In this document: positions 1 through 47,973 of the stretch, one piece after another
Layout: each line of letters opens with the position of its first letter
Numbering within the stretch: the stretch's first letter is position 1
IMG/VR virus record: IMGVR_UViG_3300033143_001345
Span: 1 to 47,973 of that record
DNA length: 47,973 nucleotides
Source: a virus
Reading direction: 5' to 3' (one strand)
Position numbers and translations under genes: made by a program
Notes under the pieces: model-generated
Told to the model about the DNA's origin: nothing
What the model saw: the letters and a program-made list of their open reading frames with translations, nothing else
Databases searched by the model: none

Positions 1-1081
1 CATTAACTATTCTGTGCAATATGTTTTTAGGCAATGCTAAAGGCGACATTAAAATGTTTGGGCCGAATGCAAATGTAACTTTAGCAAGTAACGTAGTATT
101 TAACGCCTTACTGAGGTTGAACATGTTTTTCAGCTCGAAAAGGCCCGGTAATGTCAGGGTAAAGTCCAATCGCATCTGCCTAGGGTGGGTTGCAATGGCC
201 ATGCCTTTCTTGAAGTTTTCCATAAATAGCGGCCATTTTAGCCCACTTCTAATGTACTCGCCAATCTCGCCTGTCCCGTCAATACTAGCACATATCTGCC
301 AGTCGCGTATGTTAGGCAGTATGTCTTTGTAAAGACTAACACCCTTGTATTCTATTTGTGATAGGTTTGTATTGTAACGCGCATACACTTTCTGGCCATC
401 GCCTAATTCTATAATACGCTTCATGTATTTCCAGTGCTGTTCAAACATTAGGGGTTCACCGCCGACCCAATAAATCTCTTCTATACAGTGTGCTTCTACT
501 GCATCGCTAAATTCTTGCTCAACGACAGTTTCTTGAAATTCTTTTATCTTCTTACGATTGTCTTTGAGCATCCAGTTGTTAGATGGATCAGTCCAATCAA
601 CTGTTACATAACGGCGGCTTTCAGTTTCCCAGCTAGACGATAACATGTCGCCACACATACGGCACTTAAAATTACACAAGTTGCTAAAACGATAATCCCA
701 ACTAAGGGTATTGCATGTGGTGGTTCCATCTTCATCTGTGTTCTCCCAAATCTCATCGTACCGATGTTGAAACATATTCCAAAAGTAACTTCGGTATACG
801 TCTGTGTTTAATAGTTTATTATTGCATACGTCACATTCACTAAGTGTTTCACCTGCCATCATACGTTTACGCACAGACTTCATGTGTTCACTATTCCAAT
901 GTTCTTCAAGAGACTCTGGATTATATTCATCACATTGTGACGATGTATCTATGTATGACTTAAATGAACGTGCTGGTTCACGCGAAGCGCAACACATACG
1001 TCTTTCTGTTTGTGGGGAAAGGTATGTGTGGAACCACGGTGCTAGGCACAGTGTATCAGGCTTTTTGTCTGGCTTACGCAT
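1..1081 (-). CDS. Twitch-type radical SAM protein (3' end beyond window)
   Basis: The reading frame opens with ATG at 1081-1079 and stays open to the left edge, so the C-terminus is missing (about 360 residues visible). The N-terminus has the twitch-type pattern: C12 followed by APW, then a CC pair at 30-31, and a CDVC motif at 83-86. The radical SAM cluster motif CX3CX2C is at C136, C140 and C143 (CNFKCRMC), and GGEP, the SAM-binding motif, is near residue 205. Family knowledge: such enzymes bind a 4Fe-4S cluster and cleave S-adenosylmethionine to start radical chemistry; the extra cysteines usually hold an auxiliary cluster. Its start overlaps the end of the upstream TEK-motif gene by 8 bases, so the two are probably translated together. 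The substrate cannot be told from sequence. Confidence 0.9.
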   Translation of the reverse strand, partial: MRKPDKKPDTLCLAPWFHTYLSPQTERRMCCASREPARSFKSYIDTSSQCDEYNPESLEEHWNSEHMKSVRKRMMAGETLSECDVCNNKLLNTDVYRSYFWNMFQHRYDEIWENTDEDGTTTCNTLSWDYRFSNLCNFKCRMCGDMLSSSWETESRRYVTVDWTDPSNNWMLKDNRKKIKEFQETVVEQEFSDAVEAHCIEEIYWVGGEPLMFEQHWKYMKRIIELGDGQKVYARYNTNLSQIEYKGVSLYKDILPNIRDWQICASIDGTGEIGEYIRSGLKWPLFMENFKKGMAIATHPRQMRLDFTLTLPGLFELKNMFNLSKALNTTLLAKVTFAFGPNILMSPLALPKNILHRIVN

Positions 1082-2153
1082 TAATAAAATCCTTTAGTGG
1101 GCACACTATCTCTAGGTCAATCATTTGTCTTATTGTGTCAGCATTATAAAAGTGTGCGCGGTTATGATCAAGTACTTCTTTTGTGCGTGGATTCATGTAA
1201 TGCCCTGTGTTGAATTCATTAACACAATCTTTAATCATTGCTAACCGGGTTACGATACTTTCCTCTTTGTCGTAGTCCTCATTAAACAGATGTGGGAATG
1301 TTTCAAACCCTATTCTGTGTAAACGCTTTAATGTACCAACCTGTCCAAATATAATAAACGGGTGTTCAAATGCAATAGGTTTAAATGTCTTTTCAGTTAG
1401 CATTGTACTACTGCCAGATCTATAACAATTTCTTTGTTCTTCCTTAACGTGTATATCAACCAATTCGGCTTTAGACATCGACGCGAATGTCTCTGTAACG
1501 ACAGAAAAGTAGCTGTCATCGTACCAATCAGAATTGAAGTTTCTGTCAAAGTTATAATCAGTGGATAATAATAGATTTGAATCACGTTCATCCATTGGCA
1601 AAGTGATGCCCTTATCACAGTAACTATATAATGCTTGCGGTAATCGGTCTGACAGTGATTCAAATATCATATCACGGTGTGGCTTCGCCTTTCGCATTGG
1701 CATAAAGAAATTATACTTCTTATAATTGGTTTGCTGTTCTGGTTTATAGTAATCTAGCTTTTTTCTTTTATTATACAGGTACTCGTGTACCCAAAAGAAG
1801 TCTGGTATAATCTGATCATTATCACCGTAATAGTTCTTTGAACCGGTATACATCAGATGTACTTGTGATGGATATTGCTCCTTGAATTTATGCCCGAACC
1901 TACAGTGTCCTTCCCATACTGCATCAATGATTACTTTATAGCCTTCATTTAGTAGATGCGTAACAATATGTTTCTCATCGTGCTCAAGTGAAAAGTCGTT
2001 AACAATAAAAATCGTATCTTTTTTATATGTTTTGTGAGCGTCATACATTGTGTACTCAGCAAACTCGTATTCACCCCATGGCGTCTTGTCAAGAAATGTA
2101 TTATTTTCGTTACCTATAGCAACCAAGTCAATCTTTTGTGTATAATAATTCAT
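1074..2153 (-). CDS. TEK-motif glycosyltransferase-like protein
   Basis: A 359-residue protein. The only recognisable signature is around residues 250-285: T-E-K-T-F-K-P-I, then H-P-F-I-I-F-G, then L-x-R-I-G-F-E-T-F. This order resembles the nucleotide-binding region of GT10/exostosin-like glycosyltransferases, in which TEK precedes a hydrophobic P-[FIV]-x-x-G strand. Two more genes here (6746-7795 and 9943-10935) share the layout. It overlaps the radical SAM gene upstream by 26 bases and the one downstream by 8. A sugar-transfer role is inference; no DxD motif was sought or needed in this fold (GT-B). No signal peptide or membrane segment is evident, so it should be cytoplasmic. Confidence 0.7.
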   Translation of the reverse strand: MNYYTQKIDLVAIGNENNTFLDKTPWGEYEFAEYTMYDAHKTYKKDTIFIVNDFSLEHDEKHIVTHLLNEGYKVIIDAVWEGHCRFGHKFKEQYPSQVHLMYTGSKNYYGDNDQIIPDFFWVHEYLYNKRKKLDYYKPEQQTNYKKYNFFMPMRKAKPHRDMIFESLSDRLPQALYSYCDKGITLPMDERDSNLLLSTDYNFDRNFNSDWYDDSYFSVVTETFASMSKAELVDIHVKEEQRNCYRSGSSTMLTEKTFKPIAFEHPFIIFGQVGTLKRLHRIGFETFPHLFNEDYDKEESIVTRLAMIKDCVNEFNTGHYMNPRTKEVLDHNRAHFYNADTIRQMIDLEIVCPLKDFINA

Positions 2154-3327
2154 ATAGTTCCGGGTGTGTATCTTTTAACGACACTTCACGCCTTGCGTCT
2201 AGTCTTTCAATATTAAGTAATGGATCGACACCCTTACCTGAATTCATAAAATCAACGATACGTTCAAACTCTTCCATAACACTGTCAGGAATTTGCTCGT
2301 CCGTTAATAACAATGCATCATGCACAGCGTCTTTCGCATGTTGCGGCAATGACTTGATACAGTTCTCCGGAGCATCATGTAACATGTTCCAGAAAACAAA
2401 ATTAAAATCTTCAAATTGATCCCACTTTACAATATCCCTTAGGTACAGAACATTGTAAATATTAATAGTCGTACATAGCTGCAATGATACATTGCAGGTC
2501 TCATCCCTTAAGTCAATAAACTTATTTAGGTTTTGGATGACATTAGCCCATTTAGCGTTGGTCCTCTCGTACTCGAAACGTACACCCACATTGTCAATGC
2601 TAAACGCTATCTCCACATGTTTGAATTCTTTCCACAAATGGACATACGACTCAGGCCACTGTGTGCCATTAGTATTATAATGTATTTCAATGTTCTTAGC
2701 AACACCTTTTTCAACCAACCGTTCCAGGAACGTAAAGTGCTCTTTAATCATAAATGGCTCGCCGCCGGTAAATTCTAAATAACGTATCTGCGAAGATACA
2801 AAGTCTAGCTCATGCCAAAATGATTGTGCGGTGCGTGGCCATGCACCCTGTTTGTTCATCTCCCTGTGGAAGCTGCCATCGTCGCTTGCAAACTTTATTT
2901 CTTCGCCTGCAAAAGTACTTGAACTCCAGCTACCGCAGATGCGGCATTTTAAGTTACAAATGTTGCCCAGCTTTAAATCTATAAATCGCAATTCCTTAGC
3001 AGAATTGCCCCATGATGTAATGCCACGAATGACATGATCTAATCGCAGCAAGGTGTTCATTCGCTTACTGGTGCGACCCACATCTTCTTCATCCCAACAC
3101 TTACGACATGTTTCTGGGCGATGACCTTTAAGGAACTGCTCGCGCAATCGTTCCATGTGCGTACTGTCTTGAATTTCTAATAGGCTGCTATTGTTTAAGT
3201 TAAACTTCACACCGTCGTCGTCGACTATCTCATCGTCAGCTAAACAACAAGGGCGCACAGTGCCAATTGGGCTTGTTTCTAAACTAATCCATGGTAGTAC
3301 GCAGAACGTCTTATTTGGTAGGGACAT
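2128..3327 (-). CDS. Twitch-type radical SAM protein
   Basis: A complete 399-residue protein. The N-terminal segment reads C9-x-L-P-W13, then G-T-V-R-P-C27-C28, and a C74-x-x-C77 pair that probably ligates an auxiliary iron-sulfur cluster. The radical SAM motif is C124-N-L-K-C128-R-I-C131, followed by GGEP at 188-191. These are the hallmarks of the twitch-domain radical SAM family common in marine phages and in bacterial sugar and peptide modification clusters. It overlaps the next radical SAM gene (3311-4957) by 17 bases and the TEK-motif gene by 26 bases, so it sits inside one transcription unit. The product and substrate are unknown. Confidence 0.92.
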   Translation of the reverse strand: MSLPNKTFCVLPWISLETSPIGTVRPCCLADDEIVDDDGVKFNLNNSSLLEIQDSTHMERLREQFLKGHRPETCRKCWDEEDVGRTSKRMNTLLRLDHVIRGITSWGNSAKELRFIDLKLGNICNLKCRICGSWSSSTFAGEEIKFASDDGSFHREMNKQGAWPRTAQSFWHELDFVSSQIRYLEFTGGEPFMIKEHFTFLERLVEKGVAKNIEIHYNTNGTQWPESYVHLWKEFKHVEIAFSIDNVGVRFEYERTNAKWANVIQNLNKFIDLRDETCNVSLQLCTTINIYNVLYLRDIVKWDQFEDFNFVFWNMLHDAPENCIKSLPQHAKDAVHDALLLTDEQIPDSVMEEFERIVDFMNSGKGVDPLLNIERLDARREVSLKDTHPELYELLYTKD

Positions 3328-4957
3328 ATAAGTTCTCTAATTCCGGAATATAATCGTATATGCATTCGTTACGGATTTCATCTAGCTGTAATGTCTTTTC
3401 CCAGAATGTCTCTACTAGGTGTGAGTTGTCTGTTGCGTCCAGGAATTTTAATGCACTCCTAAATCCTGTTGATGCACGATTTAACTTATCGTAATCTTTA
3501 AGCCAATACAAATGATCCTTGTACGCAAAGCGAATCAATTGTTTGTATTCTTCAGGTGCAATGTCAATTCTATAATGCGGCGGATCTTGTAGTATATTAA
3601 TGTTAAAATCCTGTGGCTGAATCAATCCTTTCTCAACCCAATCTCTATGAAAGTCAACTATGTGAATTGCATTCATTATAGACAATGTTGCGCTAATATA
3701 AAAATCAACGTCAGGACATACCTCCATCATCTTACGTCTATTTGATTCAATGACATCCCACTTAGTTCCCTTGCGTATGTACTCGGCACGAGGACCCATG
3801 GCGTCCAAACTAGCGCCTACACTAACACTATCGAACTTCTTCCAATAACTAAACACGTCTCTGTCTTTAAGTTTAGTCTGTGTAAAGTTAGTATTGTATA
3901 TCAAACGAACATGAAACATCTCCCTGCGTTCTAGTTCGTCTAATATCTTATAATGTTCTTCCATCATAAGTGGCTCACCACCAGCAAAGTATATCTGTTC
4001 GCAGTAGTCGATATGTTCCATTAGCTGTTCAAACATATCAGTTTTATTGCGGCCTGCAATCTGCAAAGCACTATTGTCTGCTCCCCATCCGGGACCGGCT
4101 AAAGCTACTTGGTCCTTGTACCAACTACTGCTAAAAATGTGTCCGCAACTCCTGCAACTAAGGTTACATAAATTGCTGAACCTAACGTCCCAGTACGACA
4201 GTTCAAACTTATCTAATTGTCCGTCTGCATGTGTTTCTTCTAATTTACCAATGTGATGACCGTGATGCTTGTTAGCACTACGTCTGCCACTAAAGAACCC
4301 GCTTGCTTCTTGTTCATAACAGCGAGTGCAAACTGATGACTCTTTACCACGTAACATGTTCACACGTAGCTCTTTCATCTTCGGACTATTCCAAACTTCT
4401 TCCATTGTATTTTCCCTAACAGAACCAAGCGGGTGATTCATATCGGCTGAACAACACGGGTACACTTCGCCGGTTGGGTAGGCGTGTAAATGCATCCACG
4501 GATATATGCAAAACGTTTTACTATTTTTAAGCATGTACTTGTCGATTTCATTTAGTTCATCTACATCAATTTTTGTAGGTTCCCAACCATTGTAATCGTA
4601 ACTCATATTTGTTGTCTCTTTCTTCTCGTTAATTGGTGCATCGTAATACTCTACAGTAAACGACTCAGGCTCCGAATCAAATTTTTCATTAGTAGCAAGC
4701 ACCACGAAGCATTCGCTTATGTCAACTTCAGTTCTAAGAAGCCTATCTAGGTGCTTAATAAGTTCTACGTCATTTCCTGTTGACAACGTTAAAATAATGC
4801 GTTCGTTGTTATCGTACACAGGTTTATATACCGAAGATAACTCTTTCTTTAACCAGATGCCACGATTGTATATTGGATGATTGTGCCATTCATCCAAGTT
4901 AATAACTTTTAATACAGTAAGGTTATCGTATGAACTGATCAATTCATATAGATTCAT
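3311..4957 (-). CDS. Twitch-type radical SAM protein with extra N-terminal domain
   Basis: About 548 residues. I place the start at 4957, where ATG overlaps the upstream stop as ATGA and an AGGTGG ribosome site lies 5 bases upstream; an in-frame ATG three codons earlier (4966) is the alternative. Residues 1-142 form an additional alpha/beta-looking domain (hydrophobic strands around I-I-L-T-L-S and F-V-V-L-A-T-N). Then come the twitch-type C-x-Y-P-W, a P-C-C pair and a C-T-R-C pair. The radical SAM motif is C264-N-L-S-C268-R-S-C271, with GGEP at 326-329. The region just before the core contains a His-rich stretch (KHHGHH). It belongs to the same subfamily as the genes at 1-1081 and 2128-3327. 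Function beyond radical SAM chemistry is unknown. Confidence 0.9.
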   Translation of the reverse strand: MNLYELISSYDNLTVLKVINLDEWHNHPIYNRGIWLKKELSSVYKPVYDNNERIILTLSTGNDVELIKHLDRLLRTEVDISECFVVLATNEKFDSEPESFTVEYYDAPINEKKETTNMSYDYNGWEPTKIDVDELNEIDKYMLKNSKTFCIYPWMHLHAYPTGEVYPCCSADMNHPLGSVRENTMEEVWNSPKMKELRVNMLRGKESSVCTRCYEQEASGFFSGRRSANKHHGHHIGKLEETHADGQLDKFELSYWDVRFSNLCNLSCRSCGHIFSSSWYKDQVALAGPGWGADNSALQIAGRNKTDMFEQLMEHIDYCEQIYFAGGEPLMMEEHYKILDELERREMFHVRLIYNTNFTQTKLKDRDVFSYWKKFDSVSVGASLDAMGPRAEYIRKGTKWDVIESNRRKMMEVCPDVDFYISATLSIMNAIHIVDFHRDWVEKGLIQPQDFNINILQDPPHYRIDIAPEEYKQLIRFAYKDHLYWLKDYDKLNRASTGFRSALKFLDATDNSHLVETFWEKTLQLDEIRNECIYDYIPELENLYVPTK

Positions 4958-5148
4958 GCATGCCACCTTAACTTAAACCACAGTAACTCGTCTTCATTTG
5001 TAAAATATACACGGTTGCCAATACAAGACTCGTTGGAACCCAAAGTAGTATTTTCATCTAGCCAATCGTGAACTTCACGCTCGTGGGTATTCCACCACTG
5101 ATGGTCTTTAATCTGTGCGTAAAGCATAGTTATATGTTTAATAGCCAT
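4954..5148 (-). CDS. Small protein, paralogue of 5150-5407
   Basis: A 64-residue protein of unknown function. It has the pattern W-N-x-H, then W-L-D-E-N-T-x-L-G, then V-Y-F-x-x-E-D-E-L-x-W-F-x-L-R-W near the C-terminus, and matches its upstream neighbour in the same order, so the two look like a tandem duplication. A GGTGGGGGT purine-rich site sits just before the ATG at 5148. It overlaps the downstream radical SAM gene by 4 bases (ATGA). A C-terminal F-x-x-x-x-E-x-x-x-F-x-x-R-W ending is frequent in small proteins of marine T4-like phages. There is no cleavable leader motif that would mark it as a ribosomal-peptide precursor. Confidence 0.75.
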   Translation of the reverse strand: MAIKHITMLYAQIKDHQWWNTHEREVHDWLDENTTLGSNESCIGNRVYFTNEDELLWFKLRWHA

Positions 5149-5149
5149 A

Positions 5150-5407
5150 TTACCCCCACCTCATCATGAACCACATTTCTTCCTGTGGTGTTGCAAATGA
5201 TAATGTCATTCCTTCTTGTGTGTCTCTTCCTTGCTCGGTGTGTTCTTCTAGCCACTCAGTAAACTCATCTACGTGGTCATTCCAGTACATGTAGTCAGCA
5301 ATTATATACGTCTGCTTGCCATTGATAATAAGTGTTCGAATAAATCTCTCATGCCCCGGCAATCTCTCTACCTTTGATCCTCTGCCTCTAGTTCCCGAGG
5401 TTGTCAT
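5150..5407 (-). CDS. Small protein, paralogue of 4954-5148
   Basis: An 85-residue protein of unknown function. A basic N-terminus (residues 5-25, rich in G, R and K) is followed by W-N-D-H, W-L-E-E-H-T-E-Q-G and the ending F-x-x-x-x-E-E-M-W-F-M-M-R-W. The second half lines up with the 64-residue protein encoded one base downstream. The gene overlaps the end of the radical SAM gene at 5388-6749 by 20 bases. Because both small proteins sit between radical SAM genes, they could be partner or substrate proteins, but nothing in the sequence proves this; they may be ordinary small phage proteins. Confidence 0.75.
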   Translation of the reverse strand: MTTSGTRGRGSKVERLPGHERFIRTLIINGKQTYIIADYMYWNDHVDEFTEWLEEHTEQGRDTQEGMTLSFATPQEEMWFMMRWG

Positions 5408-6749
5408 ACCAATCCCCTATCCTAGGAAAAGTTAAACTAAGACACTTGTCACGACGAATGTCATACTGTTGGTAGAACATATAAAAATCGTTACGCAATG
5501 CAGGCAAGTCAAATGCATCATCGTGTGGTGTTTTAACAACGTCAAGGTAATCAATCAATCGTTGTAACTGATTAATTTCCATTTGGTGTAAAAGAGGGTT
5601 GCTGCCATTTGTATCTAGCCACTTTTGTAAGTCATCCCCGAACTCCGTGCGTAAATCATCCGGTAGTACAAGTGGGCTCTGGAACGATGGGAACCTTAAA
5701 ATGTTTAATGAGAACGTTGGAAAGTCTTTTCCACCGTAAGCTGTTTTCATTTCTAATACCATATCTAAGAACTGCGGCAAAGACTCTAAGCACAATGCAT
5801 TCACAGTACACATCATATGGAAACCTTGTACGCTACCTTCTTTTAATATTTTGTGTATGTTCAATTTCCACTGCAACCAATCCAACCCGTCACGTATATA
5901 TTCTGCTTGGTCACCGATAGCTTCGTTACTTGTGTAGAGTTGGAAGTTGTCTATGCTATGCGTTGTTTCAATTAACTTATCAATTAATGTATCCTTAGCA
6001 CATAGGTTACTGTTTAATGCAAATTGCATCTTTGGTTTATCTTCGATGAACTTATCAAACAAGCGCCAGGTGTGTGGAGACATTAGAGGCTCGCCGCCTG
6101 TTAAGCGTAGCTCTTGCAAGCTATCTTTTAAGTCTGACTCCCACCATTTAAAGAACGCTTCTACATACGGATTAGTTTCTTTTGGACCAAACGGTTCTGC
6201 TTCGTCATGTGCATGTGTAAAGTGATTGCGTCCGTCACTTATTAGCTGACGATACGGTCCACGGACCTTAATATCTTTAGCCCATGTGGTACTGAATGCA
6301 GGGTTACAATAACTACATGCAAAGTTACAAGTCCTATCAAATGCAATCTCAAGTGTTTTAAGATTAACATCATCGCGAGGATCAAGCATTGAAACATGCT
6401 GAACATCCTTATCCTCATATATCACAGACTTGTAAACGCGGTCGCTAATTGCACCGCGTTCCATATCTTCGATTTTCCAACAATAGCCGCATCCTGGTGG
6501 CCGACGTCCGTCTTGCATTTGCATACGGTCTGTTTTCTTTTCACGTGTATTGTGCAAGGCTCTTGGGTTGTGTTCAAGTTCCTTAATATCAATTTGGTGT
6601 GCTGTTGGATGATGACAGCTAGTAGTCTGTCCACTGCCTAACCATATAGTAGCATTAAACCATTTCGCAAGACACAATGAAGGACTAAACGAATTGATAT
6701 AGTCTAGCACTTCTTTGTCGGTTTCACGGCCATCTTTTCTAAGACTCAT
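5388..6749 (-). CDS. Twitch-type radical SAM protein, CLAKW subfamily
   Basis: A 453-residue protein. The N-terminus differs from the other subfamily here: S-P-S-L-C26-L-A-K-W, then S-C45-H-H-P (a His-rich replacement of the CC pair), then N-P-x-A-L-H-N-T and C87-G-Y-C90-W. The radical SAM motif is C141-N-F-A-C145-S-Y-C148, with L-T-G-G-E-P around 216-221. It is a clear paralogue of the protein at 8537-9946, sharing all these blocks plus D/T-N-P-Y-V-[DE]-A-F-[FW] before the GGEP motif. Its ATG overlaps the stop of the TEK-motif gene upstream by 4 bases. It should use SAM and a 4Fe-4S cluster; the substrate is unknown. Confidence 0.9.
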   Translation of the reverse strand: MSLRKDGRETDKEVLDYINSFSPSLCLAKWFNATIWLGSGQTTSCHHPTAHQIDIKELEHNPRALHNTREKKTDRMQMQDGRRPPGCGYCWKIEDMERGAISDRVYKSVIYEDKDVQHVSMLDPRDDVNLKTLEIAFDRTCNFACSYCNPAFSTTWAKDIKVRGPYRQLISDGRNHFTHAHDEAEPFGPKETNPYVEAFFKWWESDLKDSLQELRLTGGEPLMSPHTWRLFDKFIEDKPKMQFALNSNLCAKDTLIDKLIETTHSIDNFQLYTSNEAIGDQAEYIRDGLDWLQWKLNIHKILKEGSVQGFHMMCTVNALCLESLPQFLDMVLEMKTAYGGKDFPTFSLNILRFPSFQSPLVLPDDLRTEFGDDLQKWLDTNGSNPLLHQMEINQLQRLIDYLDVVKTPHDDAFDLPALRNDFYMFYQQYDIRRDKCLSLTFPRIGDWYDNLGN

Positions 6750-7795
6750 AACAATATATTCCTAATTTTATATTCTTCTTCGGTTGCAAACTCAAATACT
6801 CTTGACTTATTATACACTAATGCTGGAAGCATGTCAGTATATAAATCGATTAATTCCGACTCTGTTTTATTGCATACCCATTCTATAGTTTTGACTATAC
6901 TAGGAATAACATCATCTTCGTGTAGATCTGTTAACGGATACGGAAAATACTCATTAAACGTTTTGAATCCTCTATCTTCTAGCCACTTATAAGTGCGCGT
7001 ATTACCGTTTATTATAAACGGGCGCATGCCAATCATTGGCTTAAATTGTGTTTCGGATACAAATACATTATCCCACGGGCGAAACTCTGTCGCCCCTATT
7101 ACATGCAGAAAATGGTTTTCCCAGTAATCCATATTGTGCAAACTTAACACGTCATGAGGTATACCAAATTCATCGTCCTTGTACCAGTGTCCTGTTGCTA
7201 CGTAATCTTCTGCTTTCTCACCAACACTTAAATATAATTCATTTGCTGGATCGTTGTCGTAACAAATATCTGGCTTGCCCAATGTCACTATCCCTTGTGA
7301 ATCTAACCCGCCATCGATCAATGCGTTTACTAACTTTACTCTGTGTTCTCTAGGTTTTCTATTATATGCAATGTACTTGTATTTAAAACTTGCCGGCAAT
7401 AACTCGTCTTCAGTATAGTGCTTAAACTCATGCAACATAATTGGCGCAAAGAAATTAAACTCGTATTCGGAGTTATCAAAGTTTCCAATTAAATGTAGCT
7501 TAGGGTTTCCGAGGTTTTTGCAAAGAACATCTAGTTTTTGTGTGTTGAGCATAATAGGATCAACAGATGCCAAAATAAACAAATTGTCGTAGGTTTCATC
7601 ACCTGCTATTAACTGACTGTACATGTCATTATCAAATTGTGGCCCAAACCAAGTGCTATTAATAAAGATATTCTTCTCGCCTGCATATTTACTAACGATG
7701 TTATTTTTAATAATATCTATAATGTTGGTCTCGTACTGAGACCACAGCCACTTGTCTGGGAATTGTGTACCGACGTAAGTTAAATCACCCTGCAT
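6746..7795 (-). CDS. TEK-like glycosyltransferase-related protein
   Basis: A 349-residue protein. Near residues 245-280 it reads V-S-E-T-Q-F-K-P-M, then R-P-F-I-I-N-G, then L-E-D-R-G-F-K-T-F, the same layout as the protein at 1074-2153, with SET in place of TEK. It also contains A-Y-N-R-K-P-R-E-H-R around residue 140, a segment that in related proteins precedes the transferase motif (compare M-P-M-R-K-A-K-P-H-R in the 1074-2153 protein). Its stop overlaps the ATG of the radical SAM gene at 5388-6749. A sugar-transferase role is inferred from motif and context, not shown. No signal peptide is seen. Confidence 0.7.
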   Translation of the reverse strand: MQGDLTYVGTQFPDKWLWSQYETNIIDIIKNNIVSKYAGEKNIFINSTWFGPQFDNDMYSQLIAGDETYDNLFILASVDPIMLNTQKLDVLCKNLGNPKLHLIGNFDNSEYEFNFFAPIMLHEFKHYTEDELLPASFKYKYIAYNRKPREHRVKLVNALIDGGLDSQGIVTLGKPDICYDNDPANELYLSVGEKAEDYVATGHWYKDDEFGIPHDVLSLHNMDYWENHFLHVIGATEFRPWDNVFVSETQFKPMIGMRPFIINGNTRTYKWLEDRGFKTFNEYFPYPLTDLHEDDVIPSIVKTIEWVCNKTESELIDLYTDMLPALVYNKSRVFEFATEEEYKIRNILL

Positions 7796-7810
7796 AATTT
7801 AGATATTCTC

Positions 7811-7819
7811 ATTATAACA
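7811..7819 (-). promoter_or_regulatory. Possible internal extended -10 promoter
   Basis: On the minus strand the bases read TGTTATAAT, an extended -10 box, in the short gap just upstream of the gene starting at 7795. No good -35 box is found at 16-18 bases. It may let the left third of the accessory operon be read separately. Weak, sequence-only evidence. Confidence 0.3.
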
Positions 7820-8540
7820 CCTGTGCTGTTAATTGTTTTACAATAAAGTTAGCTATTGTTATATGTCCTTTAATATTTGGATGACCCAAGCATGGCCTAA
7901 TGTATTCCGCAAGCCTTTCAATTTGATACTCCCAATCCTTAGAAGTTATTGATGGACCATCAGCATTTATCATTCCTTTAGTATCAAATAACGGATTGTT
8001 AAAGAGTTGTGCCAAACATTGTTCTCTGGGTGTTAACCAACACGAGGACGGAACTATATCAAATTCTGATTTATCTTCTATCGAGAAGAGGTTTGCGAAA
8101 ACATGCTTCACGCCAATACTCTTGCACCATAGATGTAATAAATTTATATTTTGATCATAATTATATTTGCGTTGTGGTTGTGTGTCAAAATACTTATACC
8201 ATTGTTCTGTATACGGATGAAGTAAATTATTATGATTTTCTAAATCACTAGCGCGTAACTGAAACCTTTCGCCTTCATCTCCGAGTATAGTAATCCTGTG
8301 ACTAGCGGTTAAGCAGAAAATTACAATGTCATCTGGCGTTAAGTCTGAGACAATTCCCGAAAACTCAAATGCTATATCGTCAATGCTTGATCCTGACGTT
8401 CCTAAATTAACGCATTCATATTCTAACTCATTACTAACAAGCTGGGCGAAGGTGTACTTGTATTTTTCTTTGTCAGGAACTAACATTTCTAATTCATCGC
8501 CAGCAACCCAACTGTCACCAAACCAATATATTTTCTTCAT
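7812..8540 (-). CDS. SGNH/GDSL-family hydrolase
   Basis: A 242-residue protein. Block I is F-G-D-S10-W near the N-terminus, giving Ser10 as the likely nucleophile. N-L-G-T-S-G-S-S around residues 46-53 fits block II (the oxyanion-hole Gly), and H220-P-N-I-K-G-H226 near the C-terminus fits the block V histidine. The Asp normally three residues before that His is not present (C217 occupies the place), so a Ser-His dyad or another acid must serve. Family members remove or transfer acyl groups on sugars and lipids. It overlaps the radical SAM gene upstream by 4 bases, and its place among transferases fits an esterase or acetyl-handling step. It has no signal peptide, so it should be intracellular. 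Confidence 0.75.
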   Translation of the reverse strand: MKKIYWFGDSWVAGDELEMLVPDKEKYKYTFAQLVSNELEYECVNLGTSGSSIDDIAFEFSGIVSDLTPDDIVIFCLTASHRITILGDEGERFQLRASDLENHNNLLHPYTEQWYKYFDTQPQRKYNYDQNINLLHLWCKSIGVKHVFANLFSIEDKSEFDIVPSSCWLTPREQCLAQLFNNPLFDTKGMINADGPSITSKDWEYQIERLAEYIRPCLGHPNIKGHITIANFIVKQLTAQVL

Positions 8541-9946
8541 GTACTATCTCTTTTTGCGAAGTATTTGCATTCTTCCCAAAATGAAATTAACTCCGGGAAT
8601 ACTTCTTCAAACTTTGTATCATGTCGCTTATCTGCTTCAGTAAAGAAGCGATAGAAGTCTGCCTTCTTTTGTTCAACATTATCTGTTCCTTGTTTCATCC
8701 ACGCAATGTCTCTATCCATGCGTTGTACTTCGTAATCCTTAAAGCCATGAAAGCGATCGTCTTCTGTTTCCATATGGTCTAACATGTATTGTTTTGCATC
8801 TTCCAACTTACTAACAAAATGCTCTGGAAGTATTTGCATACTTTGCCATTCTGGTGTACGTAGCACAGGTGTGTCAAACCAAATACGCTGGAAGTCTGTA
8901 CTGTACTTTCTTCGCAGATGCAAAATGCACATCATTAACTGTCTGAGATTATGAATAGACAAATTGTTCATTGTAATAATAAATGTTACGCTACTGTAGT
9001 TAGGTACGTCAGTTAAGAACTCTTCCACGCGCTCCAACAATAAATTAAAGTTTAATCCATGGCGTATGTATTCGGCTTGCTCACCCCATGTATCAACACT
9101 TACGTACTGCATGAAGTGTTCGATCTTGCCTGTCGTTAATTGCTTAACATAGCCCATGTACTTGTCCCAAAGTTTTTGGTCTACTGACAGATTGCTTGTA
9201 ACGTTCAGATGTAAATCGGGCTTTGGATTTGCTAATACATAATCAAATACCTTGTAGGTATTCTTGTCCATAAGTGGCTCGCCGCCTGTCATTCTAAAAT
9301 GTACAAGTTCTTTATATAGTTCTGGCCACCACTCCCAAAATGCATCAACGTACGGATTATCTTCACGGTTGGGTATCGGGCGTCTATTACCTGTAAAGTA
9401 CGCGGGATCATTATGCGGTTGTGTTGTCGGATAGGCACCGTGCTTCTTAACTTCCTGCATCCAAGTTGTAGAAAACTGGGGTGAGCAGTAAGAACACGCT
9501 AAGTTACATGCATGGTTAAAGTTAACCTCTACGTAAGAAGGGTTAACATCGGCATACGGGTTTGCAACTATAGCGTCAAAGTCCTTAGCGGCCCAAGGCT
9601 CGCCACTTCTATAGTGACGATCACTTAACTTTCCTTCAGCTTCCATCATCCAGCAATAACTACATTCAGGAGGCTGTATTCCATCTATCATTAATTGGCG
9701 AGCATCAATTTTTTGCTTTGTATTATGTAACGCGCTCGGATTTTTCTTAATATCGTCAATGCTTATTTGATGCAATGGTGGATGGTAACAGGAATTGTTT
9801 AATCCAGTAGGCAAGTGTAAGGACACTTGCTTCCACTTGGCAAGACACATAGACGGACTAACAGTATCTAATTTTTCTTTCATTAGCTCTGCGTCTGAGA
9901 GGAACTTACTTTTAAAGTCTTTATTAACTTCGTCACCCTTACTCAT
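8537..9946 (-). CDS. Twitch-type radical SAM protein, CLAKW subfamily
   Basis: A 469-residue paralogue of the protein at 5388-6749. Its blocks in order are S-P-S-M-C34-L-A-K-W, S-C53-Y-H-P, N-P-S-A-L-H-N-T, C95-S-Y-C98-W, the radical SAM motif C147-N-L-A-C151-S-Y-C154, N-P-Y-V-D-A-F-W, and M-T-G-G-E-P ending at residue 224. The start is an ATGA overlap with the TEK-motif gene upstream. The shared CLAKW and S-C-x-H-P blocks suggest a cluster site with a histidine ligand in place of one cysteine (inference). The substrate is unknown. Confidence 0.9.
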   Translation of the reverse strand: MSKGDEVNKDFKSKFLSDAELMKEKLDTVSPSMCLAKWKQVSLHLPTGLNNSCYHPPLHQISIDDIKKNPSALHNTKQKIDARQLMIDGIQPPECSYCWMMEAEGKLSDRHYRSGEPWAAKDFDAIVANPYADVNPSYVEVNFNHACNLACSYCSPQFSTTWMQEVKKHGAYPTTQPHNDPAYFTGNRRPIPNREDNPYVDAFWEWWPELYKELVHFRMTGGEPLMDKNTYKVFDYVLANPKPDLHLNVTSNLSVDQKLWDKYMGYVKQLTTGKIEHFMQYVSVDTWGEQAEYIRHGLNFNLLLERVEEFLTDVPNYSSVTFIITMNNLSIHNLRQLMMCILHLRRKYSTDFQRIWFDTPVLRTPEWQSMQILPEHFVSKLEDAKQYMLDHMETEDDRFHGFKDYEVQRMDRDIAWMKQGTDNVEQKKADFYRFFTEADKRHDTKFEEVFPELISFWEECKYFAKRDST

Positions 9947-10935
9947 AATCCATCCTTATTGTATCCGCGTTCTAAGTAGATTTTCATCACCTGGTAATTG
10001 TGTTCTATATCGTGATGACAATCTTGGAAAATAGAATATATATTTTCTGATTCGATTAGTTCATGTAAAATATTAAACACGGCTGTTACTCTTTCTTTGC
10101 CAACTAAGTTATCATATTTTATAGGAATAACATGCTGGAACAATTTTAATGGTGCTACTAATTTTAAGTCTTTAACCATTTGTGACTCTGTACTCAACTG
10201 CAAAGCAAGACCCGGACTTGATAGTAGTAAGAATGGTCGCCTGTACATTATGCACCGAATTAACTTTTCTGTTATTTGCCAATTATTAGGCGAGTCTGAC
10301 GTTTCGCATATTATTTCAATTGGAATCTGCTGGTATACTTCGCCCCAATCTACATAGTTACGTGGTGGTAATATCGGAACATCCTGCACAATACCAATAT
10401 CACTATACGGCTTGTGTTTCGTTAAGTCACTCCACAATGCATTGGACTCTTTAAGATACGTTAGAACCGAAAGCGTATTTACAGATTCATCTTCTACAGA
10501 TTGGTTCATACTAGTTAATCCAAGCTCGGCGTATTTAAAATTTCGAAACGCTTCAAGTGCATGTAATCTAGATACATTTAGTCGCCCAACAAACATACCA
10601 AATAATTTTGAATGGTCCCAGTGATTAAACTCTATAGGGATTGGTAGTTGTGCAACAGGGTCGCCAGCATCACTAACAGTCATGTTATAACTTATTAATT
10701 CCGATTCTTTATGGTTGCCGTACTTAAAATGTATTGTACTAGAGTCCCACTTATAGTACTGTACTAAATCATCAACTAAATCTATTAATCCTATGTCAAT
10801 TGCAGAGATCGGTTCCTTAGTATATATTTCAATGCCGTTGCCTTCCTGCATTATCTCTATTATTTTAGCTGCTAGTATTCCGATATTCTTTATTTCATCG
10901 TTACCAACAAACTTTTGTATTTCTAGCCTTACCAT
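9943..10935 (-). CDS. TEK-motif glycosyltransferase-like protein
   Basis: A 330-residue protein with W-Q-I-T-E-K-L-I-R-C at about residues 219-228, followed by R-R-P-F-L-L-L-S-S-P-G. This is the TEK plus P-F-[LI] layout seen in the proteins at 1074-2153 and 6746-7795. The rest of the protein matches nothing I can name. It overlaps the downstream radical SAM gene by 4 bases and the upstream transferase gene by 7 bases. Assigned to a glycosyltransferase-like fold by motif and operon context only. Confidence 0.6.
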   Translation of the reverse strand: MVRLEIQKFVGNDEIKNIGILAAKIIEIMQEGNGIEIYTKEPISAIDIGLIDLVDDLVQYYKWDSSTIHFKYGNHKESELISYNMTVSDAGDPVAQLPIPIEFNHWDHSKLFGMFVGRLNVSRLHALEAFRNFKYAELGLTSMNQSVEDESVNTLSVLTYLKESNALWSDLTKHKPYSDIGIVQDVPILPPRNYVDWGEVYQQIPIEIICETSDSPNNWQITEKLIRCIMYRRPFLLLSSPGLALQLSTESQMVKDLKLVAPLKLFQHVIPIKYDNLVGKERVTAVFNILHELIESENIYSIFQDCHHDIEHNYQVMKIYLERGYNKDGL

Positions 10936-11867
10936 CCTTCCCGATTCCGTATCACATCCATTTCGCGTACCATTATACCTTTGTTATGCCAGTTCGCACG
11001 GTAATGATATTTCATAAACTTGCTGTAAAATACATCTGGGTCGAGAATTTGCAAATCTAGCTGGCTACTAAGTTGTTCGCCAATCTCCCGAATTGACTGG
11101 AGTGGATCGTTTTCGCATTGCAGCACGACGTGGTTGTACACCTCTTCTAATTCGTCAAAGTCCTGTACGTTTTTATAGTCCCAATCACCTAGCATTGTCA
11201 TATGTGTTCCCATGCGCGCGCCAAGTATTGCGTAAATTCCATTCTCAACATCAATTCCGATGTTATGCCAAATACTTAAATTATCCATGTTGCGTTTATG
11301 TACATCAGATTTAAAGTCTACTAGTGATGGCCTAGTGCCTTGGTTAAGACACATCTTAACCCCTTCGCGGAAGCCTGCTCTCCATGCTTGGAACTGACTG
11401 GCGTCTGGATACGTTGTGCTATAACAGTCATGCATAGCCCAGTACAACGGATCGAAACAAAACTCAACATCTGTATCATCTCTACCCTCTGAGGCTTCGT
11501 GCGTTTTCATATTATATATAAATTCTTTTGGCCAACAACTGATGCCACCATTGCCGTACGTTAAGCCATTAATGTGGTTACGTGCTTTCCAGCGGAATAC
11601 AGCTTGCTCGTACTGGGCATCTTTTAAATCAAGTGTTAAGTTAAAGAAGTCCAAGTCCGGCAAGTTGTCGCCATCTATTAGAATAAACCTATCTGTTTGG
11701 CTTGCATCTGCTGCGGCTTTGTGTGCTGCATCACTGCCTTTAACGCCGTCGACTCTAACTGCCCACGGAACCATATTTTTAATCTTAACCCAGAACTCTT
11801 CTTTCTGTGGTTCGTCGTAGCTAAGATAGACTACGTCCAAGTCTGCTATGTCAACTAAGTTACTCAT
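10929..11867 (-). CDS. GT-A-like glycosyltransferase
   Basis: A 312-residue protein. The N-terminus, with strand D-L-D-V-V-Y-L-S-Y-D, then V-D-G-V-K-G, and R-F-I-L-I-D-G-D-N around residues 60-70, is the pattern of a GT-A nucleotide-sugar transferase in which D-G-D acts as the metal-binding DxD. Further along comes a segment on glycine-rich N-G-G-I-S-C-W, typical of acceptor-side regions in such proteins. The gene lies at the head of the three TEK/radical SAM pairs and overlaps its neighbours by 7 and 8 bases. The sugar donor and acceptor are unknown. Confidence 0.7.
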   Translation of the reverse strand: MSNLVDIADLDVVYLSYDEPQKEEFWVKIKNMVPWAVRVDGVKGSDAAHKAAADASQTDRFILIDGDNLPDLDFFNLTLDLKDAQYEQAVFRWKARNHINGLTYGNGGISCWPKEFIYNMKTHEASEGRDDTDVEFCFDPLYWAMHDCYSTTYPDASQFQAWRAGFREGVKMCLNQGTRPSLVDFKSDVHKRNMDNLSIWHNIGIDVENGIYAILGARMGTHMTMLGDWDYKNVQDFDELEEVYNHVVLQCENDPLQSIREIGEQLSSQLDLQILDPDVFYSKFMKYHYRANWHNKGIMVREMDVIRNREGW

Positions 11868-12183
11868 ACGTTTTCATTTCCCAGTACTGTTCGTCGCCAA
11901 CAATAGTAATGTCATCCTTTGTCGTACCATGCCCGAAGTGTGCGGGTACTAGCTTACCTATCGACGTACTACGCAACCGATTTATTTTTCCATCTTTAAC
12001 TGTTATATCTAGACGAAGTTCGGCAAATTCTTTAGCGGTGATTGTAATATAATCTCCGGGCTTGTCTTCCATCGAATAAAATAACGGCCCGCCAGTTTCG
12101 ATATCGTAGTACAACCTGAAAAACACTTTTGGTTTTTCAAATTGATCGTCTAGAATATCTAATGCATCATAGAAGTTAGTCAT
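11860..12183 (-). CDS. Hypothetical protein, 107 aa
   Basis: I do not recognise this family. It is a compact, acidic protein with F-F-R-L-Y-Y-D near residues 21-27, P-G-D-Y-I-T-I-T-A-K-E-F-A-E around 41-54 and a predicted beta-rich second half. There are no cysteine motifs, signal peptide or membrane segment. It overlaps the transferase gene downstream by 8 bases and the 72-residue gene upstream by 8 bases, so it is part of the accessory operon. Confidence 0.7.
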   Translation of the reverse strand: MTNFYDALDILDDQFEKPKVFFRLYYDIETGGPLFYSMEDKPGDYITITAKEFAELRLDITVKDGKINRLRSTSIGKLVPAHFGHGTTKDDITIVGDEQYWEMKTYE

Positions 12184-12394
12184 CCGTTAACGAACGCTTC
12201 TCATGATATATTATAATTGCATCTTCCATTAATGCAAGTTGCTTAAATATTTTTTCTAGTGAGGTTGCCGGAGCACCACGCTTTAATCCGCGAATTAACT
12301 TATCGCGAAAGTATTGTACATCGTCGTCTGTAACTACTTTGCCTGCTATTTCAGCGAAGCCTCTAATTTTTTCGTCATCTGTTAATATTGTCAT
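12176..12394 (-). CDS. Hypothetical protein, 72 aa
   Basis: An unrecognised small protein, mostly charged and probably helical (L-T-D-D-E-K near the start, F-R-D-K-L-I-R-G-L-K-R-G in the middle, L-E-K-I-F-K-Q-L-A-L-M-E-D after it). A GGAG ribosome site lies about 13 bases before the ATG. The gene overlaps the end of the upstream transferase gene by 20 bases. It may be a small regulatory or adaptor protein, but nothing shows that. Confidence 0.65.
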   Translation of the reverse strand: MTILTDDEKIRGFAEIAGKVVTDDDVQYFRDKLIRGLKRGAPATSLEKIFKQLALMEDAIIIYHEKRSLTDD

Positions 12395-13178
12395 AATGTT
12401 TATTTAACTCCTTGCTAAATTCCTTTATATAATAGTGAAATGGATATTCCTGATCAATTGTGTTAATGCGTATGTTAGACTTATCCAATTCCCAAATTAG
12501 TTCTTTCGTCCAGTCTTCCTCAGCCAACCAATTTATCTTACCCTTCATATGTATTAATGACGGATAGCTAGTACCTGGCAATGTAACGTTTTCTACGCCA
12601 ATTAGTGCGGCAGCTATAGCATATATTAAATCTGTTGTGCCGGGGTCGGCTAGACCCATTTTAATATGTGGTTGCATTACTTTCCAGCTACTAAACAACG
12701 ACCGCACAATATTAAAAAAGTTATGCGAGGTTCTACTTACGCGCCAGTATGTAATTGCATTATACACGTCCGGCAAATTGTTTACATCAAATATCTTCCT
12801 GTATGTACGATCACTAGTGATTTGATTATGATAATTTCGTGCGCCGGTTGTTAATACAACGTCCTTGTGTTCTAGCATTTGCCACCAGTGGTCAATACTG
12901 TGGGGTATTATCATATCAGCTTCAATCTTTATTGTTTGTCTAAATGGACTAGCATGTAGTACCTGCCAATCGTTAGCAAGTACATTCTCGTAATTAACAT
13001 CATACGGAAATACTTCGCTGTAATCAAATACGCTAGAATCATAATGTTTATCAGACAACAATGCTATCTTTGCATCTGGTGTATGTAATCGTATGCTCTT
13101 AGCACATGCATTAGCACAGTCGATGTAGTCGTCGCCAATAGCCCAAATTAAGTAACCGCGTTCTGCTTTAATCGGCAT
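12375..13178 (-). CDS. GT-A-like glycosyltransferase (GT8-like)
   Basis: A 267-residue protein. The start, G-Y-L-I-W-A-I-G-D-D-Y, then A-C-A-K-S-I-R-L-H-T-P-D-A-K-I-A-L-L-S-D, is the opening of a GT8-like transferase, and I-K-I-E-A-D-M-I-I-P holds the D of the metal-binding motif (E-A-D in place of DxD). A later strand, S-Y-P-S-L-I-H-M-K-G-K-I-N-W, has the H-x-K-G seen near the end of GT8-type domains. It overlaps the following transferase gene by 11 bases. The donor and acceptor are unknown. Confidence 0.7.
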   Translation of the reverse strand: MPIKAERGYLIWAIGDDYIDCANACAKSIRLHTPDAKIALLSDKHYDSSVFDYSEVFPYDVNYENVLANDWQVLHASPFRQTIKIEADMIIPHSIDHWWQMLEHKDVVLTTGARNYHNQITSDRTYRKIFDVNNLPDVYNAITYWRVSRTSHNFFNIVRSLFSSWKVMQPHIKMGLADPGTTDLIYAIAAALIGVENVTLPGTSYPSLIHMKGKINWLAEEDWTKELIWELDKSNIRINTIDQEYPFHYYIKEFSKELNKHYDNINR

Positions 13179-13983
13179 CTATTAATCTCTCCATTGCGAC
13201 CTTATTTAAACAATGAAAGTCTTGTCCTTTAATTACTGACTGCATTTTTCTCTGCTTGTTTCTTGACCATTTCTCGTACCGTAATTCAAATTCTGTGTCA
13301 TTTATTTGTGTTACGTTAATATCTGTAGTCGCAGTTGGTAATAACCACGGGATGGATGGTATTGAATCTAACCGATGCCCGTGTGCAATTGATAATGCTA
13401 TGCTCACAGCATAATCGTTACGGAACGGTGATAGGCTAAACCCATATACCTTTGAATATAGCTGGTAGTTATCTTTAATCATTGCAATTAAGTTAAACAT
13501 AAATTTTGAATGATCTGACTTACGAAAGAATAAAACTGTTGCCCAGTAATGTGGAAACGGTGTAGTGCCAAACATCTGATATGCATTGAGGCCTGCTTTG
13601 TTTGCTACATCATAAACCGCCCTATGACATAAAAAGTCATATGGTGAATCAAATAACAAATTTAACTGATCGCTATTAACGATATAATCACTGTCGATTA
13701 CTATCGTTTCGTCGTATGGACTAACGTCGAATGATTGGAAACGATTTACATTATACCAATAATCAATTTGATCTTCTTTAAATGCATCATAGTTTCGCAG
13801 ACTCAATGCCATTGCTTTCTTAAAGACAACGTTATGTTTGGTTTCGCTAACACTAGCTTCATCTGTTACTATTGTCGTTGGCAAGCCAAGAAACTTTTCT
13901 ACTCTATCTGCCACCCATGTTGCTTGTTTGAAATAGTTAAGTTTGGTATTATTGAAAGCAAATATTAAAACGCCTCTACTCAT
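13168..13983 (-). CDS. GT-A-like glycosyltransferase
   Basis: About 271 residues. I start it at 13983, where the ATG overlaps the upstream stop as ATGA and the protein begins M-S-R-G-V-L-I-F-A-F-N-N, a typical start for this family; an in-frame ATG at 14019 would add 12 residues. The sequence T-I-V-I-D-S-D-Y-I-V holds a DxD-type metal site, preceded by F-D-V-S-P-Y-D-E. Later comes F-R-N-D-Y-A-V-S-I-A, a segment common in phage glycosyltransferase-like proteins. It is the second gene of the operon and is presumably cytoplasmic. Confidence 0.7.
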   Translation of the reverse strand: MSRGVLIFAFNNTKLNYFKQATWVADRVEKFLGLPTTIVTDEASVSETKHNVVFKKAMALSLRNYDAFKEDQIDYWYNVNRFQSFDVSPYDETIVIDSDYIVNSDQLNLLFDSPYDFLCHRAVYDVANKAGLNAYQMFGTTPFPHYWATVLFFRKSDHSKFMFNLIAMIKDNYQLYSKVYGFSLSPFRNDYAVSIALSIAHGHRLDSIPSIPWLLPTATTDINVTQINDTEFELRYEKWSRNKQRKMQSVIKGQDFHCLNKVAMERLIDAD

Positions 13984-14297
13984 CGTTTCGTTTGCAACTC
14001 TTCGAATTCTTGGTACCATCCATTCATCTGTTCTTGCCAGCGCGTAACTACCATGCTGTATAACTCAAGCGAGTCAACCTTACACGGGTTTCCGTATTCA
14101 TCTAATATTACAACGTTAGCAGTTGATCCTGTTGCTGTTAATAAGGAAAGCAATTCGGGACCAGCTTTCCACATGCCATTAAAGGCCGCAAATAACATTT
14201 TGGATTCGTATTTTTCTTTTAGTACTCGTTTAGCAGAGTCGTGATCGAAATATCGCCTTACTTTGTTGGTGACATTTGAGTTTTCATTGTTGTCCAT
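13980..14297 (-). CDS. Hypothetical protein, first gene of the accessory operon
   Basis: A 105-residue protein I do not recognise. A charged helix (residues 14-36, rich in K, R, E) is followed by F-A-A-F-N-G-M-W-K, then V-V-I-L-D-E-Y-G-N-P-C and a Trp-containing helical end. It has an AGAGG ribosome site 9 bases before the ATG and lies directly behind a sigma70-like promoter (14315-14343). It overlaps the transferase gene downstream by 4 bases. Similar small proteins occur near structural genes in marine T4-like phages, but I cannot assign a role. Confidence 0.75.
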   Translation of the reverse strand: MDNNENSNVTNKVRRYFDHDSAKRVLKEKYESKMLFAAFNGMWKAGPELLSLLTATGSTANVVILDEYGNPCKVDSLELYSMVVTRWQEQMNGWYQEFEELQTKR

Positions 14298-14314
14298 TTA
14301 ATAACCTCTGCCGC

Positions 14315-14343
14315 ATTGTAGCAGGATTAGTGTTAAATGTAAA
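14315..14343 (-). promoter_or_regulatory. Sigma70-type promoter of the accessory operon
   Basis: On the minus strand: TTTACA, a 17-base spacer, then TACAAT, with the start codon at 14297 and an AGAGG site between. It lies between the late-operon terminator and the accessory genes, so it would drive all leftward genes from 14297. The box type is host RNA polymerase, not the phage late type, implying early or constitutive expression. Confidence 0.7.
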
Positions 14344-14346
14344 GAT

Positions 14347-14382
14347 ATAATATGATGCAGACTAATTTCTGCATCATATTAT
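14347..14382 (-). terminator. Terminator of the late virion operon
   Basis: A perfect 15-bp stem with a 6-base loop begins 9 bases beyond the stop codon at 14392. On the minus strand the stem is followed by ATCTTTA, a short U-rich run, so it should end transcription coming from the tail-fibre gene. On the plus strand the tail is G-rich, so activity there is less likely. Confidence 0.75.
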
Positions 14383-14391
14383 GGGGTTTGA

Positions 14392-15030
14392 TTATACTAC
14401 GATTACTGTGCCTGTACCACTAATTGCACCAGTTTCGTCTGCTTCGCCACCGCCGGTGCCTACGCCTGTTGCTGTAAAGATAGTATTAACATTGCTATCA
14501 GCTGCACCAATTAATGTAAAGTTTGTTGCTTGTGGATTGGTAATTATATATTCCTTACCAACTTCAAACGATCCTGCTGTAATCTTAGTGTCACTTGGAG
14601 TGAATCTTTTATTAACAGCGTTCGCACCAAAACCGCCAACTAGTGTAAAGTCCGATGTACCTACAGTTACAACCTGGTAGTCAACACCTGCAATCATCGC
14701 TGTAGCGTTAACAGTTGCAGGAGTTATTGCTATTACTGTACCTGTACCACTAACTGCGCCAGTTTCTTTGGCCTTGCCTGTGCCGGCGCCTACGCCCGTT
14801 GCAACAAAAACGACACCTAGGGTAGTACTTGACGCGCCGATTAACGTAAAGTCTGTTGTACCAAGTTTAGTAATTATATATTCTTTTCCAATTACAAAAC
14901 TGCCAGCAAGAGTGGCTGTGCTGTTTGTCTCTGCGTTTGGAGTAAATGTTTCGTCTACAGCGTTAGATGCTGCGCCAACTAATGTAAAGTCCGATGTACC
15001 TACACTTACAACCTGGTACGTAGTGAAACC
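14392..15030 (-). repeat. Two ~110-residue repeat modules within the fibre gene
   Basis: The encoded C-terminus repeats the pattern Y-Q-V-V-[ST]-V-G-T-S-D-F-T-L-V-G and then G-K-E-Y-I-I-T-x-x-x-T-x-F-T-L-I-G-A, twice in each of two modules. The DNA repeat is partly degenerate. This is intragenic duplication of a beta-rich fibre unit. Confidence 0.7.
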
Positions 15031-16032
15031 TACCATATCAATAGCATCAATTTCAGTAATCAACGCAGTATCACCGCCAGCTATTACTGGTGTTCCCCAA
15101 CTATTACTCAAGTAAGTAACACTTGGTGGAATTACTGTAACTGTAGTAGTTAATGTTCCATTAATTATTTCATCTACAGACCACGGTGCGCCTTCGGTAT
15201 TATCTCTTTGTACGTGATCGTCAACATAGTCTACCGTTAACGATAATACTGCTCCTACTACTTTAGCATTTAATTGAATGTAGTTTGGTGTGTAAAGATA
15301 AGCTGAATCAAACTGTTTAAATATTCCAGCAAATCCTACGCCGAGAGCAAATACACCAGTTCCTGTTGCAAGTACGGTTGGTGATCCACTGCCACCTATT
15401 TTTGTTGTTCCTGTATATGCTACTGCGGCAATAGTCTTCGAAGCTGCAATACCTGTTAAGTTAATCGTACCACATGCAGCACAAAGGTTAGTCCAACCTG
15501 TATTTTTAGTATTTGCTGTGCCACCGCTACGTGCAAAAGCAACAGAAACTCTGCCGCCTGCATTAAAGAAGTAACGCATTTCAGCCTCACTGCCAAATGT
15601 AACTGTTGTTGGAACCGTTACAGTATCAATCCATTCATCTGTTCGAGCAATAACACCGCCTGTTGTATACGGTGTGCCACTTGCTGCGGCTTCGTGTCTG
15701 TTTGTTGTAATAGTAGAAATGTTGCCTGCTAGTGCTGTTAACACTGCAATTGGGTCAGTGGCTACAGGGTTAGTTATTGCAGTAATAGATGATCCCTGAT
15801 GATTTGCGTAAGTTGTAATTTTATTTAATAACGATGCCCATTGCGTAGCTGAAATTACTGTTCCTGCAGTTACCGCAGTTACCGCAGTTTGGCCGTATCC
15901 TCTATCAGTTGCGCCTGCCGCGCCTACTGTATTTACGTTGTTGTTTGTGTTATTTGCTGTTCCGTCTATATTGCCGGTTGCAAAAGTATTATACTCATCA
16001 TCTAATATGGTATTTCCTGCTAAGTAAGCCAT
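14392..16032 (-). CDS. Tail-fibre-like virion protein with C-terminal repeats
   Basis: A 546-residue protein. The N-terminus M-A-Y-L-A-G-N-T-I-L-D-D-E-Y-N-T-F-A-T-G, then R-G-Y-G-Q and a H-Q-G-S-S segment, is a known opening of virion structural proteins in marine T4-like phages. R-Y-F-F-N-A-G-G-R-V in the middle is common in tail-fibre domains. The last ~210 residues carry two ~110-residue modules, each with two V-G-T-S-D-F-T-L-V-G / T-x-F-T-L-I-G-A repeats. Probably an adhesin or baseplate-attached fibre, exposed at the host-contact end. It is the last gene of the late operon, in front of the terminator. Confidence 0.8.
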   Translation of the reverse strand: MAYLAGNTILDDEYNTFATGNIDGTANNTNNNVNTVGAAGATDRGYGQTAVTAVTAGTVISATQWASLLNKITTYANHQGSSITAITNPVATDPIAVLTALAGNISTITTNRHEAAASGTPYTTGGVIARTDEWIDTVTVPTTVTFGSEAEMRYFFNAGGRVSVAFARSGGTANTKNTGWTNLCAACGTINLTGIAASKTIAAVAYTGTTKIGGSGSPTVLATGTGVFALGVGFAGIFKQFDSAYLYTPNYIQLNAKVVGAVLSLTVDYVDDHVQRDNTEGAPWSVDEIINGTLTTTVTVIPPSVTYLSNSWGTPVIAGGDTALITEIDAIDMVGFTTYQVVSVGTSDFTLVGAASNAVDETFTPNAETNSTATLAGSFVIGKEYIITKLGTTDFTLIGASSTTLGVVFVATGVGAGTGKAKETGAVSGTGTVIAITPATVNATAMIAGVDYQVVTVGTSDFTLVGGFGANAVNKRFTPSDTKITAGSFEVGKEYIITNPQATNFTLIGAADSNVNTIFTATGVGTGGGEADETGAISGTGTVIVV

Positions 16033-16056
16033 TATTTAATTCCTATTTTTATAATT

Positions 16057-17508
16057 TTAGTTTACAGTTACAAAAGCTTCAATGACGCCTTCTGTTTCTG
16101 TTGTTTTATTTTCTAATGCTCTACCAATAACATTAAATGATGTCATTTCTGATGGTAACGCTGCCCTGGCTAGACCATTTCCTGCAGAAACAAGTCTTTC
16201 GCCTCTGTTGATTTTGCCAATTACCCGAACTGGCACCCTGCCGCTCATTGCTACTGCTGGGTGGGTCTCATTATCACCAGCGGCTGCATTCATTAAAAAT
16301 GCCGCGCTAGTACTTATAACTCCAAATACATCGTCCGACAAATCGTTTGCCGCTTTTGTAATTTCTTCTACGCCGCCTAATTGTACTACTGTGCCTGGTG
16401 TATATGGTGCGTCAGAATGGAAGCGTTCAGCCAAATCAGCGTACTGTGCTGAAGTTGATTGTCCGCTAAATGTAACAGCATGTATAGTATCAAAACGTTT
16501 TAGTGCTTCGCCAAAATCAATTGTTGCATCGACATCTGGGTTGATAACGCCAGTGACGTCAGCAGTTCCGTTTAATATGTCATCAACATAATCTTTGTTT
16601 GGAATGTCTAATCCCGCTAATGGAGTTGCTACTTGTGCGCGAGCACTTGCGCCATCGCATGTAATAACAGTTGTTGTAAGACCGCCGTCATTAACTTGAA
16701 GGAGTAAATCGCCATCGAGTGTAATGTTACCAAGAATTACATCATTGCCAGTAACTTTAAGTTTACCATCGCCGTCAGCACCAACCGTTAATCCGTTATC
16801 GTTAATAATGCCTAATGTACCAATTGTAGTATCGTCTAATAGCGAACTTAAAAATCCTGCGCTATTAACTCCACCTAGTAATTCTGCATTTGTGGCGTCT
16901 CCTACAAACTTAGGAAACTGTCCTGCTATTGTCAAAGCCATTTGGATGCCGGGCTTGATAGTTGCTGCAAATCCTGTTATTGGAGTAGCTGGTGTAAACT
17001 CAGCATCTTTACTAACAATTGAAACAATCTCATCATTTACAAAAAGTTTAATTACAACGTGATCAACTGCGATGCTATCTGTAATAGTATCAATGATCGA
17101 ACCTGACGTTCCTGTGCCTGCTGTAAATGCTGGGCCGACTAATATAAAGTTAGTACCATCGTAAGCGTTCAATTGTGAATTTACTGTATCGAACCACAAA
17201 TCACCTGTTACGTTTGAAGTTGGTTCTGCTGGTTGCGCTGCGGCTGCTCCTAAGTTTTTAAATATTGTTCCATTGTAAACTTTAAGTAAGCCTGCACTTG
17301 AATCGAACCATAGTTGGCCACTTAGTGGGTTAGTCGGTGCAGTAGCGTTCGCATTGTTTTCAAGCATCCTCAGGAAGTTTTCTCCTAAGAATTCGCCGTA
17401 ACCTGCGTAGTTCTTACCGATAATAGTAATGCTACTATCTGTATTAATTGTTCCATCTGTGACGGTTGCAAAGATAGAACCATCTGTTAAATTTATTGTA
17501 TAAGCCAT
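16057..17508 (-). CDS. Virion structural / tail-fibre-like protein
   Basis: A 483-residue protein. The N-terminus (N-L-T-D-G-S-I-F-A-T-V-T-D-G-T, then I-I-G-K-N-Y-A-G-Y-G-E-F-L-G-E-N-F) is a widely conserved start of structural proteins in marine T4-like phages. It is followed by two G-x-L-W-F-D repeats and a central beta-rich region with N-K-D-Y-V-D-D, often found near fibre knobs. The C-terminal part (Y-A-D-L-A-E-R-F-H-S-D, P-G-T-V-V-Q-L-G-G, D-V-F-G-V-I-S) resembles the self-cleaving intramolecular chaperone (peptidase G2-like) domain of appendage proteins. It has its own late-type promoter at 17532-17539 and a CGGAG ribosome site. Confidence 0.8.
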   Translation of the reverse strand: MAYTINLTDGSIFATVTDGTINTDSSITIIGKNYAGYGEFLGENFLRMLENNANATAPTNPLSGQLWFDSSAGLLKVYNGTIFKNLGAAAAQPAEPTSNVTGDLWFDTVNSQLNAYDGTNFILVGPAFTAGTGTSGSIIDTITDSIAVDHVVIKLFVNDEIVSIVSKDAEFTPATPITGFAATIKPGIQMALTIAGQFPKFVGDATNAELLGGVNSAGFLSSLLDDTTIGTLGIINDNGLTVGADGDGKLKVTGNDVILGNITLDGDLLLQVNDGGLTTTVITCDGASARAQVATPLAGLDIPNKDYVDDILNGTADVTGVINPDVDATIDFGEALKRFDTIHAVTFSGQSTSAQYADLAERFHSDAPYTPGTVVQLGGVEEITKAANDLSDDVFGVISTSAAFLMNAAAGDNETHPAVAMSGRVPVRVIGKINRGERLVSAGNGLARAALPSEMTSFNVIGRALENKTTETEGVIEAFVTVN

Positions 17509-17531
17509 TTAAGAACTCCGTTTATTACCTT

Positions 17532-17539
17532 TATTTATC
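17532..17539 (-). promoter_or_regulatory. T4-type late promoter
   Basis: GATAAATA on the minus strand, 23 bases before the ATG at 17508, with a CGGAG ribosome site between. The box and spacing match T4-like late promoters (ATAAATA core), read by the gp55-type sigma factor. Confidence 0.65.
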
Positions 17540-17542
17540 ACT

Positions 17543-18148
17543 TTATGTTGTCGACAAGTTCGTCAACGTTTGTATGCGAACTGTATAATCTATTTGTATC
17601 TGGCGGTTTAAAGACTTTTGAATTGGGTGGAATACCACATGCGTAATAAGCTTCGGATCCTCGCCAATACCATTCCATGCTTTTAAGCCAAGTTCGTCAA
17701 AAACAAAATCACCATCAAGTTCGGTGCTATTATCAAATGCCTGCTGACCGCTTGGTTCGCCATAATCAAGTAAACAACTAACTAAAATATCAGTATAAAT
17801 CTTACCGCTTGTATGCAGAACTGTTAGGTTGTTTCTTGCTGTGTCTGTATTAGCAGTTGAATTATCATCAACTACTTTTAAATAAGTTTGGTTGTACAAA
17901 TCTGCGTTTTGCCCAGTTGAGTTTGCAGGCAAATATGTAATAACGCCTGTTGGGTCAACACTAGTGCCACCATTACCAAATGACATTTGATAGATCTGGC
18001 CTATTCCCTTATTTGCCAGGGAATGTGCTAACGATTCGCTGAAGTTTTCGTAGTGAATAGCATTCGTTTTATCTTCGAATACTTCTCCTGTAATCGGATC
18101 AAATACTTTAATATGACCTGTTATCTTAAGATTACCTTGTTGTATCAT
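17543..18148 (-). CDS. Virion structural protein, 201 aa
   Basis: A beta-rich protein with an N-terminal I-T-G-H-I-K-V-F-D-P-I-T-G-E-V-F-E-D-K-T-N segment and N-A-I-H-Y-E-N-F-S-E-S. This region echoes the whole of the 46-residue protein encoded just upstream. It overlaps that gene by 4 bases. Later blocks (M-S-F-G-N-G-G-T-S, F-D-E-L-G-L-K) are shared by structural proteins of marine T4-like phages. It is probably a baseplate or fibre-attachment part; the exact place is not known. Confidence 0.75.
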   Translation of the reverse strand: MIQQGNLKITGHIKVFDPITGEVFEDKTNAIHYENFSESLAHSLANKGIGQIYQMSFGNGGTSVDPTGVITYLPANSTGQNADLYNQTYLKVVDDNSTANTDTARNNLTVLHTSGKIYTDILVSCLLDYGEPSGQQAFDNSTELDGDFVFDELGLKAWNGIGEDPKLITHVVFHPIQKSLNRQIQIDYTVRIQTLTNLSTT

Positions 18149-18285
18149 TGTGATGTTTCTCTCTTATCTACTAGTACTTCGCCAGAATTTGGATCGGATA
18201 TTTTAATGTGTTCATCAACTAAAATCTGTCCGCTTTCGTTAGCTTTATCTCCAGCCGATTTATTTTCTTGTTCGTTATTCTGCAT
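18145..18285 (-). CDS. Small virion-associated protein, 46 aa
   Basis: A 46-residue frame from ATG at 18285 to TGA at 18145-18147. It begins M-Q-N-N-E-Q-E-N-K-S, and residues 23-41 read V-D-E-H-I-K-I-S-D-P-N-S-G-E-V-L-V-D-K, very close to residues 8-28 of the 201-residue protein that follows. Its stop overlaps that protein's start by 4 bases. A GATAAATA late box lies only 9 bases before its ATG. Likely a real small structural or chaperone protein that arose by partial duplication; function unknown. Confidence 0.7.
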   Translation of the reverse strand: MQNNEQENKSAGDKANESGQILVDEHIKISDPNSGEVLVDKRETSQ

Positions 18286-18294
18286 AATAGCTAT

Positions 18295-18302
18295 TATTTA
18301 TC
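18295..18302 (-). promoter_or_regulatory. T4-type late promoter
   Basis: GATAAATA on the minus strand, 9 bases before the ATG at 18285. If transcription starts about 6 bases past the box, as in T4, the mRNA leader would be only ~4 bases. Confidence 0.55.
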
Positions 18303-18316
18303 TACTTTAAAAATCA

Positions 18317-21300
18317 CTAACTTTTAATAAACACTGCCTGCAAAGTAGTCTGATTTTCTAATTTGACCTCAAATCCATCATCTGAGTTTGTGCCTGGTGC
18401 ATACCAAATGCTATCCGCAGCTTCCGTTGTATCATTTGAAATAATTCTTGCTGTTCCTGGCACTAATCCTTGAGCACTTACATCGTATACCACGTCATTA
18501 GTTGTGTGTAATGATGGAATGCCTGTGCCAGCTGTGCCGCGACGTAAGCCACTCACAGTGTTATTTAACAAGTCACGTTCACGATATGTGATTCGCTCAC
18601 CGTTAATAATTAAAATACCAAATTTTGCCATTGCTAAGTCAGGTGTACCAAGTACACTTGCATCGTCTACGTAGATGATGTCGTCTGTGTCTGACAGATC
18701 TTGCGTTAAGAATGTATCGGACATTTTGTACATAGCTACTGAGTCACGCATATCTTTAAATAACCTAAACGATGTGCCTGTGAATGTATCAAATACTTTA
18801 ATATCAAGCGTATCAAATATAGCACCCGGCACTAATTCTTCTGGGGCATGTGAATGATATGTGTCAATGAACTCACCGCCATCTACATTAATATCAGTTG
18901 GGCTTGTGCCTAGGAATGTGTCAAGGAACTGACTCTCATATATAGCATCAATCAAATCGTCACTGTATGTAGGGAACCCTTCTGGGCCAATATCAAAGTT
19001 ATCAAATGGTACTGTATCGAATGTTGACAAATCAAAGCCTGTGTTTTGATCAAACCCAACACCGTCAACTTCAACGCCCGGATACGCAATACCATTAATA
19101 AGCAATGATAAATCTAAGCCTGGACTATTAACGTCTGACACATAAAAACCAGTAGTACGATCAATACCACTAAGTGATTCAATATTCACTAACTCATGTA
19201 AGTCTGGATTAAATGTTGTTGCTGGTGCTGTATCTATTATTCTGTATACATCATTATCAACTTTTACAAGTTGGTCAACATCATAAGCTGTGTCTGCTTC
19301 CCACGCAACGATATTCGTTTCGTATTCGTACCTGTCATATTTTACCGACGTATTAAATGTTCGCACTAGCTCATTATTCATTACTGCCAATGCCTTAGCG
19401 TCTGCACCGTTACCGCCAACAAATGTAATTGTAGGTGTTTCGGAATAGCCACTTCCTGGGTCAACTATATTGATCTCAACAACAAGGCCAGACACATCAA
19501 CTCTAGCTGTCATTGTCGCAGGAGTTAAACTTTCGCCTGTAACTTCAATAGTTGGTGCCACTGTATACCCAGTGCCTGGATTAGTAATTATTACATCTTC
19601 AATAGTTAATTGATAATTAGCGAACCATTCTTTCCATGGTGCCGTCTGCCACACTTCATCTGTAGCTAACTTGTTACTTGGATCAGTAACTAATGTTGCA
19701 CCGTCGTCTAATATAGGACTAATATATTGATCAAATTCTGCATCGTATGTTGATGGGCAATCAAAGTCAGTAACTGTGCCATTTACATAGTCAATGCCAT
19801 CATAACTTAATAAGAAGTCTTTAACTTTAGTGTGATATGGCTTAGTTTCCTTAATGTAATCAATTAAGTAATCTTGATTATCTTTCTGGTAAACATCATA
19901 TTGTGACAAGCTACGTACTTTCTGCGTCACATCAATTAAACTTGTTTTGTACAACCAATCAACGTGCGGTTGTTCTGCTAGAATGTAGTTGAATACAGAT
20001 AAGATTGCCCTGCTTCGTTCAATTGCTAAATCGTCTATTAATATTTCTTCGTTTATTGATCTAATTATTTGGCGTAATTCAATAACTGGTTCTTCGTCGA
20101 AGTTTTGTGCTCCGAATACTTCAATGTCCCAGCCGTAACGGCCAAGTTCGTAATTCCAAAGTACCTCGTTGAACTGAATAGTACCATTTTCTAATGCTAC
20201 TCTATCCCATACACCGTCAACTAATCTATAGATTTCCCAACTGCCAATACTGTTATGCACTACTTTTGCAATAGCGTTATTTTCAATGCCATTCAATGTA
20301 GATAACTCAGTAAACTCGTTAACAACATAATCTACAGAAGTTAATGGGTTAAAGTCTTCCGCGTTCCAATTTACAAGATCCCAAAAACGTTTAGTATCGT
20401 AACTCTGTACGCGCTTCAGCTGTAATGTTTTTGCTGGAGTAACTTCGTAAATAGCCCACAAGCCGCCACTGTTTTCATCTGTCTCAAGTAGGTATGAATA
20501 TCCAGCTGGCACCGTTGCTAAATCTTGGAATGATAATTCTTCATTGTTAAAAATCTGTTCGTCCCATTCTCCGGATGTATCTGAAGGCATAGCTTCTTCG
20601 CTGTTAAGTAATGTATATGGTTGCGATTCAGCAACCGTGTACTTAATTAGTATGCCGTTCACTTTCTTCATGTAACTCGACAATGCTGCATATCTATCAA
20701 CAAACATTGATTTACGTGGGCGGAAGTCAATACCGAATCTGTCTGCAGGACTTAATCCCACGTCAGGTACTAAGTTGCCTAGTGAATCAACACCTGCGAA
20801 ACTATCCTGTAATTTTTTAAATAACCCATCTGACAAGAAATCTATAGGATGATTTTCGCGGAATAAATCATATTCAACAAACACATTGCTATCATTCTTA
20901 GTTCTATCGTATTCGACATATATTACCGAATCGGTATTTTGAATTATATCGTTACAGTTATAAAGTCCAATTGTGTTTGGCGCAATAAAGGCCGCGTACG
21001 ACACACCCGAACTAGAAGGCGATTCAATGTACGATGCAATAGCACTCGCACTTAATGTCTTTTCAGAGTTAACACTAATTGTTTCAACACCGTTAACCCA
21101 ATAGTAATAGCTGTTATTGACTATTCCAGATTTTTTAACATTTGCAATTGTGATAAATTTATTTTCATCTAGAACTGTTCCGGTACCTGTGTATTCGCTA
21201 GGTGGTACATTGCTCTCAACCCACTGGTATACATCGATAGTGCTACCGTTGAATACTTTGCCCCATAATTTACTAGCTTGTTTCGCATCGCCAATATTAT

Positions 21301-24300
21301 AATCTAAGAAACGAACAGTTGAAACGTCCCACCAAATCTTACCAACCTGCTCCTTGCCCCAAAGCAACCCTATATTTGTGTCGCCGTAAACAGTTGGATC
21401 GTACACTGTTATAAAATCTAAGTTCTGACTTGCTGCGCCAAGTACCTTTCCATTTAATGGATCGATATAGTCTAAGTAACGCGACACATTCATTGTATTA
21501 CTATTATAAATGTATGTTGAGTTGATTAGATCAACATCAACTATCCCGTTCCGTATATTCGTTGCATTCCAGCTACGTGAATTAGTTGTATTTCTAAATA
21601 CAACAATTCGACCAATGTCTGAATCATAACCTACTGACCCAACAACTAATATACCATCAACTAAACTAACAGCACTACCAAAGTCATCACCTGGTGCGAT
21701 GCTAGTAACAATTACCTGTTGACCGAATACTAATTTACCGCCAGTAAATACATCTCCATCATTCAATAAGTCGTATGTATAAACTACACCGCTTCCGAGA
21801 ACCGTTGATGCATTGTCCATAGTCACCGCAGTAGAATCAAACGATGTCTCTTGGTCAACTACTGCTAGTATATCTGTAGCATTGCCATCCACTGCGCCTA
21901 CAACTAATTGATTTAAGTCTAAATCAATATGTAATGAGTTTCCAAAGTGTTGATCTTGTGTAGCGTCAACTGGGCTTGTAATAGTCTGATCAACGTAGTA
22001 TGGGGTTAACCCTAAATCTGCAAGCGTAACAGTTTCACCCGGTAATACATCTAACTTGTTAGCAATTGATTGTACTTCTTTATTAATCAACTCAATAGTT
22101 AAATACCCGTCTTGAAATGATGCTCTAACATTTGGAATAGTTATTAAGTTAATCGCATCTGCTACATCTTCTGATGAGCCGCCAGCTGGAAGAGCTACTT
22201 CTACGTTGTCTATTCTAATAGAACTACTAGCCGGTATTGTTGGATTTTGTATTGTGCTTGTAATGTATCCAAACATTCTTGGCTGGTTAATGTAACGTGT
22301 AACGCTACCCTTGCCATCTAAGTCATTCTCGGCTCCGAAGTAAACTGAACATTTTGCCTTGCAAATAGTTACAGCATTACCAAATGTAGCACCGACTGTT
22401 GGGGTTTCTGCTGCGACTAATTGTATTAATTTAAATTCAGTTGTATCAATTTCTAAGAAGTCGCCAACTTTAACAGCACCAGGTTCAAGTGTTACAACGT
22501 TGCCTGTAATGCTATATTCATAATTTAAATTTGCGCCTTCTTTAATTAGTTGCTTGCCATTGTTAAACACCGAACCAAGTGCGGTTCTAGTTGATGAATA
22601 TGTTAAATCATTTGCATCGCTTATTACAAAACGTTCAACTACTCTATCAATAATGTATGCGTTACCTGTGTCTGTGCCTGTGCCCGGTGCTGTAATAACA
22701 ATGTGACTACTGTTTTCAGTTACATCAATTTCTGCACCAAAGCGATCGCTTGATCCAAGTGTACCAACAATAGAGCTAATGAATCTAAATGTTGTGCCTA
22801 GTGAAATGCTAATGTTTGCTGTGCCACTAGCTGGTGCCGTTGCAAACACCACGGCAGTTCCTACTAACGTATAATCAATTATTGGACGTTGTATTATTGC
22901 ATCAACTTTAACAATAATAGAATATAATCCATCAAGCGCAAATAAATCTACTACTGCAAAGGTATCTTCTATCGTGTCGCCACCATATACTACAGTGTCT
23001 TTTCGCGAAATAACAACCGTGTCACCTGCGTCTGGTAACGTTGTTAATATGATATTTGGTGCTACGTAATCATAGTCAGAAGCATAATCTAATAGTACAC
23101 CGTTAACGGTTACATTAATTTCATTCTCTGCACTAATAACGATATCGCTTGTAATATCATATTGCAGTGTTGCTCCGTCGGCTATAAACGAGACCTGTTG
23201 TGTTTCGTAATCTATTTTCTGATATGAATGAACCTTGTTATTATCTGGCTCACCAACAAATACCCAGTTTTCATCTTTGCTCATTGCAATACTTAAACCA
23301 AAGCCATCACCAAGTGTAGATCCCAACGTTTGATCTGGACTAACAAGCAATTGGGTTTCGATAACATTATCTAATGTTCTATTACGATTTGCAATTGCTA
23401 CAATGCCCGGAGTACTTACATCGCCTGGCGCTGTAATAGCACCCCATGCTTCTATTAATACCACATCGTTACCGTAGCGTGAAATATTTGAATTACTGTT
23501 TAACGATAATGGTAGCTTCCATGTGTAATTTCCAACACCATCTTTATTATAAAAGTGTGCTTCGCCTGTAGCTGGATCTCCTACTAGTAACCCGGAATTT
23601 GCGTATCCTTGTGATACGCTCTGACCAAATTCAGCTGTTACTCCATTAGGATTAATTTCTTCATCGCTGTATATAAACGGGCGTGTTTTCTTATATGTTG
23701 CTGGCTGCCCGCCATCGTTTGCAACCCAGACAGTTTCGGGTGTATGAATGTTATTATCAAACACAGAGCCTGCAATAGAACTTGGTACATCTACACGTGC
23801 CGATCCAAATTGTAATATAATTCCCGTGCCGTCCAGAATACAAGTTTGATTCTTAGCCAGGGCGCCGGCTATTACAATGTTAATTGAATCAAACACTCGT
23901 AATACCTTATGGGTGCCATCAACTAATTCATCAAAGTCGAGAACAACGATTGTGTCGTTAGCTGCGAAGTTATGTGCGATGTTAGTAACTAATGTTAAGG
24001 TGTCGTCTAAATTATCAGTCACACTAATAACAATAGGATCTTGTTTAATTGCACGATATACATTCCAATCAGTCTCTGTATCCCTTGCAACCCATATTAA
24101 AGTACCTTCACTCACATCACTAGTTACATCTATTTCACTAATATCAAAAACAGCGATGTCTACATCATCAACATCCACAAAGCCTGCCGTTGGCAAAGCT
24201 GTGTCTAAGTTCTGCTCGCTGCATGTAGGGAAAATATTTTTATTTGTGTTCTTCTCGCTCTGCTTATAAATGTTAGCTACAGGAATTAGCAAGTCGCTAA

Positions 24301-27300
24301 CTGATGCGTCGGCTACCGAGTCAACAATTTCTACTAGGCTCGGATTTGTTGTAAGACTGTCTTCGTCAAGCTTCAATTCAATATATGAACGGTTGCTAGT
24401 AGCACCATAACTAGCGCGTTTAATCGCCCAGTTCTCAAAAATAGTATAATCAACTGTTTCTTTGTTTAACTCTGCATCTACAAATAAGTTGAGACTATCA
24501 ACTGTGCCTTTATTCTCTATCATATCACTGTAAATGTTTATCTGACTAATGTCATCTAAGTCCAATGAACGCAAGTAATCTCGTGAACGGAAACCTGTTA
24601 ACCCAAATGCCATTAAATCAACATCGCTTTCTAAGTTTGCAGTTTTATTATTGTAGTACTGAAGCATTTGGTCTGACTTAGTCGCCAAGTTAGGCAATAG
24701 GCCCTTGTTAATGCTATTGTAATCTGTTTTTACCCATTGGCCGTAATCAAATGTTTCGGATGGTTGAACTTTTTCAGACGCGCTCCAGTACGAATTCTTA
24801 AACTTAACAATGTCGCCCTTGTTATACGTGCTTACTTGTGTCCAAGTTTTAACATTATCTTCGTTATATAAGAAGCCTTGTGCATCTAGCTGACCGTTCC
24901 AGTCGTACGTAGTAAATCCAGATAGTTTAACACGATGTTGTCTTACGCCAGTGACTGGATCATAAATTAAGTCATTGAATATACTAACATTATCTAAAAT
25001 TAGCAAATGCTCAAAACTAGTTAGGTTGAATTTTAAGTAACTAATAATGTTACCGTCGATCATTTGTAACTTAAAGTTATTATCGATACGATCAACTACG
25101 TAGTCGCTAATATCTAGCGGTTCTCTATTTTGATTTAATGGCTGTTCTGTTAATTCTAAATTAGTTAAATCATCAACAATGTGTAACTCTCGTTCAAACT
25201 CTAATGCCGTTGCCGCTGGGTTTAAGTTAATAATGCTGTTAACCGCCCAGCCTTGGTCTGCCCAGTACAAAAATTCCTGGACCATTTGCACCCAGTTAAC
25301 TGCCTGTGTGTTTTCACGTTCTTCAAATTTCAATCCCGAGCGTATTAAATATTCGTTGTAGCTTACAATAAATTCACCAATAGCCTGCTTACTAGTAAAC
25401 ACATGGCCATATGGAATATATTCTATAGAGTCAGCAAAATCTAATGGAACTCTAATAGACGAAGTTGCTGCATTGGTTCTACCAACAGCGATAGTATCAA
25501 AGCGTCCTGTATTTACAGAGGATTGTATTTTAAAATATGGGTCTGTAAAACTGTTGCCAATAACTGCATAACCATCAGCAACCTTTTGTACTACAATTGA
25601 TGAATATATAATTTCATCTAGTGGTTGATTCTTATACATTAATAATTTGTAACTTTCGTCGGGCAATAATAAGCTATTATTTGTGCTGTCCGGGCTACTC
25701 TTGTCTGTAAAGATTTTTAAGTTATTCTTATCTGTAAACGATGCCATATGGTGACATAGGTTCACATTAAGATTTGATAAGTCCGTTTTAAGTTTTGCAA
25801 GACTTTCGTAACCAAAGTGTTTGTTGTAATCAATAACCCAGTTTATGTAACTATGCTTAACTGTATTTTCATCAAGTAACTCAATGTCACGTACATCAAT
25901 TCTTAGACGACTATCATACAAGTACTGTTCTGAAACTGCATCATAAACATAACGATCTCTGTCAGACATTAACGCAAAGTACTGAGCTGGCCTAGTTAAT
26001 GCATACAGTGTTTGCATTGCAAATGGCCATGCACTTGATTTTCTCCAAGCCGATTCAGCCGGGGCTACATCGCTAACCTTCCATGACTTCTTAAAGTCGT
26101 ACGCCGAATAGCCTGCTATTAGAGACTCTAACGGCATCAATAAGTGACCTTCGCCATCAACCGGTAGTATTTGAGTCAGTCCAGGACGCACGTATCTTTC
26201 ATCTACGTGTTCATTGGCTGGATCTTTAATTAACCCGGCTTCCATGTCGTCCCATAATACTAAGTTACCACTAGTGTACGGTGCTGGACCGTAACGTAGT
26301 GTCCACCAGTCTGGGCGTTCTGCTAATCCAACCATTTCCCACGGACGCTCATGTGGTGCATCTGTATCGTAGTAGTCTATATAGATGCCACGCCAGTGTC
26401 CTTGTTCAATTGACGCATTAGTTAATTTGTCAGTTGAGGCACTGTAGTTCCATGTTTTGTCTTCTGCTTGATTGTAATCTTGTTTTTTGTAATCAATTCT
26501 GTTCCAACCTAACCACGACAGTAAGATAGGTGACAGTACTTCAAGAATTTCTTGATCTGCGTAATCTGTTACACGAAATGCACCCGGCATAATATCAGCT
26601 GGTTCAATCGGAATAACGTCGTTTACTTTAATATTGTTATAGATACGTTTTTCAAATTCTAATAATACTAAATCACGTATATCGTTATTGCCATCGTTGT
26701 CTTTTCCAAAGGAAGTAGTAATGCTGCCATCGTGTCCTCGTACGACGTCGACTGGATTCGTATAAGTGTCATCTGTAAATATCAACGGTTTGTATTTTGG
26801 AAACAAACCTAATTTAGTAGGTGTGCTTGGCACTATTGCGCCGAGCGTCGTGTTGTATTCGTTAATTCTTATAACATCATCCGGTAATATTTCAACCGAT
26901 ACATTAATACGTGGGCCGTCTGTTGCTACACTGTAGTCAGTATCTTTTGTTAGCAGTATACCATTATGATATACTAGTATCGCTTGGGTGTTAGCAGTTA
27001 AGAAGTCATATGTGTTAAGCGTAGTAAACGTTCCTGTACTAATCGCTGTTACTAAGTACTCGGTAGTTTCGTAATCCGAGCCAGATGGTAACATATCGCT
27101 CCAGTAGTACGAACTATCAACTGTTTTACCTGTGTTAATATCCTTAATTGCATTGTCTAGAATATCGCCTGGCGTCATTCCAAATATATCGTGCTTCTCA
27201 ACCCAATCAGTTAACTGATTCTTAAACTTTTCGTACTGGCGTGACGCAAAGTCTACTGAACTAAAGAAATTATATTCTTTAAAGCGCATAAACATAGCGG

Positions 27301-30106
27301 CAAGTGCAATTGGGGATGATTGTTGTACAATAAAGTTACCGTATTTGCTTATGTCACCTAGGTCACGTAGATTATTAGCACCATTAATATCACCCTGCAC
27401 CGTTAATATGTTTTGTGCTAGGTTGTTATAGTGATTACGAATCGTGCCAAGTGTTAATAACGTTGTGTTCTCATTGAACATGTTACTTGATAAGTTAGTT
27501 GGAATTTCGTAGTACCCATCTTTACTAATGTCGTTGCTAATTACTTTTAGTTGCAATTCAGCATCTTCCGGAATGGTATTTAAAAATGTAATAACATTCG
27601 CAGTTACTTCGTACTCGTCCGGAGTAATAAATGCACCATTAGCAGTGATTCTAACGGCAGGGATTAATAAACCATCTTCCGGTGTAATATCTAATATTAC
27701 AGGTTCGCCTGTATATACCAAATCAATAACTTGTGCCTGGCGTGACTGTTCAATTGATTTAACCCAACCAATTGCATTTGTATGTTCAATCCGGGTGTTG
27801 TATTTTCTAGCAAAGCCATTACTAATTGGTGTGTCGGCAAGTGACACACTATCTTCTACATACAAGAACGTGTCGTTGTACATATTATTTTCAAAAACAA
27901 TATCGCCTAGGTTATCAATGTTTAAATATCTTAACGGGAAGCCAAGCACTGTATCATTTGCACCAGTGCCTTCGGCATAGCTGAATAACTTACTGCCAGT
28001 GAACGTAGTGCTTGAGTATGCGTTAATATCACCAAGCGAATTACCGTTAGTATCGAATATATCAAACAACGGTGCCTGGTTAACAGACGTTTTAGCTTGT
28101 GACTCTACCCAAGCAGTACCATCAAATGTGTACGTTGTACCTTGTTGAGTAAATCCTTTTGCAACTACAACAATATCATTTTCTTCACTATCACTATCAT
28201 CTGCCAGGACTAAGTTTAAAGTTTCGTTACCGTCATTGTTAACATCAATAAACTCAACTAAGAAAATCTTGTCTCTAACAGTTGGGTCGGCGTCGTTAGA
28301 AAAGATAATACGACTACCGTCTATTAATTTATATCCATCAACTGTGTAACCCAGCGATCCATTAATGTTTGACATTGCGTCGAGCTCGGCAAAGTCAATA
28401 ATATCAACAAGTTGCTTACCGTACGTTCCGTAATTAAATAAACGCAAATCTGCATCGAACTCAATGATTGGGCGAGATGCTCTATTGTTATTATCGATAT
28501 CTACTACAGTGTTGTTATATTCTGCGGTTGCTGTGATAACATCTAAGTGGAACCATCTGTTGCTGCGAGACCATGCATTTTTATCTAGGCTAGATCTATT
28601 AATAGTAATATAATCTAACTCAGTTGGTGCATTTAATGTTCCATCCATCGCCGTTGTATCCCAAGCCGAGATGTCCCACGGGACAGTAAAACTTGTGGCA
28701 TACGTCTCTGGCACTTGTAAATCGTTAACTAGCACCAAGCGTATTGATGTACCAACCCCTTCTACAATATAATCACTTCTATCGTATTCTTCTGGAGATA
28801 CTACACCACGAAATCGTACTTTAAGTCCGTTTGTAAATACTACCCCATTTGGACTTGTATAAGTTGGTCTGCCAAGTATATCGTCTATATCTAAAATTGC
28901 GGATGACTCATTATCAACTACACTAATAACACCAAAACGATTTGGGTTAGTTGCATCTTGATAATATAAAGTATCTAGCGATGCTGTTTCAAGCGGTACT
29001 TGTTCAAAGTATCCGTCGGAGTCTTTAAAGAAACCTACGTTACTGTATAGCGCACCATATAGTATTGTGAACTTTTCAAAAATCGTAATTTGTTGCAGTG
29101 GAATTAATCTAACATATATGTCGCCTAGTACGTCTTCAAGATAAATTCTAAAAATTTGGTATCTGTCTTCTTGGTTAGTTAACGGTAACCCGTCGTTAAC
29201 CCAACCCAAGTCAACTGCATCGCCTGGCGTGTCGTCTAAGAAGATAACAGTCTTGTTATCAATGTTTTGTATGCCGGCTATCTCGCTAACATCATCAAGC
29301 AACTGATCAGCTATTGTATCCATACGCCTATCAGTCGCTATATCAACGTTGCCTATGCTTGTTAAGTTATGATAGAAACTTTGTGCATCACTAGCCGGAA
29401 CATTGAATTGAATTGTGCCGTTGTCTTCGCCGTTGTTTGTAACTCCAACAATGTCTCTACTGCTGATATTATCTGCCCACGGTACTGTACCGTCTAGCCC
29501 TGGATGTGTTTGAATATAAAAAGGACTGCCAGTCTGATCTAGATTGAAGTTATACGAACCTCCGCGTAACACTGTAATAACAGGGTTTGCAACGTTAAAT
29601 CCTTCAATTGAAAACGAATTTGCATTTGCAGTAATTTCAAAATCGTTTGTTAGCAACACACTTGATGCTGCTACATCAACACTGTCAGGACCATTCGGTA
29701 ACCAAAAGTATTGAGAGTAGTTTACAAACTTGTCAAAATCAATAAGCGGTGACCAGCTATACATGTCAGATTTAAATAAGCGATCGTGATTATCAACATT
29801 GGCGCCAGTAGTTGCTAGGCCATCTAATAGACCCAGGTACGTTAACGCGTCAACAGTGTCACCGTTCTCGTCTTTAAATATAACTCCTGGCTCAAGTTGA
29901 TAGTTAGTTCTTCTTTCTGTCAACTCATCAATATATCCATCAGTTGATGACTTACCCGGAGCATTTATACGACCAATGTAACCTTGAGTTTGTTTTAACT
30001 TTGGTTCTTGAATCAATTGATCAAGAGTTGAGTTTAAAAACTTTCTGTTAGTTGGTGTTTGAAAGATCTCTGGTAGAAAATCTACACTGCGAATTCTATC
30101 TGCCAT
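18317..30106 (-). CDS. Giant baseplate/tail structural protein, 3,929 aa
   Basis: One unbroken frame of 3,929 residues directly after the gp6-like gene, in the slot held by gp7/gp8/gp10 in T4. The N-terminus (D-F-L-P-E-I-F-Q-T-P-T-N-R-K-F-L-N) is shared by large baseplate proteins of marine T4-like phages. Around residues 2,260-2,830 are at least four FG-GAP-type segments (F-G-[LANS]-[SE] followed by V-x-[GT]-[EAS]), which suggests an integrin-like beta-propeller. Two W/Y-x-x-G/Q-D/L-x-V patterns (near 1,760 and 3,600) resemble carbohydrate-binding modules, and two G-T/S-G-Y-[TS] repeats lie near 3,510-3,560. Probably a long baseplate/fibre protein that touches the host surface; the domain limits are my estimates. 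Confidence 0.8.
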   Translation of the reverse strand: MADRIRSVDFLPEIFQTPTNRKFLNSTLDQLIQEPKLKQTQGYIGRINAPGKSSTDGYIDELTERRTNYQLEPGVIFKDENGDTVDALTYLGLLDGLATTGANVDNHDRLFKSDMYSWSPLIDFDKFVNYSQYFWLPNGPDSVDVAASSVLLTNDFEITANANSFSIEGFNVANPVITVLRGGSYNFNLDQTGSPFYIQTHPGLDGTVPWADNISSRDIVGVTNNGEDNGTIQFNVPASDAQSFYHNLTSIGNVDIATDRRMDTIADQLLDDVSEIAGIQNIDNKTVIFLDDTPGDAVDLGWVNDGLPLTNQEDRYQIFRIYLEDVLGDIYVRLIPLQQITIFEKFTILYGALYSNVGFFKDSDGYFEQVPLETASLDTLYYQDATNPNRFGVISVVDNESSAILDIDDILGRPTYTSPNGVVFTNGLKVRFRGVVSPEEYDRSDYIVEGVGTSIRLVLVNDLQVPETYATSFTVPWDISAWDTTAMDGTLNAPTELDYITINRSSLDKNAWSRSNRWFHLDVITATAEYNNTVVDIDNNNRASRPIIEFDADLRLFNYGTYGKQLVDIIDFAELDAMSNINGSLGYTVDGYKLIDGSRIIFSNDADPTVRDKIFLVEFIDVNNDGNETLNLVLADDSDSEENDIVVVAKGFTQQGTTYTFDGTAWVESQAKTSVNQAPLFDIFDTNGNSLGDINAYSSTTFTGSKLFSYAEGTGANDTVLGFPLRYLNIDNLGDIVFENNMYNDTFLYVEDSVSLADTPISNGFARKYNTRIEHTNAIGWVKSIEQSRQAQVIDLVYTGEPVILDITPEDGLLIPAVRITANGAFITPDEYEVTANVITFLNTIPEDAELQLKVISNDISKDGYYEIPTNLSSNMFNENTTLLTLGTIRNHYNNLAQNILTVQGDINGANNLRDLGDISKYGNFIVQQSSPIALAAMFMRFKEYNFFSSVDFASRQYEKFKNQLTDWVEKHDIFGMTPGDILDNAIKDINTGKTVDSSYYWSDMLPSGSDYETTEYLVTAISTGTFTTLNTYDFLTANTQAILVYHNGILLTKDTDYSVATDGPRINVSVEILPDDVIRINEYNTTLGAIVPSTPTKLGLFPKYKPLIFTDDTYTNPVDVVRGHDGSITTSFGKDNDGNNDIRDLVLLEFEKRIYNNIKVNDVIPIEPADIMPGAFRVTDYADQEILEVLSPILLSWLGWNRIDYKKQDYNQAEDKTWNYSASTDKLTNASIEQGHWRGIYIDYYDTDAPHERPWEMVGLAERPDWWTLRYGPAPYTSGNLVLWDDMEAGLIKDPANEHVDERYVRPGLTQILPVDGEGHLLMPLESLIAGYSAYDFKKSWKVSDVAPAESAWRKSSAWPFAMQTLYALTRPAQYFALMSDRDRYVYDAVSEQYLYDSRLRIDVRDIELLDENTVKHSYINWVIDYNKHFGYESLAKLKTDLSNLNVNLCHHMASFTDKNNLKIFTDKSSPDSTNNSLLLPDESYKLLMYKNQPLDEIIYSSIVVQKVADGYAVIGNSFTDPYFKIQSSVNTGRFDTIAVGRTNAATSSIRVPLDFADSIEYIPYGHVFTSKQAIGEFIVSYNEYLIRSGLKFEERENTQAVNWVQMVQEFLYWADQGWAVNSIINLNPAATALEFERELHIVDDLTNLELTEQPLNQNREPLDISDYVVDRIDNNFKLQMIDGNIISYLKFNLTSFEHLLILDNVSIFNDLIYDPVTGVRQHRVKLSGFTTYDWNGQLDAQGFLYNEDNVKTWTQVSTYNKGDIVKFKNSYWSASEKVQPSETFDYGQWVKTDYNSINKGLLPNLATKSDQMLQYYNNKTANLESDVDLMAFGLTGFRSRDYLRSLDLDDISQINIYSDMIENKGTVDSLNLFVDAELNKETVDYTIFENWAIKRASYGATSNRSYIELKLDEDSLTTNPSLVEIVDSVADASVSDLLIPVANIYKQSEKNTNKNIFPTCSEQNLDTALPTAGFVDVDDVDIAVFDISEIDVTSDVSEGTLIWVARDTETDWNVYRAIKQDPIVISVTDNLDDTLTLVTNIAHNFAANDTIVVLDFDELVDGTHKVLRVFDSINIVIAGALAKNQTCILDGTGIILQFGSARVDVPSSIAGSVFDNNIHTPETVWVANDGGQPATYKKTRPFIYSDEEINPNGVTAEFGQSVSQGYANSGLLVGDPATGEAHFYNKDGVGNYTWKLPLSLNSNSNISRYGNDVVLIEAWGAITAPGDVSTPGIVAIANRNRTLDNVIETQLLVSPDQTLGSTLGDGFGLSIAMSKDENWVFVGEPDNNKVHSYQKIDYETQQVSFIADGATLQYDITSDIVISAENEINVTVNGVLLDYASDYDYVAPNIILTTLPDAGDTVVISRKDTVVYGGDTIEDTFAVVDLFALDGLYSIIVKVDAIIQRPIIDYTLVGTAVVFATAPASGTANISISLGTTFRFISSIVGTLGSSDRFGAEIDVTENSSHIVITAPGTGTDTGNAYIIDRVVERFVISDANDLTYSSTRTALGSVFNNGKQLIKEGANLNYEYSITGNVVTLEPGAVKVGDFLEIDTTEFKLIQLVAAETPTVGATFGNAVTICKAKCSVYFGAENDLDGKGSVTRYINQPRMFGYITSTIQNPTIPASSSIRIDNVEVALPAGGSSEDVADAINLITIPNVRASFQDGYLTIELINKEVQSIANKLDVLPGETVTLADLGLTPYYVDQTITSPVDATQDQHFGNSLHIDLDLNQLVVGAVDGNATDILAVVDQETSFDSTAVTMDNASTVLGSGVVYTYDLLNDGDVFTGGKLVFGQQVIVTSIAPGDDFGSAVSLVDGILVVGSVGYDSDIGRIVVFRNTTNSRSWNATNIRNGIVDVDLINSTYIYNSNTMNVSRYLDYIDPLNGKVLGAASQNLDFITVYDPTVYGDTNIGLLWGKEQVGKIWWDVSTVRFLDYNIGDAKQASKLWGKVFNGSTIDVYQWVESNVPPSEYTGTGTVLDENKFITIANVKKSGIVNNSYYYWVNGVETISVNSEKTLSASAIASYIESPSSSGVSYAAFIAPNTIGLYNCNDIIQNTDSVIYVEYDRTKNDSNVFVEYDLFRENHPIDFLSDGLFKKLQDSFAGVDSLGNLVPDVGLSPADRFGIDFRPRKSMFVDRYAALSSYMKKVNGILIKYTVAESQPYTLLNSEEAMPSDTSGEWDEQIFNNEELSFQDLATVPAGYSYLLETDENSGGLWAIYEVTPAKTLQLKRVQSYDTKRFWDLVNWNAEDFNPLTSVDYVVNEFTELSTLNGIENNAIAKVVHNSIGSWEIYRLVDGVWDRVALENGTIQFNEVLWNYELGRYGWDIEVFGAQNFDEEPVIELRQIIRSINEEILIDDLAIERSRAILSVFNYILAEQPHVDWLYKTSLIDVTQKVRSLSQYDVYQKDNQDYLIDYIKETKPYHTKVKDFLLSYDGIDYVNGTVTDFDCPSTYDAEFDQYISPILDDGATLVTDPSNKLATDEVWQTAPWKEWFANYQLTIEDVIITNPGTGYTVAPTIEVTGESLTPATMTARVDVSGLVVEINIVDPGSGYSETPTITFVGGNGADAKALAVMNNELVRTFNTSVKYDRYEYETNIVAWEADTAYDVDQLVKVDNDVYRIIDTAPATTFNPDLHELVNIESLSGIDRTTGFYVSDVNSPGLDLSLLINGIAYPGVEVDGVGFDQNTGFDLSTFDTVPFDNFDIGPEGFPTYSDDLIDAIYESQFLDTFLGTSPTDINVDGGEFIDTYHSHAPEELVPGAIFDTLDIKVFDTFTGTSFRLFKDMRDSVAMYKMSDTFLTQDLSDTDDIIYVDDASVLGTPDLAMAKFGILIINGERITYRERDLLNNTVSGLRRGTAGTGIPSLHTTNDVVYDVSAQGLVPGTARIISNDTTEAADSIWYAPGTNSDDGFEVKLENQTTLQAVFIKS

Positions 30107-30109
30107 TTA

Positions 30110-33100
30110 TTAACCTGCCTTAGTCTGTATGTTGCTTGCTGTTAACGCATCAATAATTGTTACATCGTCAACAGTTGCCGCACTTGTAAAAATTTCGTAC
30201 GGTGCTGATTTAATTTCGTATAAGTCGCCAAACGTCTTAGATGGATCTTTTGACGTAATAACAATTGATGCCACTGTATCACCTAATTGCGAATGTATAA
30301 AAGCTGCCAATTCTGAGAAGTAAAATGTATCTCCGAAGTCCCAGTTATCAATATCAAAATATTCATTAATGGTTGATATCACGCTACTTTTAATTTCACT
30401 ATCACTAGTGGTTGTGTTACTAACTTTAACCACTTTAATAAAAGCCTGTAACTGTGTGTCTGCCTTATTACCAAACAACGGTTTAAACACAACACTACTT
30501 AAAACCATATTGTCACTAATCATTTTGCTTTCTTGCAAATCGTCGTATTGTACAGACAATTCATCAGTTGTTGGAACAGCTGGTTCCTCAACTGAATTAG
30601 TAACATCCTGAATGTATCTAAGGTGTGAGTCGTAATAATTTGCAGTTACAACATACACGTCGATAATGTTTGTTACACTTGGGTTAATACGTCTAGTCTC
30701 CGGACTGTTATGCCTGTACTGGAAGTGTAAATTGTCACGCCCAATCTTAGCAGTATAATCAAATCGTTCTATTAATTCTCTTATAGTTCCGTTTTCAACT
30801 TGCAATTCAAAGAACTTGTCTTCAGCAGTTGCATAAAATATCTGCCCAGCAACATGTTCTGTTTTAACTAATGCAATGTCGCCTTCTGTTTCATATTCAT
30901 CATTAATCGTTGCTGATGTTACTGGCAGCAGTCTTTCTAAGTTGTCAAAGTCGACAGTTGATTGGAAGTAAACATTTCTGTTTAAGTTAATTCCCGACTC
31001 ATCAACTATTAGTTTAAAGTAGTCTGGATTATCTGCAATGCCATCGTTGTCAAAATCAGTAAAACTAACTTCTACATTGTAATCATTTACATAGCCATCT
31101 GGTTCAACACTTTGATCAATAATATCCATTACTACATCGGATGACAGCGGATTATGTGAGCCATCTGGCTTGGTGTTTATTTTTAGTACGTTAATGAAAT
31201 CATTAACAATTTGTCCGGATCTTGGATCAAATATCTTACGACTATTATCATAAAAGAATCTTGTTTCTAAGATGCTTGCGAAGAAATAGTTTAATGCTCT
31301 AGTAGAAACAGTATAACCTTCCGGCGTTGAAATAAACTTAACCATCCAGCTTGCGTCTGCATTTGTATTTGATGTTGACTGTGCATTTGACAAGCTAAAT
31401 TCGCTTGTGTCATCTAAGTTGTCTGCACTAATAACATACCAAATATTATTTAAATGATCAAAACCAATTCCAAAGTTACGTAGTAACTCCACTTGTGTTA
31501 ACATTTCTTGTTCAATAACAACCGATAAGTCCGAATTAAACAATGGTATAATTTCTTCTGCTTCGGCGCCTGTTGGAACAAAGTTGTTTATCTTAACAGG
31601 GCCTACAGTATTACCCGGCGCTGCGGCGCCACTTAATGTACCTTCAACCTCAACACTTGTAATTGTTGTCCATATCTCAGTTTTGTCGCCAGCGTGATTT
31701 GATACTCCTGCTTGCAATCTATTGTTTTCATCAAAATGTAAACCAGCTGGTGCAACAAACTTAACTAACGACTGTGGCAATAAGTGCTGTCTGTTATCAT
31801 TAACAAACGGCCCAATTGCTCGAGCATTGCCTTCAGAGTTTTTAAAGTAACCAGATGTCTCATTTGTTATTGTTGTATTCTGTTGCCAAATTAAACGTGT
31901 AATTTCGCCTGCTGCTGGTAATGCAACACGGGTAAAGTTTTCATAGTAAAACTGGATTGTTCCACGACTGCCTAGTAGTGGTTCAACTTGATTTCTAAAT
32001 ACGGAGTCAATGTCATTTCTATCATTGAATGTAAAATTAAATGTTGTTAAGTTTGTGTCTTTATAAATTAGTCCATCACTAGCGTATGCATTAATGCTAC
32101 TGTACTTGCCGGTTGGGTCAACTAAATCTAAGTAACGACTTGCTCCGATGTTTGTTCTGTTAATTGCTTTACTTTTTGTAATGCTACTATGCGCGGTGTA
32201 CGGAAAGTTGTTATAGTCTTCGCCGTTAACCATTCTGTTTTGTGTGTAAAAACGTGCTGGGGCTCTGCGTTTAATATCGTCAATACTTTCATTGCCTTTC
32301 GCATTTGAGATAGGTTGTTGCAATCCAATAGTAAGAGTAAGCGTCTCATCGCGTCCAGTCTTGCTAGTGTAACTTATGTTAACGTCAATGTTCTGAATCT
32401 CTTCAGGGTTGATAACATATTCTAGGCCGTTGCTTTCGCGTATATATGTGCGAAAATCACCAATTGGTATTTCACTAAACACACCGTCACCAAAGTTAAA
32501 TGCAATCTGATCATTTACTCTGCTTGTAACGCTAAAGAACTTGCGCTGACCGGCAGCGAGCTGTGTATTGTTTGAAGTGTATACGTTACTAACTTCATCC
32601 CATTCTTCCGTGCCTGATGATGTAGTTGCATCAGTTTTAAATAACCAAACATCATCATTATTGATGCCAGGAATATCAATGTCAATTGATATGTTGGCAA
32701 TGCGTTCACTAAGTGTAAAATCTTGTGTTTGTAATGTGCCTTGTTTAAAGTAGAAAAAGTATCCGGTATTCGGACTAGCAAAGCCTTGATTATCGTTTCT
32801 GTATAATAAGTTAAGTTGGCCGTTTGCGCTTGGTGCAGGTTCGTATATGCTGTCCTTGCCAATGGATGTACCATTAACAATTTCAAAATCCATTACAGAA
32901 CCATCAACGGTTGCAGAGAACGGGACAACAGGCAAGAAGCCATCCGACATATTAATTTCATATTCGTCTGTTCTAATGCCAACAATGTTTGCAGTACGGC
33001 CCGGCTGACCAATCTTTTGACTATTAATAAGTGCCGCACTTAGAATCGTTGTAAGCTGTTCTTGCCAATCATCATTGGTTTTGTCATTCCAGCGAATTGC

Positions 33101-33520
33101 AACATTACCGAGATTGTTTTTATTGTAGTCTACAATGTTTTCTGTAGTGGAAGCTGCAAGTATCTTAAGATAGCCGCGCGCGGTCTCGTTACGCTTTGGA
33201 GTATATCCAACTAACGTAGCTAGGTTGTTAACGCTGTCGCGTCTTTCTGCGGTATCTAAGAAGTTTTCGCGTGTATTTAAATCGCTTCTGAATGCTAAAG
33301 ACTGTCCCATGAATGCCATTAAATCAAGTAACGCAATGTATTCAGAGCTTTCAGTGTAATCATTAAACGTTTCTGGATGATGCTGACGCAAGTAATCTAC
33401 AAATGTTTTGCGGATTGTTTCAAAGTTGTAACTTTGTAGGTCGGCTTCTTTGTAGGTCTTATAGATTCGCTGCCAATCTTCCGTACCAAATATTGCCGTT
33501 TGTCTAGAGGTCTTTGCCAT
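30110..33520 (-). CDS. 6: Baseplate wedge protein gp6-like
   Basis: A 1,136-residue protein, longer than T4 gp6 (about 660). The N-terminus (W-Q-R-I-Y-K-T-Y-K, then S-E-Y-I-A-L-L-D-L-M-A-F-M-G-Q-S-L-A-F, and R-E-N-F-L-D-T-A-x-R-R-D-S-V) is the conserved gp6/baseplate-J-like region of T4-like phages. In T4 gp6 forms the wedge ring around the hub. A CATAAATA late box at 33548 precedes it, with an AAGAGA ribosome site. It lies between the gp25-like gene and the giant gene, in the usual T4-like order. The extra length is in the C-terminal half, which is beta-rich. Confidence 0.85.
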   Translation of the reverse strand: MAKTSRQTAIFGTEDWQRIYKTYKEADLQSYNFETIRKTFVDYLRQHHPETFNDYTESSEYIALLDLMAFMGQSLAFRSDLNTRENFLDTAERRDSVNNLATLVGYTPKRNETARGYLKILAASTTENIVDYNKNNLGNVAIRWNDKTNDDWQEQLTTILSAALINSQKIGQPGRTANIVGIRTDEYEINMSDGFLPVVPFSATVDGSVMDFEIVNGTSIGKDSIYEPAPSANGQLNLLYRNDNQGFASPNTGYFFYFKQGTLQTQDFTLSERIANISIDIDIPGINNDDVWLFKTDATTSSGTEEWDEVSNVYTSNNTQLAAGQRKFFSVTSRVNDQIAFNFGDGVFSEIPIGDFRTYIRESNGLEYVINPEEIQNIDVNISYTSKTGRDETLTLTIGLQQPISNAKGNESIDDIKRRAPARFYTQNRMVNGEDYNNFPYTAHSSITKSKAINRTNIGASRYLDLVDPTGKYSSINAYASDGLIYKDTNLTTFNFTFNDRNDIDSVFRNQVEPLLGSRGTIQFYYENFTRVALPAAGEITRLIWQQNTTITNETSGYFKNSEGNARAIGPFVNDNRQHLLPQSLVKFVAPAGLHFDENNRLQAGVSNHAGDKTEIWTTITSVEVEGTLSGAAAPGNTVGPVKINNFVPTGAEAEEIIPLFNSDLSVVIEQEMLTQVELLRNFGIGFDHLNNIWYVISADNLDDTSEFSLSNAQSTSNTNADASWMVKFISTPEGYTVSTRALNYFFASILETRFFYDNSRKIFDPRSGQIVNDFINVLKINTKPDGSHNPLSSDVVMDIIDQSVEPDGYVNDYNVEVSFTDFDNDGIADNPDYFKLIVDESGINLNRNVYFQSTVDFDNLERLLPVTSATINDEYETEGDIALVKTEHVAGQIFYATAEDKFFELQVENGTIRELIERFDYTAKIGRDNLHFQYRHNSPETRRINPSVTNIIDVYVVTANYYDSHLRYIQDVTNSVEEPAVPTTDELSVQYDDLQESKMISDNMVLSSVVFKPLFGNKADTQLQAFIKVVKVSNTTTSDSEIKSSVISTINEYFDIDNWDFGDTFYFSELAAFIHSQLGDTVASIVITSKDPSKTFGDLYEIKSAPYEIFTSAATVDDVTIIDALTASNIQTKAG

Positions 33521-33547
33521 AAAATATGATTCTCTTAATGTTTCAAC

Positions 33548-33555
33548 TATTTATG
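33548..33555 (-). promoter_or_regulatory. T4-type late promoter before gp6
   Basis: CATAAATA on the minus strand, 27 bases before the gp6-like ATG at 33520, in the 63-base gap between gp25 and gp6. Box and place match T4-like late promoters. Confidence 0.65.
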
Positions 33556-33583
33556 GAAAAGTATAAACAGCGTACTTTAAGAG

Positions 33584-33958
33584 TTAAGCAATAGTGGCGG
33601 TTTGCGTATCCTGTATGAACGTTATGTAAAAGTCTTCTGTACTTCTTTCCGGTAGTAAACTAACCGAAGCATGTACCCTGATAGTGTTAACTGCATTTGT
33701 AATTACAATGTCGTGTATCTCTATGCGTTGATCTAAACCAATGATACGACGAATTTCATTTTCAATCTTGCTAGACGTTAGCGAATCATTTGGGTCAAAC
33801 AGATAATCCCAAACTCGGGTTCCAACTTCTGGACGTCCCGGCAATGTACCAGCGCGTATTAGAAGCGCATTAAGTAAGTCGCGCTTAATGAGATCGCGAT
33901 CTGTTAGTGTGAATTTTTTAACTTTGTCTATTGTGCTAAACCCTTTAAAATTTGGCAT
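33584..33958 (-). CDS. 25: Baseplate wedge initiator gp25-like
   Basis: A 124-residue protein, near the T4 gp25 length (132). It has the gp25/lysozyme-like-family signature L-L-I-R-x-G-T, then G-R-P-E-V-G-T-R-V-W-D-Y-L-F-D-P near residues 40-57, and E-N-E-I-R-R-I-I after it. In T4, gp25 starts sheath assembly at the baseplate. Its ATG overlaps the upstream gene by a single base, and gp6 follows, the standard order. Confidence 0.9.
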   Translation of the reverse strand: MPNFKGFSTIDKVKKFTLTDRDLIKRDLLNALLIRAGTLPGRPEVGTRVWDYLFDPNDSLTSSKIENEIRRIIGLDQRIEIHDIVITNAVNTIRVHASVSLLPERSTEDFYITFIQDTQTATIA

Positions 33959-34866
33959 TATGAATCTCCCGAGCAGGCGTTATAGTCTTTAGGACTAAGG
34001 GCCGATAACTTACTTGATACATCACTAAGTGATGTTGATATGCCACTTAGTGATGTTGGAATGTCACTTAGTGATGTTGGCACAGGAAGCCCTTTCCTTA
34101 AGGCTTGCGCTGCCACTGCTGCCAAAGCTGCGATCTCGGCAGGAGATTGTATTCTAAGGCTTCCTACTAGTTTATCAACACCAGCATCGATGTTGGCGGT
34201 GTCAATTGTTCCAATGGCTAAATCTGGTAACTTGACAGTGGCTGCTCCAATGCCTTTTAATTTACCTAAAATGTCTGCACTTTTAATAACTGTCAACACT
34301 GCTCCAAACTTAGCAATGTTTCCGATTTTATCCATTGCAGAATTTAAAGCATCTGACACAGTGCCTAATAGTTTAGCCTTAATATTTGCTGGCGAAAACT
34401 TTGCAGCCATTCCAGCTAATGCAGCTAACTCTGCGGCGGTTTCGTTTCCGGTTATAACTCCCTGAAAACGTAAGTCACATACATTTGTTACCATAACTTT
34501 ATTAATTAGTTCACGCTGCAATTCTTCGTTATTTAATAAATCATCAACACTAGTTACACCGTATTTGCCTGTAAATACCGATGGATCAGCTAACACTGCC
34601 GCAAGATCTAATGGCGAGTACGAAACGTTAAGCCCTTTCTTTACAACACCTGTTTGCTGCAAGTCTTGTAGCGTAAGTCCATACGATCCTAGCCCATCTA
34701 CTGTAATTACATTTGAAGCCTGCTCCGTGTCCTTTGCTAGTCCTGCTAATATACCAGCGGTTTCGTCAATTGACAAATTAGGTACGGCATTAATTGTACC
34801 ATCAGCTGATAATACTTCGACTACATCTTTAATTTCAACTACACAACTCATATTATGATTCGTCAA
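33958..34866 (-). CDS. Tail/baseplate protein with LSD heptad tail
   Basis: A 302-residue protein I cannot name. Residues 55-110 (L-T-L-Q-D-L-Q-Q-T-G-V-V-K-K-G, then L-A-D-P-S-V-F-T-G-K-Y-G-V) form a segment also found in tail proteins of other phages. The middle is Ala/Leu-rich helical (I-A-A-L-A-A-V-A-A). The end carries four 7-residue repeats, P-T-S-L-S-D-I-like, at 263-290. It lies between gp5-like and gp25-like genes and overlaps both, so a hub or baseplate role is likely. Confidence 0.7.
   Translation of the reverse strand: MTNHNMSCVVEIKDVVEVLSADGTINAVPNLSIDETAGILAGLAKDTEQASNVITVDGLGSYGLTLQDLQQTGVVKKGLNVSYSPLDLAAVLADPSVFTGKYGVTSVDDLLNNEELQRELINKVMVTNVCDLRFQGVITGNETAAELAALAGMAAKFSPANIKAKLLGTVSDALNSAMDKIGNIAKFGAVLTVIKSADILGKLKGIGAATVKLPDLAIGTIDTANIDAGVDKLVGSLRIQSPAEIAALAAVAAQALRKGLPVPTSLSDIPTSLSGISTSLSDVSSKLSALSPKDYNACSGDS
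33997..34080 (-). repeat. Four 21-base tandem repeats in coding sequence
   Basis: The DNA repeats CACTTAGTGATGTTG-like units that encode P-T-S-L-S-D-I, P-T-S-L-S-G-I, S-T-S-L-S-D-V and S-S-K-L-S-A-L. A slip-prone array near the C-terminus of the gene. Confidence 0.7.
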
Positions 34867-36292
34867 ACGGTTTTACGTTTGAAACTCCTGTGTTGTGTGC
34901 ATCCCACGGTTCGTGTGTTGGGGCGCGTGTAACAATACTTTTAAACTTATCAGCTATTAACTTAAAGCCCTCAGTATCGTTCTTTGTTGCGTCTGGGAAA
35001 CTAACTAGCGGCAGTGCCTTTGGCGCTAATACTGATGGTGCGCCCCCATCATTCAATCCTATCGTTGCACCCTTAATCTCTGTATGGCCACCCGACTTAA
35101 ATGATGCTGCACCGCCTGCATCAGTAGCTAATGTGCCATCACTCTTAATGCCAATTTTAGTTTTACTGTATGCAGTAAAACTCTTTTTGCCAGTTAAGTC
35201 TAATGCATCCTCAGATTCAATTGCAATTCTTTTCTTACTATGTAAATTAATACCTTCGAGCGCATCAATGTTAACATTCATATCAGCATGAATATTAAAG
35301 TCGCCACCTGTACGTAAATTAATACTATTTGCAGCCCACCCATCAATCGTGCCTTCAGCACCTAGTTCCCACCATGCGTTACCGTTAGCATGTACGATGT
35401 ATATAGATCTGCCATCGTCAGTCATTGTAATTTGATGCCCAAGCGAAGTACGAATACGTATTAAATTATTGTCGCCATTAACCTCGCCGTCATCCATAAC
35501 AAAAGTATGGCCGCCACGTCTGCCGACGATACTAGTATCGGTTTCTTCACCGGATTCAATTTTTTCCTTAACGTCGTGGTCAAACATTCCGCCAGTATAT
35601 ATTGGGCGGCCGGGTGTACTAATGCCGTATACATAGCTTGGACTTTCACGCTGAGCACTTGATGATATAGGTCCACGATACGGATCTATTAATAATCCTT
35701 GTTTCCACATTTGTCCTGCTACTACAGAATGAATTGGTTTTGCTATTTTACCAAACTCGCTACTATCCATCGACGTTTGATTTTTGTCCATTTCGACTAC
35801 TGGCTTACGTGCTGCATGGGCACATTTTTCAGCTTGGGCGGTGTTACTGTAAGCTACGTCTTCTTTTGCACCGATGGCCGGTATCATCTGATTCATTTGT
35901 GGTTCGGGAATAAAACCTATATAATAGCATTTGTCTCTCTCACCATTTGAAAAAACAACCAGTACTCTAACACCTGGGTCAGGAACGTTTGCCCACATAC
36001 CATATGCATGGCCGTTATTTTCAAAATCCGGAACCGATGCGTCAATCTTTTTATGTGGTGTTACGCCGTAGTACGGTGAAAGATATCGTGCTGTGGTCCA
36101 GGATGACGGCTGGTCCTTTGTGTTTTCATCTCCAAAAGCTTCAATCCATACTTCAATTCTTCCGCTATGCGTAGGATCTGTTGTAGCCATAACTTCAGCT
36201 TCAAACGGGCCAGAGTATCCGCCAACACCGCCGCGGTCTTGTCTAAAACTTTTACCTGCTCGCCAACCATCTGTATAATCTTCTTCAGCCAT
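34853..36292 (-). CDS. 5: Baseplate hub/spike protein gp5-like, no lysozyme domain
   Basis: A 479-residue protein. Residues 25-120 (F-E-A-E-V-M-A-T-T-D-P-T-H-S-G-R-I-E-V-W, V-P-D-P-G-V-R-V-L-V-V-F) match the gp5/VgrG OB-fold. The C-terminal part from about 280 shows repeated I-x-[LI]-x-x-x-x-x beta-helix turns (needle), ending in T-H-E-P-W near residue 460. In T4, gp5 also carries a lysozyme between these; I see no such domain (no E-8-D-5-T pattern), so cell-wall digestion must come from elsewhere. It overlaps its neighbours by 1 and 14 bases. Confidence 0.85.
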   Translation of the reverse strand: MAEEDYTDGWRAGKSFRQDRGGVGGYSGPFEAEVMATTDPTHSGRIEVWIEAFGDENTKDQPSSWTTARYLSPYYGVTPHKKIDASVPDFENNGHAYGMWANVPDPGVRVLVVFSNGERDKCYYIGFIPEPQMNQMIPAIGAKEDVAYSNTAQAEKCAHAARKPVVEMDKNQTSMDSSEFGKIAKPIHSVVAGQMWKQGLLIDPYRGPISSSAQRESPSYVYGISTPGRPIYTGGMFDHDVKEKIESGEETDTSIVGRRGGHTFVMDDGEVNGDNNLIRIRTSLGHQITMTDDGRSIYIVHANGNAWWELGAEGTIDGWAANSINLRTGGDFNIHADMNVNIDALEGINLHSKKRIAIESEDALDLTGKKSFTAYSKTKIGIKSDGTLATDAGGAASFKSGGHTEIKGATIGLNDGGAPSVLAPKALPLVSFPDATKNDTEGFKLIADKFKSIVTRAPTHEPWDAHNTGVSNVKPFDES

Positions 36293-38211
36293 TACTCTTC
36301 AGGCTCCTTACCTGTAATACATTTCTCTGGAATGTATACCAACGTGCCTTTTAATTGTTGTGTAAACTTGCCCGCGTTAAGTTGTGTTATAATAGTGTTT
36401 GCTCTATAGACAAAACTATATTGAGACACACCGCCTGGATTCCTGCCATCGACATCCTGAAGTAAGTTCTTTTGAGTTACATCAGCAACACCAGTCTCTA
36501 AATCGTAATCAACAACGGTATTAAAATTTACAGCAAAAAATACTTCGGCCTTGTCGTAATTTATTGAACCGTCGAGTAGTATATCTTCACCCGGGTCTGC
36601 AGTTGCAGCATAAAATAATTCGCTCTGTGACAGCCAGTCTGGGTCGCCAAGTATGTCAATACTAACATTGGCAATATCTTGTGGTGCATATAATACGCTA
36701 GCCGCGTTAGCAGCTTGCTCGCCAGCCTTATTTTCACTACTTTGTGCCTGTGTCGAGTTAGCTCTGTATACTTGCATTGCCCTAAGGTTTGTTTGAGTGC
36801 CTGGGTTTGCATCTGGATCTTGTTTATGTTTATCACTAAATGTAGTGTAGTAGAAATTATTATATTCTTGCTTGAAATCCAGGACCTCTGTGTTCTTACC
36901 TGTGAACCAAAAATCATATTCCTTATGTGTTTTAAAACAATTATCGCTACCATTAAAAGCTCGTGTGTCAACTGTTTTAACTTCGAAACTTGTAACAACG
37001 TAAGTAATCTTATAAGCCCAAGCCTGGCGGAACGAATCGAAATTTAATATCTCAATTCGCGGACGTATTTTAAACCACTTTAGTGCCTCGTTGTTTTTCT
37101 TTTTAAATTTGCCGGCTTTGTCCTTAGTTTGTTCAGTAATTTGTGCATACTGGTTAGTAATATACGAACTAGACCTAATTGCAAGGTCTAAAAATTTCAC
37201 AATCTTCATCCCAGCATTAAGGGCAAAAGTTTGAACGGTATTAATTGATTTTGCACTATCGGATGACAACTTAGATGTAACTTGCCCTGTTGCTTCGCCT
37301 GGTGTACCGCTCCTTTGAATAGCAAAGGTGCCCGGTGCGCCTACTTTAGCGTCTTTAAGCCCAAGATTATCCTGAAATTCAATTGCATACACATTTGGGT
37401 ATTCGTACTTCTTATCGCCTTTGTCGGTTTTAGTGGATAGGGTATTCTGGTGAATGTTGAGGGCTTCCATAAGTCCTTTATTCTCGATGCCGCTAGCATA
37501 TTTAATTTTCTTTGTGCCGTCGAGCAAATCAGTTAAGGTATTTCCTTGTAATGCCATATCATGTGGAATAGTACCATTGACCTGACCGTGTCCTATTTGT
37601 GTTTGCGGACACACACACTCACACGAGTAAACAACCTTAGCAGTTTCAACACGAAATCTAGAAGCTGTTATCATAACAGGTATCCACTTCTCGATATATG
37701 ACTTTGGATCAGACCCATCATCAAATTGTCCATTTAGTACTTGCTTACCGTTTTTATCATATCCGTAAAATCGTATCACTACCAAATAAATTTGATTAAT
37801 TGGATTAAAGTTTTTGTACTTCAAATCTTTAGCAAATTTAGTAGAGGCATTATATAAACGCTCTAGGAAAGTTAATCCCATCGGTTCCGTAACTGTGAAA
37901 TTTAATTTGAAAGTGTTTTGTGGCCCGCCCGTAGCTGTTCCTGCGATATAGCTCTCAAGCTGTATATCATCTAGAAAGAAATCATGATTAAAATATTTGT
38001 TACGTTTTGCTCCAAAATTACCGCCAGTAAGTGACGAGTCGCTACTTATACCACCACTTTGCACTAGCAACTCTAGACCCTCAACACTCTTTTGTCCGCT
38101 AGCCATCATGTTAAAATAGTGTTTGGGTGATTGTAGGTACAACGAAATACTATACGTCATATTGTTAAACTTCCGAAATCTATTTGGGATCGGTTCGTTT
38201 AGTTCTGGCAT
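36292..38211 (-). CDS. Baseplate hub component, 639 aa
   Basis: A 639-residue protein with N-R-F-R-K-F-N-N-M-T-Y near the start, then I-Q-L-E-S-Y-I-A-G-T-A-T-G-G-P, K-L-N-F-T-V-T-E-P-M-G-L-T-F-L, and Y-L-V-V-I-R-F-Y-G-Y. These segments belong to a structural protein that marine T4-like phages carry beside the gp5-like gene; in T4 the corresponding position is filled by gp27-type hub parts. It overlaps the gp5-like gene by one base and lies one base from the gp53-like gene. A hub role is inferred from the order and family. Confidence 0.7.
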   Translation of the reverse strand: MPELNEPIPNRFRKFNNMTYSISLYLQSPKHYFNMMASGQKSVEGLELLVQSGGISSDSSLTGGNFGAKRNKYFNHDFFLDDIQLESYIAGTATGGPQNTFKLNFTVTEPMGLTFLERLYNASTKFAKDLKYKNFNPINQIYLVVIRFYGYDKNGKQVLNGQFDDGSDPKSYIEKWIPVMITASRFRVETAKVVYSCECVCPQTQIGHGQVNGTIPHDMALQGNTLTDLLDGTKKIKYASGIENKGLMEALNIHQNTLSTKTDKGDKKYEYPNVYAIEFQDNLGLKDAKVGAPGTFAIQRSGTPGEATGQVTSKLSSDSAKSINTVQTFALNAGMKIVKFLDLAIRSSSYITNQYAQITEQTKDKAGKFKKKNNEALKWFKIRPRIEILNFDSFRQAWAYKITYVVTSFEVKTVDTRAFNGSDNCFKTHKEYDFWFTGKNTEVLDFKQEYNNFYYTTFSDKHKQDPDANPGTQTNLRAMQVYRANSTQAQSSENKAGEQAANAASVLYAPQDIANVSIDILGDPDWLSQSELFYAATADPGEDILLDGSINYDKAEVFFAVNFNTVVDYDLETGVADVTQKNLLQDVDGRNPGGVSQYSFVYRANTIITQLNAGKFTQQLKGTLVYIPEKCITGKEPEE

Positions 38212-38212
38212 C

Positions 38213-38509
38213 TTAGAATCCTAATGTATCACGTAGGGTAGTTATAGTAGGTACTTGTATTACAGTGCCTACGCTAAAATCTATTAATGGATTTTTCAAA
38301 ACATCTGGATTTCGTTGTGCAAATACCCACCACAGTTCTGAGTCTTCATATAAGTCAAATGCTAGTAAATCAGGACGCATGTTATATGTCTCTGTGATTA
38401 TAAATTTTACATCACTATCCAGTTTCGGAATAGGCCTGTTAACCATTAAATCTAAGTAATGATCGTTAAGACCCGTTAAACCGTACGCACTTTTTTTCGA
38501 ATATTGCAT
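38213..38509 (-). CDS. 53: Baseplate wedge protein gp53-like
   Basis: A 98-residue protein, shorter than T4 gp53 (196). The core reads R-P-D-L-L-A-F-D-L-Y-E-D-S-E-L-W-W-V-F-A-Q-R-N-P-D, then L-x-D-F-x-V-G-T-V-I-Q-V-P, the gp53/LysM-like pattern of T4-like phages. In T4, gp53 joins wedges into a ring. It overlaps the next gene's start by one base. Confidence 0.85.
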   Translation of the reverse strand: MQYSKKSAYGLTGLNDHYLDLMVNRPIPKLDSDVKFIITETYNMRPDLLAFDLYEDSELWWVFAQRNPDVLKNPLIDFSVGTVIQVPTITTLRDTLGF

Positions 38510-40176
38510 TACCAGAACCCCTTCTTAAGCAAACTACCGCTTGCATATTCTTCTAGACTAAATTCGTTACTAACTTGTTCACGTGTCTGAATTGGAATCA
38601 TTGTAAAGCTAATATCAATCTTTGTAGGTACATACGTTGCCTTGCTGTACGTATCATCTTCACCGTTATTATTTTTCTTTACTGGCACTGTCCCGCCAAT
38701 ATCCACTTGTGTGCCGAGCCTTAGACTTGGATCAGTTGGATTACTTGGTGGGGGTGGTGTTGGTTGTATGCCTGCAGGGTTACCGCACGGAATGTAATCA
38801 ACATCGTTAGGTAAGTTATAGTTCATCATGGTAACCGCACATGGATGGTTGTTAAATTGGAACTCACCAAGCCCAGTTAAGAATACAACTGGTGGCGGCA
38901 TGCCTCTCTTTTTATCTTTTCCATAAAACATCTTTGTTGCACTTCTTAAGAAGTGCAATGCAGCTAACAAGTAGTTCGCTTCTTCAAGATCGTTTGCTGT
39001 GAAGGTTGCTGTTACTAGAATGTTTTGTACTTGACTTCCTTTATAGAAATAACCTCTGTAATTACTATGCACTAAGTCATAGTTTTCATAATCTGCGTTA
39101 TACTGCACCGCAATTGTTGGAGTATACGGAAATATAAGACCTTCGGTGTCAGCTAACGGTTTTAATATACCCGGGTTTGCTGATCTATATAGATAATCAG
39201 CGGACGGTGCTAAGTGTAAGCGAACGCGCCAGTCATTTTCTTTGTTTGCTTCTTCCTGGCTGATTGCATTATTTGCGGCTTCCTCTGCAATAGCAGCATT
39301 AAATGCGGCTTCTTCAGCAGCTTCTTCGGCAGCTTCAAAATCAGCAATAGCATCTTCGTCTAAGTCTTCATTCTCGTTGAATGGGTCATCGTCAACTACT
39401 GCCGCAGCTGGATCATCTGATGACACTATTCCATCCGAGGACGTTGCAATTATATTTTTCTTTTGGTCGTCCGGCAGTGCATTATACTCGTCTGTAGTAA
39501 TGACATTGCCGAACCTGTCTTTATACACTGTAGGTTGTGGTATAGAAGTGGTTGCCCTATCGGCCTCGGCACCTTTTGCTGTTACCGCTCGCCCTGCGGC
39601 GTTTAATTCTGAGTCTCTAATTAGAGCTGAGTTAACTTCTGCTGGTGATAATCCCTGGCTTTCCAGTACTGCGCGTTTCTCAGCTTTGAGTCTTACCCTC
39701 TCCCTCTCTAGTGCGGCTTCCTCTTCTCGTAATGCTGTACTTTCCGCGGTTTCAACGGTTATACTTCCGCGGTTCTCAGTTGTGCCGCCACCAGTTACGG
39801 TTACCGATACTTCTGTGTTGCTAAGTGTAGCATCCGTTGGTGGTGAAATAGGAGCAGCAAAATCATCCTCACCGGCAGGTATAGTAGTAGTAGATCCCGG
39901 AATAACTTCAGTTGTAATATTGCCGGCACCGTCAGTAGTTGTGGTTATAGTAGGATCGATTGTAACTACCGTTGCGGTGCGGGCAGCTTCTTCATCAGGA
40001 TATTCTATTTTAGTTACTTCAAAGTAGTCATTGCCGCCATCTATGCCTGCAATAGCTTCAACACCCTCAGCAGTACTAAGACCAGCCATGTCGTATGCTT
40101 GCTCTGCGGTATACCCTTGAGCAATATATTGGTTTGCTTGTATTACTAACGATTGTTCTTCCGACCGCTGACTCAT
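38509..40176 (-). CDS. Baseplate/tail-associated structural protein, 555 aa
   Basis: A 555-residue protein, first gene of the late operon. Residues 250-310 are a low-complexity Ala/Glu stretch (A-A-E-E-A-A-E-E-A-A), probably a long helix. After about residue 310 comes a conserved region: D-W-R-V-R-L-x-L-A-P, G-L-I-F-P-Y-T-P, L-V-H-S-N-Y-R-G-Y-F-Y-K, M-F-Y-G-K-D and L-T-G-L-G-E-F-Q-F-N. This belongs to a marine T4-like structural family. A CATAAATA late box with an AGGAAG ribosome site precedes it. Its exact counterpart in T4 is uncertain (a tube-cap or hub protein is possible). Confidence 0.75.
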   Translation of the reverse strand: MSQRSEEQSLVIQANQYIAQGYTAEQAYDMAGLSTAEGVEAIAGIDGGNDYFEVTKIEYPDEEAARTATVVTIDPTITTTTDGAGNITTEVIPGSTTTIPAGEDDFAAPISPPTDATLSNTEVSVTVTGGGTTENRGSITVETAESTALREEEAALERERVRLKAEKRAVLESQGLSPAEVNSALIRDSELNAAGRAVTAKGAEADRATTSIPQPTVYKDRFGNVITTDEYNALPDDQKKNIIATSSDGIVSSDDPAAAVVDDDPFNENEDLDEDAIADFEAAEEAAEEAAFNAAIAEEAANNAISQEEANKENDWRVRLHLAPSADYLYRSANPGILKPLADTEGLIFPYTPTIAVQYNADYENYDLVHSNYRGYFYKGSQVQNILVTATFTANDLEEANYLLAALHFLRSATKMFYGKDKKRGMPPPVVFLTGLGEFQFNNHPCAVTMMNYNLPNDVDYIPCGNPAGIQPTPPPPSNPTDPSLRLGTQVDIGGTVPVKKNNNGEDDTYSKATYVPTKIDISFTMIPIQTREQVSNEFSLEEYASGSLLKKGFW

Positions 40177-40199
40177 AAATGTCTTCCTATTAAGTGTTG

Positions 40200-40207
40200 T
40201 ATTTATG
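40200..40207 (-). promoter_or_regulatory. T4-type late promoter of the virion operon
   Basis: CATAAATA on the minus strand, 23 bases before the ATG at 40176, with AGGAAG as ribosome site between. It heads the whole leftward late operon and sits in the divergent gap beside the gp55 promoter. Confidence 0.7.
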
Positions 40208-40240
40208 GGTATTCATAATAGCGTTATATAATGAATTAGG

Positions 40241-40268
40241 TTGACAAAAGACTTACGTATGTTAAAAT
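40241..40268 (+). promoter_or_regulatory. Sigma70-type promoter of gp55
   Basis: TTGACA at 40241-40246, 16-base spacer, TAAAAT at 40263-40268, with a GAGGAG ribosome site and ATG at 40297 downstream. A near-perfect host-type promoter, as expected for a gene that must be made before late transcription begins. Confidence 0.75.
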
Positions 40269-40296
40269 GTTAGTCACTACAGTTACAGAGGAGATT

Positions 40297-41319
40297 ATGG
40301 CTAAGAGAAAAAAGAATTACCTAAATAATAAGGATATACTTAAAGAGATTCATTTAAGCAAAATATCATTTTGTTCCTTTCAAGATAAGATTGAGGACAA
40401 TCAACAAGACTTTATAGTAGAAACACTAAGCGACATTTGGGGCTTAAAAAATGTCGAAGTTAAAAAAGCAACAGAAACAACTGATGCTGTCTTTAAAGAT
40501 ATACCAGTCATAGAATTAGCATTACAAGCAAGAGCAACACGCCTTTCTAAATTAGATATTCCAACCAATGTCGAAGATGTTAAACTAGAGGACGTTGTCT
40601 TTCGTGTCATGACTAACGAACATATTCCACTAGTTCCTAAGAAAAAATCAAGAGCGGGTATTGCTAAAGAAGCCAAACAAGCTAAGTCAAATGCAGTGTT
40701 TAATGAATTGGTTGAATCCGACGATGTTCAAGAACCTGCAGATCCTAGCGTTGAACTTATACCAATGCGCGTTAACTTCCCTCCGTTCTTCCATTACAGG
40801 ATTACAAAATTAGCAGACCACGGGCTTGCCGAGGAAGGTAGCGATGCAATGTCAGCAAGCATTGTTGGAAAATCACACTGGAAAGGTGATTTAGTGACCG
40901 GTGAATTTAATAAGGATCTTGGTAAAACTACTGATAATCTAGCAATGATGTACATCAAACTATGTGAACGTTACGGCACTCGTAGCAACTGGCGTGGGTA
41001 TACGTACAACGATGAGATGCAAGGTCAAGCACTATTGCAGCTATCACAAGTTGGATTACAGTTTAATGAATTTAAATCGCAGAATCCATTTGCGTATTAC
41101 ACTGCCGCAGTAACTAACAGCTTTACTCGTGTGTTAAACATTGAGAAAAAGATGCAGAACATACGTGATGATATCTTAGAAGCTAACGGACTAACACCAA
41201 GTTGGACTAGGCAGTATGCTAACGATGGTGCGAAAGACGAACCACAATTTGATTACAACGTTGGCAAGCCCGGTAGGAAAAAGAAAGCCGATAAACCTAC
41301 AGAATCCACTGAAGATTAA
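40297..41319 (+). CDS. 55: Late transcription sigma factor gp55-like
   Basis: A 340-residue protein, starting at 40297 where a GAGGAG site precedes ATG; an in-frame ATG at 40267 overlaps the -10 box and is unlikely. The N-terminal N-Y-L-N-N-K-D-I-L-K-E-I matches the opening of T4 gp55 (N-Y-V-N-N-K-E-L-L). The core lies near 205-315: Y-G-T-R-S-N-W-R-G-Y-T, L-Q-L-S-Q-V-G-L-Q-F-N, N-P-F-A-Y-Y-T-A-A-V-T-N-S-F. T4 gp55 has 185 residues; here about 170 residues, including a Lys-rich stretch, lie between the two parts, as in marine relatives. It would direct host RNA polymerase to ATAAATA boxes such as those found here. Confidence 0.88.
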   Translation: MAKRKKNYLNNKDILKEIHLSKISFCSFQDKIEDNQQDFIVETLSDIWGLKNVEVKKATETTDAVFKDIPVIELALQARATRLSKLDIPTNVEDVKLEDVVFRVMTNEHIPLVPKKKSRAGIAKEAKQAKSNAVFNELVESDDVQEPADPSVELIPMRVNFPPFFHYRITKLADHGLAEEGSDAMSASIVGKSHWKGDLVTGEFNKDLGKTTDNLAMMYIKLCERYGTRSNWRGYTYNDEMQGQALLQLSQVGLQFNEFKSQNPFAYYTAAVTNSFTRVLNIEKKMQNIRDDILEANGLTPSWTRQYANDGAKDEPQFDYNVGKPGRKKKADKPTESTED

Positions 41320-41323
41320 TTAG

Positions 41324-41352
41324 TTGCGGTTAATGCTATATCGTAGTATAAT
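41324..41352 (+). promoter_or_regulatory. Sigma70-type promoter of the gp47-gp46 operon
   Basis: TTGCGG at 41324-41329, 17-base spacer, TATAAT at 41347-41352, with a GAGG ribosome site and ATG at 41378. It would drive gp47, gp46 and the two coupled radical SAM genes. Confidence 0.65.
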
Positions 41353-41377
41353 TACCGAGCGAGGATAACAATAATAA

Positions 41378-42391
41378 ATGAGTCAGCTGTTTAGTAAAGC
41401 AATAGTATTTACAGATATACATTTTGGGTTAAAATCAAATAGTCAACAACATAATAAAGATTGCGAAGCATTCGTAGATTGGGCTATAGAAACAGCTAAA
41501 GAACACGGTTGCGAAACTGGTCTGTTCCTTGGCGACTGGCATCATCACCGGTCATCAATTAATCTCCAAACTTTAAATTATAGTTTACGGAGTCTAGAAA
41601 AATTAAACGATGCGTTCGAAAACTTTTATTTCATCCCGGGCAATCACGATTTGTACTATAGAGATAAGCGTGACATACACGGCATTGAATGGGCAAAGCA
41701 CTTGCCCAATATTACAATATGCAACGATTGGTTTAAGCAAGATGATGTTGCTATTGTTCCGTGGCTTGTTGGCGACGACTACAAAAAATTAACAAAAATT
41801 AAAACCAAATATATATTTGGACATTTTGAGTTACCGCATTTTAAAATGAATGCGTTGGTAGAGATGCCGGACAACGGTACTGTTAAGAGTGAACAGATGT
41901 CTAAAGCTGAGCATGTGTTTAGCGGACACTTTCACATGCGCCAATCCAAAGGCAATGTTACGTATATTGGTAATTGCTTTCCACATAACTTTGCAGACGC
42001 CGGTGACGACCAGCGCGGCGCAATGATACTCGAATGGGGTAAAGACCCAACGTATCAAACATGGCCAGACCAACCTTTATATAATGTAATAAACCTTAGT
42101 GATCTATTAGACGATGCTGATAATTTACTCGGCCCTAATATGTATGTTAAAGTTAATGTAGATATAGATATTAGTTACGAAGAAGCTAACTTTATTAAAG
42201 AAACATTTATTAACAAATACGGTCTACGTGAAATTAGTTTAATTCCAATGAAGGATTCGGAATTTGAAGAAGACAACAATGAAGTAGTATCATTCAACAG
42301 TGTTGATACTATTATTAGCGAACAGATTACTGCAATTGAAAGTGACTTTTATAAAATTAGTTTGTTAATGGAAATATACAATAGCTTATGA
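41378..42391 (+). CDS. 47: Recombination endonuclease subunit gp47-like (Mre11/SbcD type)
   Basis: A 337-residue protein, close to T4 gp47 (339). Calcineurin-type metal motifs appear in order: F-T-D13-I-H15, G-D-W-H-H, P-G-N-H-D, and later F-G-H-F and S-G-H-F-H. With gp46 it forms the nuclease that trims DNA ends for recombination-dependent replication. The ATG has a weak GAGG site; its stop overlaps gp46's ATG by 4 bases. Confidence 0.93.
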   Translation: MSQLFSKAIVFTDIHFGLKSNSQQHNKDCEAFVDWAIETAKEHGCETGLFLGDWHHHRSSINLQTLNYSLRSLEKLNDAFENFYFIPGNHDLYYRDKRDIHGIEWAKHLPNITICNDWFKQDDVAIVPWLVGDDYKKLTKIKTKYIFGHFELPHFKMNALVEMPDNGTVKSEQMSKAEHVFSGHFHMRQSKGNVTYIGNCFPHNFADAGDDQRGAMILEWGKDPTYQTWPDQPLYNVINLSDLLDDADNLLGPNMYVKVNVDIDISYEEANFIKETFINKYGLREISLIPMKDSEFEEDNNEVVSFNSVDTIISEQITAIESDFYKISLLMEIYNSL

Positions 42392-44322
42392 TAAAAATAA
42401 AAAATCTAACAGTAAAAAACTTTATGTCAATTGGCAATGCCACACAAGCTGTGGACTTCGATCGCGATGACTTAACATTAGTACTCGGAGAGAATCTCGA
42501 CCTCGGTAGCAATGGCTCCAGGAACGGCACGGGTAAAACTACACTCATAAACGCACTTAGTTATGGCTTGTATGGCAGCGCCTTATCTGACATTAAAGTA
42601 AACAATCTTATTAATAAAACAAACGGAAAGAACATGTTAGTTAGTGTTGAGTTTGATATTGATGCTGTTGAATATAGAATTGAGCGCGGACGCAAACCGA
42701 ACTTGTTAAAGTTCTTTAAGAATAACCAAGAACTTGTAGACGAAAACGAAGCGCAGGGTGAACAGAGGGAAACGCAAAAAGATATTGCTGGCCTATTAGG
42801 TATTAGTCATGACATGTTCAAACATTCAATTGCGTTAAACACATACACAACGCCATTCTTATCCATGCGGGCTGTGGATCAAAAGAATATTATTGAAGAG
42901 TTGCTCGGCATTACAGTATTATCTGAAAAGGCTGAAGCACTTAAAATAACTAACAAAATAGTAAAGGATAATATCAAAGAAGAAAACTTCCGCCTGGAAG
43001 CGGTTATTAAAGCTAACGAACACATAGAAGAACAAATTGCAGGGCTTGAACGTAGGCAGCGTATGTGGAAGTTAAAGAAAGATGAGACTGTTGGTGATTA
43101 TACTTCCGACATTGAAAAACTCATGGAAATTGATATTAACAACGAACTGCAAAAACATAAAGACAATGCAGATGCTAGAGAAACTGCAAAGAGTACATGG
43201 TATCAGTTAACCAGCGACAAACAAGAAGAACATGATGTTACTATGAATGAGTTCATTAATGAGAAAGCCGTTGTTACCGAACACAATGCAAGCATTAGCA
43301 AACACAATGCTGAAATTTTAGATTGCAACAGATGGATTCAATCCATTGAGTCTGACCGAGTAATTAACGAAAAACGGTTACAAGGGTTAGCAAAAGATAT
43401 AGAATTAATTAACGAACACAAGTGTCATGCATGTGGACAAGAACTGCATGACGAAAAACATGAAGAAATTAAAGCACAAAAAGAACAACTAGTACAAACT
43501 ATTGCAGCTGAAATACTTGCAGGCGAAACACAAGAAATGGAACACAAGCAAACATTAGCAGAGCTCGGTTCGCCACTCGAAACAAAGGTAGTTCCTGAGA
43601 AACCTGTACTAGTTCCAATTGAACGAATTGAACCTCTTGTTCTAGAAACATTCTATAGTACAATTGACGAAGCGCACGGACATAAGAGCTCATTCGAAAC
43701 ATTAACATCACAATTAGAAACAGCACTAGCAGACGAAGATCCGTACAGCGAACAGATACACGACATGAACGATAAAGGCTTGCAGGAAATTTCGTACGAT
43801 GAAATGAATAGACTTGACGAGTTACAAGAGCACCAAGCATTTTTGTTAAAACTGTTAACAAGCAAAGACAGCTTCATACGTAAAAAGATTATTGAACAGA
43901 ACTTAGCTTACTTAAACAATAGGCTTACACACTACCTAACAGAGATTGGCTTACCACACCGTGTACGCTTTATGTCTGACCTATCTGTTGAAATTACAGA
44001 CATGGGACGAGACTTAGACTTTGACAACTTGTCACGCGGTGAACGTAACAGACTTATACTATCGTTAAGCTGGGCATTCCGCGACGTGTGGGAAAGTTTG
44101 TACAATCACATTAACTTATTGTTTGTAGATGAACTTGTTGACAACGGCTTAGACACTAACGGTGTTGAAGCTGCAATTAAAATTATGAAGGGCATGGCAC
44201 GAGAGCGCGGTAAGAGCGTGTGGCTAGTGTCACACAGAGACGAATTAATTAATCGTGTAAACAATACCATGATGGTTATTAAAGAAGGTGGCTTTACTAG
44301 TTACGAGAGCGCCGCTGCATGA
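42388..44322 (+). CDS. 46: Recombination endonuclease subunit gp46-like (Rad50/SbcC type)
   Basis: A 644-residue protein (T4 gp46: about 560). The Walker A region ends N46-G-T-G-K-T-T52, a coiled coil follows from about 170, and C346-H-A-C349 is the zinc hook. A second coiled coil leads to the ABC signature L-S-R-G-E-R-N-R near 548 and L-F-V-D-E near 578 (Walker B). It is the ATPase partner of gp47. It overlaps both neighbours by 4 bases, so gp47, gp46 and the radical SAM fusion are translationally coupled. Confidence 0.93.
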   Translation: MIKIKNLTVKNFMSIGNATQAVDFDRDDLTLVLGENLDLGSNGSRNGTGKTTLINALSYGLYGSALSDIKVNNLINKTNGKNMLVSVEFDIDAVEYRIERGRKPNLLKFFKNNQELVDENEAQGEQRETQKDIAGLLGISHDMFKHSIALNTYTTPFLSMRAVDQKNIIEELLGITVLSEKAEALKITNKIVKDNIKEENFRLEAVIKANEHIEEQIAGLERRQRMWKLKKDETVGDYTSDIEKLMEIDINNELQKHKDNADARETAKSTWYQLTSDKQEEHDVTMNEFINEKAVVTEHNASISKHNAEILDCNRWIQSIESDRVINEKRLQGLAKDIELINEHKCHACGQELHDEKHEEIKAQKEQLVQTIAAEILAGETQEMEHKQTLAELGSPLETKVVPEKPVLVPIERIEPLVLETFYSTIDEAHGHKSSFETLTSQLETALADEDPYSEQIHDMNDKGLQEISYDEMNRLDELQEHQAFLLKLLTSKDSFIRKKIIEQNLAYLNNRLTHYLTEIGLPHRVRFMSDLSVEITDMGRDLDFDNLSRGERNRLILSLSWAFRDVWESLYNHINLLFVDELVDNGLDTNGVEAAIKIMKGMARERGKSVWLVSHRDELINRVNNTMMVIKEGGFTSYESAAA

Positions 44323-46088
44323 AATTCGAATTAAAAAATGTAGATGAATTCCAAATTGAAGTTACGGGATATTGTAACGCGGCCTGTCCTCAGTGTCCGC
44401 GTAATCTCAATGGTGATCAAGAGAATCCACATCTACAAAAAGAACATCTGTCACGCGATATAATTGACAGAGCGTTTACGCCCGAGGTATGCCAGCACTT
44501 ACGACAAATATTCTTTTGTGGTAACTACGGCGATCCAATCATGCATCCAAAGCTATTAGATATAATGGGTGACTTCATGAAAAAGAATGCAGACATTAAT
44601 ATTTACATGCACACAAACGGTGGAGCACGTACTCCTAAGTGGTGGGCTAAACTTGCAAAAGTAATTGGACCTAACGGGCGCGTCGGATTTAACATAGACG
44701 GTCTTAAAGATACAAATCACATATACCGCTGCAATACGGACTTTAAAAAGATTATGGCTAACGTCAGAGCATTTATCAAAGCTGGTGGTCGTGCTGAATG
44801 GAACTTTATTGTTTTTAAACATAACGAACACCAAGTACTTGAAGCTGAACAGCTTGCTAAGAAAATGAAGTTTGAAACATTTAATAAACGTGCCACTGGT
44901 CGTTTCCTAGATTACAATAACTTTATAGAACTTGACAGTTATCCAAAGCATAATAAGGATGGCGAGTTGGAATATCATATCGAGATTCCAACTGAAATTA
45001 AAAACAGAAACAGTAGCATGGTGTTCTTACCAAAGTTAAAAGAAAAACACGATCATTACTTAGGCGAATACTTTAGCAATACAGAAATTAGCTGTGACTC
45101 ATTATGTAGACACCATGGCAATGCTCACGGTAAAGTCGAAAAGAGCAAACTGTTAATTACATCAAACGGTCTTGTACTCCCTTGCAACTTCTTTAATCAC
45201 AACTTAGTCGATGCACGTTTTCATAATAGAGATATTGTGCCGGGCGCAAACGATATGAGCTTTTTACCCAATGGTAAAAATCAAGTCCGGGATTTTCTAG
45301 ACCAGCATAACGCAACTACAGAGATGAATATAAATTATACATCGCTTAAAGACGTTATGCATAATGCGTTTTGGGATGAGCTTGTAGAGAGTTTTGATAA
45401 GACACTAGACACAGGTCGTATATTTGAATGTGCATTAACATGTGGCAAAGACTTTTATAAAGTATGGGATCAAGTACACTTCCAACAAAAATCATACTTA
45501 GTTACAGGTGGTGGGAGCGGGTTAGGTTTAGAATTAGTACATCACTTTAAAGGTGTTAACATCTCTCGCTCTAATGCAGATATAGAAGGTGACATTACTA
45601 ACCGCGAAGACATAGAACGTATTGCAGAGGAGTCACTTAACTACGATGTGTTTGTTAACAATGCATTTGATGGTCCGGCTGGTGAACCACATGTAAACTT
45701 CGGGCAGGTTAACTTGCTAACAGCAGTATTTGATAAATGGAAAGCGGCGGGCAAGGAAGGACACATTATTAATATTGGCAGCACAAGCGCCACCGAAATT
45801 GTTGCACCTGACCCAACGTTCGAACGCTATAGAGTTACAAAGGCAGCGTTAATACATGCAAGCAAACAATGTACTGCGGCGTTTAAAGAAAACCAGGTAC
45901 TATTCAAGACTACAGTTATTAACTTTGATAGACTTGACACTCCGCTGAGTAGGAGTCGCGATAATTGGACTGGCAACGGTACGCCGTTAACGGATATAAT
46001 TAAACAAATTGAAATGATCACAGACATGCATCCTAATACTTGCATAGAAGAACTTACAAGCTGGGTGAATAGGGATTATTCCGAATGA
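44319..46088 (+). CDS. Radical SAM - short-chain dehydrogenase fusion
   Basis: A 589-residue two-domain protein. Residues 1-380 are a radical SAM domain: C19-N-A-A-C23-P-Q-C26, C-G-N-Y-G-D-P near 67-73 in place of GGEP, and further Cys near the end that may hold a second cluster. Residues 392-589 are a short-chain dehydrogenase: T396-G-G-G-S-G-L-G403 (NAD(P) site), N447-N-A, S488 and/or S490, and Y504-R-V-T-K508 (catalytic Y-x-x-x-K). So one chain may make a radical-derived carbon change and then a redox step. It is coupled by ATGA overlaps to gp46 and the next radical SAM gene. I know of no phage enzyme of this layout; the function is unknown. Confidence 0.88.
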   Translation: MKFELKNVDEFQIEVTGYCNAACPQCPRNLNGDQENPHLQKEHLSRDIIDRAFTPEVCQHLRQIFFCGNYGDPIMHPKLLDIMGDFMKKNADINIYMHTNGGARTPKWWAKLAKVIGPNGRVGFNIDGLKDTNHIYRCNTDFKKIMANVRAFIKAGGRAEWNFIVFKHNEHQVLEAEQLAKKMKFETFNKRATGRFLDYNNFIELDSYPKHNKDGELEYHIEIPTEIKNRNSSMVFLPKLKEKHDHYLGEYFSNTEISCDSLCRHHGNAHGKVEKSKLLITSNGLVLPCNFFNHNLVDARFHNRDIVPGANDMSFLPNGKNQVRDFLDQHNATTEMNINYTSLKDVMHNAFWDELVESFDKTLDTGRIFECALTCGKDFYKVWDQVHFQQKSYLVTGGGSGLGLELVHHFKGVNISRSNADIEGDITNREDIERIAEESLNYDVFVNNAFDGPAGEPHVNFGQVNLLTAVFDKWKAAGKEGHIINIGSTSATEIVAPDPTFERYRVTKAALIHASKQCTAAFKENQVLFKTTVINFDRLDTPLSRSRDNWTGNGTPLTDIIKQIEMITDMHPNTCIEELTSWVNRDYSE

Positions 46089-47086
46089 ACATAGCAATGG
46101 ACCACTGGCATATAGAATTAAGCAGTAAGTGCCCACTAAAGTGTCCGCGGTGTCCGCGACTTGAAGTAGCAGAGTCATTGTTAAACAAACAACTAACACT
46201 AGACTTCTTTAAAGAACACGTTGGTGTTGACGTTATAAAGAACATTCAGAAGATTACATTGTGTGGCAACGACGGCGACCCTATATATTGCACAGATTTA
46301 ATTAATATCATTAAGTGGTTTAAAGAATGTAATCCAGATATAATGATTGTCATTGTAACAAACGGTAGCAATAAACCAAAGTGTTGGTGGCGCGAGCTTG
46401 CACTTACACTAGATGAACATGACGAGATTCATTGGAGCATCGATGGGTTTGACGATATGTCAAACAACTTGTATCGTGTTAACTCAAATTGGAAAACTAT
46501 TATTGACGGGGCAGAGGCATTTATTGATGCTAACGATACAACATACACGGTCTGGGCTGCAATTGCATTTAGTTTTAATCAGGATCGCTTAAAACAAATG
46601 ACAGAGATGGCTAACGAAATGGATTTTGATGCATTCCAACTAACCAAAAGTACAAAATTTGGCAGTATGCACTCTAGATACCCGCGGCGTGATTTCTTAG
46701 AGCCACGTAAAGAATTTGTTTCGTCATCGGGTCGCTTTGAGCGTGACTGCATAGCGTTATCAAATAAAGAACGCCCAGACCAAAGTATAAAAAAGACTTT
46801 TAGGATACGAAAAGACGAATTAATATTTTCTAACGACGCAGGAATATGTATGATAGGCAACAAAGGCTTATTTTTAAATAGTCGCGGTGAGCTGTATCCG
46901 TGTTGTTGGGTTGCAAATAGATTTGAACACAACGACCCGTGGTCAAACAATGCACTTAACTTATATAACGAGCCAGTTAGTAAACTTGCAACTTGGTACG
47001 ATGATTTGATTTTTACATCAGCGGAATGTGTAGCTAAATGTACAAGGGCAAAACTTGCTGATGATGATCACACGTTAGAATGGTGA
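46085..47086 (+). CDS. Radical SAM/SPASM-like protein
   Basis: A 333-residue protein with C16-P-L-K-C20-P-R-C23, C-G-N-D-G-D-P near 57-63, and C-terminal cysteines (L-Y-P-C-C-W and C-V-A-K-C) that could hold an auxiliary cluster, as in SPASM-type proteins. It is clearly related to the radical SAM half of the preceding fusion (CP-x-x-C-P-x-C-P-R, C-G-N-x-G-D-P, then W-W and the N-x-D/S-I-D-G block). It starts by an ATGA overlap with that gene and ends base-to-base against the oppositely directed endonuclease VII gene. The substrate is unknown. Confidence 0.88.
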   Translation: MNIAMDHWHIELSSKCPLKCPRCPRLEVAESLLNKQLTLDFFKEHVGVDVIKNIQKITLCGNDGDPIYCTDLINIIKWFKECNPDIMIVIVTNGSNKPKCWWRELALTLDEHDEIHWSIDGFDDMSNNLYRVNSNWKTIIDGAEAFIDANDTTYTVWAAIAFSFNQDRLKQMTEMANEMDFDAFQLTKSTKFGSMHSRYPRRDFLEPRKEFVSSSGRFERDCIALSNKERPDQSIKKTFRIRKDELIFSNDAGICMIGNKGLFLNSRGELYPCCWVANRFEHNDPWSNNALNLYNEPVSKLATWYDDLIFTSAECVAKCTRAKLADDDHTLEW

Positions 47087-47617
47087 TTAACTGTAGTAAA
47101 AATCAGTTATGTTAAACTCAGTAAACAGTTTATCTATAAGTTTTGTTAGTTTTCTAGATTTTGGATAAGCAGGAACTTTCTTCTTAGGATACTTTGCTTT
47201 GAAGAGTTTAATCATTTTATTATAAGATGATTTTTTAATTTTTGGTACTTTAGGTACCTCGCTAGGATGAATGTAATAATTATCATCCTCGCAATACGCG
47301 CCAGCTTCTAAGTAGTCAGCTAGGTTGCGTAAGAACGATGGGAGATCAGTTGGGTGCTTAGATACATCAGCACCAAAGTATCGCTTCCAGTTATTTGTTA
47401 TCTTACCTTCCATTGCGTTAGCACGGAATTCGATAGCATTGCGAATAGTACCTTTATCTTCTGCATAAGGTTCAGCCTTTAGTTTATGTATATGATCTAA
47501 AGCTGTCTTATCCAAAGGCACAGGTACGCCAAGTAAAGGACAAATTTTATTATTTTGCTTGTGGAGTTTTTCTTTAAGGACCTTAATGTCCTTTGTTTTA
47601 AGCTCTATATATGGCAT
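47087..47617 (-). CDS. 49: Recombination endonuclease VII (gp49-like)
   Basis: About 176 residues. The core C-P-L-L-G-V-P-V-P-L, then A-L-D-H-I-H, R-N-A-I-E-F-R-A-N-A-M-E-G-K-I-T-N-N-W matches the endonuclease VII family (His-Me fold, H-N-H-type), which cuts branched DNA before packaging. I start it at 47617 (M-P-Y-I-E-L): the frame is open to 47689, but the extra N-terminal residues look non-coding and a TATAAATA late box sits 5 bases before this ATG, so the mRNA could be leaderless. The stop at 47087 touches the stop of the opposite radical SAM gene. Confidence 0.85.
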   Translation of the reverse strand: MPYIELKTKDIKVLKEKLHKQNNKICPLLGVPVPLDKTALDHIHKLKAEPYAEDKGTIRNAIEFRANAMEGKITNNWKRYFGADVSKHPTDLPSFLRNLADYLEAGAYCEDDNYYIHPSEVPKVPKIKKSSYNKMIKLFKAKYPKKKVPAYPKSRKLTKLIDKLFTEFNITDFYYS

Positions 47618-47622
47618 ACTGA

Positions 47623-47630
47623 TATTTATA
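47623..47630 (-). promoter_or_regulatory. T4-type late promoter of endonuclease VII
   Basis: TATAAATA on the minus strand, exactly the T4 consensus, ending 5 bases before the ATG at 47617. With the T4 start distance, transcription would begin at or near the A of that ATG. Confidence 0.7.
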
Positions 47631-47646
47631 GTGGTGCAACAACGAC

Positions 47647-47654
47647 TATAAATA
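47647..47654 (+). promoter_or_regulatory. T4-type late promoter toward the right edge
   Basis: TATAAATA on the plus strand, the T4 consensus. Transcription would begin near 47660 and run through the structured-RNA region. An ATG at 47660 follows after 5 bases, opening a 37-codon frame that I do not trust as a gene. Confidence 0.65.
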
Positions 47655-47659
47655 TCGAC

Positions 47660-47973
47660 ATGTTGTACACTCCGCGAAGGGGTATACATCTAGGACGTTA
47701 CAGACACCCAGTCAAAATGCACCCAGGAGCGGTGTGGGAAAATTCAGAACCCTTTGGAAGTTTATTGATTTAGCCTAAACACTATTGAAAGCCTTGGCGC
47801 AGGCGGTTAACATGCGCTGGTAACTCCTTCCTGATGTGAGAAGGTAGCCTAAATGCTCCGGGCAATAGCGGAGTTAACAGTCACTAACCGTGCCAACGGC
47901 TGACGATGCAATATGCCTTCCATATAATGCGTTTGACTGTGAAAAGAAATCAATTATGGGAAATAGTGTTTAG
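47660..47973 (+). ncRNA. Candidate structured RNA (reaches right edge)
   Basis: No long protein frame crosses this 314-base stretch, but base pairing is dense. A 12-bp stem joins 47775-47786 to 47962-47973. Inside it: GCGCA/TGCGC (47797-47801 with 47813-47817), CCTTC/GAAGG (47826-47830 with 47840-47844), CTCCG/CGGAG (47856-47860 with 47869-47873), ACAGTCA/TGACTGT (47877-47883 with 47934-47940), CGGTTA/TAACCG (47804-47809 with 47885-47890) and a hairpin at 47908-47930. The last two long-range pairings interleave, a pseudoknot whose order resembles the P3/P7/P8 core of group I introns. The intron's conserved bases are not clearly present, so the class is open. Transcription could start at the late box at 47647. 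Confidence 0.4.

Follow-up and report, generated by a model that had tools for sequence, protein, structure and literature searches.

The Polynucleobacter-1 RNA (RF01718) was described by Weinberg et al. in a 2010 survey, a table of which tentatively marks it as possibly cis-regulatory (PMC2864571), and it has stood since then as an orphan motif of 141 nt. The manA, wcaG and PhotoRC-II RNAs of marine T4-like phages were described as elements located in the 5' UTRs of metabolic genes (PMC2864571). GOLLD and ROOL, large phage RNAs similar in size to the RNA analyzed here, were newly shown to build RNA-only cages (Nature 2025, PMC12286853). In the present analysis, the Polynucleobacter-1 motif turns out to be the leading domain of a far larger and mainly phage-borne RNA, and the former orphan becomes a large RNA that can be tested in a common virus group. 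A literature search on the full-length RNA found nothing past the 2010 survey.

The window, that is, the whole stretch of DNA analyzed, is a virus record of 47,973 bases, and its right end carries T4-type genes encoding an SbcC-like gp46, two radical SAM proteins and endonuclease VII. A preliminary description of this DNA reported a pseudoknotted, freestanding structured RNA behind a consensus late promoter. This outline was borne out, including the late box and the lack of any convincing protein frame in 47660–47973. The features at the locus are as follows.

47087–47617, minus strand: endonuclease VII (gp49-like), flanking and outside the RNA; PF02945, E = 0.0005, under the Pfam cut-off
47623–47630, minus strand: divergent late box fronting the endonuclease VII gene, the other one of the only two such boxes in the window
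47647–47654, plus strand: T4-type late promoter box, TATAAATA, an exact match and one of only two in 48 kb
47661–47973, plus strand: 5' half of the large RNA, about 313 nt, supported by identity to contig L002 and by a five-member alignment (A4)
47792–47934, plus strand: full-length match to RF01718 (model positions 1–141), 17.3 bits

From the position of the late box, the transcript would be expected to start near 47661, and late-type boxes also occur in the sequence upstream of the RNA in L003 and L158. Two related contigs, L002 and L003, were retrieved by a search with the endonuclease VII. L003 is approximately 90% identical to the window over the RNA. L002 is identical to the window across 5,884 bp and runs on beyond its right end, where the RNA extends for another 300 nt or so (4716 down to about 4420, minus strand). 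There it sits in an ORF-free gap between the endonuclease VII gene and a baseplate gene (PF12322, gp26-like), both of which lie on the opposite strand. The rightward extension suggested in the preliminary description therefore stays non-coding in L002, with no ordinary gene continuing across it. The full length of the RNA is estimated at about 600 nt, with the 3' end placed by conservation. No tRNA genes were found in the window or in L002–L008. In the radical SAM region, a 589-aa protein (44319–46088) combines a radical SAM domain with a short-chain dehydrogenase-like domain, and the second radical SAM protein is encoded at 46085–47086. Downstream of the RNA, the short motifs AGCGTAAGC, GCGATAGC and GCGAAGC recur in many contigs (L002 around position 4365, L159 and other loci).

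The window gave no match in an Rfam search at Rfam's own thresholds. At relaxed thresholds, the best match was to Polynucleobacter-1, weak but full length in both the window and L003. The two scores (17.3 and 22.3 bits, respectively) do not reach the RF01718 gathering cut-off of 37 bits. L270, a divergent sequence of the window's own subfamily, exceeds it (38.7 bits). The conserved RF01718 hairpin (UCCG/CGGA) and the long-range stem are both present in the window family. A covariance model (R1) of 27 Polynucleobacter-1-type sequences, with the window's subfamily left out, scored the window at 30.3 bits (E = 1.1e-5), L003 at E = 4e-7 and L159 at E = 5e-6. The same model was run on 40 bacterial loci unrelated to the RNA, taken from a pattern scan of genome contigs with TCCGNGCARTAGCGGA that yielded mostly chance matches, and none of them was matched below E = 10. 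The covariance search suggested in the preliminary description thus returned no group I, GOLLD or ROOL match, and pointed to Polynucleobacter-1 instead. Other weak Rfam matches, to Srn266, TarA, Corona_pk3, PV_xrRNA, RT-14, snoR104 and RAGATH-30, were far under their cut-offs and were set aside as chance; there was likewise no Rfam match to manA, wcaG or PhotoRC-II, with which the RNA shares its structured nature and its occurrence in T4-like aquatic phages.

A scan for the conserved box of RF01718 retrieved many IMG/VR contigs, several of which match RF01718 strongly (38–98 bits), and in these contigs conserved sequence recurs well past the 3' end of the Rfam model. A further scan, with the downstream box, yielded at least about 100 IMG/VR contigs of the same architecture. 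The downstream part comprises a second conserved domain carrying the box GGUA..AGCG..ACCGCC, and a 3' hairpin that is also conserved. Core-domain models R2 and R3 linked the second domain to the window's subfamily. R2 matched L270 at E = 0.001 and L159 only at E = 4.3, and did not reach L002, L003 or L158; with the broader R3, L270 was matched at E = 1.6e-4 and the five subfamily cores were the five best matches. Together, these comparisons indicate that the RNA at the end of the window is a divergent member of Polynucleobacter-1 and that RF01718 is only the 5' domain of a multi-domain RNA of 450–650 nt. Taken alone, this homology and anatomy can be regarded, on the sequence evidence, as close to certain. 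The RNA and Polynucleobacter-1 have in common a homologous 5' domain, with the H2 hairpin, the long-range P7-like stem and a CACUA motif, and a freshwater or estuarine origin. They differ in length (141 nt in Rfam versus about 600 nt here, with a second domain and a 3' hairpin), in a pseudoknot helix (H1) that is not in the Rfam structure, and in genomic setting, the RNA here being mostly phage-borne and not a leader. The proposal of a new class goes too far for the 5' domain, which is an RF01718 homologue, but is fair for the full-length RNA.

The predicted helices of the 5' half, all on the plus strand, are listed below.

47665–47687, plus strand: 5' hairpin GTAcaCTCCgcgaaGGGGtaTAC, with paired changes, seen by inspection, in L003 (GTAAaCTCCgcgaaGGAGtgTTAC) and L159 (CATCgcgaaGATG)
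47718–47738, plus strand: hairpin TGCACCC..GGTGTGGG, replaced by GCGG/CCGC in L159 and CACC/GGTG in L270
47769–47786, plus strand: 5' strand of the closing stem P0, with 18/18 pairs in four subfamily members and 17/18 in the fifth
47782–47787, plus strand: 5' strand of H1, CTATTG, a pseudoknot strand overlapping the inner end of P0
47797–47817, plus strand: stem-loop S1, GCGCA..TGCGC with loop GGCGGTTAACA, from homologue alignments
47826–47844, plus strand: stem-loop S2, CCTTC..GAAGG, from the subfamily alignment
47856–47873, plus strand: H2 hairpin CTCCG/CGGAG; its four counted pairs (TCCG/CGGA) are 100% paired in 31 homologues, and three are changed on both sides
47863–47868, plus strand: 3' strand of H1, CAATAG, within the H2 loop
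47877–47883, plus strand: 5' strand of the P7-like helix, ACAGTCA, with 7/7 pairs in five members, three of them changed on both sides
47888–47899, plus strand: local hairpin CCGTgccaACGG (CCGT/ACGG), which reads CCGA/TCGG, CCC/GGG or CCA/TGG in relatives
47905–47931, plus strand: hairpin GATGC..ATATG/CATAT..ATGCG, nearly invariant in the subfamily and too conserved for a covariation test
47934–47940, plus strand: 3' strand of the P7-like helix, TGACTGT, from the same alignment as its 5' strand
47962–47973, plus strand: in-window part of the P0 3' strand, continued by 6 nt outside the window

The 12-bp closing stem reported in the preliminary description (47775–47786 with 47962–47973) is present and far above chance, as a perfect 12-mer pair of this kind is expected 0.007 times in dinucleotide shuffles. 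Its true length is 18–19 bp, because the pairing continues past the contig end in L002, where TTTAGCCTAAACACTATT pairs with AATAGTGTTTAGGCTAAA. In the five-member subfamily the outer 13 pairs are all kept, six of them with changes on both sides. The fold of 47774–47973 is stabler than that of shuffled sequences (z = -3.2).

Across the aligned 5' domains of 31 homologues, H1 is paired in 97.8%, with variants such as CTACTG/CAGTAG, CTACCG/CGGTAG, CTATCG/CGATAG, CTACGG/CCGTAG and CTATTA/TAATAG. Since the 3' strand of H1 lies in the H2 loop, H1 and H2 form a pseudoknot, one that was missing from the pairings first listed for this DNA. The 31 sequences contain 73 doubly changed cells against 27 expected, a value reached by no shuffle. 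Within the five-member subfamily, 18 pairs are changed on both sides (0/500 shuffles), spanning the closing stem, H1, H2, the P7-like helix, the CCGT/ACGG hairpin and one stem of the second domain.

The two long-range pairings that the preliminary description had placed in a group I-like order fared differently when related genomes were compared for compensating changes. Like the closing stem, ACAGTCA/TGACTGT is kept through such changes (ACAGTTA/TAACTGT, ACAACCA/TGGTTGT), and it corresponds to the long-range stem of the RF01718 model. The letters of CGGTTA/TAACCG exist (47804–47809 and 47885–47890), but the pairing is not kept: it fails in all four nearest relatives, with 2 to 5 of the 6 pairs, and it is paired in 52.8% across the 31 homologues versus a shuffle mean of 52.7%. 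Pairs of 6-mers are common by chance (shuffle mean 11.6), and the 3' strand of this one is taken up by the covarying local hairpin CCGT/ACGG. As a separate observation, two AATAG copies vie for one CTATT, at the inner end of P0 and in H1 (47769–47787, 47863–47868 and 47962–47966). Both pairings are complementary in all five members, so that the two may alternate, and this competition is a possible conformational switch.

The RNA is common to many T4-like viruses of lake, estuary and ocean, and it is kept at one locus in distant members of this group. The gene context could be judged in 46 loci of sufficient length. In 38 of them the RNA directly follows a GIY-YIG gene of the SegE type, in at least 27 an opposite-strand gp26-like baseplate gene comes next, and the ORF-free gap measures 386–954 nt. 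Distant phages thus show the same order, namely the gp46 side, the SegE-type gene, the RNA and a gp26-like gene on the opposite strand. In L270, L016 and L014, gp46 and/or gp26 together with portal genes surround the RNA, as in the neighborhood of the window, where endonuclease VII takes the place of SegE and no SegE is found. The SegE-like GIY-YIG genes (PF19835) lie at 6453–6881 in L016, 2025–2459 in L270 and 5134–6363 in L159, and the protein of L159 is enlarged to 409 aa. A sigma70-type promoter of its own (TTGACA-N16/17-TATAAT-like) precedes the RNA in 8 of 14 marine members, compared with 0–5% per shuffled sequence. A DNA search of named phages with the sequences of the window, L014 and L175 gave no homologue, and Campylobacter matches to L192 were discarded because they span 38 nt only.

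The RNA also occurs in bacterial integrative elements. Among 398 sampled genomes of the family to which a Paraburkholderia belongs, six of about 2 Mb carry strong copies; these are probably from the freshwater bacterium Polynucleobacter, a genus assignment that draws partly on the known range of the Rfam family. All four copies that were read (L278–L281; G075, G374, G295, G236) lie inside tyrosine-recombinase integrative elements, which encode two or three tyrosine recombinases, a DUF6641 protein and a clamp-loader-like AAA+ ATPase, and which are close to tRNA-Met in three of the four cases. These elements are possibly phage satellites.

In homologues L010–L276, a direct repeat of 5–9 nt was observed on both sides of the conserved 3' hairpin. 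The copies agree within a genome and differ across genomes: a match of at least 7 nt is found in 55% of genomes, versus 11% for copies taken from different genomes and 5% in shuffles. In the window's subfamily the repeat is just 5–7 nt long (AGGTCAA in L002, 4513–4507 and 4429–4423, minus strand) and alone is not significant. A search for a third strand complementary to the repeats found none that was consistent. We know of no mechanism that explains such an identical-but-variable repeat pair, which constrains any mechanism proposed for this RNA.

The best explanation for these data is a freestanding phage RNA of about 600 nt, a divergent relative of Polynucleobacter-1, that acts in trans, either as a folded RNA or within an RNP; for this statement as a whole, mechanism included, the chances appear even. 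The RNA would be transcribed from its own promoter, of late type in the window's phage and of sigma70 type in marine relatives, would adopt a compact fold of several domains, and would work in infected cells as an RNA or RNP particle, as GOLLD and ROOL are thought to do. Several features favor action in trans: the RNA has promoters of its own, its fold is elaborate, its position in the genome is conserved, and no same-strand gene offers itself as a target. The RNA resembles GOLLD and ROOL in being phage-encoded, 600–800 nt long, elaborate, pseudoknotted and without a known protein partner, a likeness limited to size, phage origin and complexity. Rfam models of GOLLD and ROOL gave no match in the window or in the relatives L003, L175 and L270. 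GOLLD and ROOL often lie near tRNA islands, whereas the window and L002–L008 have no tRNA genes. The early alternative of an unusual large phage RNA is thus supported. Whether GOLLD and ROOL are joined here by another class of large, ornate phage RNAs, one that would work during infection as an RNA machine or cage, is evenly balanced; this reading would cover the 450–650-nt length, the occurrence in aquatic T4-like phages and probable satellite-like Polynucleobacter elements, the conserved pseudoknot and the repeat pair.

Against action in trans, a role tied to mobility or to the nuclease could instead explain why a GIY-YIG gene is so often the neighbor and why integrative elements carry copies. 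The chief competing readings are mobility-linked and host-takeover roles. As a mobile element or homing cassette, the SegE-like gene and the RNA would travel together, the RNA would be part of the mobility mechanism, and the short repeats flanking the 3' hairpin would represent its footprint or serve as recognition sites. The upstream SegE-like gene in 38 of 46 loci, the tyrosine-recombinase elements and the repeats that are identical within but not between genomes fit this role. It is nevertheless unlikely, because the same gp46-gp26 interval in distant phages indicates vertical inheritance, in the window's phage endonuclease VII occupies that place and SegE is absent, and a complementary guide was looked for but not found. 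A host-takeover or counter-defense RNA, acting as a decoy or sponge toward a host protein, nuclease or defense system, would suit the own promoters and the presence in lytic-type phages and possible phage satellites, but the elaborate conserved fold exceeds the need of most decoys, which leaves it an outside chance.

GIY-YIG genes are common intron partners, and their presence beside most homologues, like the order of the pairings first listed, would suit a group I intron or group I-like ribozyme, in which interleaved P3 and P7 helices enclose a P4-P6 domain and the RNA is self-splicing or self-cleaving. This early suggestion is now hardly credible: the P7-like helix is kept but the P3-like CGGTTA/TAACCG is not, Rfam group I families gave no match at E up to 5–10 in the window, L003, L175 or L270, and the flanking genes are intact, uninterrupted and on the opposite strand. 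A cis-regulatory leader of the next gene, as tentatively marked in the 2010 survey (PMC2864571), is very unlikely, since at least 27 of 46 loci, and the window's phage as well, have that gene on the opposite strand. The adjoining recombination genes (gp46, endonuclease VII) might suggest a DNA-level element, either a replication origin or a recombination site with an incidental transcript; G-U and compensating changes that obey RNA pairing rules, together with conserved loops, make this most improbable.

Further pairings were noted in the core domain. The pairing CACAACG/CGTTGTG of L002 was dropped, being absent in L158 and L270. In the freshwater group (L190, L160, L220, L010), a second pseudoknot was seen by eye between a hairpin loop (TCTATC, ATTGGATT, CTCTAAT, TTCAACTA) and a strand 3' of the ACCGCC hairpin (GATAGA, AATCCAAT, ATTAGAG, TAGTTGAA).
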